Assembly (NCBI RefSeq): GCF_003096995.1
Contig: NZ_QENU01000001.1
Location: forward strand, 1-64,000
Source of the DNA: Alitibacter langaaensis DSM 22999
Lineage (GTDB): Bacteria; Pseudomonadota; Gammaproteobacteria; Enterobacterales; Pasteurellaceae
DNA length: 64,000 bases
Reading direction: 5' to 3'
Below, piece by piece: positions 1 through 64,000 of this stretch (positions within the stretch are counted from its first letter, which is position 1; each line of letters begins with the position of its first letter). The position numbers and the translations under genes are program-made. The notes under the pieces were generated by a model. It had not been told where the DNA came from, did not search any database, and saw only the letters and a program-made list of their open reading frames with translations.

Positions 1-1
1 G

Positions 2-76
2 GAATGTGAATTTCGGTTTAACTTTGGAACACCCAAAATGCAGCTAAAAACATTGCGAAAATGGTGTGAAATTTAG
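2..76 (+). pseudogene. 3' end of an IS1595-family (IS1016-like) transposase, cut by window edge
   Basis: The first 75 bases encode a 24-residue tail that begins ECEFRFNFGTPK and ends LRKWCEI before a TAG stop. An ECEFRFN-type motif near the C-terminus followed by a short basic tail is what I know from ISXO2-like (IS1595/IS1016) transposases of Pasteurellaceae and Neisseriaceae. The rest of the gene lies before the window, so I cannot tell whether the element is intact. The stop is followed at once by a GC-rich terminal repeat. The family call rests on this short tail and on the repeat, so it is good but not certain. Confidence 0.65.
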
Positions 77-96
77 GGCTAATCTACGTCAGCCCC
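76..96. repeat. Terminal inverted repeat (right end) of the IS element
   Basis: Read on the minus strand this stretch begins GGGGCTGACGTAG and continues ATTAGCCC. A GGG(G)CTG tip is typical of IS1595-family inverted repeats. It separates transposase sequence on one side from permease coding sequence on the other, so position 96 or 97 is the probable insertion junction. The partner repeat and the target duplication (8 bp in this family) lie outside the window. Confidence 0.6.
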
Positions 97-815
97 AAAA
101 TAAAAATTAAACGCGTGCGGGTCAAATTTATGCCTAAGGCTTGTGCTTCTTCATCATCAAGGCTTAACACATTCATACGCCAGCGTAATAAAATTAAAGG
201 TAACATCGCGATTAGCACTAAGGGGGCGACAAATTTTAAATCCTCAAAAGATGTCATATTTAGCCCGCCTAATAACCAAAAAGTAATGGTGCTTAATTGA
301 CTGTAAGGATCTGCAAGAATTTTAAGCAAGGAAATGCCCGCACCGAGTAAAGTAGAAATGGCGACACCAGATAACACCAAGGCAAGAATGGGATTTTGAC
401 GGCGTACTGTGCTGGCAATAAAATAGACCAAACTCACCGCAGTTAAACCTCCAATAAAAGCGAAACATTGAATTAACATTAAAGGAAAATCAAAATAAAT
501 GGCAACCACTGCGCCTAATCCTGCACCTGCAGTTACGCCTAAAATATCAGGAGAAACGAGAGGATTTTTAAACATGCCTTGATAGGTTACGCCAGCGGTG
601 GATAATGCAATTCCCACCAAAATTGCGGTGGCAATACGGGGAAGTCGAATATTCCACAACACGATATCAGAGGAAGTCATATTGCTTCCCCAATGCCAAA
701 GCGTATCCCAAATTTGTGTAATGGATAGCGAAAACTGCCCTGAACTTACCGCAAATAGAATACTGACAATCAATAAAATAAGAGGGAATAGTAAACGCAA
801 AATAAACCTCTTCAC
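84..815 (-). pseudogene. FecCD-family ABC transporter permease, truncated by IS insertion
   Basis: The 243-residue product has the hydrophobic N-terminus and the WNIRLPRIATAILVG and SPDILGVTAGAGLGA blocks of the BtuC/FecCD permease family, which import metal chelates, vitamin B12 or, in Haemophilus MolB, molybdate/tungstate. Family members are about 320-350 residues with about ten helices. This one stops after the seventh or so, at ...RLIFIL plus GLT and a TAG that come from the IS end itself. The conserved C-terminal part that contacts the ATPase is missing, so transport by this copy should be lost. It lies 8 bp downstream of its binding-protein gene. The ATPase gene is not visible. Confidence 0.8.
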
Positions 816-823
816 TTCTCAAT

Positions 824-1846
824 TTAAGCCAAGAAACGATTGACTTGTTGTTCGGAGAGTGAATAGCCATAACACAATTGAAAATACTCTTGCACTAAAG
901 CTGCACTTTCACTTCGAGTTATTTGGTTAGGTTTTAGTTTGTTAGCGAGCCAAATACAACCTAATAACCGATTAATACCTGGTGGCGAATCAAGCCAATT
1001 GAACGGCACATCTGGTGCTAAAAAAACTCGCTGATTTTTGACCGCACTTAGATTTTTCCACAATACATTTTGCTGAGCGAGTTGATAAAAATTCTGATCT
1101 TGAGTCACAATCAAATCAGGCTGCCATTGCAATAATTGCTCCATAGATACGCGCCCTAATTTTTTCTCGCCCAGCCCCGTTGCAACATTTTTTAACCCCA
1201 GCCAATCGAGCACTTCAGTATGAATCGCACCTTGAGATGCGGTTTCTAAACCGTCCGCACTGCGAGCAAGATAAACAGAAATTTTATCCTCTCGACAAAT
1301 ATTATGGGTTAAATGCAGAATTTGTTGTGCTAAATTAGCCAATTTTTTGGCTTTAGGCTGCACCTGCAACAACTCTCCTAATTCTAAAAATTGTTGCGCA
1401 CTTTCCGCCAAATTGCCTGCAACGATAAAATAGGCTAATTGAGTTTGTTGTGAAATTTTCTCTGCAGTGGACAAAAACGTCGCACTTACATTGCCGACAT
1501 CTAAAATTAAATCGGCGTTAAGACTGATGATTTTCTCCAATGGTGCGGTTGAACCACGCCCTGCAATCAGCCCGATATGCGGTAAAGCGAGAATGTTTTG
1601 AGCTAAATAAGGCTTAGATTTTTCTTTAATTTCTGTTGCAATACCGACCATTTTTTCAGGACATAACGCGATCAACATTAAATCTGAAACAAAACCAGCA
1701 CTTAAAATACGCGTTGGAATCTTGTTTAAGAGCCCTCTTCGCACAATTAAAGACTGAGCCTGTTGCGATAAAACCAACGAGGGAAAGCTCACAGCAGATA
1801 AGCCAAGAAAAATTGTTTTAATAAAATGGCGACGAGAATATGACAT
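824..1846 (-). CDS. Periplasmic substrate-binding protein of a FecCD-type ABC transporter
   Basis: The product has about 340 residues. The N-terminus SRRHFIKTIFLGLSA looks like a Tat or Sec export signal with a twin arginine. The fold is the FecB/BtuF (PF01497) type, with conserved stretches such as LNADLILD, LLQWQPDLIV and WLDSPPGINRLLG. It would capture a metal complex or oxyanion for the permease next door. I chose ATG 1846 because AAGGAG lies 6 nt upstream; a TTG two codons earlier is less likely. The substrate cannot be read from sequence: iron chelate, cobalamin and molybdate/tungstate (MolA-like) are all possible. The partner permease is truncated, so this gene may now be non-functional in import. 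Confidence 0.75.
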   Translation of the reverse strand: MSYSRRHFIKTIFLGLSAVSFPSLVLSQQAQSLIVRRGLLNKIPTRILSAGFVSDLMLIALCPEKMVGIATEIKEKSKPYLAQNILALPHIGLIAGRGSTAPLEKIISLNADLILDVGNVSATFLSTAEKISQQTQLAYFIVAGNLAESAQQFLELGELLQVQPKAKKLANLAQQILHLTHNICREDKISVYLARSADGLETASQGAIHTEVLDWLGLKNVATGLGEKKLGRVSMEQLLQWQPDLIVTQDQNFYQLAQQNVLWKNLSAVKNQRVFLAPDVPFNWLDSPPGINRLLGCIWLANKLKPNQITRSESAALVQEYFQLCYGYSLSEQQVNRFLA

Positions 1847-1852
1847 AAACAA

Positions 1853-2204
1853 CTCCTTACTAATTATATTGATAACTATATAACAAATCGTATTCTATAC
1901 TAATCTTTCTACAAATATTAATAAGAAAATGAATAAATTATGATCGATATCTCAAATATAAAATTTGAGATACACGTTAGGTCTTATGTTTATTGATATT
2001 GTTTAGCACTATTTCCCCGTAGTGTTTGGGTGGGCATAGCTTATCTATATTTACTATATTCAGACTGTTGTTATTTACTGTTAGCTTAGTTTTTTGCAAG
2101 CTTTGGCTTGAGTGTGACTATCGGGGTGTTTGCTTCAATGTGGCTAACTTGTAAAAATGGTTAAAAACCGATCTTTTCCCTTTACAAGCAAAAGGAAAGT
2201 CAGT
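1853..2204. other. Gene-free spacer between divergent transporter and rplJL
   Basis: I see no coding frame with convincing features here. The left part is very AT-rich and must carry the promoter of the binding-protein gene. A small hairpin, CACTA/TAGTG at 2007-2024, is not followed by a T-run. The rplJL promoter must lie in the right part, but I cannot choose one candidate. The rplK and rplA genes that usually precede rplJ are not here. Confidence 0.5.
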
Positions 2205-2209
2205 AATAT

Positions 2210-2352
2210 AGCGCACCTGTTTGCGGGTGACCGTGAAATTGATGGTGCTTGCCTATCAAGCCCCGTCCAAGACCGTAGGAGAAAATGCACAAAAGTGCGG
2301 TCAGAAATGACAAAATTTTCTTAATTGCCTACGTAGATGGTGAACAGAAAAA
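2210..2352 (+). promoter_or_regulatory. Ribosomal protein L10 leader (autoregulatory mRNA element)
   Basis: The segment GTCCAAGACCGTAGG at 2265-2279 and GCCTACGTAGATGG at 2327-2340 match the gammaproteobacterial L10 leader as I remember it from E. coli. CGTAGG pairs with CCTACG, and the outer CCGTC with GATGG. In the known system L10 or the L10-L7/L12 complex binds this kink-turn structure and represses translation of rplJL. The apical part differs from E. coli: it holds an uptake signal (2293-2301) inside a GAAAAT/ATTTTC stem. The 5' boundary is approximate. Confidence 0.8.
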
Positions 2353-2452
2353 GAATTTTTCTGCTTCTGTACACCGAAGTCGTCCTAATACGTTGTTTGT
2401 ATTGGGTAATTTAATTCCGAGAAATCGGAGTGTATTCAGGAGCTAAAAGCCA

Positions 2453-2944
2453 ATGGCATTAAATCTTCAAGACAAACAAGCAATTGTTGCTGAAGTAAAT
2501 GAAGCAGCCAAAGGTGCCCTTTCAGCAGTTATCGCGGATTCTCGTGGTGTAACTGTTGATAAAATGACTGATTTGCGTAAAGCAGCTCGTGAAGCTGGCG
2601 TTTCAATGCGTGTTGTTCGTAATACATTATTACGTCGTGCGGTTGAAGGTACAGAATTCGAGTGCTTAAAAGATACGTTTACTGGTCCAACTCTTATCGC
2701 ATTCTCTAATGAACACCCAGGTGCAGCAGCACGTTTGTTCAATGAATTTGCGAAAGCAAACAAAGAGTTTGAAATTAAAGGTGCAGCCTTTGAAGGTAAA
2801 ATCCAAGATGTTGAATTCTTGGCAACATTACCAACTTACGAAGAAGCGATTGCACGTTTAATGGGTACAATGAAAGAAGCTGCGGCAGGAAAACTTGTAC
2901 GCACTTTTGCAGCATTACGCGACAAATTACAAGAAGCAGCTTAA
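2453..2944 (+). CDS. rplJ: 50S ribosomal protein L10
   Basis: The protein has 163 residues and starts [22 protein letters not shown], as in enteric L10. L10 binds 23S rRNA at the base of the stalk and anchors the L7/L12 dimers through its C-terminal helix. The N-terminal globular domain and the C-terminal helix ([18 protein letters not shown]) are present. An AGGAG site stands 7-8 nt upstream of ATG 2453. The gene follows the L10 leader and precedes rplL by 57 bp, so the two are surely co-transcribed and under L10 autoregulation. Length is normal. Confidence 0.98.
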
Positions 2945-3001
2945 TTTTAAGCCGTATTCTTAAATCGTTTAACAACTTATTTACTTTAGGAATTGATTGT
3001 T

Positions 3002-3370
3002 ATGTCATTAACTAACGAACAAATCATTGAAGCGATCGCTTCTAAATCAGTATCAGAAATCGTTGAATTAATCGCAGCGATGGAAGAAAAATTCGGTGTT
3101 TCAGCAGCGGCAGTAGCGGCAGCAGCTCCAGCAGCTGGCGGCGCAGCAGCAGAAGAAAAAACAGAATTCGACGTAGTATTAGCTGAAGCTGGTGCAAACA
3201 AAGTTGCTGTAATCAAAGCAGTACGTGGTGCAACAGGTTTAGGCTTAAAAGAAGCTAAAGATTTAGTTGAATCTGCTCCAGCTACATTGAAAGAAGGCGT
3301 AGCTAAAGCTGAAGCTGAAGCATTGAAAAAAGACTTAGAAGAAGCTGGCGCGAAAGTAGAAATCAAATAA
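3002..3370 (+). CDS. rplL: 50S ribosomal protein L7/L12
   Basis: The product has 122 residues: an N-terminal dimerisation domain ([24 protein letters not shown]), an Ala-rich hinge around residues 38-52, and the C-terminal domain with the conserved [20 protein letters not shown] helix that recruits elongation factors. I chose ATG 3002 rather than the in-frame TTG 2993, because the protein then begins MSLTNEQI like its homologues and TTTAGGA lies a suitable distance upstream. It is the second gene of the rplJL unit and is followed by a terminator hairpin. Confidence 0.98.
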
Positions 3371-3405
3371 TTTTGATTAAAACTTTTAACCAATTCTGGT
3401 TTAAA

Positions 3406-3435
3406 GAAACCCTGACGGAAGCGTTGGGGTTTTTA
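3406..3435 (+). terminator. Terminator-like hairpin after rplL
   Basis: AAACCC at 3407-3412 pairs with GGGTTT, with an inner ACG/CGT pairing, and a short T-run follows (TTTTTATTTAT). It lies 36 bp after the rplL stop. In E. coli a partial attenuator sits between rplL and rpoB; this one may likewise reduce readthrough into rpoBC. Confidence 0.7.
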
Positions 3436-3478
3436 TTTATTTCTAAAAATAAACTTAAACAAAATAACTGTTTTTAGG

Positions 3479-3507
3479 TTGCTAAATAGCCAAAAATTCA
3501 CTATAAT
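3479..3507 (+). promoter_or_regulatory. Candidate sigma-70 promoter for rpoBC
   Basis: TTGCTA (3479-3484) and a perfect TATAAT (3502-3507) are separated by 17 bp. It is placed after the rplL terminator hairpin, so it could drive rpoBC independently of rplJL. Transcription would begin near 3514, giving a leader of about 280 nt. Confidence 0.55.
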
Positions 3508-3532
3508 TTACGACCATTTTTAAAGAAATGCG

Positions 3533-3559
3533 GCTGGCAGTTTTGCTGTCAGCTTTTTT
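3533..3559 (+). terminator. Intrinsic terminator/attenuator in the rpoBC leader
   Basis: GCTGGCAG (3533-3540) pairs with CTGTCAGC (3546-3553) with one G-T pair and a 5-nt loop, followed by a run of six T. It begins about 20 nt downstream of the start site predicted from the TATAAT at 3502, so it may attenuate transcription into rpoB. The rest of the leader to 3791 holds a CGTTATC/GATAACG palindrome (3561-3576) and one uptake signal (3718-3726). Confidence 0.65.
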
Positions 3560-3791
3560 GCGTTATCGAGATAACGTGAAAACTCTCCGTTTTATTGCAG
3601 AAAAATTAAGTTAAATCAAGCTGTTAGCTTAATGCAATCCGCTCATCAGAAGTAAGGTTCAGAGTGCGGGATCTGAAAACGGGTTCAATCATTGATTTGA
3701 AAATTATCAAGATTTTGACCGCACTTTGTATATTTCGGTTAAGCAATTTTCATTTCAACTCGGTCTCACTAAAAATTACTGAGGAAAACCA

Positions 3792-6700
3792 ATGGGTTAC
3801 TCCTATACTGAGAAAAAACGTATTCGTAAAGACTTCGGCAAACGTCCGCAAGTTTTAAATGTACCTTATTTATTAACCATTCAGTTAGATTCTTTTGACA
3901 AATTTATTCAACGTGATCCTGACGGTCAGCAAGGTTTAGAAGCTGCATTCCGTTCTGTGTTTCCAATTGTTAGCAACAATGGTTCAACAGAATTGCAATA
4001 TGTTAGCTATAAACTTGGTGAACCTGTGTTTGATGTGCGTGAATGTCAAATTCGCGGCACAACATTTGCTGCGCCATTACGTGTGAAATTACGTTTGGTG
4101 AGCTATGACAGAGATGCTGCACCAGGCACAATTAAAGATATTAAAGAACAAGATGTTTACATGGGCGAAATCCCATTAATGACAGAAAATGGTACCTTTG
4201 TGATTAACGGTACAGAGCGTGTTATCGTATCGCAATTACATCGCAGCCCTGGTGTGTTCTTTGATTCAGATAAAGGTAAAACACATTCATCGGGTAAAGT
4301 GCTTTATAACGCACGTATTATTCCTTACCGTGGTTCTTGGTTAGATTTTGAATTTGACCCGAAAGACAATTTATTTGCGCGTATTGACCGTCGTCGTAAA
4401 TTGCCAGCAACCATTATTTTGCGTGCTTTAAATTACAGCACAGAAGAAATCTTGGATTTATTCTTTGATAAAGTTGTTTTCGAGCTCAAAGATAACAAAC
4501 TTTTAATGGAACTTGTGCCTGAACGTTTACGTGGCGAAACTGCAACTTTTGATATTGAAGCAAATGGTAAAGTTTATGTAGAACGTGGTCGCCGTATTAC
4601 AGCGCGCCATATTCGTGCCTTAGAAAAAGATAAAGTATCACAAGTTGAAGTGCCGACTGAATATATCATTGGCAAAGTTGCAGCGAAAGATTATGTGGAT
4701 TTAGAAACGGGTGAAGTGGTTTGCCCTGCAAATATGGAACTCTCTTTAGAGTTATTAGCTAAGTTGGCTCAGGCAGGTTACACCACCATTGAAACTTTAT
4801 TTACCAATGACTTAGATTTCGGTCCATATATTTCAGAAACCTTACGTGTTGATCCATCTTACGATCGTTTGTCAGCATTAGTTGAAATTTATCGTATGAT
4901 GCGCCCAGGCGAGCCACCAACAAAAGAGGCTGCGGAAGGTTTATTCGATAATTTATTCTTCTCTCAAGAACGCTATGATTTATCTGCGGTAGGTCGTATG
5001 AAATTCAACCGTTCAATCGGCGTTGAAGAAGAAACGGGCAGCGGCGTATTAAGCAAAGAAGATATCGTTAGTGTGATGAAAAAACTTATCGATATCCGTA
5101 ATGGCCGTGGTGAAGTCGATGATATTGACCACTTAGGTAACCGTCGTATTCGTTCTGTTGGTGAAATGGCTGAAAACCAATTCCGTATCGGTTTAGTGCG
5201 TGTTGAACGTGCCGTTAAAGAACGTCTTTCTTTAGGCGATCTTGATGCAGTGACTCCACAGGATCTAATTAATGCAAAACCGATTTCTGCGGCAGTGCGT
5301 GAATTCTTTGGTTCTTCACAATTATCGCAATTTATGGACCAAAATAACCCATTATCAGAAGTGACGCATAAACGTCGTATTTCTGCATTAGGTCCAGGTG
5401 GTTTAACCCGTGAACGAGCAGGCTTTGAAGTGCGTGACGTACATACCACTCACTATGGTCGTGTGTGTCCGATTGAAACCCCTGAAGGTCCAAACATCGG
5501 TTTGATTAACTCATTATCTGTCTATGCACGTACTAATGACTATGGTTTCTTAGAAACACCATATCGTAAAGTTGTGGACGGCCAAGTTACAGAAGAAATC
5601 GAGTATTTATCGGCAATTGAAGAAGGTAAATATATTATTGCGCAAGCAAACTCGAACTTAGATGAGAACTTGCGTTTTACCGATACTTTTGTTACTGCGC
5701 GTGGTGAACATGGTGAGTCTGGTTTATATCGTCCAGAAGATATTCATTATATGGACGTTTCCACTCAGCAAGTTGTTTCTGTTGCGGCAGCATTAATCCC
5801 ATTCTTAGAGCATGACGATGCGAACCGTGCATTAATGGGGGCGAACATGCAACGTCAAGCAGTTCCTACATTACGTGCGGATAAACCACTCGTTGGTACA
5901 GGGATGGAAAAACCAATCGCACTTGACTCGGGTGTGGCGGTGATCGCAAAACGTGGCGGTACAATTCAATATGTTGATGCATCTCGTATCGTGGTGAAAG
6001 TCAACGAAGATGAAACGATCCCAGGTGAAGCAGGTATCGACATCTATAATTTAATTAAATATACCCGTTCAAACCAAAATACTTGTATCAACCAAATTCC
6101 TTGCGTGAATTTAGGTGAGCCCGTAGGTCGTGGTGAAATCTTAGCTGATGGTCCATCAACAGATTTAGGTGAATTAGCATTAGGTCAAAATATCCGTGTG
6201 GCATTCATGCCTTGGAATGGTTATAACTTCGAAGACTCAATGTTAGTTTCAGAACGTGTTGTTCAACAAGATCGTTTCACAACTATTCACATTCAAGAGC
6301 TTTCTTGTGTGGCGCGTGATACCAAATTAGGCGCGGAAGAAATTACTGCCGACATTCCTAATGTAGGCGAAGCAGCGTTAAGCAAACTTGATGAATCAGG
6401 TATCGTTTACGTTGGTGCAGAAGTGAAAGGTGGTGATATTCTTGTGGGTAAAGTGACACCAAAAGGTGAAACACAATTAACCCCAGAAGAAAAATTATTA
6501 CGTGCGATCTTCGGGGAAAAAGCGTCAGATGTGAAAGATTCTTCATTGCGCGTGCCAAATGGTACCTCTGGTACGGTTATTGACGTTCAAGTATTTACCC
6601 GTGATGGTGTAGAGAAAGATAAACGTGCGCTTGAAATTGAAGAAATGCAATTAAAACAAGCGAAAAAAGACCTTGTTGAAGAATTAGAAATCTTAGAAGC

Positions 6701-7820
6701 AGGCTTGTTCTCTCGTGTACGCAATCTATTAATTGATGGCGGTGTGAGTGAGAAAGAATTGGATAAATTAGACCGCACTAAATGGTTAGAGCAAACCTTA
6801 AGTGACGAATCAAAACAAAACCAATTAGAACAACTTGCAGAGCAATACGAAGAATTACGCAAAGACTTTGAACACAAACTAGAAGTAAAACGTGGCAAAA
6901 TTATCCAAGGTGATGATTTAGCACCAGGTGTTCAAAAAGTGGTTAAAGTGTATTTGGCGGTGAAACGTCAAATTCAACCGGGTGATAAAATGGCGGGTCG
7001 CCATGGTAACAAAGGTGTTATCTCGAAAATTAACCCAGTTGAAGATATGCCGTACGATGAAAACGGTCAACCAGTTGAAATCGTATTGAACCCATTGGGC
7101 GTACCTTCTCGTATGAACATCGGTCAGATCCTTGAAACGCATTTAGGTTTAGCGGCAAAAGGTATTGGTGACCAAATCAACGCAATGATCAAACAACAAC
7201 AATCTGTTGCGAAATTGCGTGAATACATTCAAAAAGCCTATGACTTAGGTGGTGGTTCGCAAAAAGTCGATCTCAGCACCTTCACTGATGAAGAAGTCAT
7301 GCGTTTAGCTGAAAACTTACGCAAAGGTTTACCGCTTGCAACACCTGTATTTGATGGTGCGCACGAAAGCGAAATTAAAGGCTTGTTAGAATTAGGCGGC
7401 TTGCCAACTTCGGGTCAAATCACCTTGTTCGATGGTCGTACAGGTGAAAAATTTGAGCGTCCAGTAACCGTAGGTTATATGTATATGCTCAAATTGAACC
7501 ACTTAGTTGATGACAAAATGCACGCTCGTTCAACAGGTTCTTATAGTCTTGTTACACAGCAACCATTGGGTGGTAAAGCACAATTCGGTGGTCAACGTTT
7601 CGGTGAAATGGAGGTATGGGCACTAGAAGCATACGGTGCAGCATACACCTTACAAGAAATGTTAACTGTGAAATCTGATGATGTGAACGGCCGTACGAAG
7701 ATGTATAAAAACATCGTTGGTGGCACTCACTACATGGAACCAGGCACACCTGAATCTTTCAATGTAATTATGAAAGAAATTCGCTCGCTTGGTCTTAACA
7801 TTGACTTAGACGAAGAATAA
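3792..7820 (+). CDS. rpoB: DNA-directed RNA polymerase subunit beta
   Basis: The protein has 1342 residues, the same length as E. coli RpoB. The rifampicin pocket segment near residues 508-537 ([32 protein letters not shown]) has Asp, His and Ser at the positions equivalent to E. coli 516, 526 and 531, a susceptible genotype there. The active-site and switch motifs [12 protein letters not shown] and the C-terminal KMYKNIVGG part, which packs against beta-prime, are present. The start is ATG 3792 after TGAGGAAAACC. The coding region has no uptake signal. It is followed by an unusually long 233-bp gap before rpoC. Confidence 0.99.
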
Positions 7821-7981
7821 TTTGAATCGTTGGCGAGTTGTCTGAATTTGGAGAGATTTCAATCATAAATAAAACAACCGCCGACTGTGTTCAAAGGGCT
7901 TAAGCTTGAGCGCTGAGATGAATTGAATACATCGTAGATTTAGCCAATGCCCTTTTCGTCAACAATGCGAAAAAATCCGCG

Positions 7982-8022
7982 CAAAGTGCGGTCAAAATTT
8001 TGATATTTTTAACCGCACTTTG
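7982..8022. repeat. Inverted uptake-signal pair between rpoB and rpoC
   Basis: AAGTGCGGT at 7984-7992 and ACCGCACTT at 8012-8020 form an 11-bp stem, CAAAGTGCGGT/ACCGCACTTTG, with a 19-nt AT-rich loop. There is no T-run after it, so it looks more like an mRNA processing or pausing element, or simply an uptake site, than a terminator. It lies in the 233-bp rpoB-rpoC spacer, where I see nothing else. Confidence 0.75.
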
Positions 8023-8053
8023 AATACGTTTAACTCCGACAGGAGCAAAATCT

Positions 8054-11000
8054 GTGAAAGATTTAGTTAATTTTTTAAAAGTACAATCAAAAACAGCAGA
8101 AGATTTTGATGTGATTAAAATCGGTTTAGCCTCACCAGATATGATCCGTTCATGGTCTTTTGGTGAAGTGAAAAAACCAGAAACCATTAACTACCGTACC
8201 TTCAAACCTGAACGTGATGGTCTTTTCTGTGCACGTATCTTCGGGCCTGTGAAAGATTATGAATGTTTATGTGGTAAGTACAAACGTTTAAAACACCGTG
8301 GTGTCATCTGTGAAAAATGTGGTGTTGAAGTGACTCAAACTAAAGTTCGTCGTGAACGTATGGGTCATATCGAATTGGCATCACCAGTGGCACATATTTG
8401 GTTCTTAAAATCACTTCCATCCCGTATCGGTTTATTATTAGATATGCCATTGCGTGATATCGAACGTGTTCTTTATTTCGAATCATACATTGTGATTGAA
8501 CCAGGTATGACTGATTTAGAAAAAGGTCAGTTATTAACCGAAGAACAATATTTAGACGCTGAAGAACGTTGGGCTGATGAATTCGATGCGAAAATGGGTG
8601 CAGAAGCCATCCAAGCTATTTTACGCGATATGGATTTAGAGCATGAATGTGAAACATTGCGTGAAGAGTTACAAGAAACTAACTCTGAAACAAAACGTAA
8701 AAAAATCACTAAACGTTTGAAATTATTAGAAGCATTCATTCAATCTGGTAATAAACCAGAATGGATGGTGATGACAGTGTTACCTGTTCTTCCGCCAGAT
8801 TTACGTCCATTAGTCCCATTGGATGGTGGTCGTTTTGCCACTTCAGACTTAAACGATTTATATCGTCGTGTGATTAACCGTAATAACCGTTTAAAACGTT
8901 TATTGGATTTAATTGCCCCAGATATTATTGTGCGTAACGAAAAACGTATGTTACAAGAATCTGTTGATGCGTTATTAGATAATGGTCGTCGCGGTCGTGC
9001 TATTACTGGCTCAAATCGTCGTCCACTGAAATCATTAGCGGATATGATCAAAGGTAAACAAGGTCGTTTCCGTCAAAACCTATTAGGTAAACGTGTTGAC
9101 TATTCAGGTCGTTCAGTAATCACCGTAGGTCCATACTTGCATCTACACCAATGTGGTTTACCGAAAAAAATGGCATTGGAATTATTCCGTCCATTCATCT
9201 ATGCGAAATTAGAAAGCCGTGGCTATGCAACAACCATTAAAGCGGCGAAGAAAATGGTTGAGCGTGAAGACGCTATCGTATGGGATATCTTGGCAGAAGT
9301 AATTCGTGAACACCCAATTTTATTAAACCGTGCACCAACATTGCACCGTTTGGGGATCCAAGCATTTGAACCGATTTTAATCGAAGGGAAAGCAATCCAA
9401 TTACACCCACTTGTTTGTGCGGCGTTCAATGCGGACTTCGATGGTGACCAAATGGCGGTTCACGTTCCATTGACATTAGAAGCACAGCTAGAAGCTCGTG
9501 CGTTGATGATGTCAACTAACAACATCTTATCTCCAGCAAGTGGTGATCCGATTATCGTTCCATCGCAAGACGTGGTATTAGGTCTTTACTATATGACACG
9601 CGACAAAGTGAACGGTAAAGGTGAAGGCATGTTGTTGCAAGACCCGCGTGAAGCTGAAAAAGCTTATCGTACAGGTCAAGCAGAATTACATTCTCGCGTT
9701 AAAGTGCGTATCACTGAACATGAGAAAAATGAAGCGGGTGAATGGGTTGCTAAAACGACCTTAACAGATACCACTATTGGTCGTGCTATTTTATGGATGA
9801 TCGCACCAAAAGGTATGCCATTTAGTTTGTTCAACCAAACATTAGGCAAAAAAGCGATTTCTAAATTAATCAATGAAAGCTATCGCCGCCTTGGTATGAA
9901 ACCGAGCGTTATGTTTGCAGACCAAATTATGTACACTGGTTTTGCGTACGCAGCACGTTCTGGCTCATCTGTTGGTATTGATGACATGGTTATCCCAGAG
10001 AAAAAATATGAAATTATCTCTGCCGCAGAAGAAGAAGTTGCTGAAATTCAAGAACAGTTCCAATCAGGTCTTGTTACTGCTGGTGAACGCTATAACAAAG
10101 TTATCGATATTTGGGCAGCTGCCAATGAACGTGTAGCGAAAGTGATGATGGAAAACCTTTCAACGGAAGAAGTGATTAACCGTGAAGGTAACCCAGAAAA
10201 ACAAGCATCATTCAACAGTATCTTTATGATGGCTGACTCTGGTGCGCGTGGTTCTGCAGCACAGATTCGTCAGTTAGCAGGTATGCGTGGTTTGATGGCG
10301 CGTCCAGATGGTTCGATCATTGAAACGCCAATTACAGCGAACTTCCGTGAAGGTTTGAACGTATTACAATACTTTATTTCAACCCATGGTGCGCGTAAAG
10401 GTCTTGCGGATACGGCATTAAAAACGGCGAACTCAGGTTACTTAACCCGTCGTTTAGTAGATGTTGCACAAGATTTAGTGATTACAGAAGATGACTGTGG
10501 CACCCATGAAGGTCTTGTAATGTCTCCACTCATTGAAGGTGGCGATGAAAAAGTACCATTGCGTGAATTAGTGTTAGGTCGTGTAGCAGCAGAAGATGTA
10601 TTAAAACCAGGTACAGATGAAGTCTTAATTCCACGTAATACATTAATTGATGAGCAATGGTGTAACATTATTGATGCAAATTCTGTAGATAGCATTAAAG
10701 TACGTTCTGTTGTAACTTGTAACACAGACTTTGGTGTATGTGCGAAATGTTATGGCCGTGACTTAGCACGTGGTCACTTGATTAACCAAGGTGAAGCCGT
10801 TGGTGTTATTGCAGCACAATCAATTGGTGAGCCAGGTACACAGTTAACCATGCGTACATTCCACATCGGTGGTGCGGCATCTGCGGCAGCGAAAGAATCA
10901 AGCGTACAAGTGAAAAATAACGGTACCATTCGTTTAGCCAATATTAAATCTGTCACAAATAACGAAGGTAAATTGGTATTAACTTCGCGTAATACTGAAT

Positions 11001-12322
11001 TAACAGTTATTGATACATTTGGTCGTACCAAAGAACATTATAAATTACCTTATGGTGCAATCTTAAATAAAGCTGATGGCGCGGAAGTGAATGCGGGTGA
11101 AACAGTAGCAAACTGGGATCCGCATACAATGCCAGTTATCTCTGAAGTAGCAGGTTTTGTGAAATTTGTTGATATCGTTGATGGCTTAACTGTTAGCCGT
11201 CAAACTGATGAATTAACAGGTTTATCATCAATCTTAGTACAAGATGTAGGTGAACGTGCCACAGCAGGTAAAGACTTACGTCCAGCAATTAAACTTGTTG
11301 ATGCTCAAGGCAATGACATCTTAATCGCAGGTACTGATGTTGCAGCACAATACTTCCTACCAGGAAAAGCGATTGTTACATTAGATGATGGTGCAGAAAT
11401 TAACATTGGTGATCCATTAGCACGTATTCCACAAGAATCCGTGGGAACGAAGGATATTACTGGTGGTCTTCCACGCGTTGCTGATTTATTCGAAGCACGT
11501 AAACCGAAAGAACCAGCAATTTTAGCTGAAATCTCAGGTATCGTATCATTTGGTAAAGAAACCAAAGGTAAACGCCGTTTATTAATCACCCCAACTGACG
11601 GCGGTGATACATACGAAGAAATGATTCCAAAATGGCGTCAATTAAACGTATTTGAAGGCGAAATGGTACAACGTGGTGATTTGATTTCTGATGGTGCAGA
11701 AACACCGCATGATATTTTACGTCTGCGCGGTGTGCGTGCTGTAACAGAGTACATTGTTAACGAAGTGCAAGAAGTTTACCGCTTACAAGGGGTAAAAATT
11801 AATGATAAGCACATCGAAGTTATCGTACGTCAAATGTTGCGTAAAGCTATCATCACCAACGCTCAAGATTCTGAATTCTTAGAAGGTGAGCAAGTTGAAG
11901 TTGCACGTATTAAAATTGTTAACCGCAAACGTGAAGCTGAAGGAAAACCATTGGTTGAATACGAACGTGAATTGCTTGGTATTACCAAAGCATCATTAGC
12001 AACTGAATCATTTATTTCAGCGGCATCGTTCCAAGAAACAACTCGTGTGTTAACAGAAGCTGCGGTTGCAGGTAAACGTGATGAATTGCGTGGCTTGAAA
12101 GAAAACGTGATTGTAGGTCGTTTAATCCCAGCAGGTACAGGTTTTGCTTACCACCAAAATCGTATCAAAAACCGTGCAGCAGGGTTAACAGTAAACGAAG
12201 AACAACAAGTGAAATTCTCAGCAGCAGATGAAGCTGAAATTGAAGCTGAGTTCAACGTGATAGCTGATGATGATCCAACGGCAAGTTTAGCTGAAATGTT
12301 AAACATGGCTGATGACGAATAA
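8054..12322 (+). CDS. rpoC: DNA-directed RNA polymerase subunit beta-prime
   Basis: The protein has 1422 residues. The N-terminal zinc site (CLCGKYK...CEKCGVE, residues about 70-90), the catalytic magnesium motif NADFDGDQM near residue 460 and the second zinc-binding region ([19 protein letters not shown], near residue 890-905) are all present. The bridge helix/trigger loop part ([16 protein letters not shown]) follows. The start is GTG 8054, preceded by AGGAG 9 nt upstream; the next residues KDLVNFLK match homologues. It is probably co-transcribed with rpoB. A rho-independent terminator follows. Confidence 0.99.
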
Positions 12323-12337
12323 TTAATCTCAGTAAAC

Positions 12338-12373
12338 GAAATCCCCTGAAATCACTTTAAGGGGATTTTTTTA
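12338..12373 (+). terminator. rpoC terminator
   Basis: AAATCCCC and GGGGATTT form a stem around a 15-nt loop, followed by a run of seven T. It ends the rplJL-rpoBC block. The following 190 bp to tusB hold a degenerate uptake signal (AAGTACGGT near 12391) and no gene I can support. Confidence 0.9.
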
Positions 12374-12561
12374 TTTATATTTTTTATAAAGTACGGTTGA
12401 AATATCTTGTATATGAGATCTATTTTGGTATAGAAGAAATGAAAAGTTTTAGCGTAGAAAAGGTGATGAGTTTAGGAGCTGCATCTTTAAGGAGCTATGT
12501 AATTAAGGATATATGCAAAGAGTAGCTATATTCCTTTAAGATGCAGATGATTTAAGAACGA

Positions 12562-12840
12562 TTAAATTGCGAAATGCGGTGTAACTTGTTCTGTTAGTTC
12601 AACGGCAAGCGATTGGGGAATGAGCCATTCTGTAGGGATTTTGCTGATTAATCCACGCGCTTTTACATCATCGACAACGATACGAACTGGGGCTTTGCAA
12701 TTTTCCAAGAGTGCCACATCTCTTAATGCCAACAAAACACCATCTTGCCAGAGCAATACGACATCTTTTTCTGTAATATATTGGAAATAACGCATAAGTT
12801 CAGGCTGAGCATAGTTTGCTTGTGAGAAAGAATAAAGCAT
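12562..12840 (-). CDS. tusB: Sulfurtransferase complex subunit TusB
   Basis: The product has 92 residues and begins MLYSFSQANYAQPELMRYF. TusB, TusC and TusD form a heterohexamer that relays sulfur from TusA to TusE and on to MnmA for 2-thiolation of the wobble uridine of tRNA. I chose ATG 12840, preceded by AGGAGA, and not an upstream non-ATG extension that would run into tusC. It is the last gene of a tusD-tusC-tusB unit read on the minus strand. The partner enzyme gene mnmA is also in this window, at 41.8 kb. Confidence 0.9.
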   Translation of the reverse strand: MLYSFSQANYAQPELMRYFQYITEKDVVLLWQDGVLLALRDVALLENCKAPVRIVVDDVKARGLISKIPTEWLIPQSLAVELTEQVTPHFAI

Positions 12841-12848
12841 AAGATCTC

Positions 12849-13211
12849 CTAAAATGTCAGAATTTTGTCCGCACTTTTTAATTTTTCGATTAATTCGGCT
12901 CGTTTTAAAACGTGACACTCAAGCACGATTTCAAGATCCGCAAGATCGCGTTCAATCACGCTTTCTTCGCATAGATAGCGCTGCTGAATATTGTTTAATT
13001 CTAAGAGTTTAAAGGTACGAATAAAATCCTTTTGCAGTATGCCTTCTGGTTCTTGATTGGCGACAAGATTAAAAACGCCATTTTCGATAAAAAACACGCC
13101 AATTTCATCTTCATTACAAAAGGCGGTGGCAGCGAGTAAGGCATCTAATCCTTCACGACTAGAAGCACTACCAAAAGGAGATGAACGAAATACAAAAGCC
13201 AATTTAATCAT
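12849..13211 (-). CDS. tusC: Sulfurtransferase complex subunit TusC
   Basis: The product has 120 residues and carries the DsrF-like start IKLAFVFRSSPFGSASSREGLDALLA with the helix that follows. TusC is a structural subunit of the TusBCD sulfur relay. The ATG at 13211 overlaps the tusD stop by 4 bp (ATGA), which shows translational coupling, and the tusB start follows after 8 bp. Length is as expected for the family. Confidence 0.92.
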   Translation of the reverse strand: MIKLAFVFRSSPFGSASSREGLDALLAATAFCNEDEIGVFFIENGVFNLVANQEPEGILQKDFIRTFKLLELNNIQQRYLCEESVIERDLADLEIVLECHVLKRAELIEKLKSADKILTF

Positions 13212-13588
13212 AATGTTACCACGCGATCTGCTTCTAAGGTTGCTTGCATAAATTCGCCTAAGCCCGCAAGGACAAAGTAATCAGCCAAATTCCTTTGACT
13301 AGGTAAAAGTGCGGTCAAATTATCAACAATTCCGCGGCGCTGACTGGCTGAAATGCATAAATGTAATGGAATATTATATTGCTGGCTGAATTCTTGCCAG
13401 GCTTTGACTAGGTTGAATTCATCATTAGCAGGATGAACAAAGTCATTGGCGTTGCTTACCCCATCTTGCCAAAAGAAAATTTGACTGATTTCATGACCCC
13501 GTTCCACTATTTCTTGCGCCAATTGGTAGGCAGAAAATGCACCTTGCGCACCATAAACACTATTTTTCACGGCAATAACGTAACGCAT
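13208..13588 (-). CDS. tusD: Sulfurtransferase complex subunit TusD
   Basis: The product has 126 residues and belongs to the DsrE family. The segment LHLCISASQRRG contains the cysteine that in E. coli TusD (Cys78) carries the persulfide. The N-terminus MRYVIAVKNSVYGAQGAFSAYQLA and the motif FFWQDGVSNAN are typical. Its start overlaps the stop of the upstream yheO-type gene by 1 bp (TAATG) and its end overlaps tusC by 4 bp, so the four genes form a tight operon. An uptake signal lies inside the gene (13307-13315). Confidence 0.94.
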   Translation of the reverse strand: MRYVIAVKNSVYGAQGAFSAYQLAQEIVERGHEISQIFFWQDGVSNANDFVHPANDEFNLVKAWQEFSQQYNIPLHLCISASQRRGIVDNLTALLPSQRNLADYFVLAGLGEFMQATLEADRVVTL

Positions 13589-14250
13589 TAATCTTGCTCC
13601 TGTTTGATTTGACGAATATATAAATACACGGTGTGACGCGAAATATTAAGTCGATCAGCAACCAAATTAATGGCATCTTTAATATCAAAAATTCCTTTTT
13701 CGAATAATGACATTACAATTTGGCGGTTTTTATTATTATTCGCCACATGACGATCTGCTGTAATTTCTTCAATCGTTTGCTCAACAGTTTGTACCACTAA
13801 ATCTTCCACAGAGCTAGCAAAATTTACAGCAGAGGTTTCATTGGTTTCATTTATTGGCATAAATGCTTGAATAAACTGAGAAATAGGCACTTCAAGGTTG
13901 ATATTAATGCACAATAGCCCAATGATTCGCTGATGACTGTTACGAATAGCAATGGTCACGGATTTCATTAAACCATTGCTTTTCGCCCGTGTAAAGTACG
14001 GTTTAGATACACTGTCTGTTTTCATATTATGTAATGATTGCAGTGCGCGGTCAGTAATTGGTGAGCCTTCTTGACGATTTGTATTGTGGCCATTTGCGAT
14101 ATAGATTGCAGAGCGTTCTAAATTCTCTAAAGAATGCAATACGATTTCGCAATTGCTACCAATAAGCGCACTCACGCCATCCACGACAGCGCGGTAAGAA
14201 TTCACAATAGCACGGTCTTCATCGGTGAAGGGGCGTTTATCTTCTAACAT
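13588..14250 (-). CDS. YheO-family PAS/HTH transcriptional regulator
   Basis: The protein has 220 residues. The N-terminal half is a YheO-like PAS sensor domain (SLENLERSAIYIANGHNTNRQEGSPITDRAL), and the C-terminal 45 residues form a helix-turn-helix (INLVADRLNISRHTVYLYIRQIKQ). Orthologues in enterics also lie directly upstream of tusDCB. The ligand and targets are unknown to me; the fixed neighbourhood suggests a link to sulfur relay or tRNA thiolation. The start is ATG 14250, and the stop overlaps the tusD start. Confidence 0.85.
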   Translation of the reverse strand: MLEDKRPFTDEDRAIVNSYRAVVDGVSALIGSNCEIVLHSLENLERSAIYIANGHNTNRQEGSPITDRALQSLHNMKTDSVSKPYFTRAKSNGLMKSVTIAIRNSHQRIIGLLCININLEVPISQFIQAFMPINETNETSAVNFASSVEDLVVQTVEQTIEEITADRHVANNNKNRQIVMSLFEKGIFDIKDAINLVADRLNISRHTVYLYIRQIKQEQD

Positions 14251-14269
14251 GAAAAACTCTAATTTTTAT

Positions 14270-14307
14270 GACCGCACTTTGGGCTTGTAAATTAGTAAAG
14301 TGCGGTC
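14270..14307. terminator. Inverted uptake-signal hairpin between fkpA and yheO
   Basis: GACCGCACTTT (14270-14280) pairs perfectly with AAAGTGCGGTC (14297-14307). A T-run (GTTTTTTT) follows on the plus strand, while both flanking genes are read on the minus strand. On the minus strand it follows fkpA but has only a poor T-run. It may end fkpA transcription weakly or stop antisense transcription. Confidence 0.6.
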
Positions 14308-14317
14308 GTTTTTTTGA

Positions 14318-15097
14318 TTATTTTGCAGGTTTTACATCTAACACTTCAACATCAAAATGCAGTGTTGAGTTAGCAGGAATTGCGCCAAGATCTTGATCAC
14401 CATAAGCAAGGCTTGCTGGGATCACAAGTTCGATTTTACCGCCTTTTTTCACCAGTTGTAGACCTTCAGTCCAACCTGGAATAACTTGGTTTAAGGCAAA
14501 TTCTGCAGGTTGTCCACGTTCAACGGAACTATCGAATACCGTGCCGTTTGGTAGTTTACCTGTGTAGTGAACTTTTACAATATCTGTTGCTTTAATCGGT
14601 GCGCCTTCGCCTTCTTTTTCAATGCGATATAAAAGACCCGATTTAGTTTGTTTCACGCCTTCTTTCGCTTTAAATTCAGCGGCAAATTTTTCGCCATCAG
14701 CTTTTGCTGTTTTCGCGGCTTCAGCTGCTTTTTGCGCATCTTCTTTCGCTTTTGCTTCAGCAGCTTTGCTTAATTTCTCGTTTAAATCGGTTAAAGTTTT
14801 TTGCAACTCTTGGTTTTGAGATAAATCGACTTTGCCACTTAACGCATCTTTGACACCAGAAAGTAATTTTTCTTGGTCATAGCTCATCACTTCTTTTTGT
14901 GAATCGACTAAACCTTTAAGATCTGAGCCTAATAAGATGCCGACAGCATAAGATGGATCTTTGGCTAAATTACTGTCTGCCTGTGCAACCGCTTTGCTGT
15001 CAGTTGCTGGTGCTTTTTCTTTTTCATTGCAAGCCGCTGTGGCAAATACTGCAGCAACTAATAATGCGATAGCTGAAATTTTTTGAATTTTTAGCAT
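14318..15097 (-). CDS. fkpA: FKBP-type peptidyl-prolyl cis-trans isomerase FkpA
   Basis: The protein has 259 residues. The signal region MLKIQKISAIALLVAAVFATAAC ends in a cysteine that could be a lipobox (ATAAC), so it may be a lipoprotein and not a free periplasmic protein like E. coli FkpA. An N-terminal helical dimerisation domain rich in K, E and A (residues 30-145) precedes the FKBP domain (VKVHYTGKLPNGTVFDSS, then FALNQVIPGWTEGLQL and PASLAYGDQDLGAIPANSTLHFDVEVLDV). It should catalyse prolyl isomerisation and act as a chaperone in the periplasm. It is divergent from slyX with an 84-bp gap. Confidence 0.93.
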   Translation of the reverse strand: MLKIQKISAIALLVAAVFATAACNEKEKAPATDSKAVAQADSNLAKDPSYAVGILLGSDLKGLVDSQKEVMSYDQEKLLSGVKDALSGKVDLSQNQELQKTLTDLNEKLSKAAEAKAKEDAQKAAEAAKTAKADGEKFAAEFKAKEGVKQTKSGLLYRIEKEGEGAPIKATDIVKVHYTGKLPNGTVFDSSVERGQPAEFALNQVIPGWTEGLQLVKKGGKIELVIPASLAYGDQDLGAIPANSTLHFDVEVLDVKPAK

Positions 15098-15181
15098 CCT
15101 CGTTTCCTTTATGAGTTAAAATAAAAATCTTCGGTAGGTTAAATCCAATTTAACAAATATACAACATTTATTTGAGAGTTT

Positions 15182-15394
15182 ATGGAAAAATTTGAAAAAC
15201 GCATGGCAGAATTGGAAATGAAACTGACATTTCAGGACAATTTGCTAGAGGAATTAAATCAAGCTTTGGTGGAACAGCAGTTTGTCATCGACAAAATGCA
15301 GGTGCAATTACGCTATTTGGCGGCAAAATTAAAAGATGTTCAGCCCTCAAATGTGGCAAGCCGAGCAGAAGAAACGCCACCACCGCATTATTAA
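15182..15394 (+). CDS. slyX: SlyX family protein
   Basis: This small protein of 70 residues is almost entirely a coiled coil ([43 protein letters not shown]) with a proline/histidine-rich tail, PPPHY, a hallmark of SlyX. Its function is not known. It lies divergent to fkpA, as in enterics, and its stop is 1 bp before the possible start of the next small lipoprotein gene. Confidence 0.9.
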
Positions 15395-15395
15395 T

Positions 15396-15617
15396 ATGAA
15401 TATGAAGAAAATTTTACTTTTTTCCACCGCACTTTTTATGCTAAATGGCTGCGGTACGATTGTGCAACTGCTTGATCCCACAGAGAAATATCACGCTTAT
15501 GCAGGTGTTTCTTATGATTTCGAACAAGCGCAGCGATGGGGATTGCCGATTTTAGATTTGCCCTTATCCTTTTTATTAGATACCGCACTTTTGCCTTATG
15601 TTTGGTCACAGGAATAA
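15396..15617 (+). CDS. Small YceK/YidQ-like lipoprotein
   Basis: The product has 73 residues (71 from the second ATG at 15402). The signal [16 protein letters not shown] ends in a clear lipobox, and the rest ([22 protein letters not shown]...[18 protein letters not shown]) matches the DUF1375 YceK/YidQ lipoprotein pattern: an early GTI/V, a YAGV(S/R)YD block and the DLP(L/F)S...DT..LP end. An uptake signal encodes the TALF of the signal peptide and a second one encodes TAL near the C-terminus. There is no good Shine-Dalgarno, so translation may be coupled to slyX. Confidence 0.7.
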
Positions 15618-15620
15618 CCG

Positions 15621-17648
15621 ATGAAACTGAATGTTCAACAACAACAAGCCGTGGAATATGTCAATGGTGCTTGCCTTGTGCTGGCTGGGGCTGGGTCGGG
15701 CAAAACGCGTGTCATCATCAATAAAATCGCCTATTTAATTGGCAAGTGCGGTTATTTACCGCGCCAAATTGCTGCCGTTACTTTTACCAATAAAGCCGCC
15801 CGTGAAATGAAAGAACGGGTGGCGCAATCTATTGGCAAAGAACAAAGCAAAGGGCTGATCGTATCCACCTTTCACACCTTGGGCTTTGATATTATTAAGC
15901 GGGAATACAAACAGTTGGGCTTTAAAGCCAATATGACCTTGTTTGATGAACACGACCAATTGGCGTTGTTGAAAGAATTGACCGCGGATTTATTAGCTGA
16001 AGACAAAGATTTGTTGCGAGAATTAGTTTCTGTTATTTCCAACTGGAAAAATGATTTAATTATGCCAAAGCATGCTTTGGAACTGGCGCGTGATGATAAA
16101 TATCGCACCTTTGCCGTATGCTATGAGCGTTATGCCAATCAAATTCGTGCTTACAACGCTTTGGATTTTGATGATTTAATCATGTTGCCCACCTTGTTGT
16201 TTAAACAAAACGAAGAAGTGCGGTCAAAATGGCAAGAGAAAATTAAATATTTGTTGGTGGATGAATATCAAGATACCAATACCAGCCAATATGAATTAAT
16301 TAAATTATTAGTGGGAAAACGTGCGCGTTTTACCGTGGTGGGCGATGATGACCAGTCTATTTACTCATGGCGTGGTGCGCGACCGCAAAATATGATGCGT
16401 TTGCGAGATGATTTTCCACAGCTTAATGTGATCAAGTTAGAACAAAATTATCGTTCAACACAGCGTATTTTGCATTGCGCCAATATTTTGATTGATAACA
16501 ATGAACATGTTTTTGATAAGAAGTTGTTTTCAAATTTAGGGGACGGGGAAAAGTTACAGGTTCTCGAAGCTAAAAATGAAGATCACGAGGCAGAACGTGT
16601 AGTCAGCGAATTAATTGCTCATCGTTTTAGCCATAAAACAAAATACAAGGATTATGCGATTTTATACCGTGGTAATCATCAATCGCGATTGATGGAAAAA
16701 ATGCTGATGCAAAACCGTATCCCCTATAAAATATCAGGCGGAACGTCCTTTTTCAGCCGTGCAGAAATCAAGGATATGATGGCGTATTTGCGTCTTGTCG
16801 TAAATCAAGATGACGATGCCGCATTTCTGCGCATTGTGAATACGCCAAAGCGTGAAATCGGGGCGGTGACGCTGGAAAAATTAGGCAATCTGGCGAATGA
16901 AAAACACATTAGTTTATTCGAAGCTATTTTCGATTTTGAATTAATTCAACGCGTTACGCCTAAGGCTTATGACGCACTCCAAAAATTTGCGCGCTGGATC
17001 GTGGAATTAAACGATGAAATTGCCCGTTCAGAGCCTGATCGTGCAGTGCGTTCAATGCTTAGCCAGCTACACTATGAAGAATATTTATATGAATATGCCA
17101 CCAGCCCTAAAGCCGCAGAAATGCAGAGTAAAAATGTTGCGACATTGTTTGAATGGGTTGGCGGAATGCTGAAAGGCGATGAATTTAATGAGCCATTAAC
17201 TTTGGATCAGGTTGTTACACGTTTAATATTGCGCGATATGTTAGAGCGCGGTGAAGATAATGATGAAAGTGATCAAGTCCAATTGATGACACTACACGCC
17301 TCAAAAGGATTGGAATTTCCGCATGTGTTTTTAATTGGTATGGAAGAGGGGTTATTGCCTCATCAAACCAGCATTGATGAAAATAATGTGGAAGAAGAAC
17401 GGCGTTTGGCTTATGTGGGCATTACACGAGCGCAACAAAGTTTGCGTTTTACTTTATGCAAAGAACGCCGCCAATATGGTGAATTAGTCAAGCCAGAACC
17501 CAGCCGTTTCTTACTGGAATTACCACAAGATGATGTGCAATGGGAGCGTGATAAACCGCCGATGACGGAAGAACAGAAACAACAAAAAGCCGCAGCCAAT
17601 ATTGCCAATTTGCGTGCTATTTTGGCTCAATCGGGTCGAAAATTGTAG
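15621..17648 (+). CDS. rep: ATP-dependent DNA helicase Rep
   Basis: The protein has 675 residues and is a UvrD/Rep superfamily 1A helicase. Walker A is [12 protein letters not shown] (about residue 22), Walker [11 protein letters not shown] (about 212), then [13 protein letters not shown], the motif IV/V region and [23 protein letters not shown], with VGITRAQ near the end. Length and the start [14 protein letters not shown] fit Rep (E. coli 673 aa) better than UvrD (about 720). It unwinds DNA 3' to 5' and helps forks pass protein blocks. The start is 3 bp after the lipoprotein stop, so it may be in one unit with slyX. Two uptake signals lie inside (15744, 16216). Confidence 0.95.
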
Positions 17649-17687
17649 AATATTCCGCCAAACAAACCATTTTTTTGCAAAAAGGGT

Positions 17688-17715
17688 TTGACTTATTTTC
17701 AGAAAACCGTATTAT
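17688..17715 (+). promoter_or_regulatory. Promoter of the tRNA-Ser/Arg cluster
   Basis: TTGACT (17688-17693) and TATTAT (17710-17715) are 16 bp apart, followed by the GC-rich stretch CCGCCC, a stringent-control type discriminator. The tRNA-Ser gene begins 18 bp further on. This can drive all three tRNA genes. Confidence 0.7.
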
Positions 17716-17733
17716 ACCGCCCACATCAGTTGC

Positions 17734-17827
17734 GGTGAGATGGCCGAGTTGGCTGAAGGCGCTCCCCTGCTAAGGGAGTATGGGGTCAAAAACTCCATCG
17801 AGGGTTCGAATCCCTCTTTCACCGCCA
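17734..17827 (+). tRNA. tRNA-Ser (GCT)
   Basis: It is a 94-nt gene with encoded CCA. The acceptor stem GGTGAGA pairs with TTTCACC, there is a long variable arm as in class II tRNAs, the anticodon GCT is at 17769-17771 within CTCCC/GGGAG, and the T-loop is GTTCGAATC. It should read AGC/AGU codons. Confidence 0.97.
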
Positions 17828-17866
17828 TTTTGATGTATCACAATTTAATTATTTAAATTTAATTCT

Positions 17867-17943
17867 GCACCCGTAGCTCAGCTGGATAGAGTACTCGGCT
17901 ACGAACCGAGCGGTCAGAGGTTCGAATCCTCTCGGGTGCGCCA
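17867..17943 (+). tRNA. tRNA-Arg (ACG), copy 1
   Basis: It is 77 nt with encoded CCA. The acceptor GCACCCG pairs with CGGGTGC, and the anticodon ACG (17901-17903) sits in the stem CTCGG/CCGAG. The T-stem is AGAGG/CCTCT. ACG is read as ICG after deamination, so it decodes CGU, CGC and CGA. It lies 39 bp after tRNA-Ser. Confidence 0.97.
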
Positions 17944-18004
17944 TTTAAATCTTTTACTCTAGGATTTGAATGTTAAAGATTAAAATTAAATTATTAAACA
18001 CAGG

Positions 18005-18081
18005 GCACCCGTAGCTCAGCTGGATAGAGTACTCGGCTACGAACCGAGCGGTCAAAGGTTCGAATCCTTTCGGGTGCGCCA
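18005..18081 (+). tRNA. tRNA-Arg (ACG), copy 2
   Basis: It is nearly identical to copy 1, 61 bp upstream. The only differences I see are a compensated pair in the T-stem, AAAGG/CCTTT in place of AGAGG/CCTCT, so base pairing is kept. Encoded CCA is present. Confidence 0.97.
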
Positions 18082-18213
18082 TTTATCTTATCTCTTTCTT
18101 CCCCATTGACATTTATTTAATCCTAACCTTTCAGGTTTTATGTGAACATTTTGCCTTTTGCTAAAATTTATTGCAAAATGACCGCACTTTTCCGTTATTA
18201 AATAGATTCAATC

Positions 18214-18813
18214 ATGTTAGACCAATCAATTATTAATCAATACAATGCACTGATTTTCGATATGGACGGCACACTCATTGATACCATGCCGAGTCATGCC
18301 AAGGCTTGGGAAAAAGTCGGCGAGCATTTGGGTTATCAGGTGACTGGCGATGTGCTGTATCAGCTTGGTGGTGCTAGCGTGCGCACAATTGCCACGGAAA
18401 CCTGCCGTCGCTATGGTATTCCTATGGAATTGCTTGAAGAAGTGATTCGTTTAAAACGTGAATATGGCTTTGAAATGGTGTCACAAAACGCGACCTTGCT
18501 GCCAGCTTCGCAGATTCTGAAAAATAATTATGGCAAGCGTGCAATGGCGTTAGGCACAGGTTCGCATAGCAACATGGTCAATATGCTTTTGGATAAATTT
18601 GATTTGCGCCAATATTTTGATGCGATTGTGGATGCGGATATGGTAACAGCCCATAAACCTAGCCCTGAAACCTTTCTAAAATGCGCGGAAAATCTAGGTG
18701 TTTTGCCAAATCAATGTTTAGTTTTTGAAGATGCAGATCTCGGGGTCCAAGCTGCGCTTAATGGTGGAATGGATGTGTTTGATGTTCGCACCAAGCACAT
18801 TATTAAAGCTTAG
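18214..18813 (+). CDS. yqaB: Beta-phosphoglucomutase-like HAD phosphatase (YqaB type)
   Basis: The protein has 199 residues. The HAD motif I FDMDGTLIDT is at residues 15-24, the helical cap follows, motif II is GTGSH near residue 110 and the final motif is VFEDADLGVQAA near 170. The family (subfamily IA, PGMB/YqaB) dephosphorylates sugar phosphates; E. coli YqaB prefers fructose 1-phosphate. The start ATG 18214 has only a weak Shine-Dalgarno. An uptake signal lies just upstream (18181-18189). Next is yqaA, with a gap of 14 bp, the same pair as in enterics. Confidence 0.88.
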   Translation: MLDQSIINQYNALIFDMDGTLIDTMPSHAKAWEKVGEHLGYQVTGDVLYQLGGASVRTIATETCRRYGIPMELLEEVIRLKREYGFEMVSQNATLLPASQILKNNYGKRAMALGTGSHSNMVNMLLDKFDLRQYFDAIVDADMVTAHKPSPETFLKCAENLGVLPNQCLVFEDADLGVQAALNGGMDVFDVRTKHIIKA

Positions 18814-18827
18814 CATTTAAGCTAAAA

Positions 18828-19316
18828 ATGTTTGATTTTTTGACCGCACTTTGGCACGAATATCCACTTTGGTTGATGTTTATAAGCGCTTTCCTTAGTG
18901 CGACGATTTTACCAGGTAATTCAGAGGCGATTTTTCTTGGCTTGGCGACAACTATTCAGTTAGCAGCCAAAACCTATTTTTCTGAGCCAATTGCGTGGCT
19001 TATTTCTTCTGCAACGTTGGGTAATACCTTGGGAAGTATCACTACCTATTGTTTAGGCCGTTGGCTTCCCTCGCCAAAGTTTAATACAGCATTAAATAAA
19101 AACGATAACAAAGTGCGGTGGGTTTTAACAAAATTTCAGCGATATGGCACTTGGGCATTATTATTCAGTTGGTTGCCGATTGTAGGCGATCTATTTTGCG
19201 CCGTGGCGGGTTGGTTACGTTTAAATAGCCTACAAACGTTGCTTTTTATCTTCATCGGAAAATTTTTACGCTATTTATTTTTGCTCTATTTAGTCGTGGG
19301 TTACACATTTTTGTAA
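18828..19316 (+). CDS. yqaA: YqaA-type DedA/SNARE-associated inner membrane protein
   Basis: The protein has 162 residues with four or five hydrophobic segments. The motifs ATILPGNSEAIFLG near the N-terminus and RYGTWALLFSWLPIVGDLFCAVAGWLR fit the DedA/VTT superfamily, whose members act as lipid scramblases or in membrane homeostasis. The specific role of YqaA is unknown. It follows yqaB by 14 bp and is probably co-transcribed. One uptake signal overlaps its 5' end and encodes LTALW; another lies inside (19111-19119). Confidence 0.82.
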   Translation: MFDFLTALWHEYPLWLMFISAFLSATILPGNSEAIFLGLATTIQLAAKTYFSEPIAWLISSATLGNTLGSITTYCLGRWLPSPKFNTALNKNDNKVRWVLTKFQRYGTWALLFSWLPIVGDLFCAVAGWLRLNSLQTLLFIFIGKFLRYLFLLYLVVGYTFL

Positions 19317-19343
19317 GAACAGGGTAGAATAACAGCTAAAAAA

Positions 19344-19373
19344 ACCGCCCTTTCTCTTACGAGATTGGGCGGT
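19344..19373. terminator. Hairpin between yqaA and luxS
   Basis: ACCGCCC (19344-19350) pairs with GGGCGGT (19367-19373), with an inner TCTC/GAGA stem. On the plus strand no T-run follows; on the minus strand it is followed by a run of six T. It therefore looks like a minus-strand terminator, although both neighbours are on the plus strand. It may instead be a structural element in the luxS leader. Confidence 0.55.
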
Positions 19374-19492
19374 GAATATAACCTAAGGAACCAATTTTTT
19401 TATTATTAATCGCAACTGCAAGTTGCTTGTATTCTAAGACCGATAATCAATCTGAAAGTTCAAAAATAATTTCACTTTTTTAAGGAACATTT

Positions 19493-19996
19493 ATGCCGTT
19501 ACTTGATAGTTTTAAAGTTGACCACACAAAAATGCGTGCGCCTGCCGTGCGAGTAGCAAAAACAATGACCACCCCAAAAGGGGATTTTTTGACGATTTTT
19601 GATTTGCGTTTTTGTGTGCCAAATAAAGAAATTTTGTCCCCAAAAGGCATTCACACCCTTGAGCATTTATTTGCAGGTTTTATGCGTGAACATTTAAATA
19701 GCGATAGTGTAGAAATTATTGATATTTCGCCAATGGGTTGTCGTACGGGCTTTTATATGTCCTTAATCGGCACGCCAACAGAGCAGCAAGTGGCGCAAGC
19801 ATGGATGGCTTCTATGCAGGATATTTTAACGGTGACGGATCAAAATGCGATCCCAGAGCTTAATATTTATCAATGCGGTACTTATACCGAACATTCACTC
19901 GCTGACGCTCATGCCACCGCACGCTTGGTACTTTCTCGTGGCGTGACGGTTAATAAAAATGAAGATTTGGCATTAGATGAATCATTACTCAAGTAG
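19493..19996 (+). CDS. luxS: S-ribosylhomocysteine lyase (autoinducer-2 synthase)
   Basis: The protein has 167 residues. The metal ligands are His and His in [10 protein letters not shown] (around residues 54-58) and Cys in [12 protein letters not shown] (around 128). The catalytic Cys is in MGCRTGFYM (about 84). The enzyme splits S-ribosylhomocysteine into homocysteine and DPD, the precursor of AI-2, and so serves the activated methyl cycle. The start is ATG 19493 after AAGGAACATTT. The gene has its own leader with a hairpin and is followed by purT after 11 bp. Confidence 0.97.
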
Positions 19997-20007
19997 GAAA
20001 TTTTAAT

Positions 20008-21189
20008 ATGGCTAAAATTGGTACGGCACTCACGGCAAAAGCCACAAAAGTGATGCTACTCGGCTCGGGGGAATTGGGTAAAGAAGTGGCGATTGAACTG
20101 ATGCGTTTAGGCGTGGAAGTGATTGCGGTGGATCGTTATGAAAATGCCCCTGCGCAACAAGTGGCACATCGTGCTTATACGATTTCTATGTTAGATGGCG
20201 CGGCATTACGCACTTTGGTGGAGCAGGAAAAACCAGATTATATTGTGCCTGAAGTAGAAGCCATTGCTACGGATACGTTAGTCGAACTAGAGCAAGAGGG
20301 CTTTACTGTCGTGCCAACGGCTAAAGCGACTAAATTAACCATGAATCGTGAAGGCATTCGCCGTTTAGCCGCTGAAGAATTAGGTTTGCCGACCTCAAAT
20401 TACCAATTTGTGGATAACTTTAAGGATTTTGAAAGTGCGGTCAAAAAAATTGGTGTTCCTTGCGTAGTAAAACCGATTATGTCTTCATCGGGGCATGGAC
20501 AATCTATTATTAAGTCCTTTAATGATATTCAACATGCTTGGAATTATGCCCAAGAAGGTGGTCGAGCAGGGGCTGGGCGCGTGATTGTCGAAGGATTTGT
20601 GAAATTCGATTATGAAATCACCTTATTAACCGTTCGCCATATCGGTGGCGTGTCTTTTTTAGCGCCAATTGGGCATCGCCAGCAAGATGGGGATTATCGT
20701 GAATCATGGCAGCCGCAGGCTATGTCTGAGATTGCGTTACAAAAAGCACAACATGTTGCGGAGAAAATCACGACAGCCCTTGGAGGGCGCGGTATCTTCG
20801 GGGTGGAAATGTTTGTTTGTGGCGATGATGTGATTTTTAATGAAGTTTCGCCACGCCCACATGATACAGGCATGGTCACCTTAATTTCCCAAGAATTGTC
20901 GGAATTTGCCTTACATGCTCGCGCTATTTTGGGGTTACCAATTCCAACCATCAATTTGATTAGCCCTGCGGCGTCAAAAGCCGTTGTGGTAGAAGGCAAG
21001 TCGCAGCAAGTGCAATTTGCTAATTTGGCTGAAGTATTAGCAGAACCGAATACGGATTTGCGTATTTTTGCTAAAGGTGAAGTGGACGGGCATCGCCGAA
21101 TGGCAGTGATTCTTAGCCGTGATATTTCAGTGGAAAAAGCGCTAGAAAAAGCAATGCGCGCTTATGATAAATTAGAAGTGATTCTTTAG
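20008..21189 (+). CDS. purT: Formate-dependent phosphoribosylglycinamide formyltransferase 2
   Basis: The protein has 393 residues and is an ATP-grasp enzyme that formylates GAR with formate and ATP in purine synthesis. N-terminal motif [33 protein letters not shown]-grasp part [17 protein letters not shown], and [16 protein letters not shown] with the metal-binding Glu are all seen. It starts at ATG 20008, 11 bp after luxS, with AGGAAA upstream, so the two are probably one transcript. A terminator follows. An internal uptake signal encodes SAVK. Confidence 0.97.
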
Positions 21190-21210
21190 TTGCAAGGATC
21201 TGTCAATGTA

Positions 21211-21235
21211 AAAGGCTGGAATAATCCAGCCTTTT
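21211..21235. terminator. Bidirectional terminator between purT and pssA
   Basis: AAGGCTGGA and TCCAGCCTT form a 9-bp stem with an ATAA loop. Five T follow on the plus strand, and A's precede it (T-run on the minus strand). It lies between two converging genes. Confidence 0.92.
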
Positions 21236-21244
21236 TCTTGCCTA

Positions 21245-22600
21245 TTACAAAATCCATTTCACAATTTGATCGGCTTTTACCCGAGAGAAACGTTTGAGCA
21301 AACGTTGCACGGGGGCAGGGTAGTTTTCCATTTGTTCAAGTTCAGAATAATGGGTAAGTACGCTAGTATGTTTACGAATTTCTGTTAATTCTGACCGCAC
21401 TTGTTCTTTCAACTCTTGTTTTGGATCATGAATGAGCAGCCCATTTTCAGCATCCAATCGCCATGCTCGCGGATTGAGATTATTGCCTGTGAGCAAAATA
21501 TAGCGATCATCCACCCAAATGCCTTTTAAGTGATAAGAGTTATCGCCGTCTTTCCAAAGACGAATTTGTAGATTGCCTTGAGCGATCTCAGCTTCAAATT
21601 TTTTGCAGAAAGCGTAAAGATTTTTCTCATATAAATAGGGCAATGCGCCTGCCATTTTAAATTGTTCTGTTGGCGGAATATAGAAATCGTTGGCGGTTTT
21701 GTCGCCTACGATGATTTCCACCTGTTTGCCATCATTGAGTAAATCGCGAATTTTCACTTGCAAGGTGCGAGGAAAATTGAAATAAGGCGTGCAAATCGTG
21801 AGTTTATCTTCCACTAACACAAATAGATCTTGAATCGTGCGATTGAGCAAATTATCTCGCGCGCCTAAGCCGAATAATGGTGTAATCGTTAATTCATCAG
21901 CAAATTTGACCGCACTTTGCAGCTGATATTGCGCATTTTTCAGATTACGGCGGAAAGATTTAATCGCTGATTTAATTTCTTTTGTATTTGGGCGCGCGCT
22001 GTCATCCAATGAAAAGACCGCGGTAGGATCCAGCAAATACTGATTAATAAACTGAACGAATGCATCGGCTAATGCAGGATTATGGATTTTTTGGTAGCGA
22101 TCATAACGGTATTTCTCTTGCTGCTGCAAATACACATTATTGATGCTAGCACCGCTATATAGCACGGTATCATCAAACACAAAGCCCTTAATATGCAACA
22201 CGCCGAAAACTTCACGGGTATTAATCGGCACGCCAAAAAACATACTTTCATTGCCGTGAATATGGCGTTGTTCGCAATACCAATCCGCATTGGTCGTGCC
22301 TTTTGCTGCACCCAATAAATTACGCTGCGCACGATGCCAATCCACTAAAATTTTAATATCTAATGCAGGATTGGCGGCTTTGGCACGATAAATTTCAGCA
22401 AGAATTTCTTGACCCGCTTCATCGAATTGCCAATAAAGTGCGGTCACATAAATGCGAGTTTTCGCTTGGCGAATAAGTTCAATAAGGGTTTGTTTAAATT
22501 GGATTGCGCTAGACAAAAACGTGATATCTGCCGCAGATTGAGGCAGATAAGGCAAGTTTTCTAAATGCTGTTTCGCGCGTTTGGTTCGATTAATAAACAT
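21245..22600 (-). CDS. pssA: CDP-diacylglycerol--serine O-phosphatidyltransferase (PLD superfamily)
   Basis: The protein has about 451 residues and is homologous along its length to E. coli PssA. Two HKD motifs are seen: LHIKGFVFDDT (about residues 140-150) and YHLKGIWVDDRYILLTGNNLNPRAWRLD (about 355-380). The enzyme makes phosphatidylserine, the precursor of phosphatidylethanolamine, and is peripheral at the membrane. I chose ATG 22600 (MFINRTKRAKQHLENLP) because a GAGAAG lies 9 nt upstream and homologues start there; a TTG 7 codons upstream is possible. Three uptake signals fall inside, one encoding QSAVKF. Confidence 0.95.
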   Translation of the reverse strand: MFINRTKRAKQHLENLPYLPQSAADITFLSSAIQFKQTLIELIRQAKTRIYVTALYWQFDEAGQEILAEIYRAKAANPALDIKILVDWHRAQRNLLGAAKGTTNADWYCEQRHIHGNESMFFGVPINTREVFGVLHIKGFVFDDTVLYSGASINNVYLQQQEKYRYDRYQKIHNPALADAFVQFINQYLLDPTAVFSLDDSARPNTKEIKSAIKSFRRNLKNAQYQLQSAVKFADELTITPLFGLGARDNLLNRTIQDLFVLVEDKLTICTPYFNFPRTLQVKIRDLLNDGKQVEIIVGDKTANDFYIPPTEQFKMAGALPYLYEKNLYAFCKKFEAEIAQGNLQIRLWKDGDNSYHLKGIWVDDRYILLTGNNLNPRAWRLDAENGLLIHDPKQELKEQVRSELTEIRKHTSVLTHYSELEQMENYPAPVQRLLKRFSRVKADQIVKWIL

Positions 22601-22711
22601 ATTTTTTATCTTCTCGCACAAATTATTTCATATTGGTGCAGTGTCAATTAATGGGTTAGTTTACAATATTTTTTGCTATAATACCTAAAATTTTTGACCA
22701 GAGATACTGCT

Positions 22712-23767
22712 ATGAGCCAATTTAAACAGCCTAAATTCCAATCTGCAAATAATGAAAACCGTTTTAAAGAACGTGTTGTTGGCGAGCGTTCGGAACGCCA
22801 ATTTAATGACAAAAAACAACCTTTCAACCGTTTTGAAAAAAAACATAAAAATCGACCGCACTTTAATGATAAAAGCGATGATCGTACCTTTCGCTCACAG
22901 CCGTTAGAAACCCAAATCACCGAAACAACGCTCGGCAACGCTAGCGGTTCGGGCAAAGTGAAAGTGATGGTGAAAAGCACGGGCGTTAGCGATAAGCCAA
23001 AAGCGAAGAAAACTGGGGCGTTATCCCCACGTGCGCCAGAAAAAATTAAGAAAAATCGCGCGGAAGAAATGAAAGTTTTTGGTGAAAATGCCTGTTTGGC
23101 TTTATTTTCACAACGCCCCGAAAGCATTGTGCGGGCGTGGGCAACGGTGGAAATGTCGCATCGTCTTGGTGAAATGTTTAGCTATTTGGCGGCAAATAAA
23201 AAGGCGTATCACGTTGTCGACCGTGCAGAATTAGAATTGGTGAGCGGTTCTGAACATCATGGCGGCATTTGTTTATTAGTGAAAAAACAGCGTCCATTTA
23301 CGTTAACGGGCTATTTAGACATTCCGCGCCAAGCGGATTGTTTATTGATGCTTGATGGCGTGGCGAATAATCCACAAAATATTGGCGGAATTGTCCGCAC
23401 TTGTGCTTATTATGGCGTGAAAAACGTGCTGAGTTGCGATCCTGAGTTATTGAATAGCCCTAATGCATTTCGTGTAGCAGAAGGGGGAATGGAATATGTG
23501 CATTGTTTGCAAAGTGAAGCAACGGATACGGCGTTAAATCAGCTACGCAAAGCGGGCTATCAAATTGTGCATTTGAGCAATGATAAAAACGCGCAAACTG
23601 TAAACGCATTAACGTTACAGGATAAAGTAGTTTTTGTGTTGGCGAATGATAATTTTGCACAGCAGAGCGATGCGGTTGTCACGCTGAGTTTAGCTAATCC
23701 GTTAAAATCGGGGCTTAATGTGGCAGTGAGCGCAGGTGTGTTATTGGCTAAATGGGTGGCGCGCTAA
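22712..23767 (+). CDS. SpoU-family tRNA/rRNA 2'-O-methyltransferase (YfiF-like)
   Basis: The protein has about 351 residues. The first 110 residues are a basic, low-complexity region rich in K, R, N and Q, probably RNA-binding. A SpoU substrate-binding domain follows (VFGENACLALFSQRPESIVRAW), and then the SPOUT knot with MLDGVANNPQNIGGIVRTCAYYG, FVLANDN and LANPLKSGLNVAVSAGVLL. The domain order resembles E. coli YfiF, whose target is not established. I chose ATG 22712 (MSQFKQPKF); a TTG six codons earlier is less likely. It is divergent from pssA. Confidence 0.85.
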   Translation: MSQFKQPKFQSANNENRFKERVVGERSERQFNDKKQPFNRFEKKHKNRPHFNDKSDDRTFRSQPLETQITETTLGNASGSGKVKVMVKSTGVSDKPKAKKTGALSPRAPEKIKKNRAEEMKVFGENACLALFSQRPESIVRAWATVEMSHRLGEMFSYLAANKKAYHVVDRAELELVSGSEHHGGICLLVKKQRPFTLTGYLDIPRQADCLLMLDGVANNPQNIGGIVRTCAYYGVKNVLSCDPELLNSPNAFRVAEGGMEYVHCLQSEATDTALNQLRKAGYQIVHLSNDKNAQTVNALTLQDKVVFVLANDNFAQQSDAVVTLSLANPLKSGLNVAVSAGVLLAKWVAR

Positions 23768-23998
23768 ATGGCATTGCAGCGTTGCCCAGAATGTCGTGCG
23801 AAAATTAGTGACAGTGTGGAAAGTTGTCCGCACTGCGGCTTTTCATTTCGTGCGGCTGATTTAGAAATCTATAAACAGAAATTAGAACAACGCCGCCAAC
23901 ACAATCAAGAAATGAACAGACAGAATGTGAAAGTGCAGGTGTTTTGGTTATTGATTTTTATTGTGGTGATCGTGGTGGCGAGCTGGTGGCATCATTAG
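23768..23998 (+). CDS. Small zinc-ribbon membrane protein
   Basis: The product has 76 residues. An N-terminal zinc ribbon RCPECRAK...SCPHCGF (four cysteines as two CxxC) is followed by a charged helix (YKQKLEQRRQHNQEMNRQ) and one C-terminal transmembrane segment (VFWLLIFIVVIVVASWW). The function is unknown. Its ATG directly follows the stop of the methyltransferase gene, so it is co-translated. Its stop overlaps by 4 bp with the stop of the convergent ferredoxin gene. Confidence 0.8.
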   Translation: MALQRCPECRAKISDSVESCPHCGFSFRAADLEIYKQKLEQRRQHNQEMNRQNVKVQVFWLLIFIVVIVVASWWHH

Positions 23999-24255
23999 AG
24001 CTTATCGGCATGGTGAATTAACACAAAGCGTTCCCACAATTCTTCTTGGCTTTCACGATGTTCAGGATCGTCAATAATACATTTGCTGATCGGGCAAACT
24101 TTTTGGCAAGTTGGACTGTCATAATGCCCAACACATTCAGTGCAAAGCGCGGGCTCAATCACATAGATTTCCTCACCCACGGAAATGGCTTCATTCGGGC
24201 ATTCGGGCAGGCACATATCACAATTTGTGCATTTGTGAGTAATCAGTAACGCCAT
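23995..24255 (-). CDS. yfhL: YfhL-type 4Fe-4S ferredoxin
   Basis: The protein has 86 residues and two cluster motifs: CTNCDMCLPECP (residues 9-20) and CTECVGHYDSPTCQKVCP (37-54), the second with the long insertion characteristic of YfhL/Allochromatium-type ferredoxins, plus a fifth cysteine in SKCIIDD. It carries electrons for an unknown partner. It starts at ATG 24255 with AAGGATTTTTT upstream and overlaps its convergent neighbour at the 3' ends. Confidence 0.9.
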   Translation of the reverse strand: MALLITHKCTNCDMCLPECPNEAISVGEEIYVIEPALCTECVGHYDSPTCQKVCPISKCIIDDPEHRESQEELWERFVLIHHADKL

Positions 24256-24321
24256 AAAAAATCCTTGAGTGTGAATAGAAAGGCGGCGATTATAAAGAAA
24301 TTAGAGAGAAAATTAAAGTTT

Positions 24322-25083
24322 ATGAATCAGAAATACGTAAAATGGATCCGCATTGGCGCCGTGCTGCTATTAGCAGGGTATTTTTATTTGTCCCATTATT
24401 TTTTGGGGGATGAAAAGCAGCCAGAGCATACTTCTTCTCAGCAAAAACACACAAAATCAACGCAATCTGCTCAAAATCAAAGCCAAAGTGCGGTCAAAAA
24501 TTCTTCAGTTTTACAGCATTACGATACGATTATGCGTGATGATGCGATTGGGCAAAATAAAAATGCGCCTGTGGATTATTATATGCTGGCGTTATCTTGG
24601 TCGCCTACGTTCTGTGAGAGCCAAGAACGAAAATTCGGCAATGATTTGCCCGCATCTTCGCAAATGCAATGCGGTACTCAACGCCAATATGGCTGGGTAA
24701 TTCATGGTTTGTGGCCGCAAAATGCCCATGCTCGAACGGTAACGGATCATCCGCGTTTCTGCCAAGGCGATTTGCCGCAGCTAGATTACAACCTGATTGA
24801 AAAATATTTGCCAGAAAGCCCAAGCCCTAAATTATTGCAAGGGGAGTGGGAAAAACATGGTGCGTGCGCCTTTAAAACCGCCGAGCAATATTTTCAAAAA
24901 CAGCAAGAATTGTACCGCACTTTAGCGTTGCCGACCCAAGAAATGAGCCGTAAAGAACTCTTTCGTTGGATGAAACAAAATAATCCACAGCTAAAAAATG
25001 CCTATATGAATGCGAGCCGTAGTGAGCTTTTTATTTGCTATGATCTCGCTTGGCGTGTTATGGATTGCCCAAATAATAAATAA
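24322..25083 (+). CDS. RNase T2-family ribonuclease (RNase I) with N-terminal membrane anchor
   Basis: The protein has about 253 residues. Residues 7-27 form a hydrophobic segment (WIRIGAVLLLAGYFYLSHYF), and a Q/S/K-rich linker of about 45 residues follows. The T2 domain begins around residue 73 (PVDYYMLALSWSPTFC). The catalytic CAS I is VIHGLWPQ and CAS II GEWEKHGAC, and paired cysteines suit an oxidising periplasm. It should degrade RNA outside the cytoplasm. I see no signal peptidase site, so it may remain anchored. I chose ATG 24322; an earlier TTG would add 19 charged residues. An uptake signal in the linker encodes SAVK. Confidence 0.85.
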   Translation: MNQKYVKWIRIGAVLLLAGYFYLSHYFLGDEKQPEHTSSQQKHTKSTQSAQNQSQSAVKNSSVLQHYDTIMRDDAIGQNKNAPVDYYMLALSWSPTFCESQERKFGNDLPASSQMQCGTQRQYGWVIHGLWPQNAHARTVTDHPRFCQGDLPQLDYNLIEKYLPESPSPKLLQGEWEKHGACAFKTAEQYFQKQQELYRTLALPTQEMSRKELFRWMKQNNPQLKNAYMNASRSELFICYDLAWRVMDCPNNK

Positions 25084-25127
25084 CGGAATTCAGACAATTA
25101 ATCTTAAATAAATTTGATCTGGAACAG

Positions 25128-25155
25128 TTACAAGATAACAAGAACTGGGTATAAT
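25128..25155 (+). promoter_or_regulatory. Candidate pgk promoter
   Basis: TTACAA (25128-25133) and a perfect TATAAT (25150-25155) are 16 bp apart. The site is about 45 bp before the pgk start. Confidence 0.6.
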
Positions 25156-25200
25156 GCTCGAGTTCAAAATTTTATTAGTTTAATCAAAAGAGGATAAATT

Positions 25201-26370
25201 ATGTCAGTAATCAAAATGACCGACCTTGATCTAGCAGGTAAACGTCTTTTTATTCGTGCGGATTTAAACGTGCCAGTAAAAGACGGCAAAGTAACATCTG
25301 ATGCGCGTATTCGTGCAACGATCCCAACCTTGAAATTAGCGTTGGAAAAAGGTGCGAAAGTCATGGTTACCTCTCACTTAGGTCGCCCTACTGAAGGCGA
25401 ATTCAAACCTGAAGATTCATTACAACCTGTTGTGGATTACTTGAACAACGCGGGTTTCAAAGCGCGTTTAGTGCAAGATTACTTAAATGGCGTAGAAGTG
25501 AATGATGGCGAAATCGTTGTTCTTGAGAATGTACGCGTAAACAAAGGCGAAAAGAAAAACGAAGAAGAATTATCGAAAAAATATGCCGCACTTTGTGATG
25601 TATTCGTTATGGATGCATTTGGTACAGCTCACCGCGCACAAGCTTCAACTCACGGTGTGGCGCAATTTGCTCCAGTCGCTTGCGCAGGTCCATTGTTAGC
25701 CGCAGAATTAGATGCGTTAGGCAAAGCATTAAAAGAGCCAAAACGTCCGATGTTAGCGATTGTTGGCGGTTCAAAAGTTTCAACAAAATTAACCGTGTTA
25801 GACAGCCTTTCAAAAATCGCTGACCAATTAATCGTGGGCGGTGGTATCGCGAATACCTTTATCGCAGCTGAAGGCAAAAACGTAGGTAAATCTTTATATG
25901 AAGAAGATTTAATTCCTGAAGCACAACGTTTAGCAAAAGCCACTCAAATTCCAGTGCCTGTGGATGTTCGTGTTGGTAAAGAATTCTCTGAAACAGCACC
26001 AGCAACGCATAAATCCGTAGATGATGTGGCAGCAGACGAATCTATTTTTGATATCGGTGATAAATCAGCTGAAGAATTAGCCAATATCATCAAATCAGCT
26101 AAAACGATTCTTTGGAATGGTCCAGTTGGTGTGTTTGAATTCCCTAATTTCCGTAAAGGAACTGAAGTAATTTCAAATGCGATCGCTGAAGCAACTGCTA
26201 ACGGCGCATTCTCAATTGCTGGTGGTGGTGATACATTAGCTGCGATTGATTTATTTGGTATCGCAGATAAAATTTCTTATATTTCAACTGGTGGTGGCGC
26301 ATTCTTAGAATTCGTTGAAGGTAAAGTATTACCTGCAGTCGAAATTTTAGAAAAACGTGCAAACGGTTAA
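25201..26370 (+). CDS. pgk: Phosphoglycerate kinase
   Basis: The protein has 389 residues. The N-terminal substrate domain shows [21 protein letters not shown] and [13 protein letters not shown], and the C-terminal nucleotide domain shows [23 protein letters not shown] and [12 protein letters not shown]. The enzyme moves phosphate from 1,3-bisphosphoglycerate to ADP in glycolysis. ATG 25201 is preceded by AGAGGATAAATT. It is followed by fba after 103 bp, the common glycolytic pair. The codon use looks optimised for high expression, and there is no uptake signal. Confidence 0.98.
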
Positions 26371-26387
26371 TTTTGGTTAATTTTATA

Positions 26388-26450
26388 GGTGCGTTAATTA
26401 ACGCACCATTACAAACAAGTTTTAGTTTAACGGTGCGTTAGCAAACGCAC
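26388..26450. repeat. Two related hairpins between pgk and fba
   Basis: GGTGCGTTAATTAACGCACC (26388-26407) is a perfect 20-bp palindrome. GTGCGTT-AGCA-AACGCAC (26433-26450) is a second hairpin with the same stem sequence, so the left arm of one can also pair with the right arm of the other. Neither is followed by a T-run. They may control readthrough, mRNA processing or stability between pgk and fba. Confidence 0.75.
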
Positions 26451-26473
26451 TCTACATAAAGGAAAAGCAAAAA

Positions 26474-27553
26474 ATGGCTAAATTATTAGACATCGTAAAA
26501 CCAGGCGTATTAACTGGTGATGACGTTTCAAAAGTTTTCGCGTTCGCAAAAGAACACGGTTTCGCAATCCCTGCAGTTAACTGTGTAGGTTCTGACTCTG
26601 TGAACACAGTATTAGAAACTGCAGCACGCGTTAAAGCACCAGTTATCGTTCAATTTTCAAACGGCGGTGCATCATTTATCGCAGGTAAAGGCATTAAGCC
26701 CGCTTCAGGCGCGCGTCCAGACGTGCTTGGCGCAATCGCAGGGGCAAAACACGTTCACGCTTTAGCAGAAGAATACGGCGTACCAGTTATTCTTCACACA
26801 GACCACGCGGCGAAAAAATTATTACCATGGATTGATGGCTTATTAGCAGCAAGTGAAAAACACTTTGCAGAAACAGGTAAACCGTTATTCTCTTCTCACA
26901 TGTTAGATCTTTCAGAAGAACCGATGGAAGAAAACATGGCAACTTGCCGTGAATACCTAGCACGCATGAGCAAAATTGGTATGACCCTTGAAATCGAAAT
27001 CGGTATCACTGGTGGTGAAGAAGATGGCGTAGATAATTCAGGTGTTGATGAGTCTAAACTTTATACTCAACCTGAAGATGTTTTATACGTTTACGATCAA
27101 TTAAACCCAGTAAGCCCACGTTTTACTGTTGCTGCAGCATTTGGTAACGTACACGGTGTTTACAAACCAGGTAACGTAAAATTAAAACCATCAATTTTAG
27201 GTGCATCACAAGAATTTGTAGCAAAAGAGCGCGGTCTTGCTGCCAAACCAATTAACTTCGTATTCCATGGTGGTTCAGGTTCTTCACAAGAAGAAATCCG
27301 TGAAGCGATCAGCTATGGCGCAATCAAAATGAACATTGATACAGATACACAATGGGCAGCTTGGAATGGTATTTTACAATTCTACAAAGCAAACGAAGCG
27401 TATTTACAAGGTCAATTAGGTAACCCAGAAGGCCCTGACGCACCAAACAAAAAATACTACGATCCACGTGTTTGGTTACGCAAAATGGAAGAATCTATGT
27501 CTAAACGCTTAGAACAATCTTTCCAAGATTTAAACTGCGTTAACGTATTATAA
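26474..27553 (+). CDS. fba: Fructose-bisphosphate aldolase, class II
   Basis: The protein has 359 residues, as E. coli FbaA. Zinc ligands and catalytic residues lie in VILHTDHAAKKLLPW (Asp-His, about residue 109), EIEIGITGGEEDGVDN, FGNVHGVYKPGNVKLKP and NFVFHGGSGSSQEEI. It splits fructose 1,6-bisphosphate into DHAP and glyceraldehyde 3-phosphate with zinc. ATG 26474 follows AAAGGAAAAGC. It ends before an uptake-signal terminator. Confidence 0.98.
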   Translation: MAKLLDIVKPGVLTGDDVSKVFAFAKEHGFAIPAVNCVGSDSVNTVLETAARVKAPVIVQFSNGGASFIAGKGIKPASGARPDVLGAIAGAKHVHALAEEYGVPVILHTDHAAKKLLPWIDGLLAASEKHFAETGKPLFSSHMLDLSEEPMEENMATCREYLARMSKIGMTLEIEIGITGGEEDGVDNSGVDESKLYTQPEDVLYVYDQLNPVSPRFTVAAAFGNVHGVYKPGNVKLKPSILGASQEFVAKERGLAAKPINFVFHGGSGSSQEEIREAISYGAIKMNIDTDTQWAAWNGILQFYKANEAYLQGQLGNPEGPDAPNKKYYDPRVWLRKMEESMSKRLEQSFQDLNCVNVL

Positions 27554-27576
27554 TTTGTAAAATTTTGCTAAAATTG

Positions 27577-27608
27577 ACCGCACTTTGGCATTAAAAGTGC
27601 GGTTTTTT
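27577..27608 (+). terminator. fba terminator made of an inverted uptake-signal pair
   Basis: ACCGCACTTT (27577-27586) and AAAGTGCGGT (27594-27603) form a 10-bp stem with a 7-nt loop, followed by five T. It is a classic uptake-signal terminator of Haemophilus. Confidence 0.92.
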
Positions 27609-27621
27609 AATAGGTTATTTT

Positions 27622-28860
27622 ATGCGCTTATTCAAATCTGAAACTTTATCCCTGTGGGTCAATACATTCGTATCGGTTTATATTTTAACGGTTTTTATTT
27701 TAAAACCCGTTCACAATCTTGCTTTTATTGTATTGGCATTGTTAGGCATTGGTTATGGCATTGTAGTTCTAAAAAATAAAACCCAGCAGTTTTTAACACA
27801 AAATGATAAATGGTTTTGTTATGCTATATTGTTTTATATTCTTGTTCGCTTAATTACTTTTGCTTTCCATGACGACCGTTTACGCCACATTGATACGGTA
27901 AACCAGTTATTGTTATTTTTACCAGCATTCTTTTTATTGCGCCAATTTACCCCTAATTTAAAAGTATTGTTTGGCGCAATTCCTTGTAGCGCAATTATTG
28001 CTTTTCTAATTGCTGCCTATGATCGGCTTTATCTTGGTCTGCCTTTGCCCTTTGGCAGTATGATCCATATTCAAGCGGGTGATATGGCGTTATCTCTTGG
28101 TTGGTTATCTTTTGTTTTATTTTTTTATGGATTAAATAAAAAAGAGCACTTTTTCACCGCACTTTGTGTGTTTGGGACTTTAGCAGGCTTGGGGGCAAGT
28201 GTGCTTTCCACCGCCCGAGGAGGTTGGGTGAGCCTACCTGTTGTGCTCATTGCTATTTTCTGGATTTTCCGTCAACAAGTATCTAAAAAATTCTTAATGA
28301 GTGTCTGTGTCTGCATTGTTGCGCTATCAACAATATTATTCATGATTCCACAAACTCAAGTCAGTCAGCGCATTGCTCAGGCTGAAAGTGACATAGTGAA
28401 TTATTTCCAAAAAAATAATCCAAATACCTCTATTGGTGCACGCTTTGAAATGTGGAAAGGCGCATTAATGATGACGCAAGAACGACCATTAACAGGTACG
28501 GGCGAAGCGGCGTTTAAACAGTATTTTAAAAAGTATGCAGATGAAGGAAAGATTGCGCGTTCAGCCAGTATTTATGCGCATGCACATAATTTGTATCTTG
28601 ATAATTTAGCGAAAAATGGCGTGTTTGGTTTGTTGTCATTATTAGCTATTTTCTTTATTCCGTTATATAGCTTCATTAAAGCGACTGGCAGTGCGAGTTT
28701 AGAAACGAAAACCATTGCGGCTCTTGGCGTTACGCATATTTTAGCAGTGATGATGTACGGTATGAGTGAAGCATTTTTCTCATTACATACCACACAAATG
28801 TTCTATTTTTTCCTGCTTTTAGTCTTGTTTGCGATGTTGAGAAAACGAAAATTTATCTAA
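27622..28860 (+). CDS. O-antigen ligase/polymerase (Wzy/WaaL-like) membrane protein
   Basis: The protein has 412 residues with about 10-12 hydrophobic segments. The central loop has the family features: STARGGWVSLPVVLI, then a large periplasmic loop with GARFEMWKGALMMTQERPLTGTGEAAFKQYF and HAHNLYLDNLAKNGVFGLLSL, which contains the H(x)NxxL motif. This is the PF04932 pattern shared by O-antigen ligases (WaaL), polymerases and PglL-type oligosaccharyl transferases. In a rough-LPS genus it could transfer a tetrasaccharide or glycan to lipooligosaccharide. The exact substrate is not readable. It follows the fba terminator by 13 bp and has a Shine-Dalgarno-poor start. Confidence 0.8.
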   Translation: MRLFKSETLSLWVNTFVSVYILTVFILKPVHNLAFIVLALLGIGYGIVVLKNKTQQFLTQNDKWFCYAILFYILVRLITFAFHDDRLRHIDTVNQLLLFLPAFFLLRQFTPNLKVLFGAIPCSAIIAFLIAAYDRLYLGLPLPFGSMIHIQAGDMALSLGWLSFVLFFYGLNKKEHFFTALCVFGTLAGLGASVLSTARGGWVSLPVVLIAIFWIFRQQVSKKFLMSVCVCIVALSTILFMIPQTQVSQRIAQAESDIVNYFQKNNPNTSIGARFEMWKGALMMTQERPLTGTGEAAFKQYFKKYADEGKIARSASIYAHAHNLYLDNLAKNGVFGLLSLLAIFFIPLYSFIKATGSASLETKTIAALGVTHILAVMMYGMSEAFFSLHTTQMFYFFLLLVLFAMLRKRKFI

Positions 28861-28886
28861 AAAAAACCGCACTTTGGTGCGGTTTT
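28861..28886. terminator. Bidirectional terminator with uptake signal
   Basis: AAACCGCAC and GTGCGGTTT form a stem with a TTTG loop. A-rich sequence lies on one side and T-rich on the other. It separates convergent genes; the left arm is a full uptake signal (28866-28874), and the right arm keeps only its core. Confidence 0.85.
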
Positions 28887-28900
28887 CTCTTTGACTGTGA

Positions 28901-29242
28901 TTAGTCTTTAGTTGGATAATCCCACCAAATATCGAATAATTCACTGATTTCAATTTGTTGCAGATTGTTGCTTTCTAACCAATTTTTCACCAAAGTGCGG
29001 TGAGAATCGTCGCATTTTCCTAATTTTTCAAGGCATACTAAGCCTTCCCAATGTAGGTATCCACTGCCTTCGTAAGCTAAACCGTTTGGCTGGATAACTT
29101 CAGCAATAAAGCGATCAACAGTGGCATCGATTTGATCAATTCCAGTGCCTTCAGCAAATTGCCAATTTACTAAAAAGCCTAATTCTTGGAACTCCGCTAA
29201 ATGCATTTTTTTGCGTTGGCGAGCATTACGTTTAATAGCCAT
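28901..29242 (-). CDS. yggL: YggL family (DUF469) protein
   Basis: The protein has 113 residues and begins MAIKRNARQRKKMHLAEFQELGF, the basic start typical of YggL/DUF469, followed by an acidic domain that ends LFDIWWDYP. E. coli YggL has been linked to ribosome assembly (50S), but its role is not settled. It lies 50 bp downstream of trmB on the same strand, as in enterics, and may be in one operon. An uptake signal lies inside (28993-29001). Confidence 0.88.
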   Translation of the reverse strand: MAIKRNARQRKKMHLAEFQELGFLVNWQFAEGTGIDQIDATVDRFIAEVIQPNGLAYEGSGYLHWEGLVCLEKLGKCDDSHRTLVKNWLESNNLQQIEISELFDIWWDYPTKD

Positions 29243-29292
29243 AAGATTCTCCTATTGTGTGTTGAGAGGCTGTTGATAACAGATAAACAGAA

Positions 29293-30051
29293 CTAATTTT
29301 TGATGAAATATAAATCCCAAACGCCATGTCCTAATCGATGTCCTCGCGCTTCAAATTTAGTTAGCGGGCGGAAATCGGGGCGCGGAATGTAGTCATTGGT
29401 TTCAGAAATATTACGAATTCCGCCCGCACTTTGCACGGATTGCAAGACTTCAATCATATGTTCGGCGTAATTTTCCCAGTCTGTGGCAAAATGGATAAAA
29501 CCGCCTGCCGCCAATTTTTTCACCACCGTTTCCACAAAATGGGGTTGCACGATACGGCGTTTATGGTGTTTGGCTTTATGCCATGGATCGGGAAAGAAAA
29601 GCTGCAATCCGCCGAGTGAGCCGTCTGTAATGCTATCGCGTAAAATTTCCGTGGCATCATGGCAGATAACACGCAAGTTCTTTACCCCTTTTTCTACGGC
29701 ATAAGCCAGACAAGCCCCAACCCCGGGCGTATGCACTTCAATACCCAAATAGTTTTTATTCGGGTTTTGCTCTGCCATTTCCACTAAAGATTTCCCCATG
29801 CCGAAACCAATTTCCAGCACGACAGGATTATCATTACCATAGATTTTCACAAAATCAAAAGGTTCAGTTTGATGATCGAGCCCGTAATCCGCCCAATTCT
29901 CATTCATCATATTGCGTTGGAATTCACTTAATCGCCCTGTGCGTAACACAAAACTACGAATTTTACGTTTATAGCGCCCATCTTCGGTGAATTCCGCCGT
30001 TTCTACGGTTTTACGTTTTTGATCAGCAAAAGTGTGTTTTTGTTCTGTCAT
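29293..30051 (-). CDS. trmB: tRNA (guanine-N7-)-methyltransferase
   Basis: The protein has 252 residues. The SAM site [16 protein letters not shown] is near residue 70, the catalytic region [15 protein letters not shown] near 155-170, and T-D-W-E in [13 protein letters not shown] near 190. It makes m7G46 in the variable loop of tRNAs. It starts at ATG 30051. The 49-bp gap to yggL and shared strand suggest co-transcription. It is divergent from mutY with a 100-bp gap. Confidence 0.97.
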
Positions 30052-30151
30052 AATATCATCGTTAAATTAAATCGGCGTGAATTATAAGCGGTTATTGTGT
30101 TAAAATCCACGCTCATTTTCTTCTGATTTTTTGGCCGCACTTTAGAATTTT

Positions 30152-31273
30152 ATGCAAGCTCGATCATTTTCCAATGCGCCTTTTGCCCATGCTGTACTCA
30201 CTTGGTTTGAACAGTTTGGACGAAAGCATTTGCCTTGGCAACAGAATAAAACCCTATATGGCGTTTGGCTTTCTGAAGTGATGTTGCAGCAAACCCAAGT
30301 GAACACCGTTATCCCTTATTTTGAGCGATTTATCAAAACTTTCCCAACAGCGACCGCACTTGCAAACGCCGAGTTAGATGAAGTCTTGCATTTATGGACG
30401 GGATTAGGTTATTACGCGCGCGCCCGTAATTTGCACAAAGCCGCACAGCAAATTCGAGATGAGTTTGACGGGCAGTTTCCCACTGATTTTGCGCAGGTTG
30501 TCGCCCTTTCAGGAATTGGGCGCAGCACCGCTGGGGCAATATTGTCCTCTGTTTTGGGGCAACCTTATCCTATTTTAGATGGAAATGTGAAACGGGTATT
30601 ATCGCGTTATTTTTGTGTCGAAGGCTGGGCGGGCGAAAAGAAAGTTGAAAATCAATTATGGGCATTGAGCGCAGAAGTGACGCCACAAGATCGAACTGCT
30701 GATTTCAATCAAGCAATGATGGATATTGGTGCACTCGTTTGTACGCGTACAAAACCTAAATGCACGCTGTGCCCGTTAAATCAGCATTGTGGCGCTTATT
30801 TAACAGATTCTTGCTCGAAATATCCCGCGAAGAAACCGAAGAAAGCGTTACCAGAACGAAAAAGTTATTTTCTGATTTTATCTCATCAAGGCAAAGTGGC
30901 GTTAGAACAACGCCCGAATTCAGGGCTTTGGGGCGGCTTATATTGTTTTCCGCAGTTTGATTCTAAAACTGAATTGTTCGCTTATTTACAGAAACAAGGT
31001 GTTCAGCAATATCAAGAGTGGACGGCTTTTCGCCATACTTTCAGCCATTTTCATTTAGATATTTATCCAATTTATGCAGAACTTAATGGCAAAAAATATG
31101 ACGAAGATCGCACTGTCTGGAAAAAAGTGGAAGAAATTACGGCAGAATACAAATCTTCAGTACAAAGTGCGGTCAAATATTGGTATGATCCGCGCAATCC
31201 TGATCAAATAGGTTTGGCGACACCCGTTAAAAATTTATTATTAGAATTTCAAAAAGGAAAGAATCATGGCTAG
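30152..31273 (+). CDS. mutY: Adenine DNA glycosylase
   Basis: The protein has 373 residues. Catalytic Glu lies in [10 protein letters not shown], the HhH-GPD Asp in [16 protein letters not shown], and the iron-sulfur cluster in [17 protein letters not shown] (C-x6-C-x2-C-x5-C). The C-terminal NUDIX-like domain ([33 protein letters not shown]) reads 8-oxoG. It removes A opposite 8-oxoG. The upstream uptake site is imperfect (GCCGCACTT). An internal uptake signal encodes SAVKYW. Its stop overlaps the yggX start by 8 bp. Confidence 0.98.
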
Positions 31274-31538
31274 AACCGTGTTTTGCACATATTTAAAACA
31301 AGAAGCCGAAGGCTTAGATTTTCAGCTTTACCCAGGAGAATTGGGCAAACGTATTTTTGATAATATCAGCAAACAAGCATGGAGCGAATGGCTTAAAAAG
31401 CAAACCATGCTAGTGAATGAAAAAAAATTAAATATGATGAATGCAGAACATCGCCAAATGCTTGAAAAAGAAATGGTCAATTTTTTATTTGAAGGAAAAG
31501 AGGTAAAAATTGATGGTTATGTGCCGCCAGCAAACTAA
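31266..31538 (+). CDS. yggX: YggX, Fe(2+)-trafficking protein
   Basis: The protein has 90 residues: [20 protein letters not shown] with the conserved N-terminal Cys, then PYP-like [19 protein letters not shown] and [17 protein letters not shown]. In enterics YggX protects iron-sulfur clusters from oxidants, which fits its place after the iron-sulfur enzyme MutY. The 8-bp overlap with mutY shows coupling. It is followed by mltC after 14 bp. Confidence 0.95.
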
Positions 31539-31552
31539 TTGAGTCATAGAGA

Positions 31553-32629
31553 ATGAAAATCACATTAAGAAAATTATTCCTGTTGGCGATTGTGCCATTT
31601 TTGTATGCCTGTTCTTCAGACAATTCACGTTTTGATGATATTTTTGCTAAAGATACCCATGGCTTAGATTTATTAACGGGGCAGTTCTCACAAAATATCG
31701 ACCAGATTTGGGGGGTTAACGAATTACTCGTTGCCAGTCGCAAAGACTATGTGAAATACACCGACAGCTATTACACGCGTAGTCATATTAGCTTCGATGA
31801 CGGTAAAATTGTGGTTGAAACCCTTGCGGACATCAACCGTTTACACAGCGCGATTGTGCATACCTTATTAATGGGATCTGATGCGAGAGGGATTGATTTA
31901 TTTGCTTCAGGCGATGCACCTATTAGTAGCCGTCCATTTTTGGTCGGGCAGGTCGTAGATAATTTCGGTCAAGCAATCAGCAATGTGAATATTGCCAATA
32001 ATTTCGCCACTTATTTGATTCAAAATAAATTACAGCAACGCCGTTTATCCAATGGACGAGTCGTGCAGTTTGTAGAAATCCAAATGATTGCCAACCACGT
32101 TAATGTGCGTGCTCGTAAATATTTACCTTATGTCCGCAAAGCTTCTCGTCAATATGGCATTGATGAGAGTTTGATCCTCGGGATTATGCAAACAGAATCG
32201 AGTTTCAACCCATACGCAATCAGCTATGCGAATGCCATGGGATTGATGCAAATCGTGCCAACAACGGCTGGACGTGATGTATTCAAAATGAAAGGACGTG
32301 GCGGTCAGCCAAGTAAATCCTACTTGTTTGATCCAGAGAAAAATATTGATGCTGGCGTATCTTATTTGTGGCTGTTGAAAAATGAATATCTTGCGGGTAT
32401 TCAAGATCCAACCTCAATGCGTTATGCAATGATTTCAGCTTATAACAGCGGTGCTGGCGCAGTATTACGCGTGTTCAGTAATGACTTGGATGAAGCCGTG
32501 TATATCATTAACAAAATGCAACCAGAACAAGTTTATCGCATTTTAACAACGAGCCATCCATCGGCTCAGGCAAGAAATTACTTGCTGAAAGTGGATAAAG
32601 CACAGCGCAGTTATCGCGGCGCAAAATAA
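31553..32629 (+). CDS. mltC: Membrane-bound lytic murein transglycosylase C
   Basis: The protein has 358 residues. The signal [15 protein letters not shown] ends in a lipobox with Cys 20. The C-terminal SLT domain has the catalytic Glu in [25 protein letters not shown] and the [13 protein letters not shown] block. It is an outer-membrane lipoprotein that cuts glycan strands to give 1,6-anhydromuropeptides. It is the third gene of mutY-yggX-mltC, an order also found in enterics. A terminator follows 10 bp after the stop. Confidence 0.96.
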
Positions 32630-32638
32630 TGATTAAAT

Positions 32639-32673
32639 AAAATCCCTATGGCAAATTCATAGGGATTTTTTTG
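32639..32673 (+). terminator. mltC terminator
   Basis: AATCCCTATG and CATAGGGATT form a 10-bp stem with a 7-nt loop, followed by a run of T (32668-32672). Confidence 0.93.
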
Positions 32674-32809
32674 TGCTAATTTCCTCTGAAATTTAATATT
32701 GTTTTTAACAAAGTGCGGTCAAATTTTAACGAGTTTTGCCTGTTTTATATTCGTTCTGCATATTAAACAAGCAAACAACGGAAATTTTATATTTTTTTGA
32801 AAATAACTG

Positions 32810-32837
32810 TTGACCTGTTAAGTGAAATCCTTATAAT
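32810..32837 (+). promoter_or_regulatory. Promoter of tRNA-Phe and tRNA-Asn
   Basis: TTGACC (32810-32815) and a perfect TATAAT (32832-32837) are 16 bp apart, followed by the GC-rich discriminator CGCCCC. The first tRNA begins 32 bp after the -10 box. The discriminator suggests growth-rate and ppGpp control. Confidence 0.88.
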
Positions 32838-32869
32838 ACGCCCCGTATTCAACGCTAATCGCGTTAAAT

Positions 32870-32945
32870 GCCTCGATAGCTCAGTCGGTAGAGCAGGGGA
32901 TTGAAAATCCCCGTGTCGGTGGTTCGATTCCGCCTCGAGGCACCA
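32870..32945 (+). tRNA. tRNA-Phe (GAA)
   Basis: It is 76 nt with encoded CCA. The acceptor GCCTCGA pairs with TCGAGGC, and the anticodon GAA (32903-32905) sits in GGGGATTGAAAATCCCC. The D-arm AGCTCAGTCGGTAGAGC and T-loop GGTTCGATTCC are standard. Confidence 0.98.
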
Positions 32946-32947
32946 AT

Positions 32948-33023
32948 TCCTCCTTAGTTCAGTCGGTAGAACGGTGGACTGTTAATCCATATGTCGCTGG
33001 TTCAAGTCCAGCAGGAGGAGCCA
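32948..33023 (+). tRNA. tRNA-Asn (GTT)
   Basis: It is 76 nt with encoded CCA, 2 bp after tRNA-Phe. The acceptor TCCTCCT pairs with AGGAGGA, the anticodon is GTT (32981-32983) and the T-loop is GGTTCAAGTCC. Confidence 0.98.
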
Positions 33024-33030
33024 TATTCAG

Positions 33031-33066
33031 AAGCCCTGATAACGAAAGTTATTGGGGTTTTCGTTT
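33031..33066 (+). terminator. Terminator of the tRNA-Phe/Asn unit
   Basis: A hairpin with ATAAC/GTTAT around a GAAA tetraloop and outer CCC/GGG pairs is followed by TTTTCGTTTT, 8 bp after tRNA-Asn. Confidence 0.8.
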
Positions 33067-33111
33067 TATATGTACCTTTCTTTTTTTATCTTAAATTTTA
33101 CAACAAGCAAA

Positions 33112-33147
33112 TAAAAAGCGCAGACAAATCAATTATCTGCGCTAAAA
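33112..33147 (-). terminator. yajG terminator (minus strand)
   Basis: AGCGCAGA (33117-33124) pairs with TCTGCGCT (33136-33143). Read on the minus strand a TTTTTATTTG run follows. An uptake signal (33146-33154) lies between it and the yajG stop. Confidence 0.82.
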
Positions 33148-33173
33148 GTGCGGTCAAATTTCGTTAGATTTTA

Positions 33174-33767
33174 TTAGTTTGAATATTGGTTGATCGCATT
33201 GGTGATTTCTTGATCTTGATAAATCGCAGTAATCACTTCTTTTAAATTTGCGTCCAATACATTTTTGATTTCGTCATTATTGGCATTAAATGCGCCTTTT
33301 TGTGTGCGGGTTGCGCCTAAATTTTTGGTGAAGTTGCCTTTTGCGCCTTGTACATGGACGGTAAGTTGAATTTTAGAGTTAATTTCGTAGCGTAAGTTGC
33401 CTTGATCAACTTTTGCAAAGAAATTTTTCACACTAATTAACACATTGGTGTTAGCGCCATTTGTGGCGAGACGAAATCCTTTCGCATTTAAGTTTTGTTG
33501 CATAACTTGTTGGAATAATTGAGAAACATCTGGTGATGCGTATAATTTTTGAATTTGTCCATCACGAACATAATTGGAAATTTCGGGTTGTCCACGGTCG
33601 TCTTTGGTTACCACAGAAACAATCGCTTTTTGATTGTTAGTGTTGAATACAGTGGCGGCAGTAGGGGCTTGTGGATTAAAAGTTAAAGTGTTGCTGGTTG
33701 ATGAACAAGCCGCTAATACCATTGAGCTTGCTAACAGTGCAGCAAATGAGAATTTTTTCAATTTCAT
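33174..33767 (-). CDS. YajG-family lipoprotein
   Basis: The protein has 197 residues. The signal MKLKKFSFAALLASSMVLAAC ends in an LAAC lipobox. The mature part (TLTFNPQAPTA..., then SVVTKDDRGQPEISNYVRDG and a long C-terminal domain) matches the YajG family, of unknown function. I chose ATG 33767 because AAGGA stands 8 nt upstream and a lipoprotein signal begins there; the frame is open for 40 more codons upstream but without a signal. It is divergent from bolA. Confidence 0.85.
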   Translation of the reverse strand: MKLKKFSFAALLASSMVLAACSSTSNTLTFNPQAPTAATVFNTNNQKAIVSVVTKDDRGQPEISNYVRDGQIQKLYASPDVSQLFQQVMQQNLNAKGFRLATNGANTNVLISVKNFFAKVDQGNLRYEINSKIQLTVHVQGAKGNFTKNLGATRTQKGAFNANNDEIKNVLDANLKEVITAIYQDQEITNAINQYSN

Positions 33768-33876
33768 ATATTTTTCCTTATTTTCTTTAAATATGAGCGA
33801 GACTATTCTTGCAAACTTCGGCAATAATGTATAGCCTTTGACGCTGATTTCTGCATTTTTAATTAACATAGGATTT

Positions 33877-34191
33877 ATGATGAGCAAGCAAGCTGAGTTA
33901 ACAGAAAAATTATTTGCCCAATTTCAACCGCACTTTTTGTCCGTGGAGAACGAAAGTCATTTACATAGTTCAGATCGTGGTGGCGAAAGCCATTTTAAAG
34001 TTACTATTGTGAGTGATAAATTTAATGATGTACGCCGAGTCGCTCGTCATCAGTTGGTTTATCAGTTTTTGCATGATGATTTAGACGCGGGGATTCATGC
34101 GTTGGCATTGCATACTTTTACCCTTGAAGAATGGCATAAATTAGACAAGCAAATTCCTGTTTCAACGAATTGTATGGGGATTGGTCATTAA
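33877..34191 (+). CDS. bolA: BolA family protein
   Basis: The protein has 104 residues. The class II KH-like fold is shown by LFAQFQPHFLSVENESHLHSSDRGGESHFKVTIVSDKF and the conserved HALALHTFTLEEW. BolA works with monothiol glutaredoxins in iron-sulfur handling, and in E. coli as a morphology and stress regulator. Two ATGs overlap at 33877 and 33880; AGGA lies upstream of both. An uptake signal (33927-33935) encodes part of QPHF. It precedes the nqr operon but a strong terminator lies between. Confidence 0.9.
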   Translation: MMSKQAELTEKLFAQFQPHFLSVENESHLHSSDRGGESHFKVTIVSDKFNDVRRVARHQLVYQFLHDDLDAGIHALALHTFTLEEWHKLDKQIPVSTNCMGIGH

Positions 34192-34249
34192 TTCTCTTCA
34201 AGGCGTTTTGTCTAAAAAGACACAAAATCCTTGCTTTTAAAGTAGCGAA

Positions 34250-34285
34250 AACGCTGTATTTTAGTTAAAATACAGCGTTTATTTT
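34250..34285 (+). terminator. Strong hairpin terminator between bolA and nqrA
   Basis: AACGCTGTATTTTA (34250-34263) and TAAAATACAGCGTT (34266-34279) are perfectly complementary over 14 bp, followed by TATTTTTGT. A-rich sequence precedes it. The remaining 180 bp to nqrA must hold the nqr promoter; I see a near uptake signal (ATGTGCGGTC near 34396) but cannot fix the promoter. Confidence 0.82.
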
Positions 34286-34466
34286 TGTCTTAACAAGTAT
34301 TTTTGAGCTGTGCCTAATCATAAATAGGTAATAAAACGGCAAAATTCCAGAATTTGAGTTTTTATTTTTATGATTCGTAAGGATCATTACTCAATGTGCG
34401 GTCATTTTTAGCAAAGTTTTGTTAAAAGTGACTTAATTTTCAACCTAACGAAAAGTAGTGCAAACA

Positions 34467-35816
34467 ATGATTACGATAAAAAAAGGCTTGGATCTTCCTA
34501 TTGCAGGAAAACCAGAACAAGTAATCCGTGACGGTAATGCCGTGACTGAAGTTGCTATGCTTGGCGAAGAGTATGTGGGTATGCGCCCTTCAATGAAGGT
34601 GCGTGAAGGGGATACAGTGAAAAAAGGTCAAGTTCTTTTTGAAGATAAAAAGAACCCTGGCGTTGTTTTCACGGCTCCTGCAAGCGGTACTGTAACTGCG
34701 ATTAATCGTGGTGCTAAGCGTGTATTACAATCAGTGGTGATTCGTGTTGAAGGTAACGAGCAAGAGACTTTCACTAAATACGATGTTGCTGCATTAAACC
34801 AATTAACTGGCAGCCAAGTGCGTGAGAATTTACAAACTTCAGGTTTGTGGACCGCACTTCGTACCCGTCCGTTCAGCAAGGTTCCTGCTGTGGATGCGAT
34901 GCCTTCTTCAATTTTTGTTAATGCCATGGATACTAATCCATTGGCGGCAGATCCTGAAGTCGTTTTAAAAGAGTACGAAGCGGATTTTAAAAATGGTTTA
35001 ACTGTTTTAACGCGTTTAGTTGAAGGTCAACGACCTATTTATTTGTGTAAAGATGCGGATAGCAATATTCCATCAAGCCCTGCGATTGAAGGTGTTACCA
35101 TTCAATCTTTTAATGGTCCACATCCAGCAGGCTTAGTGGGAACGCATATTCACTTTATTGATCCTGTGAGCATCAATAAACAAGTATGGCATTTGAACTA
35201 TCAAGATGTGATCGCAATCGGTAAATTATTCACAACGGGTGAATTATTTACTCAACGTGTGGTTTCGTTGGCGGGTCCACAAGTGAAAAATCCACGCTTA
35301 GTGCGTACTGTACTTGGTGCAAATCTTTCACAGCTAACGGCGGATGAGCTCAACGGCAATGATAACCGTGTAATTTCAGGCTCGGTGTTATATGGAGCGA
35401 AAGCGGAAGGTGCTCATAACTATTTAGGACGTTACGCATTACAAGTTTCGGTAATTAGTGAAGATACTAATAAAGAATTTATGGGCTGGATTTCTCCACA
35501 ATCTAATAAATTCTCAATCACGCGTACTGTGCTTGGTCATTTCGGTAAGAAATTATTTAATTTTACCACTGCGGAAAATGGCGGTCATCGTGCAATGGTG
35601 CCAATTGGTTCTTATGAACGTGTTATGCCATTAGATATTCTTCCAACCTTGTTACTTCGTGATTTAGAAGTCGGGGATACTGATTCTGCACAAAATTTAG
35701 GTGCTTTAGAATTAGATGAAGAAGATTTAGCGCTTTGTACTTTCGTGGATCCGGGTAAAGCGGATTACGGTTCATTCTTACGTCAAGCGTTAGATAAGAT
35801 TGAGAAGGAAGGTTAA
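34467..35816 (+). CDS. nqrA: Na+-translocating NADH:quinone reductase subunit A
   Basis: The protein has 449 residues and starts [18 protein letters not shown]. It is the soluble, biotin-attachment-like and RnfC-like subunit that takes part in quinone binding. Conserved stretches include [39 protein letters not shown] and [14 protein letters not shown] chose ATG 34467; a GTG three codons upstream is possible. It is the first gene of nqrABCDEF, with nqrB after 2 bp. The operon makes the primary sodium pump of Haemophilus respiration. One uptake signal is inside (34851). Confidence 0.98.
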
Positions 35817-35818
35817 AA

Positions 35819-37048
35819 ATGGGTTTAAAAAATCTTTTTGAAAAAATGGAGCCCGCGTTTTTACCTGGTGGTAAGTATGCCAAATTGTATCCACTCTTTG
35901 AGTCTGTTTACACATTGATGTATACCCCAGGCACAGCAACGCAATCAACAACACATGTCCGTGATGCGATTGACTCAAAACGTATGATGATCATTGTGTG
36001 GTTAGCATTGTTCCCAGCATTGTTCTATGGTTTGTACAATGTCGGTGGACAATCTTTTGCTGCTGTGGCGAGTTTAGGTAACTTAACTGAAGTGGTAGCC
36101 AATGATTGGCATTATTCTTTAGCGCAGGCATTAGGCGCTGATCTCGAGAATGGCGGTTGGGGTAGCAAAATGTTGTTAGGTGCAACATTCTTCTTGCCTA
36201 TTTATATTGTGTCATTCGCGGTGGGTATGTTCTGGGAATTATTGTTTGCTATCGTGCGTGGTCACGAAGTTAATGAAGGTTTCTTTGTAACAACCATTTT
36301 ATTTGCTTTAATCGTCCCGCCAACATTGCCATTATGGCAAGCTGCATTGGGTATTTCTTTCGGCTTAGTTGTCGCAAAAGAAGTCTTTGGTGGTGTAGGT
36401 AAAAACTTTATGAACCCAGCACTTGCAGGGCGTGCATTTTTATTCTTTGCTTATCCAGGACAAATCTCAGGTGACTTAGTTTGGACTGCAGCAGATGGTT
36501 TCTCTGGTGCGACAGCGCTTTCACAATGGGCGCAAGGTGGCGAAAGCGCATTAAGACATGTAGCGACAGGTCAACCTATTACTTGGATGGATGCTTTCTT
36601 AGGAAATATCCCAGGTTCAATGGGCGAAGTATCTACGCTCATGTTAGCGATTGGTGCAGCGATTATCGTGTTTGCACGTATTGCTTCATGGCGCATTATC
36701 GCCGGTGTCTTCTTAGGTATGGTGATTACATCAACCCTATTCAACCTTATCGGTTCAGACACTAACCCATTATTCTCTATGCCGTGGCATTGGCACTTAG
36801 TGCTTGGTGGTTTCGCATTAGGTATGTTCTTTATGGCAACCGATCCTGTTTCAGCGTCATTCACCAATAAAGGTAAATGGTGGTATGGTGCGTTGATTGG
36901 TGTCATGGCGGTGATTATTCGCGTAGCAAACCCAGCGTATCCAGAAGGTATGATGTTAGCAATTTTATTCGCTAACTTATTCGCGCCAGTCTTCGACTAC
37001 TTAGTCGTTCAAGGCAACATCAAACGTAGAAAAGCGAGAACTGCATAA
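35819..37048 (+). CDS. nqrB: Na+-translocating NADH:quinone reductase subunit B
   Basis: The protein has 409 residues with about ten transmembrane segments. The SGAT motif in [14 protein letters not shown] near residue 230 is the site where FMN is joined to Thr by a phosphoester bond, done by ApbE whose gene ends this cluster. The motif [23 protein letters not shown] is typical. It carries electrons and is involved in sodium movement. Its stop overlaps the nqrC start by 1 bp (TAATG). Confidence 0.98.
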
Positions 37049-37821
37049 TGGCTAAATTTAATAAAGATAGCGTTGGCGGTACTTTAACCGTCGTGGTGTT
37101 GTTAAGCTTAATCTGTTCTCTAATCGTAGCAGGCGCTGCGGTGTTGTTAAAACCAACTCAAGAGATTCAAAAACAGCTTGATAAACAAAAGAACATTCTT
37201 ATCGCAGCAGGCTTAATGCATGAAGGCACGAATGTTCGAGAAACCTATGCAAAATTCATCGAACCAAAAATCGTTGATTTAGCAACAGGTGATTACGTTG
37301 ATGGTATGACTAACTTTGATGCAAAAGCAGCAGCCAAAGATCCTGCGACAAGTGTAGCAATTGCACCTGAAGATGATAAAGCTGGTATCAAAGTACGGGC
37401 AAAATTTGCTGAAGTTTATCTAGTAAAAGATGACGCGGGCAAAATTACCCAAGTTGTATTGCCAATGTATGGTAATGGTTTGTGGTCAATTATGTATGGC
37501 TTTGTTGCGGTACAACCTGATGCAGACACCATTAATGGTATTACTTATTATGAACAAGGTGAAACAGCAGGTTTAGGTGGCGAAATTGCAAACCCTAACT
37601 GGCAAAAACTCTTTGTTGGTAAGAAATTATTTAATGACCAAAACGAAGTGGCTTTGACTGTAGGCAAAAATGCGTCTGCAGATAAAGAGCATGGTGTTGA
37701 TGCCCTATCTGGTGCAACATTGACCTCAAATGGTGTGAATGGCTCATTCAAATATTGGTTTGGTAAAAATGGTTTTGGTCCATTCTTAGCAAAATTTAAA
37801 GCAACAGCAGGAGCGAACTAA
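37048..37821 (+). CDS. nqrC: Na+-translocating NADH:quinone reductase subunit C
   Basis: The protein has 257 residues. One N-terminal transmembrane segment ([22 protein letters not shown]) anchors a periplasmic FMN domain. The SGAT flavinylation motif lies in [13 protein letters not shown] near residue 223, and [15 protein letters not shown] is also conserved. The starting ATG overlaps the nqrB stop and the stop overlaps the nqrD start by 1 bp, so the subunits are translated in a coupled way. Confidence 0.98.
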
Positions 37822-38444
37822 TGGCTGGCAACAATCTTAAAAGTTTATTGTTATCGCCGATTGCTGATAACAACCCAATTGCTTTACAGATCCTTGGTAT
37901 TTGTTCTGCGCTTGCGGTAACCACTCAGTTAAAAACTGCGGTAGTAATGGCGATTGCAGTAAGTTTAGTTACTGCATTCGCAAGTATGTTTATCTCAATG
38001 ATTCGTAACTATATTCCAAATAGCATTCGTATCATTGTACAAATGGCAATTATTGCGTCATTGGTAATTCTTGTTGACCAAGTTTTACGTGCTTATGCTT
38101 ATGACCTTTCAAAACAATTATCGGTATTCGTTGGTTTGATTATTACTAACTGTATCGTAATGGGACGTGCAGAAGCCTTTGCGATGAAATCAGAGCCACT
38201 TGAGAGCTTTGTGGATGGTATCGGTAATGGTCTAGGTTATGGTGCGATTTTACTTATTGTCGCTTTTTTACGTGAGCTTCTTGGTTCAGGTAAAATCTTT
38301 GGTGTCACCGTATTTGAAACTATTCAAAATGGCGGTTGGTACCAAGCAAATGGTTTATTCCTATTAGCACCAAGTGCGTTCTTTATCATCGGATTCCTTA
38401 TCTGGGGCTTAAGAACGTGGAAACCAGCACAGCAGGAGAAATAA
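37821..38444 (+). CDS. nqrD: Na+-translocating NADH:quinone reductase subunit D
   Basis: The protein has 207 residues with six transmembrane helices. The conserved [33 protein letters not shown] and [23 protein letters not shown] are present. With NqrE it forms the membrane core with a 2Fe-2S centre coordinated by conserved cysteines, here in GICSAL and TNCIVMG. It overlaps nqrC by 1 bp and nqrE follows after 3 bp. Confidence 0.98.
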
Positions 38445-38447
38445 TCA

Positions 38448-39044
38448 ATGGAACATTACATTAGTTTATTTGTGAAGTCTGTGTTCATTGAGAACATGGC
38501 ACTTTCTTTCTTCCTTGGTATGTGTACATTCCTTGCGGTGTCTAAGAAAGTTTCAACTGCGTTCGGCTTAGGTATCGCAGTTATCGTCGTATTGGGAATT
38601 GCAGTACCCGTCAACCAAGTGGTTTATACGCATATTTTAAAAGAAAGCGCATTAGTGAAAGGGGTGGATTTAAGTTTCTTAAACTTCATCACATTCATCG
38701 GTGTTATCGCGGCATTAGTCCAAATCTTGGAAATGTTCCTTGATAAATTTGTACCTTCACTTTACAGCGCATTAGGTATTTTCTTGCCATTAATCACTGT
38801 AAACTGTGCGATCTTTGGTGGGGTATCATTCATGGTTCAACGTGAATATAATTTCACAGAATCTGTGGTATATGGTATCGGTGCTGGTACAGGTTGGATG
38901 TTGGCAATTGTTGCCCTCGCTGGTTTAACAGAGAAAATGAAATATGCTGATGTTCCAGCAGGTTTACGTGGTTTAGGGATTACTTTCATCACAGTAGGCT
39001 TGATGGCATTAGGCTTTATGTCATTCTCAGGCATTCAATTATAA
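38448..39044 (+). CDS. nqrE: Na+-translocating NADH:quinone reductase subunit E
   Basis: The protein has 198 residues with six transmembrane helices in an inverted-repeat arrangement with Nqr[15 protein letters not shown] and [16 protein letters not shown] hold the conserved cysteines of the membrane iron-sulfur centre. AGGAGAAATA precedes ATG 38448. nqrF begins 10 bp after the stop. Confidence 0.98.
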
Positions 39045-39054
39045 GGAGCATATC

Positions 39055-40284
39055 GTGGATAGTAATTTTATTTTCGGTATTGGCGCATTCACGGCTATCG
39101 TCCTTGTGTTAGCTGTGATCATTTTGATTGCCAAATCTAAATTAGTGGATAGTGGTGACATCACCATCTCAATTAATAATGACCCAGAAAAAGGCATTAC
39201 GTTGCCTGCTGGTGGTAAATTATTAGGCGCTTTAGCAAGCAAAGGCATTTTCGTTTCTTCTGCTTGCGGTGGTGGTGGCTCATGTGGTCAATGTCGCGTG
39301 CAAGTGAAATCAGGCGGTGGCGAAATCTTACCAACTGAACTTTCACATATCTCGAAAAAAGAAGCAAAAGAAGGTTGGCGTTTAGCTTGCCAAGTGAACG
39401 TAAAATCTTCAATGGATGTTGAACTTCCTGAAGAAATCTTCGGCGTGAAAAAATGGCAATGTACGGTTATTTCTAACGATAATAAAGCCACTTTCATTAA
39501 AGAGCTTAAATTAGCGATCCCTGAAGGTGAAGAAGTACCGTTCCGCGCTGGTGGTTATATTCAAATCGAAGCTGAGCCGCACACTGTTCATTATAAAGAC
39601 TTCGATATTCCAGAAGAATATCATGAAGATTGGGATAAATTTGACTTATGGCGTTATACGTCAAAAGTGGATGAGCATATTATCCGTGCTTACTCAATGG
39701 CTTCATATCCAGAAGAGAAAGGAATCATTATGCTTAACGTGCGTATTGCAACGCCGCCGCCGCGTAATCCTGATGTTCCACCGGGTCAAATGTCATCTTA
39801 TATTTGGTCATTGAAAGCGGGTGATAAAGTGACAATTTCGGGTCCATTTGGTGAATTCTTCGCGAAAGACACTGACAACGAAATGGTCTTCATCGGTGGT
39901 GGTGCTGGTATGGCGCCAATGCGTTCACATATCTTTGACCAATTAAAACGTTTGAAATCTAAACGTAAAATGTCATTCTGGTATGGTGCGCGTTCTAAAC
40001 GTGAAATCTTCTATCAAGAAGACTTTGACCAATTAGCAGCTGAAAATGATAACTTTGAATGGCATGTAGCGCTTTCAGATGCATTGCCTGAAGATAATTG
40101 GACGGGTTACACTGGCTTCATTCACAACGTGCTTTATGAAAACTATCTGAAAAATCATGAAGCGCCAGAAGACTGTGAATACTATATGTGTGGGCCTCCA
40201 GTGATGAATGCAGCTGTAATCAAAATGTTAGAAGATTTAGGTGTTGAACACGAAAATATCTTATTAGATGACTTTGGTGGTTGA
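39055..40284 (+). CDS. nqrF: Na+-translocating NADH:quinone reductase subunit F
   Basis: The protein has 409 residues. One N-terminal transmembrane helix precedes a 2Fe-2S domain ([16 protein letters not shown], with the fourth Cys in WRLACQV), an FAD domain ([11 protein letters not shown]) and an NADH domain ([14 protein letters not shown], then [13 protein letters not shown]). It is the entry point for electrons from NADH. The start is GTG 39055, preceded by AAGGAGC 7 nt upstream. It is the last structural subunit; an uptake signal lies 22 bp after the stop. Confidence 0.98.
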
Positions 40285-40439
40285 TCCTAACATTCTACAG
40301 CTTTAAAAGTGCGGTCAAATTTGCAAATATTTGTGAATTTGACCGTTTATGCTTATTAACATAATGATTTTTAGGGGCGTAAAATATGCGCTCTGAAACC
40401 AAATAGGAATTGGGCGTATCTGTTACGCTGCTACGCAAT

Positions 40440-41468
40440 ATGAAAAAAATTCTTCTAATTTTAACCGCACTTTTTGCCTTAACTGCTTGCAATAAAGATC
40501 CTGAAATTGTGTCTTTTATGGGAAAAACCATGGGCACAACCTATCACATTAAATATATTGATAATGGCGATTTGGACATAGATAAAGAAAAAGTTCATGC
40601 CAAAATTGAAATGGTGCTAAAAGATGTGAACGCTAAAATGTCCACCTATGATAAAAATTCAGAACTTAGCCGTTTCAATCAATTTACCAACATTAATCAA
40701 CCTTTTGAAATTTCTTCCGATCTTGCCACAGTAGTGCAAGAAGCTATTCGCCTGAATAAAGTGACTGAAGGCGCATTAGATGTGACCGTAGGCCCAGTCG
40801 TGAATTTATGGGGATTTGGACCCGAAAAACGCCTAGAAAGACAGCCAACAGAACAACAATTAGCCGAACGCCGTGCTTGGGTTGGCATAGACAAACTTAA
40901 ATTAATTAACAATAAAGGCAAATTCAGCCTTGAAAAGAGCATGCCTCAACTCTACATTGATCTTTCCTCCATTGCGAAAGGTTTTGGTGTCGATCAAGTC
41001 GCTAATACCATTGAGCAAATCGGTGCTAAAAATTATATGGTGGAAATCGGCGGCGAAATCCGTGCTAAAGGCAAAAATATCGAAGGCAAGGATTGGCAAA
41101 TTGCCATTGAAAAACCTAATTTTGACGGCTCTCGCTCTATTGAGCAGGTGATCGGTTTAAGAGATCTTGCCATGGCAACATCGGGCAATTACCGCATTTA
41201 TTTCGAAGAAAATGGCCAGCGTTTTTCCCATGAAATCGATCCGAAAACGGGTAAACCTATTCAGCATCATTTAGCCTCAATTACAGTATTACACCCGAGT
41301 TCGATGACGGCAGATGGGCTATCCACAGGGTTATTTGTGCTAGGCGAAAAAAAGGCGCTTGAAATTGCAGAAAAAGAGCATCTTGCTGTCTATTTAATTG
41401 AAAAAACGGACAATGGTTTTGAAACAAAAATGTCTTCAGAATTTGAAAAAATCATCAATGCAAAATAA
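40440..41468 (+). CDS. apbE: FAD:protein FMN transferase (ApbE)
   Basis: The protein has 342 residues. The lipoprotein signal MKKILLILTALFALTAC has the lipobox LTAC; its TALF is encoded by an uptake signal (40464-40472). Domain motifs are MGTTYHIKY, YDKNSELSRFNQF, DLSSIAKGFGVDQVA, VEIGGEIRAKG and ATSGNYRIYF...SHEIDPKTGKP. It transfers FMN from FAD to the SGAT Thr of NqrB and NqrC, so it belongs with the operon. ATG 40440 is chosen since a signal peptide begins there. It lies 155 bp after nqrF. Confidence 0.96.
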   Translation: MKKILLILTALFALTACNKDPEIVSFMGKTMGTTYHIKYIDNGDLDIDKEKVHAKIEMVLKDVNAKMSTYDKNSELSRFNQFTNINQPFEISSDLATVVQEAIRLNKVTEGALDVTVGPVVNLWGFGPEKRLERQPTEQQLAERRAWVGIDKLKLINNKGKFSLEKSMPQLYIDLSSIAKGFGVDQVANTIEQIGAKNYMVEIGGEIRAKGKNIEGKDWQIAIEKPNFDGSRSIEQVIGLRDLAMATSGNYRIYFEENGQRFSHEIDPKTGKPIQHHLASITVLHPSSMTADGLSTGLFVLGEKKALEIAEKEHLAVYLIEKTDNGFETKMSSEFEKIINAK

Positions 41469-41477
41469 GGATGAATA

Positions 41478-41726
41478 ATGAAAGTATTTTTAGCTACATT
41501 TGGTATTTTTATTCTCGTGATCTTGGGTATGTCACTCGGTTATATCATTAAGAAAAAATCCATTAAAGGCAGCTGTGGCGGCATTACTGCACTCGGCATG
41601 AAGAAAGTGTGCGATTGTGAAGAGCCTTGCGACAACCTTAAAGAAAAAGTGGCAAAAGGCGAAGCGGATGCTTCAGAACTTGACCGCTTTAAAAAAGATT
41701 CAGATCAATTTTACGAAGTAAAATAA
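41478..41726 (+). CDS. nqrM: Na+-NQR maturation protein NqrM
   Basis: The protein has 82 residues. One N-terminal transmembrane helix (FLATFGIFILVILGMSLGYII) is followed by a cysteine cluster (GSCGG...KVCDCEEPCDN, residues 31-53). The DUF539 family protein NqrM is needed to load iron into the membrane centre of the NqrD/NqrE core. Its position 9 bp after apbE agrees. AAGGATGA lies before ATG 41478. Confidence 0.94.
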   Translation: MKVFLATFGIFILVILGMSLGYIIKKKSIKGSCGGITALGMKKVCDCEEPCDNLKEKVAKGEADASELDRFKKDSDQFYEVK

Positions 41727-41834
41727 TCACTAAAAATTAGAAAATTTCTGCTCAATATTTTTATGGGCAGGATTTCCTAGCGTCTATATTAATATCAACA
41801 AGTGCTTCGCCTTAACCGAAGTTACGGGAGAATG

Positions 41835-43004
41835 ATGACCACACAAACAAATTTAAGCTCAAAGACTTATGAGCAACACTTCCCTAAACTCACACCAGAA
41901 CAACTTGCAGAGAATGCGAAGAAAAAAGTGATTGTCGGTATGTCCGGTGGCGTGGATTCTTCAGTTTCAGCCTTTATTTTGAAACAGCAAGGTTATCAAG
42001 TTGAAGGTCTGTTTATGAAAAACTGGGAAGAAGATGACGACACGGATTATTGCACTGCGGCAGCGGATTTGGCGGATGCGCAAGCCGTATGTGACAAACT
42101 CGGCATCCACTTACACAAAATCAATTTTGCGGCAGAGTATTGGGATAATGTGTTTGAACATTTTCTCGCTGAATACAAAGCTGGGCGCACCCCAAACCCC
42201 GATATTTTATGTAATAAAGAAATTAAATTTAAAGCTTTTCTGGAATATGCCGCAGAAGATTTAGGCGCAAACTATATTGCCACAGGACATTATGTGCGTC
42301 GCCGTGGTTCAGATGAGAACGCGCAGTTATTGCGTGGTTTGGATAATAACAAAGATCAAAGCTATTTCTTATACACATTAAGCCATAAACAAGTCGGGCA
42401 AAGTTTATTTCCTGTTGGCGACATTGAGAAACCTATCGTGCGTGCGATTGCGGAAGATTTAGGATTAGTGACCGCCAAGAAAAAAGATTCTACGGGTATT
42501 TGTTTTATTGGCGAACGCAAATTCAAAGACTTTCTTGCCCGCTATTTACCAGCCCAACCGGGAGAAATTCACACCGTTGATGGCAAAGTAGTGGGGCGTC
42601 ATGATGGCTTGATGTATCACACTCTCGGTCAGCGCAAAGGATTAGGCATTGGCGGAGTGCAAGGGCTTAGTGAAGAACCTTTTTATGTCGTGGAAAAGGA
42701 CCTGATTAACAATGTGTTAGTGGTTGCTCAAGGACATGACAATTCCGCTTTGCTTTCCACTGGCTTAATTGCAAGCCAATTGCATTGGGTGGATCGTCAA
42801 CCTATTTGCCAACCTGTGCGCTGCACGGTCAAAACGCGCTATCGCCAAACGGATATTCCATGCGAAATTATCCCGATTGACAATGATACAATCAAAGTGA
42901 TTTTTGATGAACCACAAATTGCCGTCACCCCAGGGCAAAGTGCGGTCTTTTATCAAGGCGAAATTTGTCTTGGTGGCGGTATCATCGAAACGCAAATTAA
43001 ATAA
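41835..43004 (+). CDS. mnmA: tRNA-specific 2-thiouridylase MnmA
   Basis: The protein has about 389 residues. The PP-loop [13 protein letters not shown] lies near residue 34. The catalytic cysteines are in [13 protein letters not shown] and [12 protein letters not shown]. It adds sulfur, delivered by the Tus relay, to U34 of tRNA Lys, Glu and Gln. Two ATGs (41832, 41835) overlap; 41835 gives better spacing from GGGAG. An upstream open frame without a start site is ignored. An uptake signal near the end (42938) encodes SAVF. Confidence 0.96.
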
Positions 43005-43049
43005 ATAGGCAAAATGACGCATTTTATGGCTGGTTTTTGGTTAAAAAAG

Positions 43050-43063
43050 ATGATCTAAATCAA
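43050..43063 (+). promoter_or_regulatory. Candidate FNR box in the sodA promoter
   Basis: ATGATCTAAATCAA differs by one base from the FNR consensus TTGAT-N4-ATCAA. A possible -10 (TAAACT, 43073-43078) lies 10 bp downstream, so the box would cover the -35 region and repress sodA without oxygen, as FNR and ArcA do in E. coli. Confidence 0.5.
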
Positions 43064-43111
43064 ATTTACTGCTAAACTGAATGCTCTTTCTACCACACAA
43101 AAGGAAATTTT

Positions 43112-43774
43112 ATGGCTTACACATTACCAGAATTAGGCTATGCCTATGACGCATTAGAACCTCATTTCGATGCGCAAACAATGGAAATTCACCACAGCAA
43201 ACATCACCAAACTTACGTGAATAATGCAAACGCATTATTAGAAAGTTCACCAGAATTAGCGGAATTAGCAGCGCAAGGTTGCCCAGGCTCATTCTTAACT
43301 AAATTGAGCCAAGTGCCAGCTGATAAATTAACTGCAGCACGCAATAACGTTGGTGGCCACGCAAACCACACTTTCTTCTGGAAAAACTTGAAAAAAGGCA
43401 CGACGCTACAAGGTGCATTAAAAGATGCGATCGTGCGTGATTTTGGTTCAGTTGAAGCATTCCAAGCTGAATTTGAGAAAGCGGCAGCAACGCGTTTCGG
43501 TTCAGGCTGGGCATGGTTAGTATTACAAGAAAATGGCAAATTAGCGGTAGTTTCAACAGCTAACCAAGATTCGCCATTAATGGGTAAAGACATTGCAGGT
43601 TGCGAAGGTTATCCATTAATCGCATTAGACGTATGGGAGCACGCATACTACTTAAAATTCCAAAACCGTCGTCCAGATTACATTAAAGAATTCTGGAATG
43701 TCGTGAACTGGGATTTTGCTGCAGAACGTTTCGAGAAAAAATTAGCCGCAACAGGCTGTGGCTGTGCGAAATAA
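43112..43774 (+). CDS. sodA: Superoxide dismutase, Mn type
   Basis: The protein has 220 residues. Metal ligands are His in [13 protein letters not shown] (about 27), His in [13 protein letters not shown] (about 85), and Asp and His in [17 protein letters not shown] (about 172-176). The Gly in GGHANH and the following FFWKNL favour manganese over iron. The C-terminus is longer than in E. coli (206 aa) and ends in CGCAK with two cysteines. ATG 43112 follows AAGGAAATTT. It would detoxify superoxide in aerobic growth. Confidence 0.96.
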
Positions 43775-43795
43775 TTAGAAATTTTGCAAAAATTG

Positions 43796-43830
43796 ACCGC
43801 ACTTTGGTTCTCCCTTGTGCGGTTTTTTTA
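43796..43830 (+). terminator. sodA terminator with one full uptake signal
   Basis: ACCGCAC (43796-43802) pairs with GTGCGGT (43817-43823), followed by seven T. The left arm is a full uptake signal (43796-43804) and the right arm has only its core. Confidence 0.88.
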
Positions 43831-43860
43831 TGACAATTATTAGCGTAAGTTTGAGCCAAT

Positions 43861-43891
43861 AAAAAAATCCACGTATTAACGTGGATTTTTT
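43861..43891. terminator. Bidirectional terminator between sodA and pfkA
   Basis: AAAAAATCCACGT and ACGTGGATTTTTT form a perfect hairpin with an ATTA loop. It serves pfkA on the minus strand and acts as a backup for sodA on the plus strand. Confidence 0.92.
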
Positions 43892-43913
43892 ACCATACAT
43901 TTAACACATTGAA

Positions 43914-44879
43914 TTAGAATAATTTTTTCGATACTTCTAATAATTCTGCTTTAAACGGACGGCGCATTTTGTCGATAGCTTCAATAATATCGTGGTGAAC
44001 GAGTTCTTCACGTTGAATCCCTACACAACGACCTTTTTCGCCTTTGAGCAATAATTCCACTGCGTACGCTCCCATGCGAGAAGCAAGAATACGGTCGAAG
44101 GCGCAAGGAGAACCACCACGTTGAACGTGTCCTAATACAGTTGCGCGAGTTTCATTACCTACACGCGCTTCAATATCTTTCGCTAATTGATGGACATCAG
44201 TAATCAGCTCAGTGATCACGATTAATGCGTGGTGTTTGCCGTCTTGGAAACTGCGTTCAATTTGTTGAATGAGCTCTTCTTTACTAAAATTCACTTCAGG
44301 CACAATCGCGTATTCGCAACCACCTGCAATCGCTGCAGAAACCGTTAAATCGCTGCAGTGGCGCCCCATAATTTCTACGATAGAAATACGATGGTGTGAG
44401 CTAGATGTGTCACGCAAACGGTCAATTGCATCTACCGCCGTTTCTAATGCGGTTTGATAGCCGATAGTATAGTCAGTGCCGGGAATATCGTTATCAATGG
44501 TGCCTGGCAAGCCGATACATGGGAAACCGTGTTCTTCGGTTAATAATTTTGCACCTGTATATGAACCGTCCCCACCGATGACTACTAAAGCATCAATGCC
44601 ATGTGAACGTAAAATTTCCGCACATTTTGCGCGTACTTCCGGTTTTTTAAACGCTGGGAAACGTGCAGAGCCTAAAAATGTGCCACCTTTTGTGATGATG
44701 TCTGACACGCTATAACGATTTAGCTTTTCGATTTTATTGGTATATAAGCCGAGATATCCGTCATAAATGCCGTATACTTCTAAACCTTCAGCTAATGCTG
44801 AACGAACAACCGCACGAATTGCCGCATTCATGCCTGGTGCATCACCACCACTGGTTAAGACTGCAATTTTTTTTAGCAT
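43914..44879 (-). CDS. pfkA: ATP-dependent 6-phosphofructokinase
   Basis: The protein has 321 residues. It has [25 protein letters not shown], the catalytic Asp in [15 protein letters not shown], the substrate site [10 protein letters not shown] and [13 protein letters not shown]. It phosphorylates fructose 6-phosphate and is the committed step of glycolysis. I chose ATG 44879, with AAAGGTG upstream; the frame can be extended by three codons to a GTG. It lies 117 bp downstream of comE on the same strand, a place where comF would be expected. Confidence 0.97.
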
Positions 44880-44996
44880 TGGTATCACCTTTAATTTAAA
44901 TAATAAAATCCGATAAAATTTAACGCGGTAAGATTACACCAATAAAGGGTTAGGCTCTACAAAAATTTTGGTAAATTCGCTAAAACTTGATCTATC

Positions 44997-46415
44997 TTAT
45001 GATTTTTTAGCAGAATTCTTGACCGCACTTTGAGGCGTTAAAAATTTCCCCTTTTGCAAGCCTTCTTTTTTCTGTAATTGCTCTAAGGTTTCCCCATTTT
45101 TAAGAATGCGAGGTGTAACGAAAATGACCAATTCTCGTTTTTGATGGCGCTCACTCTTATTGCTAAATAATTTGCCTAACCAAGGAATATCCCCAAGCAC
45201 AGGAACTTTGTTCGTACCTTGGGTTATCGTATCGTGGAACACGCCGCCAAGCACAATGGTTTCGCCGTCTTTGGCAAAAACTTGCGTTTGAATTTCTTGT
45301 TTATCAATAGAAACAACTTCGCTATTTTCGCCATAGGAAACACGATTGCCCGGGGAATTTTGGCTCACGATCAAATCTAAAAGAATGGCATTATTATGTG
45401 AAATATGCGGTGTTACTTCCAGCCCTAGCACGGCTTCACGAAATTCCACTGACTGGGTATCATTTTTGCCATTAGTGACTACATAAGGAATTTCTGTTCC
45501 TTGCTTGATACTGGCGCTTTTTTTATTTGTGGTGAGTAATCTTGGGCTTGCAATAATTTCTACGTTTTTTTCTTGCTCAAGTGCGGTCAATTCTAGGTCT
45601 AAAAGTCGCCCGTTGATTTTAGCGACTTGCAGTGCAACCGATCCCGCAGGCGTTGTGGTTGTTGCAAAATTGACGTTAAGATGATTGCTAATATCAGTAA
45701 AACCATTGGCGGCAAGACTGCCAGCCACACGATGACTTGCTGACGCAGGTTCAAAAATTCCCCAACGCACACCCAGTTCTCGCAAACTTTCATCATTGAT
45801 CGTCACAATGCGCGCTTCAATCGCAATTTGTTCAATGGGTTTGTCCAATTCGGCAACTAATTTGCGAATATTACGAATGGATTTATTGCTATCTTGCACA
45901 ATCAGCACATTGCTGCGATCATCGAACGTTAATCGCCCAAAGTCAGAAACCAACGCACCATTTCCTGCGGTGAGCGATTTCATCACTTCAGAGGCTTTCG
46001 CATAATGCAGTTTAATGGTTGCCGTTTCTATATTGGATTCCGTACTCATCGGGCTAACTTCAGCGAAGTTTCCTGCTATTTCAGGTGTATTCATTGGCAT
46101 CGCAAATTTAGCATTGTTATCCATTTTATTCAGGTAATAAATGCCGTTTTCTTGCCACAAATTTAACTGTTTGATCTTCGCCACCGAGCGTAATACCTGA
46201 TCTAAATCGGTTTGTTCTAATTGCAAGGTGATCGTGCTGTCCAGTTCATCATCAATGAGTAGATTGATGTGTTGCTCTGCGGCTAAATGCTGTAATGTAG
46301 GCACCAATGGTGCTTGCTTTAAACGTAAGGAAAAAACCTTGTTATCTGCCTGCGCGCTTAGCATAAAACACAGAAAAAATAGACCGCACTTGGTTAAGTA
46401 TTGTAGAAATTTCAT
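44997..46415 (-). CDS. comE: Competence secretin ComE (PilQ family)
   Basis: The protein has 472 residues. The signal FLQYLTKCGLFFLCFMLSAQA is followed by an N0/STN-like domain (LVPTLQHLAAEQHINLLIDDE), an N1-type repeat with KLHYAKASEVMKSL and FDDRSNVLIVQDSNKSIRNI, and the secretin domain (EIIASPRLLTTNKKSASIKQGTEIPY, then GETIVLGGVFHD and VPVLGDIPWLGKLF). It forms the outer-membrane pore for the type IV pilus and DNA uptake. It is the last com gene here; its signal peptide includes an uptake signal (46383-46391). Two more uptake signals lie inside. Confidence 0.95.
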   Translation of the reverse strand: MKFLQYLTKCGLFFLCFMLSAQADNKVFSLRLKQAPLVPTLQHLAAEQHINLLIDDELDSTITLQLEQTDLDQVLRSVAKIKQLNLWQENGIYYLNKMDNNAKFAMPMNTPEIAGNFAEVSPMSTESNIETATIKLHYAKASEVMKSLTAGNGALVSDFGRLTFDDRSNVLIVQDSNKSIRNIRKLVAELDKPIEQIAIEARIVTINDESLRELGVRWGIFEPASASHRVAGSLAANGFTDISNHLNVNFATTTTPAGSVALQVAKINGRLLDLELTALEQEKNVEIIASPRLLTTNKKSASIKQGTEIPYVVTNGKNDTQSVEFREAVLGLEVTPHISHNNAILLDLIVSQNSPGNRVSYGENSEVVSIDKQEIQTQVFAKDGETIVLGGVFHDTITQGTNKVPVLGDIPWLGKLFSNKSERHQKRELVIFVTPRILKNGETLEQLQKKEGLQKGKFLTPQSAVKNSAKKS

Positions 46416-46423
46416 CGCATTCC

Positions 46424-46801
46424 TTAAATTTTAAGAATGATTTTTTCAGGCTTCTCACAATTCGCTTTCCATTGTAGAAGTTCCACTTTTTGTTTGCTTA
46501 TTTCAATCAGCTGGAGTTTTTGTTCGGAGATAAATTCTTCTTTTTTTACGCTGAAAATTTGTTGCTGTTCATTCATAAATAAACTTTCACTACTCTCTTG
46601 ACTGATAAGCACGCCAATTAACCGAAGTTGTTTAAATGGGCTGTGTTCAGCAATGGCAAACTGATTGAGATTACACAGTGAAGCCCGATTGGTTAATGCT
46701 GCGTTTGGGGCGGTTTGGCGATTGGTTTTATTAAAGGGGTCAGCATTGTTAGCCAAACTCAATGGCGCGAAAAATAACAGCGCATAAATCCAGATTTTCA
46801 T
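46424..46801 (-). CDS. comD: Competence protein ComD (PilP-like)
   Basis: The product has 125 residues. An N-terminal signal (IWIYALLFFAPLSLANA-type) precedes a small periplasmic domain (FKQLRLIGVLISQESSESLFMNEQQQIFSVKKEEFI) that fits the PilP role of linking the inner-membrane complex to the secretin. It lies between comC and comE in the conserved order. The start overlaps the comC stop by 1 bp (TAATG) and comE follows after 8 bp. Confidence 0.9.
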   Translation of the reverse strand: MKIWIYALLFFAPLSLANNADPFNKTNRQTAPNAALTNRASLCNLNQFAIAEHSPFKQLRLIGVLISQESSESLFMNEQQQIFSVKKEEFISEQKLQLIEISKQKVELLQWKANCEKPEKIILKI

Positions 46802-47331
46802 TATTTTTCCTTTTCTAGTTGCAAAATTAATTGGCTATAAATCGATTGCGTGTCATCACGTTCTTCACTCTCTAATTGGTTAATCTGCCACGACAACAGT
46901 TTGAATTGATTGAGTTGTAAAAGTGCGGTCAAAAATTGACATAATTCTGGGAAATGCCCATAAATATGCAATGTGAGCATAGGATTGGTTTGAAATCGCC
47001 ATTGTGGATTTTCAAGGCTTAATTTATTGGCTAGCTGCTGAATTTGCTGATTAATTTCAGCCACTCGTTGAGCCAGCAATGGTGTTAAATTATGCGATAT
47101 TTTTTGCTTTAAGCTTTGAAAGATCCGTTGCTGGTGTTGTTTTTGTTCGAGCTGTTGTTGAAGGGTTTTCTCCAGCTCAGATTTTTGCTGCCATTGTTCT
47201 AACGCTGAAAATAATTGTGTGCTACAACACAGTAAAATAAAGCAAAAAATGACCGCACTTTTTTGCCATGAAGTGGCATTCACCCATGTTCCCCAAAGGT
47301 TATTAGGATTGTTGAAAAAAGCCCAATTCAT
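46801..47331 (-). CDS. comC: Competence protein ComC (PilO-like)
   Basis: The protein has 176 residues. One transmembrane segment (SAVIFCFILLCCSTQLF) is followed by a long coiled coil rich in Q, E and K (ALEQWQQKSELEKTLQQQLEQKQHQQRIF) and a small C-terminal domain. This is the PilO plan: an inner-membrane alignment protein pairing with PilN. Uptake signals fall in the transmembrane segment (47252, encoding KSAV) and near the end (46921). The start overlaps the comB stop by 4 bp. Confidence 0.9.
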   Translation of the reverse strand: MNWAFFNNPNNLWGTWVNATSWQKSAVIFCFILLCCSTQLFSALEQWQQKSELEKTLQQQLEQKQHQQRIFQSLKQKISHNLTPLLAQRVAEINQQIQQLANKLSLENPQWRFQTNPMLTLHIYGHFPELCQFLTALLQLNQFKLLSWQINQLESEERDDTQSIYSQLILQLEKEK

Positions 47332-47825
47332 GGTTTTTCTCCCTGTTCAAAGGTGAAAGATAATGCGCCATTTTGTTGTGGCAAAAATTCAGTAATCTGA
47401 ATTTGCGGAAAATATTGGCTTAAATAGAGGTGTAATGGTTTAAATTCATGTTGGTCGGTAGTGCTTCCTTGCAGCAATGTATAGCGTTCGGTTAAAGCAA
47501 ATTGATGAATTTCCCCTTGAATCTGCGGAAATTCATTTAAGGCAATTATGGCGTTAAAAACCTTTTCATTGGTCATCGGTTGTTGCTTTTCTTGTGCGGG
47601 CATTTCTTTTCGTAATTTATTGATTTCTAACGCAAGTTGGCTAAGCTCAGTTTGCTGTTGTTGCACTTGTGCTTTTTGTTCATTAACGGTTTGTGCCAGC
47701 TGTTGGTTTAACGAAAAAAGCCCGAACTCACAGCAGGCAATTAAGCCGAGTGTAATACTGGTTTTCATCAGTATTACACGGCTTTTCGATTCAAATTGCT
47801 GTTGACGCCAAGGCAGCAAGTTCAT
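47328..47825 (-). CDS. comB: Competence protein ComB (PilN-like)
   Basis: The protein has 165 residues and starts MNLLPWRQQQFESKSR, the NLLPWR motif by which PilN binds PilM. A transmembrane segment (ITLGLIACCEFGLFSLNQQLA) and a coiled coil follow, then a ferredoxin-like domain. It anchors ComA at the membrane for pilus assembly. It overlaps comC by 4 bp and lies 16 bp after comA. Confidence 0.93.
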   Translation of the reverse strand: MNLLPWRQQQFESKSRVILMKTSITLGLIACCEFGLFSLNQQLAQTVNEQKAQVQQQQTELSQLALEINKLRKEMPAQEKQQPMTNEKVFNAIIALNEFPQIQGEIHQFALTERYTLLQGSTTDQHEFKPLHLYLSQYFPQIQITEFLPQQNGALSFTFEQGEKP

Positions 47826-47841
47826 GGGGTTGTCCTATTGG

Positions 47842-48657
47842 CTAAGCATGTACATTCCACAAGGCAAGCCCCAAGGCGATCATCGGCAAATCCGTTTGGC
47901 AATGTATCCATCCCCGTTGGGCAAATTCCTGTTGGTGTTTTTCAGAGTCATGACGAACATAAGCACAGACATTTTCAGGCTTGGTATCGAAACGAGAGCA
48001 ATATTGCTCAAAAAGTGCGGTCAAATCTGTGCCAGAATTTTGTAATATGTTGAAATCGTAGCCTTTTTGTTGAAATGCGATGCAATAATCATCATCTGCA
48101 TAGAGATATAACACATCATTGGGCAAATCGGATTTAATATGGTTGAAAGCACGGCTAAGAGCGTGGCTCACGCTATCTAATACATGGATTTTGAACGGCA
48201 TAAATTTTTCCATATGCGCTTTGGCATGTTCAATTAATACCGCTGACATCTCAATTAATGTGCCCTGTTTAAGTGGCGTGGCGTGATAATCAAACCATAC
48301 TTTATCAAGAGAAACAGGCAATTCCGAAGCCAGTAAATGTTGGCATTGTTGCGCACATTCTTGATCGGATAACTTTTGTGGCACCACAATGCTACGTTCC
48401 CATACAAAATTGGGCAGAATCGCCGAAATAAACAGCAAATTTGTTCTTTGTGGCTTAATCGGCACGGTCATTTCACGCATAATGCGCTGTGGCAAATTTA
48501 CTTGTGGCATCAGCGGCAATGTGGCGGAATGCGCTTCTGGCGCGGGATTAATTTGTGGCTTATTGCGCGCCCATTGCGGTTTTTCGAGCCAAACAGCTTC
48601 GACTTTGTTGTCGCGTAACCAAATTCCAATGGGCATAACTACGTTCGTTTTTTTCAT
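47842..48657 (-). CDS. comA: Competence protein ComA (PilM-like)
   Basis: The protein has 271 residues. It is PilM-like, with an actin-type ATPase fold expected, but the phosphate-binding motifs are not clear to my eye. Signatures that I can see are modest: ERSIVVPQKLSDQECAQQCQHLLASELP and VLDSVSHALSRAFNHI. The call leans on position as first gene of comABCDE, divergent from ponA. Expression should need CRP and Sxy through a CRP-S site upstream. An uptake signal lies inside (48013). Confidence 0.9.
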   Translation of the reverse strand: MKKTNVVMPIGIWLRDNKVEAVWLEKPQWARNKPQINPAPEAHSATLPLMPQVNLPQRIMREMTVPIKPQRTNLLFISAILPNFVWERSIVVPQKLSDQECAQQCQHLLASELPVSLDKVWFDYHATPLKQGTLIEMSAVLIEHAKAHMEKFMPFKIHVLDSVSHALSRAFNHIKSDLPNDVLYLYADDDYCIAFQQKGYDFNILQNSGTDLTALFEQYCSRFDTKPENVCAYVRHDSEKHQQEFAQRGWIHCQTDLPMIALGLALWNVHA

Positions 48658-48734
48658 ATTATTTTCCTTTTGAATGATTTTTTGTTTCGCGTAATCGCCT
48701 TAAAGGCTATATACTTATGGGTTGAAGTATTTCT

Positions 48735-48756
48735 AATTTTTTTATTTATCGCATTA
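48735..48756 (-). promoter_or_regulatory. Candidate CRP-S (competence) site upstream of comA
   Basis: Read on the minus strand the site has a perfect left half, TTAATGCGAT, with the C in TGCGA that defines Sxy-dependent CRP-S sites. The right half is poor (AAAAAATT instead of ATCGCA). A -10-like TATATA (48708-48713) follows, placing the site centre about 42-45 bp before the start point, the class II spacing expected. A second half-like element, GGCGAT at 48694-48699, lies too close to the start codon. Confidence 0.45.
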
Positions 48757-48775
48757 ACAAAGAGTGAATTTTGGA

Positions 48776-51379
48776 ATGAAGATCGCAAAATTAATACTGA
48801 GTAGCCTATTAACTTTAGTGATTTTAGGTTGTGTGGCTGCTGGATTATTTTATGCCCACCTGAAATCGGATTTACCGAATGTGGAAAGTCTGAAGACTGT
48901 TGAACTGCAACAGCCGATGCAAATTTATACGGCTGACGGAAAGTTAATTGGCGAAGTGGGCGAACAACGCCGTATTCCCGTTAAACTAGAAAATGTGCCT
49001 AAGCAGCTGATCAACGCTATTTTAGCCACAGAAGACAGCCGTTTTTATGAGCATCATGGTTTAGATCCAATTGGTATCGTGCGTGCGTTAGGGATTGCGA
49101 TTTCAAAAGGCGGCGCATCGCAGGGCGCGAGTACCATTACTCAACAGCTAGCCCGTAATTTTTTCTTAACGCCCGAAAAAACCATTATTCGTAAAGCCAA
49201 AGAAGCGGTATTGGCGATTGAAATTGAAAATACATTAAATAAAGATGAAATTTTAGAGCTTTATCTCAATAAAATTTATTTAGGTTATCGTTCCTATGGT
49301 GTCGCCGCAGCGGCTAAAACCTATTTTGGTAAAGATTTGAAAGACTTAACCCTTTCTGAAATGGCTGTCATTGCAGGTTTACCAAAAGCGCCTTCCACAA
49401 TGAACCCGCTTTATTCATTAAAACGTGCAGAAGAACGCCGTAATGTGGTGTTAGGGCGTATGTTGGAGATGAATTTCATCACTAAAGCTGAATATGATGC
49501 GGCATTGAAAGAGCCTATTGTTGCCAGTTATCACGGCGCGCAATTAGAATTTCGTGCTGATTACATCACCGAAATGGTACGCCAAGAAATGGTGAAACGT
49601 TTTGGGGAAGAAGTGGCTTATAACAGCGGCTATCAAGTTTATACTACCGTGCTTTCAAAAGACCAAGCAGCGGCTCAAAAAGCGGTGATTAATAATCTGA
49701 TTGATTATGATATGCGCCATGGTTATCGTGGTGCCGCGGTGTTATGGAAAAAAGGTGAAACTGCGTGGGATGAAGAAAAAATTATTGATGCCTTGCATAA
49801 ATTGCCTTATTCCGCGCCTTTTGTGCCCGCAGCGATTGTCGCAATGAGCAAAGGCGGCGCAGACGTATTATTGGCTTCTGGCGAAAAAATGACGCTAAAT
49901 TCGACCGCACTTCGCTTTGCTGGCAAAAAAGGCGTGCATATCGGCGAGCAAATCTGGCTGCGTCAACGTAATAATGGCGAATGGATATTGGGGCAAATCC
50001 CAAGTGTTAATTCGGCTTTAGTGTCGCTGAACTCAGATAATGGGGCGATTGAAGCGATTGTGGGCGGTTTTAGCTTTGAGCAAAGTAAATTTAACCGAGC
50101 AACACAATCGTTGGTGCAAGTGGGTTCTTCGATTAAGCCATTTATTTATGCCGCTGCTTTAGAAAAAGGCTTGACTCTTTCTAGCGTATTGCAAGATTCG
50201 CCAATTTTGATTAAAAAAGCAGGGCAAAAAGACTGGCAGCCGAAAAACTCGCCAAATCGTTATGACGGACCAATGCGTTTACGCGTGGGATTAGGGCAGT
50301 CAAAAAATATGATCGCCATTCGTGCGATGCAAATGGCAGGAATTTCATTTACAGCAGATTTCTTGCAACGTTTTGGCTTTAAACGTGATCAATATTTTGC
50401 GAGTGAAGCCTTGGCGTTAGGGGCGGCGTCATTTACACCATTAGAAATGGCGCGTGCTTATGCGGTGTTTGATAATGGCGGATTCTTAATCGATCCTTAT
50501 ATCATCAATAAAATTGTAGATAACAACGGCAAGGAATTATTTGTGGCTAATCCGAAAATTGCTTGCCCAGCTTGTGATGATATCGCAACAGTTTATGGGC
50601 CGACTAATGAGAAAGTTGATGGTTTCCAAATTCCCGATTCTGCTCAGGGATTATCCACAGATAATCTAGCGAAAACCGATGATAAAACCAATGGCGAAGA
50701 AGTGAGTGATGCAGGAACAGAAAATGCGGACCTTCCTGAATTCCAAGTGAAAAGTGGGGCATTAAAAGAAGATGATGTGAGCCTAATGGTGAAGGATAAA
50801 ACCGCCGCTTCCACCGTCGAATATGCGCCTCGTGTGATTAGCGGAGAACTTGCATTTTTAATTCGTAGCGCGTTAAATACGGCAATTTATGGCGAACAAG
50901 GTTTGGGCTGGAAAGGTACTAGTTGGCGTATGGCTCAACAAATTAAACGTGCTGATATTGGTGGCAAAACAGGGACAACAAATGGCTCAAAAGTCGCTTG
51001 GTATGCAGGTTTTGGCGCCAATATCACCACCGCAATTTATGTGGGCTTTGATGACAATAAATATGTTTTAGGCAAAGGTGAAGCAGGGGCAACAACGGCA
51101 ATGCCAGCCTGGATTGCTTATATGAAAGAAGCCTTAAGCGATATTCCAGAACGCCAATTGCCAGTGCCTGCGAATATTATGGAAAAACGTATCGATTATA
51201 GCTCTGGTTTGTTATCTTCTGATGGCGGCGGCAAGTTAGAATATTTCATTAAAGGTACGGAACCTAAACGTGTGTATATTCAAGAAAAAGCCGTCACCGG
51301 CCCTGGCTATTATGTGCCACCTGGCTTAAAAGAACGCTTGGGCAAAGCCCCTGATGGCTCGCAACAAGAATTGTTCTAA
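48776..51379 (+). CDS. ponA: Penicillin-binding protein 1A
   Basis: The protein has 867 residues. One N-terminal transmembrane segment precedes the glycosyltransferase (GT51) domain with ATEDSRFYEHHGLDPIGIVRA and GASTITQQLARNFFL. The transpeptidase has the active Ser in GSSIKPFIYAAAL, then SKN-like GQSKNMIAI and KTGT in GGKTGTTNGSKVAW. It polymerises and crosslinks peptidoglycan. The frame is open to GTG 48764, four codons upstream; I prefer ATG 48776. It is divergent from the competence operon. Confidence 0.96.
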   Translation: MKIAKLILSSLLTLVILGCVAAGLFYAHLKSDLPNVESLKTVELQQPMQIYTADGKLIGEVGEQRRIPVKLENVPKQLINAILATEDSRFYEHHGLDPIGIVRALGIAISKGGASQGASTITQQLARNFFLTPEKTIIRKAKEAVLAIEIENTLNKDEILELYLNKIYLGYRSYGVAAAAKTYFGKDLKDLTLSEMAVIAGLPKAPSTMNPLYSLKRAEERRNVVLGRMLEMNFITKAEYDAALKEPIVASYHGAQLEFRADYITEMVRQEMVKRFGEEVAYNSGYQVYTTVLSKDQAAAQKAVINNLIDYDMRHGYRGAAVLWKKGETAWDEEKIIDALHKLPYSAPFVPAAIVAMSKGGADVLLASGEKMTLNSTALRFAGKKGVHIGEQIWLRQRNNGEWILGQIPSVNSALVSLNSDNGAIEAIVGGFSFEQSKFNRATQSLVQVGSSIKPFIYAAALEKGLTLSSVLQDSPILIKKAGQKDWQPKNSPNRYDGPMRLRVGLGQSKNMIAIRAMQMAGISFTADFLQRFGFKRDQYFASEALALGAASFTPLEMARAYAVFDNGGFLIDPYIINKIVDNNGKELFVANPKIACPACDDIATVYGPTNEKVDGFQIPDSAQGLSTDNLAKTDDKTNGEEVSDAGTENADLPEFQVKSGALKEDDVSLMVKDKTAASTVEYAPRVISGELAFLIRSALNTAIYGEQGLGWKGTSWRMAQQIKRADIGGKTGTTNGSKVAWYAGFGANITTAIYVGFDDNKYVLGKGEAGATTAMPAWIAYMKEALSDIPERQLPVPANIMEKRIDYSSGLLSSDGGGKLEYFIKGTEPKRVYIQEKAVTGPGYYVPPGLKERLGKAPDGSQQELF

Positions 51380-51395
51380 AACTTTTTGAAATTTG

Positions 51396-51431
51396 ACCGC
51401 ACTTTTGTATTTCCCCAAGTGCGGTTGATTT
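51396..51431 (+). terminator. ponA terminator made of an inverted uptake-signal pair
   Basis: ACCGCACTT (51396-51404) and AAGTGCGGT (51417-51425) form the stem, with a 12-nt loop and TGATTTTT after it. Confidence 0.85.
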
Positions 51432-51456
51432 TTACTCAATTTTTTAAGGAATATCA

Positions 51457-52302
51457 ATGTTAAGTTATCGTCATAGTTTTCATGCAGGCAATCATGCAGA
51501 TGTGATTAAACATATTGTGCAAATGCTGATCATCGAAAGTTTACAGCAAAAAGAAAAAGGCTTTTATTATCTTGATACCCATTCGGGCGTGGGGCGTTAT
51601 CGTTTATTTAGCGAAGAATCGGAAAAAACAGCCGAGTTCGCCGAAGGTATTGGGTGTTTATGGCAACGTGATGATTTGCCCGAAGAAGTGGCGCGCTATA
51701 TTGCGCAAATTAAAAAGGTGAACTATGGCGGAAAAGAATTGCGCTATTATGCAGGTTCACCACTCATCGCCGCTCAAATGTTACGCCCGCAAGATCGTGC
51801 GTTATTGACAGAATTGCACCCAACGGATTTCCCTTTATTGCGTAATAATTTTAAAGGATTTGACAATATACAAACAAAACGTGATGACGGTTTTCAACAG
51901 CTGAAAGCCACGTTACCGCCTAAAGAGCGCCGTGGGTTGGTATTAATCGATCCACCTTATGAGCTAAAAGAAGATTACGATTTGGTTGTAAAAGCCATTG
52001 AAGAAGGCTATAAACGCTTTGCGACAGGGGTTTATGCGATTTGGTATCCCGTGGTGTTACGCCAACAAACTAAACGGATTGTGAAAGGGTTAGAAGCGAC
52101 GGGAATCCGTAAAATTCTGCAAATTGAATTTGCCGTACGCCCAGATAGCGATCAGCGAGGAATGACGGCAAGTGGTATGATCGTGATTAATCCGCCGTGG
52201 CAATTAGAAGCTCAGATGAAAAAAATTCTCCCGTATTTAGTGAAAGTATTAGTGCCTGAAGGCACGGGGAGTTATTCGGTAAAATGGATTACGCCAGAAT
52301 AA
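51457..52302 (+). CDS. rlmJ: 23S rRNA (adenine-N6)-methyltransferase RlmJ
   Basis: The protein has 281 residues and starts MLSYRHSFHAGNHADVIKHIV, as in E. coli RlmJ (YhiR). The catalytic motif is LIDPPYELKEDYD near residue 165. The enzyme makes m6A2030 in 23S rRNA. In Haemophilus an older view tied this gene to use of DNA as food; the methylase role fits the motif better. AAGGAATATCA precedes ATG 51457. It follows the ponA terminator. Confidence 0.95.
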   Translation: MLSYRHSFHAGNHADVIKHIVQMLIIESLQQKEKGFYYLDTHSGVGRYRLFSEESEKTAEFAEGIGCLWQRDDLPEEVARYIAQIKKVNYGGKELRYYAGSPLIAAQMLRPQDRALLTELHPTDFPLLRNNFKGFDNIQTKRDDGFQQLKATLPPKERRGLVLIDPPYELKEDYDLVVKAIEEGYKRFATGVYAIWYPVVLRQQTKRIVKGLEATGIRKILQIEFAVRPDSDQRGMTASGMIVINPPWQLEAQMKKILPYLVKVLVPEGTGSYSVKWITPE

Positions 52303-52376
52303 GGCGTTAATGCGAATTTTATAGCGCGGGATTTTTATGATAGAATCTCGCGTTTTTAATAGGGAGAGTATAGAAA

Positions 52377-52685
52377 ATGAATTTAGTCGATTTTTTAATG
52401 GAAAAATTAGATGATTTAAAAGCCACGGACATTCAACATATTGATGTGCGTGGTAAATCATCTATCACCGATAGCATGATTATTTGTACGGGAACCTCCA
52501 GCCGCCACGTTGCCTCTTTAGCGCAAAAACTGATTGATGAAAGCAAACAAGCGGGTTTTGAAAGTTTTGGCGAAGAAGGCAAAACTACCGCAGATTGGGT
52601 TGTGGTGGATTTTGGTCAAGCGATTGTTCATATCTTGCAACAAGAAAGCCGTGATATGTATCAGCTTGAAAAATTATGGGCATAA
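52377..52685 (+). CDS. rsfS: Ribosomal silencing factor RsfS
   Basis: The protein has 102 residues. The family blocks are [34 protein letters not shown] and [32 protein letters not shown]. RsfS binds L14 and stops subunit joining in starvation. It is the first gene of the block rsfS-rlmH-mrdA-mrdB-rlpA-dacA-ybeD-lipB-lipA, which is conserved in enterics. GGGAGAGT lies upstream. Confidence 0.96.
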
Positions 52686-52717
52686 CCCAAAAACTATCAA
52701 GATTTTAACCGCACTTT

Positions 52718-53185
52718 ATGAAGATACAACTTATTGCCGTTGGTACAAAAATGCCAGATTGGGTGAAAATAGGTTTTGAAGAATATCAACGCCGTTTCCC
52801 TAAAGATATGCCTTTTGAATTGATCGAAATTGCGGCAGGCAAGCGTGGCAAAAACGCAGATATCGCACGCATTTTGGAACAAGAAGGCAAAGCGATGCTG
52901 GCTGCTTGTGGCAAAGGTAAAATTGTGACTTTAGATATTCCGGGCAAGCCTTGGACAACCCATCAATTAGCGCAACAATTAGAGTCTTGGAAAAATGACG
53001 GGCGTGATGTGTGTTTGTTAATTGGCGGGCCTGAAGGGCTATCGCCAGAATGTAAAGCCGCAGCGGAGCAAAGTTGGTCATTATCTCCGCTCACATTGCC
53101 ACATCCTTTGGTGCGCGTGGTGGTCGCTGAAAGTCTTTATCGTGCGTGGTCGCTCACAACCAATCATCCTTATCATCGAGAATAA
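52718..53185 (+). CDS. rlmH: 23S rRNA (pseudouridine1915-N3)-methyltransferase RlmH
   Basis: The protein has 155 residues: [28 protein letters not shown] at the start and the SPOUT knot [47 protein letters not shown]. It methylates pseudouridine 1915 in helix 69 of 23S rRNA. It lies 32 bp after rsfS. An uptake signal (52708-52716) ends one base before the ATG and takes the place of a Shine-Dalgarno. Confidence 0.97.
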
Positions 53186-53191
53186 ACCAAC

Positions 53192-55195
53192 GTGGCGCTC
53201 TTAAGAAGATTATTTTCAGCTCCTAAGCACGAGCCGATCCGAGATAATAAATCGGAGCGGAACCTATTTGCGCGCCGCGCGTTGGTTGCCTTCGTCGGCA
53301 CTTTAGTGCTAACCGCTGTTCTTATGATGAATTTGTATCACTTGCAAGTAAGCGAGTTTGACAAATACCAAACGCGTTCTAATGGTAATCGTATTAAATT
53401 GCTCCCTGTGCCGCCAACGCGTGGCTTAATTTATGATCGCAACGGCACCTTGTTAGCAGAAAATCTTACCTTCTTTGGTTTGTATATTGTGCCGGAAAAA
53501 GTGGAAAATCTTGACCGCACTTTGGAAGAATTACGCGCGATAGTTGGGTTAACAGACGAAGATATTGAACAGTTCAAAAAGGAACGCCGCCGTTCTACAC
53601 GTTTTACCCCGATTTTGCTGAAACCCGATTTAACAGAAGAGCAAATTGCAAAATTTTCGGTAATTCAATATAACTATCAAGGGCTTGATGTGCGCCCTTA
53701 TTTTAAACGTCATTATTTATATGGCGAGCCAATGACCCATATTTTAGGCTATGTGGCGAAAATAAATGATAAAGATGCGGAACGTTTGAAAAATGAAAAT
53801 AAAGAAGCAGCTTATTCTGGCACCACAGATATCGGCAAACTAGGTATTGAGCGTTTCTATGAAGAACAATTACATGGCAGCGCTGGCTTTGAGCAAGTGG
53901 AAATCAATAGCCGCGGCAAGGTGATTCGCAAACTGAGTGAACAGCCACCCGTGGCTGGAAAAAGCGTGTATTTGACCATTGATCTGCCGTTGCAACAATA
54001 TATTGCGGAATTACTTGGCAATCAAAAAGGCTCCGCCGTTGTGATCGATCCGAAAGACGGCAGTGTGCTTGCGATGGTGTCCAGCCCAAGTTATGACAAT
54101 AATTTGTTTGTTGGAGGCATTTCTGGGGAAAATTATCGCCGCTTACTGAATGATGAAGATCGCCCATTGTATAATCGTGCTACGCAAGGTGCTTATCCGC
54201 CCGCTTCTACGGTTAAGCCTTTTGTGTCAGTCGCGGCGCTAACAGAAGGGGTCATTACGCCAGATTGGACGATTTCTGATCCCGGTTATTTCCAATTGCC
54301 TAATACCAGTAAAAAATTCCGCGACTGGAAAAAATCAGGGCATGGCCCAACGAATTTGCAAAAAGCCATTACGGAATCCTCAGATACTTATTTCTATACC
54401 GTTGCCTATCGAATGGGGATTGATCGTCTATCATCTTGGATGAAACGCTTTGGTTTTGGTATGCCAACGGGCATTGATATTCAAGAAGAAACTTCTGCGA
54501 TTATGCCGAGCCGTGAGTGGAAGCAGAAACGCTATAAAAAACCGTGGGTAATGGGGGATACAATTCCAGTTGGTATTGGACAAGGATATTGGACAGCCAC
54601 CCCGTTACAATTGGCGAAAGCAACCACGATATTAGTGAATAATGGGAAAGTGAATACCCCGCATTTAATGAAGGAAACCCATGGTTCAACGATAGAACCT
54701 TATAAAGATCCTTTGTTATATGATGATATTAAAGAACCTAATGCAGCGGCTTGGAGTGCGGCTAAACGGGGAATGTTTGGGGTAATTAATTCTGCTGGCG
54801 GTACAGGGCGTAAGGCGTTTGCTGGAACCACTTATATTGCCGCAGGGAAATCAGGTACAGCGCAAGTATTTAGCTTAAAAGAAGGGCAAAAATACAATGC
54901 GGCAAATCTGAAGAAATTTTTGCATGACCACGCATGGTTTACCGCTTTTGCCCCTTATGAAAATCCTAAAGTCGTGGTTTCCATTATTTTAGAAAATGCG
55001 GGTGGTGGCTCGAGTAATGCCGCACCTGTCGTTCGGCGTATTATGGATTTCTATTTGAATGAACGTTTGCCAAAATTGATGGCTGCAGAGCAAAATAATC
55101 CTGCATCTAGTAACCCTAATGGTGGGGCTGTGGAAAATTCTCAAGCGTTAGATGCACCAATGCCCGTAGATCAACCAACGGAAGATAAAAGATGA
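53192..55195 (+). CDS. mrdA: Penicillin-binding protein 2 (elongasome transpeptidase)
   Basis: The protein has 667 residues. One transmembrane helix ([18 protein letters not shown]) precedes the pedestal domain and the transpeptidase: active Ser in [14 protein letters not shown] in ESSDTYFY and KSGT in [12 protein letters not shown]. It crosslinks peptidoglycan in the rod complex with RodA. The start is GTG 53192, 6 bp after rlmH; I see only weak Shine-Dalgarno sequence, so coupling to rlmH is likely. Its stop overlaps mrdB by 4 bp. Confidence 0.97.
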
Positions 55196-56310
55196 ATGAG
55201 AAAAAATCATTAGTTTCCACAATTTGGGGAAAATTACACCTTGATTTTTGGTTGTTACTCGGTTTAATCATAATCTCTGGTTATGGTTTGATTGTGCTTT
55301 ATAGCGCCTCGGGTGCCAGTGAAGTGATGTTCCGCAATCGCATTATTCAAGTGGTATTAGGTTTTGCGGTCATGATAATAATGGCGCAATTTCCACCGCG
55401 CTTTTATCAGAGTATTGGCCCTTACCTTTTTATTGTCGGGATCATTTTGTTGGTGCTAGTTGATCTAGTGGGGACTACGAGTAAAGGGGCTCAGCGTTGG
55501 TTGGATTTAGGGATTATCCGCTTTCAACCCTCAGAAATTGTCAAATTGGCGGTGCCATTGATGGTCGCTGTCTATTTAGGCAACCGAACTTTGCCGCCTA
55601 GTTTGAAAGACACCATAATTTCATTGCTATTAATCGTTTTCCCAACATTGCTTGTTGCTATTCAGCCTGATTTAGGAACATCGATTTTAGTTAGTGCTTC
55701 GGGCATATTTGTGGTATTTTTAGCGGGCATGAATTGGTGGCTAATTGGTCTTGCTGTGGTGGGCGTAGCAGCCTTTATCCCAATTATGTGGTTGTATTTG
55801 ATGCATGATTATCAACGTACTCGGGTATTAACCTTGCTCGATCCTGAAAAAGATCCTTTGGGCGCAGGCTATCATATTTTGCAATCGAAAATTGCGATTG
55901 GCTCAGGCGGGCTTCTCGGGAAAGGCTGGATGCACGGCACGCAATCGCAGCTAGAATTTTTGCCAGAGCCCCATACAGACTTCATTTTTGCTGTATTAAG
56001 TGAAGAACACGGAATGATCGGCGTGATTATTTTGCTCACGATCTATTTCTTTATTATTACTCGCGGATTAATGATCGGTGTGCAAGCGCCAACGGCATTT
56101 GGTCGTATTTTAACAGGCTCGCTAACCTTGATTTTCTTCGTGTATATTTTTGTGAACATCGGAATGGTGAGTGGTATTTTGCCTGTTGTTGGCGTACCAT
56201 TACCGATGATTAGTTATGGCGGCACGTCATTTGTATCGCTTATGGCTGGATTTGGCTTAATTATGTCAATTCACACCCACAAACGTACCCTTTATTCCCA
56301 AGGGAACTAA
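55192..56310 (+). CDS. mrdB: Peptidoglycan glycosyltransferase RodA (SEDS family)
   Basis: The protein has 372 residues with ten transmembrane segments. SEDS signatures are [71 protein letters not shown] (with the catalytic-type Asp) and [13 protein letters not shown]. It polymerises glycan strands with PBP2. ATG 55192 overlaps the mrdA stop (ATGA). Confidence 0.97.
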
Positions 56311-56361
56311 TTTTGTTTTCTGAGTTCTTAGAAAGCGAAAGACAAAACTTGAGATTAAATT

Positions 56362-56859
56362 ATGACTAAATTAAAGCGTTTTTTAACCGCACTTTTCGCC
56401 TTATATTTAACAGCTTGCACTTCGCATGCTGAAGCGAAAAAAACAACGAACCGTCCCACGGTAACACATACACAAGCCTTGACAAGATTAGAGAGTAATA
56501 CTTATAGTGCGGATGGTAAAACCTTTACGACACAGCCTCGCCAAAAGGCAAACCATTATGAAAAAAAGGGGCAGGCGAGTTATTACCATAACAAATTTAA
56601 CGGACGCCGCACAGCAAGTGGTGAAATATATCGTTCAAATAAATTAACCGCTGCGCACCGCACTTTACCATTAGGAAGTTACGTATTGGTAACCAATACG
56701 CGTAATAATCGTAAAGTGGTGGTAAAAATTAATGATCGTGGTCCATTCCATAGTTCACGCATTATTGATTTATCAAAAGCTGCCGCCTCTGAATTAGGCA
56801 TGGTAGCAAATGGAACTGGATATGTAAAAGTTGAAAAATTATATCTGGCTCGTAACTAA
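56362..56859 (+). CDS. rlpA: RlpA-family septal ring lytic transglycosylase, short form without SPOR
   Basis: The protein has 165 residues. The lipoprotein signal MTKLKRFLTALFALYLTAC carries TALF from an uptake signal (56386). The double-psi beta-barrel domain is complete: KKGQASYYHNKFNGRRTASGEIY, LTAAHRTLPLGSYVLVTN and VVVKINDRGPF, with the catalytic-type Glu and Asp. The C-terminal SPOR domain present in E. coli RlpA (362 aa) is absent, and two stop codons follow directly. It should still bind or cut glycan but may not be targeted to denuded septal glycan. Confidence 0.88.
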   Translation: MTKLKRFLTALFALYLTACTSHAEAKKTTNRPTVTHTQALTRLESNTYSADGKTFTTQPRQKANHYEKKGQASYYHNKFNGRRTASGEIYRSNKLTAAHRTLPLGSYVLVTNTRNNRKVVVKINDRGPFHSSRIIDLSKAAASELGMVANGTGYVKVEKLYLARN

Positions 56860-56890
56860 TAATAACATTGTAGAAGAATAAGCAGGATTT

Positions 56891-58084
56891 ATGTTCTCAA
56901 CAACTCTCAAAAAAACAAAAATTGTCGCATTAGCAAGTATGGCTGCATTTCCAATTATGGCGAATGCACAAGATGATGTCGCATTTCCAACAATGGTGCC
57001 TCCACAGGTCAATGCGGAAACCTATATTTTAATGGATTATAATTCGGGCGCGGTGTTAGCTGCGATGAATGCGGATCAGCGCCAATATCCTGCCTCATTA
57101 ACCAAAATGATGACAAGCTATGTTATCGGAGATGCGATTAAACAAGGTAAAATCCATGCCAATGATATGGTCACGATTGATGAGAGCGCTTGGGGCAAAA
57201 ATTTCCCCGATTCTTCAAAAATGTTCTTGAATCTTAATCAACAGGTTTCAGTATCGGATTTAAATCACGGTATTATTATCGTCTCTGGTAATGATGCTTG
57301 TGTGGCGATGGCAGAGCATATTTCGGGTTCAACAGAGCAATTTGTCGCCTTAATGAATAAATATGTGCAACAATTTGGTCTGAAAAATACTAATTTTGAA
57401 ACGCCCCATGGTTTAGATCATCCAAATCAATATTCTTCTGCACGTGATATGGCAATTATTGGACGTCATATTATTCATGATTTGCCAGATGAATATAAAA
57501 TCTACGCAGAAAAAGACTTCACCTTTAACAAAATTAAACAACCTAACCGTAATGGCTTATTATGGGATAAAACCATGAATGTGGACGGCATGAAAACAGG
57601 CCACACAAGCCAAGCAGGGTATAACTTAGTGGCTTCAGCAACCAATGCTGGTAATATGCGTTTAATTTCTGTGGTGATGGGTGTGAAAACATATAAAGGC
57701 CGTGAAGTTGAAAGCAAAAAATTATTGCAATGGGGCTTTAACAGTTTCGATACATTCAAAACCTTAGAAGCCAATAAAACAGTAGCAGAACGCCCTGTGT
57801 ATTATGGTGATGCGGGCGATGTAGAAGTAGGCGTGTTACAAGATGGCTTTATCACTGTGCCTAAAGGTCGCCAAGCGGACTTAAAAGCAAGAATGGAATT
57901 TGAGAAAAAATATCTTGAAGCGCCATTGGCTAAAGGTCAAGTGATCGGTAAAGTGATCTACAGCCTTGATGGTAAAGATGTGGCGAACGTGGATCTTCAA
58001 ATAATGAAAGATGTAGGCGAAGCTGGCTTTATTGGAAAAGGTTGGGATTGGTTAGTCTTAACCGTGAAAAGCTTATTTGATTAA
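56891..58084 (+). CDS. dacA: D-alanyl-D-alanine carboxypeptidase (PBP5/6 family)
   Basis: The protein has 397 residues. The signal ends at PIMANAQDD (cleavage after ANA). Active-site motifs are SLTKMM ([12 protein letters not shown]), SGN ([15 protein letters not shown]) and KTG ([16 protein letters not shown]). The C-terminal part ends with an amphipathic helix ([13 protein letters not shown]) that anchors it to the membrane. It trims the terminal D-Ala of pentapeptides. It is 31 bp after rlpA. Confidence 0.97.
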
Positions 58085-58129
58085 TTGACGTTTTGTTCAG
58101 AATTAATCAGCAAAACTTTCTCAAAATTG

Positions 58130-58175
58130 ACCGCACTTTACTTATTTATAAGAGCCCAAAGTGCGGTGATTTTTT
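58130..58175 (+). terminator. dacA terminator made of an inverted uptake-signal pair
   Basis: ACCGCACTT (58130-58138) and AAGTGCGGT (58159-58167) pair around a 20-nt loop, followed by GATTTTTTT. It splits dacA from ybeD. Confidence 0.85.
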
Positions 58176-58197
58176 TCTCTATTTTAAGGAACATATT

Positions 58198-58500
58198 ATG
58201 GCAGTATCAACGCGCGAATTTAATTTAAATGATATTCCACAAAAAGAGCTTAAGGATTTACTTGAATTTCCTTGCCCATTCACATTCAAAGTGGTGGGTA
58301 AAAATCGTCAAGATTTGATTGATGATGTTGTTGCGGTAACCCAAAAATATGCCAAAGGTGATTACAACCCTCGTGAGCATATCAGTTCAAAAGGGACTTA
58401 TAGCTCAGTTTCAATCGACATTATTGCTGAAAATATCGAACAAGTGGAAACACTTTACGCCGAATTGGCAAAAATTGAAGGCGTAAGAATGGTGCTGTAA
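58198..58500 (+). CDS. ybeD: YbeD family (DUF493) protein
   Basis: The protein has 100 residues: [31 protein letters not shown] and [35 protein letters not shown] give a ferredoxin-like, ACT-related fold. The function is unknown, but the link with lipB and lipA is conserved. I chose ATG 58198, preceded by AAGGAACATATT; the frame is open upstream through the terminator, which is not coding. lipB follows after 2 bp. Confidence 0.93.
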
Positions 58501-58502
58501 GC

Positions 58503-59171
58503 ATGATTTCATTAAATATTCGCCAACTTGGCACACAAAATTATGAAACCGTTTGGCAGAAAATGCAGGATTTTACTGACAATCGTGATGAAAATACGCC
58601 CGACGAAATCTGGTTGGTACAACATCCTTCGGTGTTTACGCAAGGGCAAGCTGGTAAACCTGAGCATTTGCTTAACCCAACTAGCATTCCTGTGGTGCAA
58701 TCTGATCGTGGTGGGCAAATTACCTATCATGGTTTAGGTCAGCAGATTATGTATGTGCTGATTGATATTAAACGCCAAAAAGCCGAAGGCAAGGATCTAA
58801 ATGTTCGCCAATTAGTGACCGCACTTGAGCAATCTGTGGTGCAAACTTTGGCTGATTATGGCGTTTCAGCCTATCCGAAAGCAGATGCGCCAGGGGTATA
58901 TGTGAATGTAAATGGGCAAGAGAAAAAAATTTGCTCTCTTGGATTGCGTATTCGCCGCGGCTGCTCGTTCCACGGATTGGCATTAAATATTAATATGGAT
59001 CTTTCCCCATTTCACAATATTAACCCTTGCGGTTATGCGGGATTAGAAATGTGTCAGCTTGCGGATTTTGTTGAGCCAGCACAGGTAAATTGCGATTTGG
59101 TATCCCCTAAATTAGTTGCTCACGTTGTTAAAATTTTAGGTTATAATACTCAACAAATTTTTAACATTTAA
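58503..59171 (+). CDS. lipB: Octanoyl-ACP:protein octanoyltransferase
   Basis: The protein has 222 residues. It has the motif [12 protein letters not shown] (residues 75-86), the catalytic Lys in [19 protein letters not shown] and the Cys in [12 protein letters not shown]. It moves octanoate from acyl carrier protein to lipoyl domains; LipA then adds sulfur. The start 2 bp after ybeD suggests coupling. An uptake signal (58818) encodes VTAL. Confidence 0.97.
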
Positions 59172-59216
59172 ACTTTTTTTGAGTTTACTTTCAATTTTAC
59201 TATTTAGGAAAACTTT

Positions 59217-60179
59217 ATGAGTACGCCATTTAAAATGGAACGTGGTGTGAAATACCGCGATGCCGCTAAAACATCGATTATTCAAGTGCGCAATATCGAT
59301 CCCGATCAGGAATTGTTGAAAAAACCTTCGTGGATGAAAATCAAATTGCCTGCCAGTTCAGCGAAAATCGATGCGATCAAGAACGGAATGCGCCGCCATG
59401 GTTTGCACTCAGTTTGTGAAGAAGCGTCATGCCCGAATTTACATGAGTGTTTCAATCATGGCACGGCAACATTTATGATTATGGGGGCGATTTGTACGCG
59501 CCGTTGCCCGTTCTGTGATGTGGCTCATGGAAAACCGTTGCCATTAGATCCTGACGAACCGCGTAAAGTAGCAGAAACTGTGCAGGATATGAAACTGAAA
59601 TATGTGGTGATTACTTCTGTTGACCGTGATGATTTAGCCGACCGTGGTGCAGCTCATTTTGCTGCAACGGTGCGTGAAATTAAAGCGTTGAATCCTGAAT
59701 GTAAAGTAGAGATTTTAGTGCCAGATTTTCGTGGCCGTGTGGAACAAGCTGTGGCGATTTTAAAACAAAATCCCCCTGATGTATTTAACCACAATTTGGA
59801 AAATGTGCCGCGTTTATACCGTGAAGTGCGTCCAGGTGCTGACTATAATTGGTCATTAGAATTGTTAAAAATCTTTAAACAAGAGTTTCCTGATATTCCA
59901 ACTAAATCTGGTTTGATGGTGGGTTTAGGGGAAACAAATGAAGAAATTTTGCAAGTGATGCGCGATTTGCGTGATCATGGTGTCACTATGCTAACGATTG
60001 GACAGTATTTGCAACCAAGCCGCCATCATTTAAAAGTGGAACGCTATGTGCCACCAGAAGAATTTGATATGTTCCGCGTTGAAGCCGAGAAAATGGGCTT
60101 TGAACATGCAGCTTGTGGGCCTTTTGTGCGTTCTTCTTATCATGCAGATCTTCAAGCTAGCGGTGAACTCGTGAAATAA
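59217..60179 (+). CDS. lipA: Lipoyl synthase
   Basis: The protein has 320 residues. It is a radical SAM enzyme: the auxiliary cluster lies in [13 protein letters not shown], the SAM cluster in [13 protein letters not shown] (CxxxCxxC), and the C-terminal RSSYHADLQ has the serine ligand. It inserts two sulfurs into octanoyl groups. It follows lipB by 45 bp. A terminator follows. Confidence 0.98.
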
Positions 60180-60198
60180 TTGCCTTTCAATATAAAAT

Positions 60199-60227
60199 AA
60201 ACGGAGAATATATGTTCTCCGTTTTTT
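60199..60227 (+). terminator. lipA terminator
   Basis: ACGGAGAA (60201-60208) pairs with TTCTCCGT (60215-60222) with a 6-nt loop, followed by TTTTT. Confidence 0.9.
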
Positions 60228-60233
60228 ATTCTC

Positions 60234-60247
60234 GTGATCTATATCAA
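60234..60247 (+). promoter_or_regulatory. FNR box upstream of nrfA
   Basis: GTGATCTATATCAA matches TTGAT-N4-ATCAA with a single mismatch. It is expected, since nitrite reduction is an anaerobic process. A TATTTT at 60275-60280 would place the box near -46; a later start point would put it further upstream. Confidence 0.75.
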
Positions 60248-60260
60248 AGTTTTGTCTGAA

Positions 60261-60276
60261 TACCCCTTTGTGGGTA
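60261..60276. promoter_or_regulatory. NarP-type 7-2-7 site upstream of nrfA
   Basis: TACCCCTTTGTGGGTA is an inverted heptamer pair, one mismatch from TACYYMT-NN-AKRRGTA. The two halves are 7 bp each with 2 bp between, the arrangement preferred by NarP. It lies 13 bp downstream of the FNR box. Confidence 0.72.
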
Positions 60277-60319
60277 TTTTTTGTGGCAAAATAACCCTAG
60301 AAAATATAAGGCGTAAAAA

Positions 60320-60361
60320 AGGTCTTCTCAAAGCGCGCAATCCTTTGCGTATAACAGACCT
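60320..60361 (+). other. Structured leader upstream of nrfA
   Basis: AGGTCT (60320-60325) pairs with AGACCT (60356-60361), with an inner CGCAA/TTGCG stem. No T-run follows. It lies about 100 bp before the nrfA start; the rest of the 280-bp region before nrfA is AT-rich and I see no gene in it. Confidence 0.5.
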
Positions 60362-60459
60362 GATTGCCATTTTTATTTTAGTGACACAATTCCGACATCA
60401 ATATGTGTGATTAAGATATTTTTGTAGATACACATTTTATTTTGAATGGAGTGATTACC

Positions 60460-62010
60460 GTGAACATGCTCAAAAAGACACTATCATCATTAGCGATGAT
60501 TGGTTTAGGTTTCGCAATGGTAAATTCAGCGTCAGCGGAAGATTATCCTCAAACTACGCACGAAAAAGCGGAGCAATTGCAACAACCTTTACCTGATGCG
60601 GCGGCAAAACGCGCGCCAACTAAGGCTGAATTAGCTAAACCAAATCCTGAATTAAAAGTGGATACTGTGAATGAAAAATTCGCGAAAGATTTCCCACGTC
60701 AATACAATTCATGGGCAAAAACAGCGGAGCAAACTGAATTTCACCGCGAAGTCGAAGATGATCCGCGTATGATCGTACTTTGGGGTGGATATGCTTTTGC
60801 AAAAGAATTTAACTCACCACGCGGTCACTTCTATACCGTTACTGATGTGCGTAATATTTTACGTACAGGCGCACCAAAAGATGCGAATTCAGGCCCACAA
60901 CCAATGGCTTGTTGGACATGTAAAGGCCCAGATGTTGCACGTTTAATTTCAGAACTTGGCGAAGAAGGCTATTTCTCGGGTAAATGGGCAAGAGAAGGGG
61001 CGCAAGTGGTCAACAGTATCGGTTGTGCAGACTGCCATGATACTAAATCTCAAGAATTTAAAGACGGCAAACCTGCATTACGTATTGCTCGTCCACACGT
61101 ATTACGTGCATTAGATGCGGTAGGTAAAAACTTTGCAACTTCTGACCGTACAGATCAACGTGCGGCAATCTGTGCAAACTGCCACGTAGAATACTACTTC
61201 GATAAAACCGAAGGGGTGAATAATGTGGTTTTCCCTTGGTATAAAGGCCGTGATGTAGATAGCATCGAAAAATACTACGATGAAATCAACTTCTCTGACT
61301 GGACTCACTCAATTTCTAAAGCGCCAATGTTAAAAGCGCAACATCCAGATTTTGAAGCTTGGTCAATGGGTACTCATGGTAAAAATGGGGTAACCTGTGT
61401 TGATTGTCATATGGCGAAAACACAAGACAAAGATGGTAAAGTTTATACCGATCACCAAGTGGTTGGTAACCCTGCCAAAGATAACTTTGAAAACACTTGT
61501 GCTCGTTGTCACGATCAAAGCAAAGAAACTATGGTGAAAACTGTAGAACAACATAAAGCAGACGTGAGAGATGTGTTGGTTAAACTTGAGGATCAACTTG
61601 TTAAAGCGCACTTTGAAGCAAAAGCGGCATGGGATGCGGGTGCAACTCAAGACGAAATGAAAGATGCGTTACAAGCTATTCGTCATGCACAATGGCGTTG
61701 GGATTATGCGGCAGCAAGCCACGGTATGCATATTCATGCGCCTGATGTTGCTTTAAAAGTGATTGCTTCTGGTTTAGACCGTGCAGCAGATGCGCGTGCG
61801 AAATTAGCAGTAATTCTTGCTAAACATGGTGTTCAACAACCAATTAAATATCCAGATGTTTCAACAGCTGAAAAAGCGTGGAAAGTGATGGGTATTGATA
61901 TTGAGAAAGAACGTAAAGATAAAGAAGAGTTCATCAAAACTGTCATTCCTGAGTGGAATAAAGAAGCGGTTGAAAAAGGCTTAATCTTAACTCCACCACC
62001 TGCAAAATAA
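60460..62010 (+). CDS. nrfA: Ammonia-forming cytochrome c nitrite reductase
   Basis: The protein has about 516 residues. A Sec signal ([18 protein letters not shown]) precedes five haem sites: the catalytic CWTCK with lysine ligand, then CADCH, CANCH, CVDCH and CARCH. It reduces nitrite to ammonia with six electrons in the periplasm. The start is GTG 60460, since GGAG lies 8 nt upstream; ATG 60466 is also possible. It is the first gene of nrfABCD, behind FNR and NarP-type sites. Confidence 0.97.
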
Positions 62011-62021
62011 TGAAAAAATCG

Positions 62022-62055
62022 ACCGCACTTTTGTGCAAAACAGTAAAAGTGCGGT
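62022..62055. repeat. Inverted uptake-signal pair between nrfA and nrfB
   Basis: ACCGCACTT (62022-62030) and AAGTGCGGT (62047-62055) form a stem within GACCGCACTTTT and AAAAGTGCGGTC. No T-run follows, so it may partly end transcription or protect the nrfA end so that more NrfA than NrfB is made. Confidence 0.78.
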
Positions 62056-62085
62056 CAGTTTCTAGCAAGAATTAAGGTAATGATT

Positions 62086-62727
62086 ATGAACTTATTAACA
62101 AAATTTGCAAAACTCTCAGCGCTGCTAGGGGCGATGTTTGTTGCGATCTCAGTTCAAGCGGAGAATGCAAAGCCTGCGACAGAACAAAATGTACCTGTTG
62201 CTGCCTTTGATCAGACCCTTGATAACGTTCGTGATCCCAATAAATATTGTGCTCAATGCCATAATTTGGATACTACGCCTGATCAGGCTGTGGGAACCAA
62301 TCATGCGGGTAAATTCCACGGTACGCACTTAACAAAAGAAAACCCAACAACAGGTAAACCTATTACTTGTGTAACCTGTCACGGCAACATTACAGAAAAT
62401 CACCGCAAAGGTGTAAAAGATGTAATGCGTTTCCATGGTTTATGGGATAAACAGCAAACCGTGAAATATACGCCAGCAGAACAAAACCAAGTTTGTTTCT
62501 CTTGCCACCAACCAGAAAAATTACAAGAAAAATTCTGGGCGCATGATGTTCACTCAATCAAATTGCCATGTGCAAACTGCCACAAATTACACCCTGAAAA
62601 AGAAGCAATGAAAGGCATTGCAGTGAAAGAGCGTGTAAAACTTTGTGTAGATTGCCATAGTGAACAGCAAAAACAGAAAGAAGCTCGAGAAAAACAATTA
62701 GCGACCGAACAAAAGGATAAACAATGA
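62086..62727 (+). CDS. nrfB: Pentahaem cytochrome c NrfB
   Basis: The protein has about 213 residues. A Sec signal (FAKLSALLGAMFVAISVQA) is followed by five CxxCH sites: CAQCH, CVTCH, CFSCH, CANCH and CVDCH. It passes electrons from the quinol-oxidising NrfCD to NrfA. I chose ATG 62086 since AAGG lies 8 nt upstream; ATG 62080 is also in frame. The tail is a charged helix rich in K, E and Q. The stop overlaps nrfC by 4 bp. Confidence 0.96.
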   Translation: MNLLTKFAKLSALLGAMFVAISVQAENAKPATEQNVPVAAFDQTLDNVRDPNKYCAQCHNLDTTPDQAVGTNHAGKFHGTHLTKENPTTGKPITCVTCHGNITENHRKGVKDVMRFHGLWDKQQTVKYTPAEQNQVCFSCHQPEKLQEKFWAHDVHSIKLPCANCHKLHPEKEAMKGIAVKERVKLCVDCHSEQQKQKEAREKQLATEQKDKQ

Positions 62728-63404
62728 CAGCTTGCTCACGCCGAAACTTTGTTTCTGGAGTGGGGGCATTAATCCTTACAACGGGAGCAACAGTTAGTTT
62801 AACGGCACAAGGTGAAAGTGATAAACAAGCTAAACCAAAACGCTATGCAATGGTACATGACGAAACAGCTTGTATCGGTTGTACAGCCTGTATGGAAGCT
62901 TGCCGCGAAACCAACCAAGTGCCAGAAGGTGTTTCTCGTTTGGAAATTATCCGTAGTGAACCTATCGGCGAGTTTCCGAATCAAGAATACGAATTTTTCC
63001 GTCAATCTTGTCAACATTGTACCAATGCGCCATGCGTTGCGGTATGCCCGACAGGTGCATCTTATATTGATCCTGAAACGGGAATTGTTGACGTTCATAA
63101 AGATCTTTGTGTGGGTTGCCAATATTGCGTTGCAGTATGTCCATATCGTGTTCGTTTTATTCATCCAGTGCATAAAACGGCAGATAAATGTAACTTCTGT
63201 CGCGATACCAATTTGGCAAACGGCAAACAACCTGCTTGTGTTGAAGCCTGCCCAACCAAAGCGCTCACATTTGGCGATATGAATGATCCACAAAGTGCGG
63301 TGGCGATGAAAGTTAAAATGAATCCAGTGTATCGCACCAAAGTGGAATTGGGTACTCAACCAAACTTATACCATATCCCATTCGGCAAGGGGGAGCATAG
63401 ATAA
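62724..63404 (+). CDS. nrfC: NrfC, iron-sulfur protein of the nitrite reductase electron chain
   Basis: The protein has 226 residues. The N-terminus CSRRNFVSGVGALILTTGA is a twin-arginine signal. Four 4Fe-4S sites are seen: CIGCTACMEAC, CQHCTNAPCVAVCP, CVGCQYCVAVCP and CNFCRDTN...CVEACP. It takes electrons from NrfD and passes them to NrfB. ATG 62724 overlaps the nrfB stop (ATGA), and its stop overlaps the nrfD start by 1 bp. An uptake signal (63293) encodes QSAVAM. Confidence 0.97.
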   Translation: MTACSRRNFVSGVGALILTTGATVSLTAQGESDKQAKPKRYAMVHDETACIGCTACMEACRETNQVPEGVSRLEIIRSEPIGEFPNQEYEFFRQSCQHCTNAPCVAVCPTGASYIDPETGIVDVHKDLCVGCQYCVAVCPYRVRFIHPVHKTADKCNFCRDTNLANGKQPACVEACPTKALTFGDMNDPQSAVAMKVKMNPVYRTKVELGTQPNLYHIPFGKGEHR

Positions 63405-64000
63405 TGAACGAATATGTACCATTTCACACTCCGAACCTTGTTTGGCACAGCACCATTGCAATTTACTTGTTCTTATTAGGGATTTCATCAGGTGCAGTGC
63501 AATTAGCGATTGCTTATCGCCGCACCCATAAGTTGGAAAAACCGAATGAAAACTGGATTGTACGCAGTGCAGTATTCCTTGGAACAGTGCCTACATTAAT
63601 TGGTCTAACACTTTTGATTTTCCACCTTGCACGTCCGTGGACTTTCTGGAAATTGATGTTTAACTATCAATTTAATTCCGTAATGTCTATGGGGGTGATG
63701 CTTTTCCAAATTTATATGCTATTTATGGTGATTTGGATTGCAGTTCTTTTCAAGGCAGAAATTGATGCGTTAATTAAACGTTTTGTACCAAAACTTCAGT
63801 TCTTAACAAGCTGGATTGGTAAACTTGAACGTATTTTTTCCGCAGCAGAAGTGGTTTTATTTATCTTAGCCGCCGTATTAGGTGCATATACAGGTTTCTT
63901 GCTTTCAGCGTTAATCAGCTATCCAATGCTGAATAACCCAGTATTGCCAGCGTTGTTCTTGGCTTCGGGAACGTCCTCTGGTATTGCTGCAACCTTCCTA
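63404..64000 (+). CDS. nrfD: NrfD, membrane quinol dehydrogenase subunit (partial, runs off the window)
   Basis: There are 199 codons open to the last base. It starts MNEYVPFHTPNLVWHSTIAIYLFLLGISSGAVQLAIAYRR, the polytopic NrfD/PsrC pattern with the GISSGAV motif; six or so transmembrane segments are visible. It oxidises quinol in the membrane and feeds NrfC. The start overlaps the nrfC stop (TAATG). The end is outside the window. Confidence 0.95.
   Translation, partial: MNEYVPFHTPNLVWHSTIAIYLFLLGISSGAVQLAIAYRRTHKLEKPNENWIVRSAVFLGTVPTLIGLTLLIFHLARPWTFWKLMFNYQFNSVMSMGVMLFQIYMLFMVIWIAVLFKAEIDALIKRFVPKLQFLTSWIGKLERIFSAAEVVLFILAAVLGAYTGFLLSALISYPMLNNPVLPALFLASGTSSGIAATFL

Follow-up and report, generated by a model that had tools for sequence, protein, structure and literature searches.

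A permease gene that ends in an insertion sequence

At its left edge, the window (the whole stretch of 64,000 nucleotides from Alitibacter langaaensis DSM 22999 that was analysed) carries the first genes of an ABC transporter operon, which are read on the reverse strand and run into the end of an insertion sequence (IS). The locus raises the question of whether the IS interrupted this operon by simple insertion or marks a place from which part of the operon has been lost. Because window base 1 is also the first base of contig C1, in a genome of 1.99 Mb assembled into 29 contigs, the left flank is not directly readable. The features at this edge are as follows.

Positions 1 to 96, + strand: end of an IS1016-like (IS1595-family) element, the 3′ end of its transposase gene, with the coding tail and stop codon at 2-76 (+)
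Positions 79 to 96, − strand: 18-base terminal inverted repeat, GGGGCTGACGTAGATTAG, common to both kinds of IS end
Positions 84 to 815, − strand: truncated FecCD-type ABC permease, a frame of 243 codons, native down to base 97
Positions 97 to 104, − strand: 8-mer adjoining the IS, TTTATTTT when read towards it, which differs from the AAACATTA of contig C13
Positions 824 to 1852, − strand: periplasmic binding protein (Peripla_BP_2) in an open frame of 342 aa, the gene that begins the operon

The permease frame comprises 240 native residues and then enters the 18-base terminal repeat of the IS, such that its final three residues and stop codon (G-L-T-stop) derive from GGGGCTGACGTAG, the start of that repeat, exactly as the initial annotation had read them. 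A profile search with Pfam FecCD covers profile positions 1-225 of 311 (E = 2.2e-57). Orthologous permeases, found in 10 cases among 60 other genomes of the family and 54-68% identical to the window permease, occupy open frames of 329-370 aa, as compared with the 243 codons seen here, IS-derived end included, and truncation of the gene by the IS is thereby confirmed. The binding protein is 70% identical to a Lonepinella homologue over 327 aa. As to the earlier claim that the transporter is inactive, the truncation itself is seen, and a loss of transport is what we infer from it.

Ends of an IS1016-like element across the assembly

Bases 2-76 (+) translate to ECEFRFNFGTPKMQLKTLRKWCEI followed by a stop codon, which represents the tail of a transposase. 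A complete copy of the IS is assembled nowhere in this genome, and its family was placed by means of its ends and a copy from Neisseria: the transposase tail, together with the transposase start as read at the end of C13, aligns with the two ends of a Neisseria IS1595-family relic (77% over 96 bases and 68% over 121 bases). This relic is split over two frames, of which the 197-aa frame matches PF12762 and NF033547 above cut-off; the 24 and 33 transposase residues that can be read in the present genome match no HMM on their own. These alignments and the shared 18-base repeats support the identification of the element as IS1016/IS1595-like. A Neisseria gonorrhoeae record (L162:425-1076), labelled a plasmid and, with 2.17 Mb, evidently a chromosome, holds 18 places similar to this IS end. 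Within the genus, the 96-base end is present in one of the six genomes searched, namely this one, and phage records gave no match to it.

With up to two mismatches allowed, a genome-wide search gives 38 occurrences of the repeat GGGGCTGACGTAGATTAG (36 of them exact) and 0 of a reversed-pattern control. All of these occurrences but one (37/38) sit at contig ends, the exception being a two-mismatch match inside C3, and the element is thus a main cause of breaks in the assembly. Its ends take two forms that carry the identical 18-base repeat: A, corresponding to 96 bases of the transposase 3′ end and found at 19 contig ends (18 identical over 96/96 bases and one over 95), and B, corresponding to 140 bases of the transposase 5′ end and found at 18. 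With all copies complete, the assembly would therefore lack one B end.

Intact operons in related genomes

The ten family loci with which the window operon was compared are all of those that contain a permease orthologue; one of them, in genome G001, also belongs to the five congeners considered below. With gene content counted at ≥35% identity, an ATPase gene follows the permease in nine of the ten loci and a methyltransferase gene is present in eight (in two of these at 37-39%), and the four genes, comprising a three-gene ABC transporter and the methyltransferase, run in a single direction in 8/10. A gene for a TonB-dependent receptor lies downstream of the methyltransferase in the same direction in three loci (L106, L113 and L115), preceded by a small gene in L106 and L113 and by none in L115; receptor matches at 31-33% occur in L046, L047 and L110. 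In G001 the genes run binding protein, permease, ATPase, methyltransferase, 163-aa gene, receptor; L143 and L114 have the 163-aa gene in divergent orientation to the binding protein. At L143:9120-9909 (G036), a receptor matches that of G001 only at residues 1-110 and 532-672, its middle seemingly lost.

The probable far side of the element

The right-hand flank of the operon provides an anchor from which its former surroundings can be traced.

Positions 2154 to 2452, no strand assigned: rplJ-side end of a spacer found in congeners (299 nt, 87% to G003)
Positions 2453 to 2944, + strand: the synteny anchor, which we take to be rplJ

The left end of contig C13 is formed by a B-type IS end that abuts a receptor frame; this frame aligns with the G001 receptor from residue 4 through to its C-terminus, at 67% identity, and reads away from the IS in the direction that the operon requires. 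It has lost its start codon, and the first in-frame ATG, GTG or TTG, a GTG at C13 base 218, comes only after about 26 codons, past the likely signal peptide. After the receptor, C13 carries yihI, a 145-aa gene and hemN, where yihI and hemN, as well as rplJ, rplA and rplK, are names that we presume from the translations; of each contig end, no more than the first 3-4 frames of ≥80 aa entered the comparison.

In three of the five congeners (G001, G003 and G005), yihI, the 145-aa gene and hemN lie opposite rplJ, with a spacer of 351-410 bases in between. The neighbours of rplJ in G002 and G004 are instead rplA and rplK, unlike in this genome, G001, G003 and G005, which carry other genes on that side. 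Beyond its resemblance to G003, the window spacer upstream of rplJ matches G001 (289 bases, 82%) and G005 (310 aligned bases, 80%). On C13, a 43-nt stretch preceding yihI corresponds at 79% to the opposite end of the G001 spacer; no match to the spacer of G003 or G005 was reported for it. The ends of one spacer are thus split between C1 (299 nt) and C13 (43 nt), which would place the operon inside it. The orientation of the operon and those of both IS ends agree with a single IS copy between C1 and C13, and joining the two contig ends restores the synteny of the congeners. Most probably, then, these ends were once one site, and what lies beyond the window IS is, again most probably, the C13 left end. 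With the junction through the IS itself unassembled, the C1-IS-C13 join is most probable on grounds of synteny, orientation and homology. Measured on G001, the stretch that is missing extends from about position 5954 to about 8382, or ~2.4 kb.

An IS-bounded deletion as the preferred reading

We propose that an ancestral uptake operon between rplJ and yihI would have encoded the binding protein, FecCD permease, ATPase, methyltransferase and TonB-dependent receptor. The IS, of which the genome has numerous copies, very probably now separates permease codon 240 from receptor residue 4, the DNA between these points having been deleted. By the geometry of the intact G001 operon, the ~2.4 kb lost would comprise the permease C-terminus, the ATPase, the methyltransferase and the start of the receptor. 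Such a deletion could have arisen if two IS copies of like orientation recombined, or if one copy made an adjacent deletion; either route would leave a single IS whose flanking 8-mers differ. The left-over binding protein and truncated permease would be unable to form a transporter, and the receptor would be without a start codon and without the first part of its signal peptide.

The genes predicted to be lost were sought in the assembly using the permease C-terminal end, ATPase and methyltransferase of the Lonepinella operon as queries, and no orthologue of any of the three was found there. The permease end gave five matches at E ≤ 10 (best, 34% identity) and the methyltransferase one (22% identity); among 44 matches to the ATPase, the best-scoring has 30% identity and none exceeds 35% over 200 residues, with short fragment matches reaching 55%. 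It had been expected that the 3′ part of the permease gene and the ATPase gene would be found across the IS; neither was found in the assembly. A plain insertion with the 3′ half of the permease gene beyond the IS was rejected because the assembly yielded no such half.

Another arrangement would have two IS copies, one in the permease gene and one at the receptor start, still flanking the ATPase and methyltransferase genes, the operon being interrupted twice and undeleted and the piece between the copies having been lost from the assembly. A lost piece of this kind would lie between two repeats, and it would suit an assembly in which the IS ends (one diverged repeat excepted) are all at contig ends and B ends are one fewer than A ends. 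However, a piece of ~2 kb should have survived an assembly whose smallest contig is 1,254 bases, and that assembly, scored as 100% complete, is the one that yielded no orthologue of the permease end, ATPase or methyltransferase. We consider this double interruption unlikely and continue with the deletion bounded by one IS.

Flanking 8-mers and target duplications

Elements of the IS1016/IS1595 family create target duplications of 8 bp. Among the 342 combinations of A and B ends, an exact 8-mer is shared in 20, as compared with a mean of 1.3 and a maximum of 8 for letter-shuffled 8-mers, and at most 15 of the 18 B ends can be paired with an A end in this way. The A ends whose 8-mers are unmatched are C5R, C8R and C19R, and the B ends are C3L, C7L and C13L. 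An 8-bp duplication at the window IS, as anticipated earlier, finds no support at the partner end that is best supported: C13 carries AAACATTA and C1 carries TTTATTTT. That the C13 8-mer pairs with no A end, though up to 15 of the 18 B ends can be paired exactly, favours a deletion. The remaining unmatched ends, C5R (L015), C8R (L018), C19R (L035), C3L (L011) and C7L (L016), are candidates for further IS-mediated deletions or inversions.

A simple insertion with an 8-bp target duplication would instead join C1 to the end of C16 that bears thrC, and the permease would have been cut earlier by another event. In its favour, TTTATTTT is identical at the C1 and C16 ends, C16R being the only match to the C1 8-mer. 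However, the same 8-mer is also carried by C26L, so that at least one of C1L and C26L is without a matching partner, and shuffling of letters produces a match of the C1 8-mer to some B end in 12% of trials. This alternative would also leave unexplained the two rplJ-yihI spacer ends and the two operon parts that lie at the IS ends of C1 and C13, and we regard it as highly improbable. The pairing of C1 with C16 by target duplication was set aside once C26 showed the same 8-mer. The neighbour of hflC, against which a C16-C26 pairing can be compared, differs among the four congeners with readable flanks and does not settle that pairing (hflC and thrC are again names that we presume from translations). 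At the end of C16, an IS copy lies directly behind the thrC stop codon (L086:5859-5861), and the thrC frame is intact.

Several observations count against the preferred reading of a deletion between permease and receptor: the C1 8-mer matches C16, with C26 competing; the yihI-side match is short (43 nt at 79%) and confined to G001; the receptor lies downstream of the operon in just 3/10 family loci; and with 19 A ends to 18 B ends, one B end may be unassembled. Even so, the event is probably an ordinary IS-mediated loss of function, with an anatomy that differs from plain insertion. The case suggests that a draft assembly can hide a deletion: taken singly, the contig ends resemble a plain insertion, and it is synteny alone that suggests the loss of the middle of the operon.

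Possible substrates of the operon

The substrate of the operon may be a metal, a molybdenum compound or heme. In 16 of the 18 homologous loci outside this genome (L049 and L050 being left out), we looked for modD within or beside the cluster and found it in four.

L159:8501-9355: modD, directly after the methyltransferase; checked with TIGR01334
L110:3780-4637: modD, directly after the methyltransferase
L048:19-858: modD, before the binding protein
L141:7503-8354: modD, after the permease on the opposite strand; checked with TIGR01334

The modD genes of L110 and L048 were identified by similarity of 45-73%. Against solved structures, the window binding protein scores 105.8 bits with 4pag, 64.3 with 4hn9 and 46.5 with 3psa (residues 183-330), the last of which we take to be MolA (HI1472). 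Among proteins of solved structure, the permease is closest to the molybdate transporter MolB (HI1471), and a Rhizobium locus has an annotated molybdopterin-binding gene nearby. These observations make it possible, and we say so tentatively, that the operon serves molybdenum or a related oxyanion rather than being the heme system that the hip name implies, a reading compatible with the deletion proposed above. It is opposed by the receptors, which score best with models of TonB-dependent heme, hemoglobin or siderophore receptors (all below the curated cut-offs), by the absence of modD from the stretch examined in 12/16 loci, and by a passage of PMC2627913 that cites work for a role of the Haemophilus influenzae type b hip locus in heme transport. 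The initial annotation had entertained a Mol-type system, and this stands as far as the kinship of the permease with MolB is concerned; the binding protein speaks against it, matching MolA only third.

Were the operon a molybdate importer, uptake had been expected to rest on other transporters, and the part of this expectation covered by ModA, the component searched, is supported: ModA, intact and above its curated cut-off, is encoded on C11. Molybdate uptake thus need not suffer. A broader proposal, which we hold to be doubtful, is that in Pasteurellaceae and other proteobacteria the intact operon (a FecCD-type ABC importer and a methyltransferase, in some loci with a TonB-dependent receptor and ModD) would form an active route by which molybdenum, or a chelate of it, passes from the outer membrane to the cytoplasm, and that this route would have been lost here by an IS1016-bounded deletion. 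The portions consulted of PMC3098086 and PMC3928620 do not settle the substrate, and among the papers listed for IS1016 with Aggregatibacter, for modD with TonB and methyltransferase, and for TonB with molybdenum uptake, none describes the operon in its title or the opening of its abstract. Because several intact homologues have modD inside or next to the cluster, the substrate of this poorly characterised operon can be put to a direct test.

Comparison with known systems

In the consulted part of PMC3339403, IS1016 is described as a member of the IS1595 superfamily with a 217-aa transposase and repeats of 18-29 bp. The 18-base terminal repeat of the present element falls within that range, and its exact 8-mer flanks can pair as many as 15/18 B ends. 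An IS1016-involving deletion that truncates a transport gene, as proposed here, is known from the H. influenzae capsule locus, where the 1.2-kb bexA-IS1016 deletion is reported in the portion of PMC6535587 consulted. There the IS is truncated and the locus duplicated, whereas here the operon is cut at two genes and IS ends are found at both cuts.

With respect to MolBCA of H. influenzae (HI1470-1472; PMC4031551, consulted in part), the best relatives of solved structure are HI1471 for the window permease and HI1470 for the G001 ATPase. The binding protein, in contrast, matches MolA third and over its C-terminal half and is not a MolA (HI1472) orthologue, and the intact homologues of the operon have a methyltransferase, and some a TonB receptor, beside the transporter genes. 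MolBCA is a relative of the window operon and not the same system.

The gene content of the operon fits the H. influenzae hip locus, for which the section consulted in PMC2627913 gives hipABC as a probable ABC transporter, hipD as a probable methyltransferase and hipE as a small gene in divergent orientation. According to the same section, type b strains have the whole locus; nontypeable strains show various deletions of it (in part as data not shown there), and in R2866 and Rd KW20 deletions have led to its loss or damage. The likeness is one of gene content and order: a three-gene ABC transporter is accompanied by a methyltransferase in the intact relatives, the 163-aa gene of L143 and L114 is divergent as hipE is, and of these genes the present genome keeps the first and part of the second. 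The hip section of PMC2627913 differs in mentioning no IS. If the operon is indeed hip-like, this would be one more Pasteurellaceae genome with a decayed copy of the locus, in this case with an IS where it breaks off.
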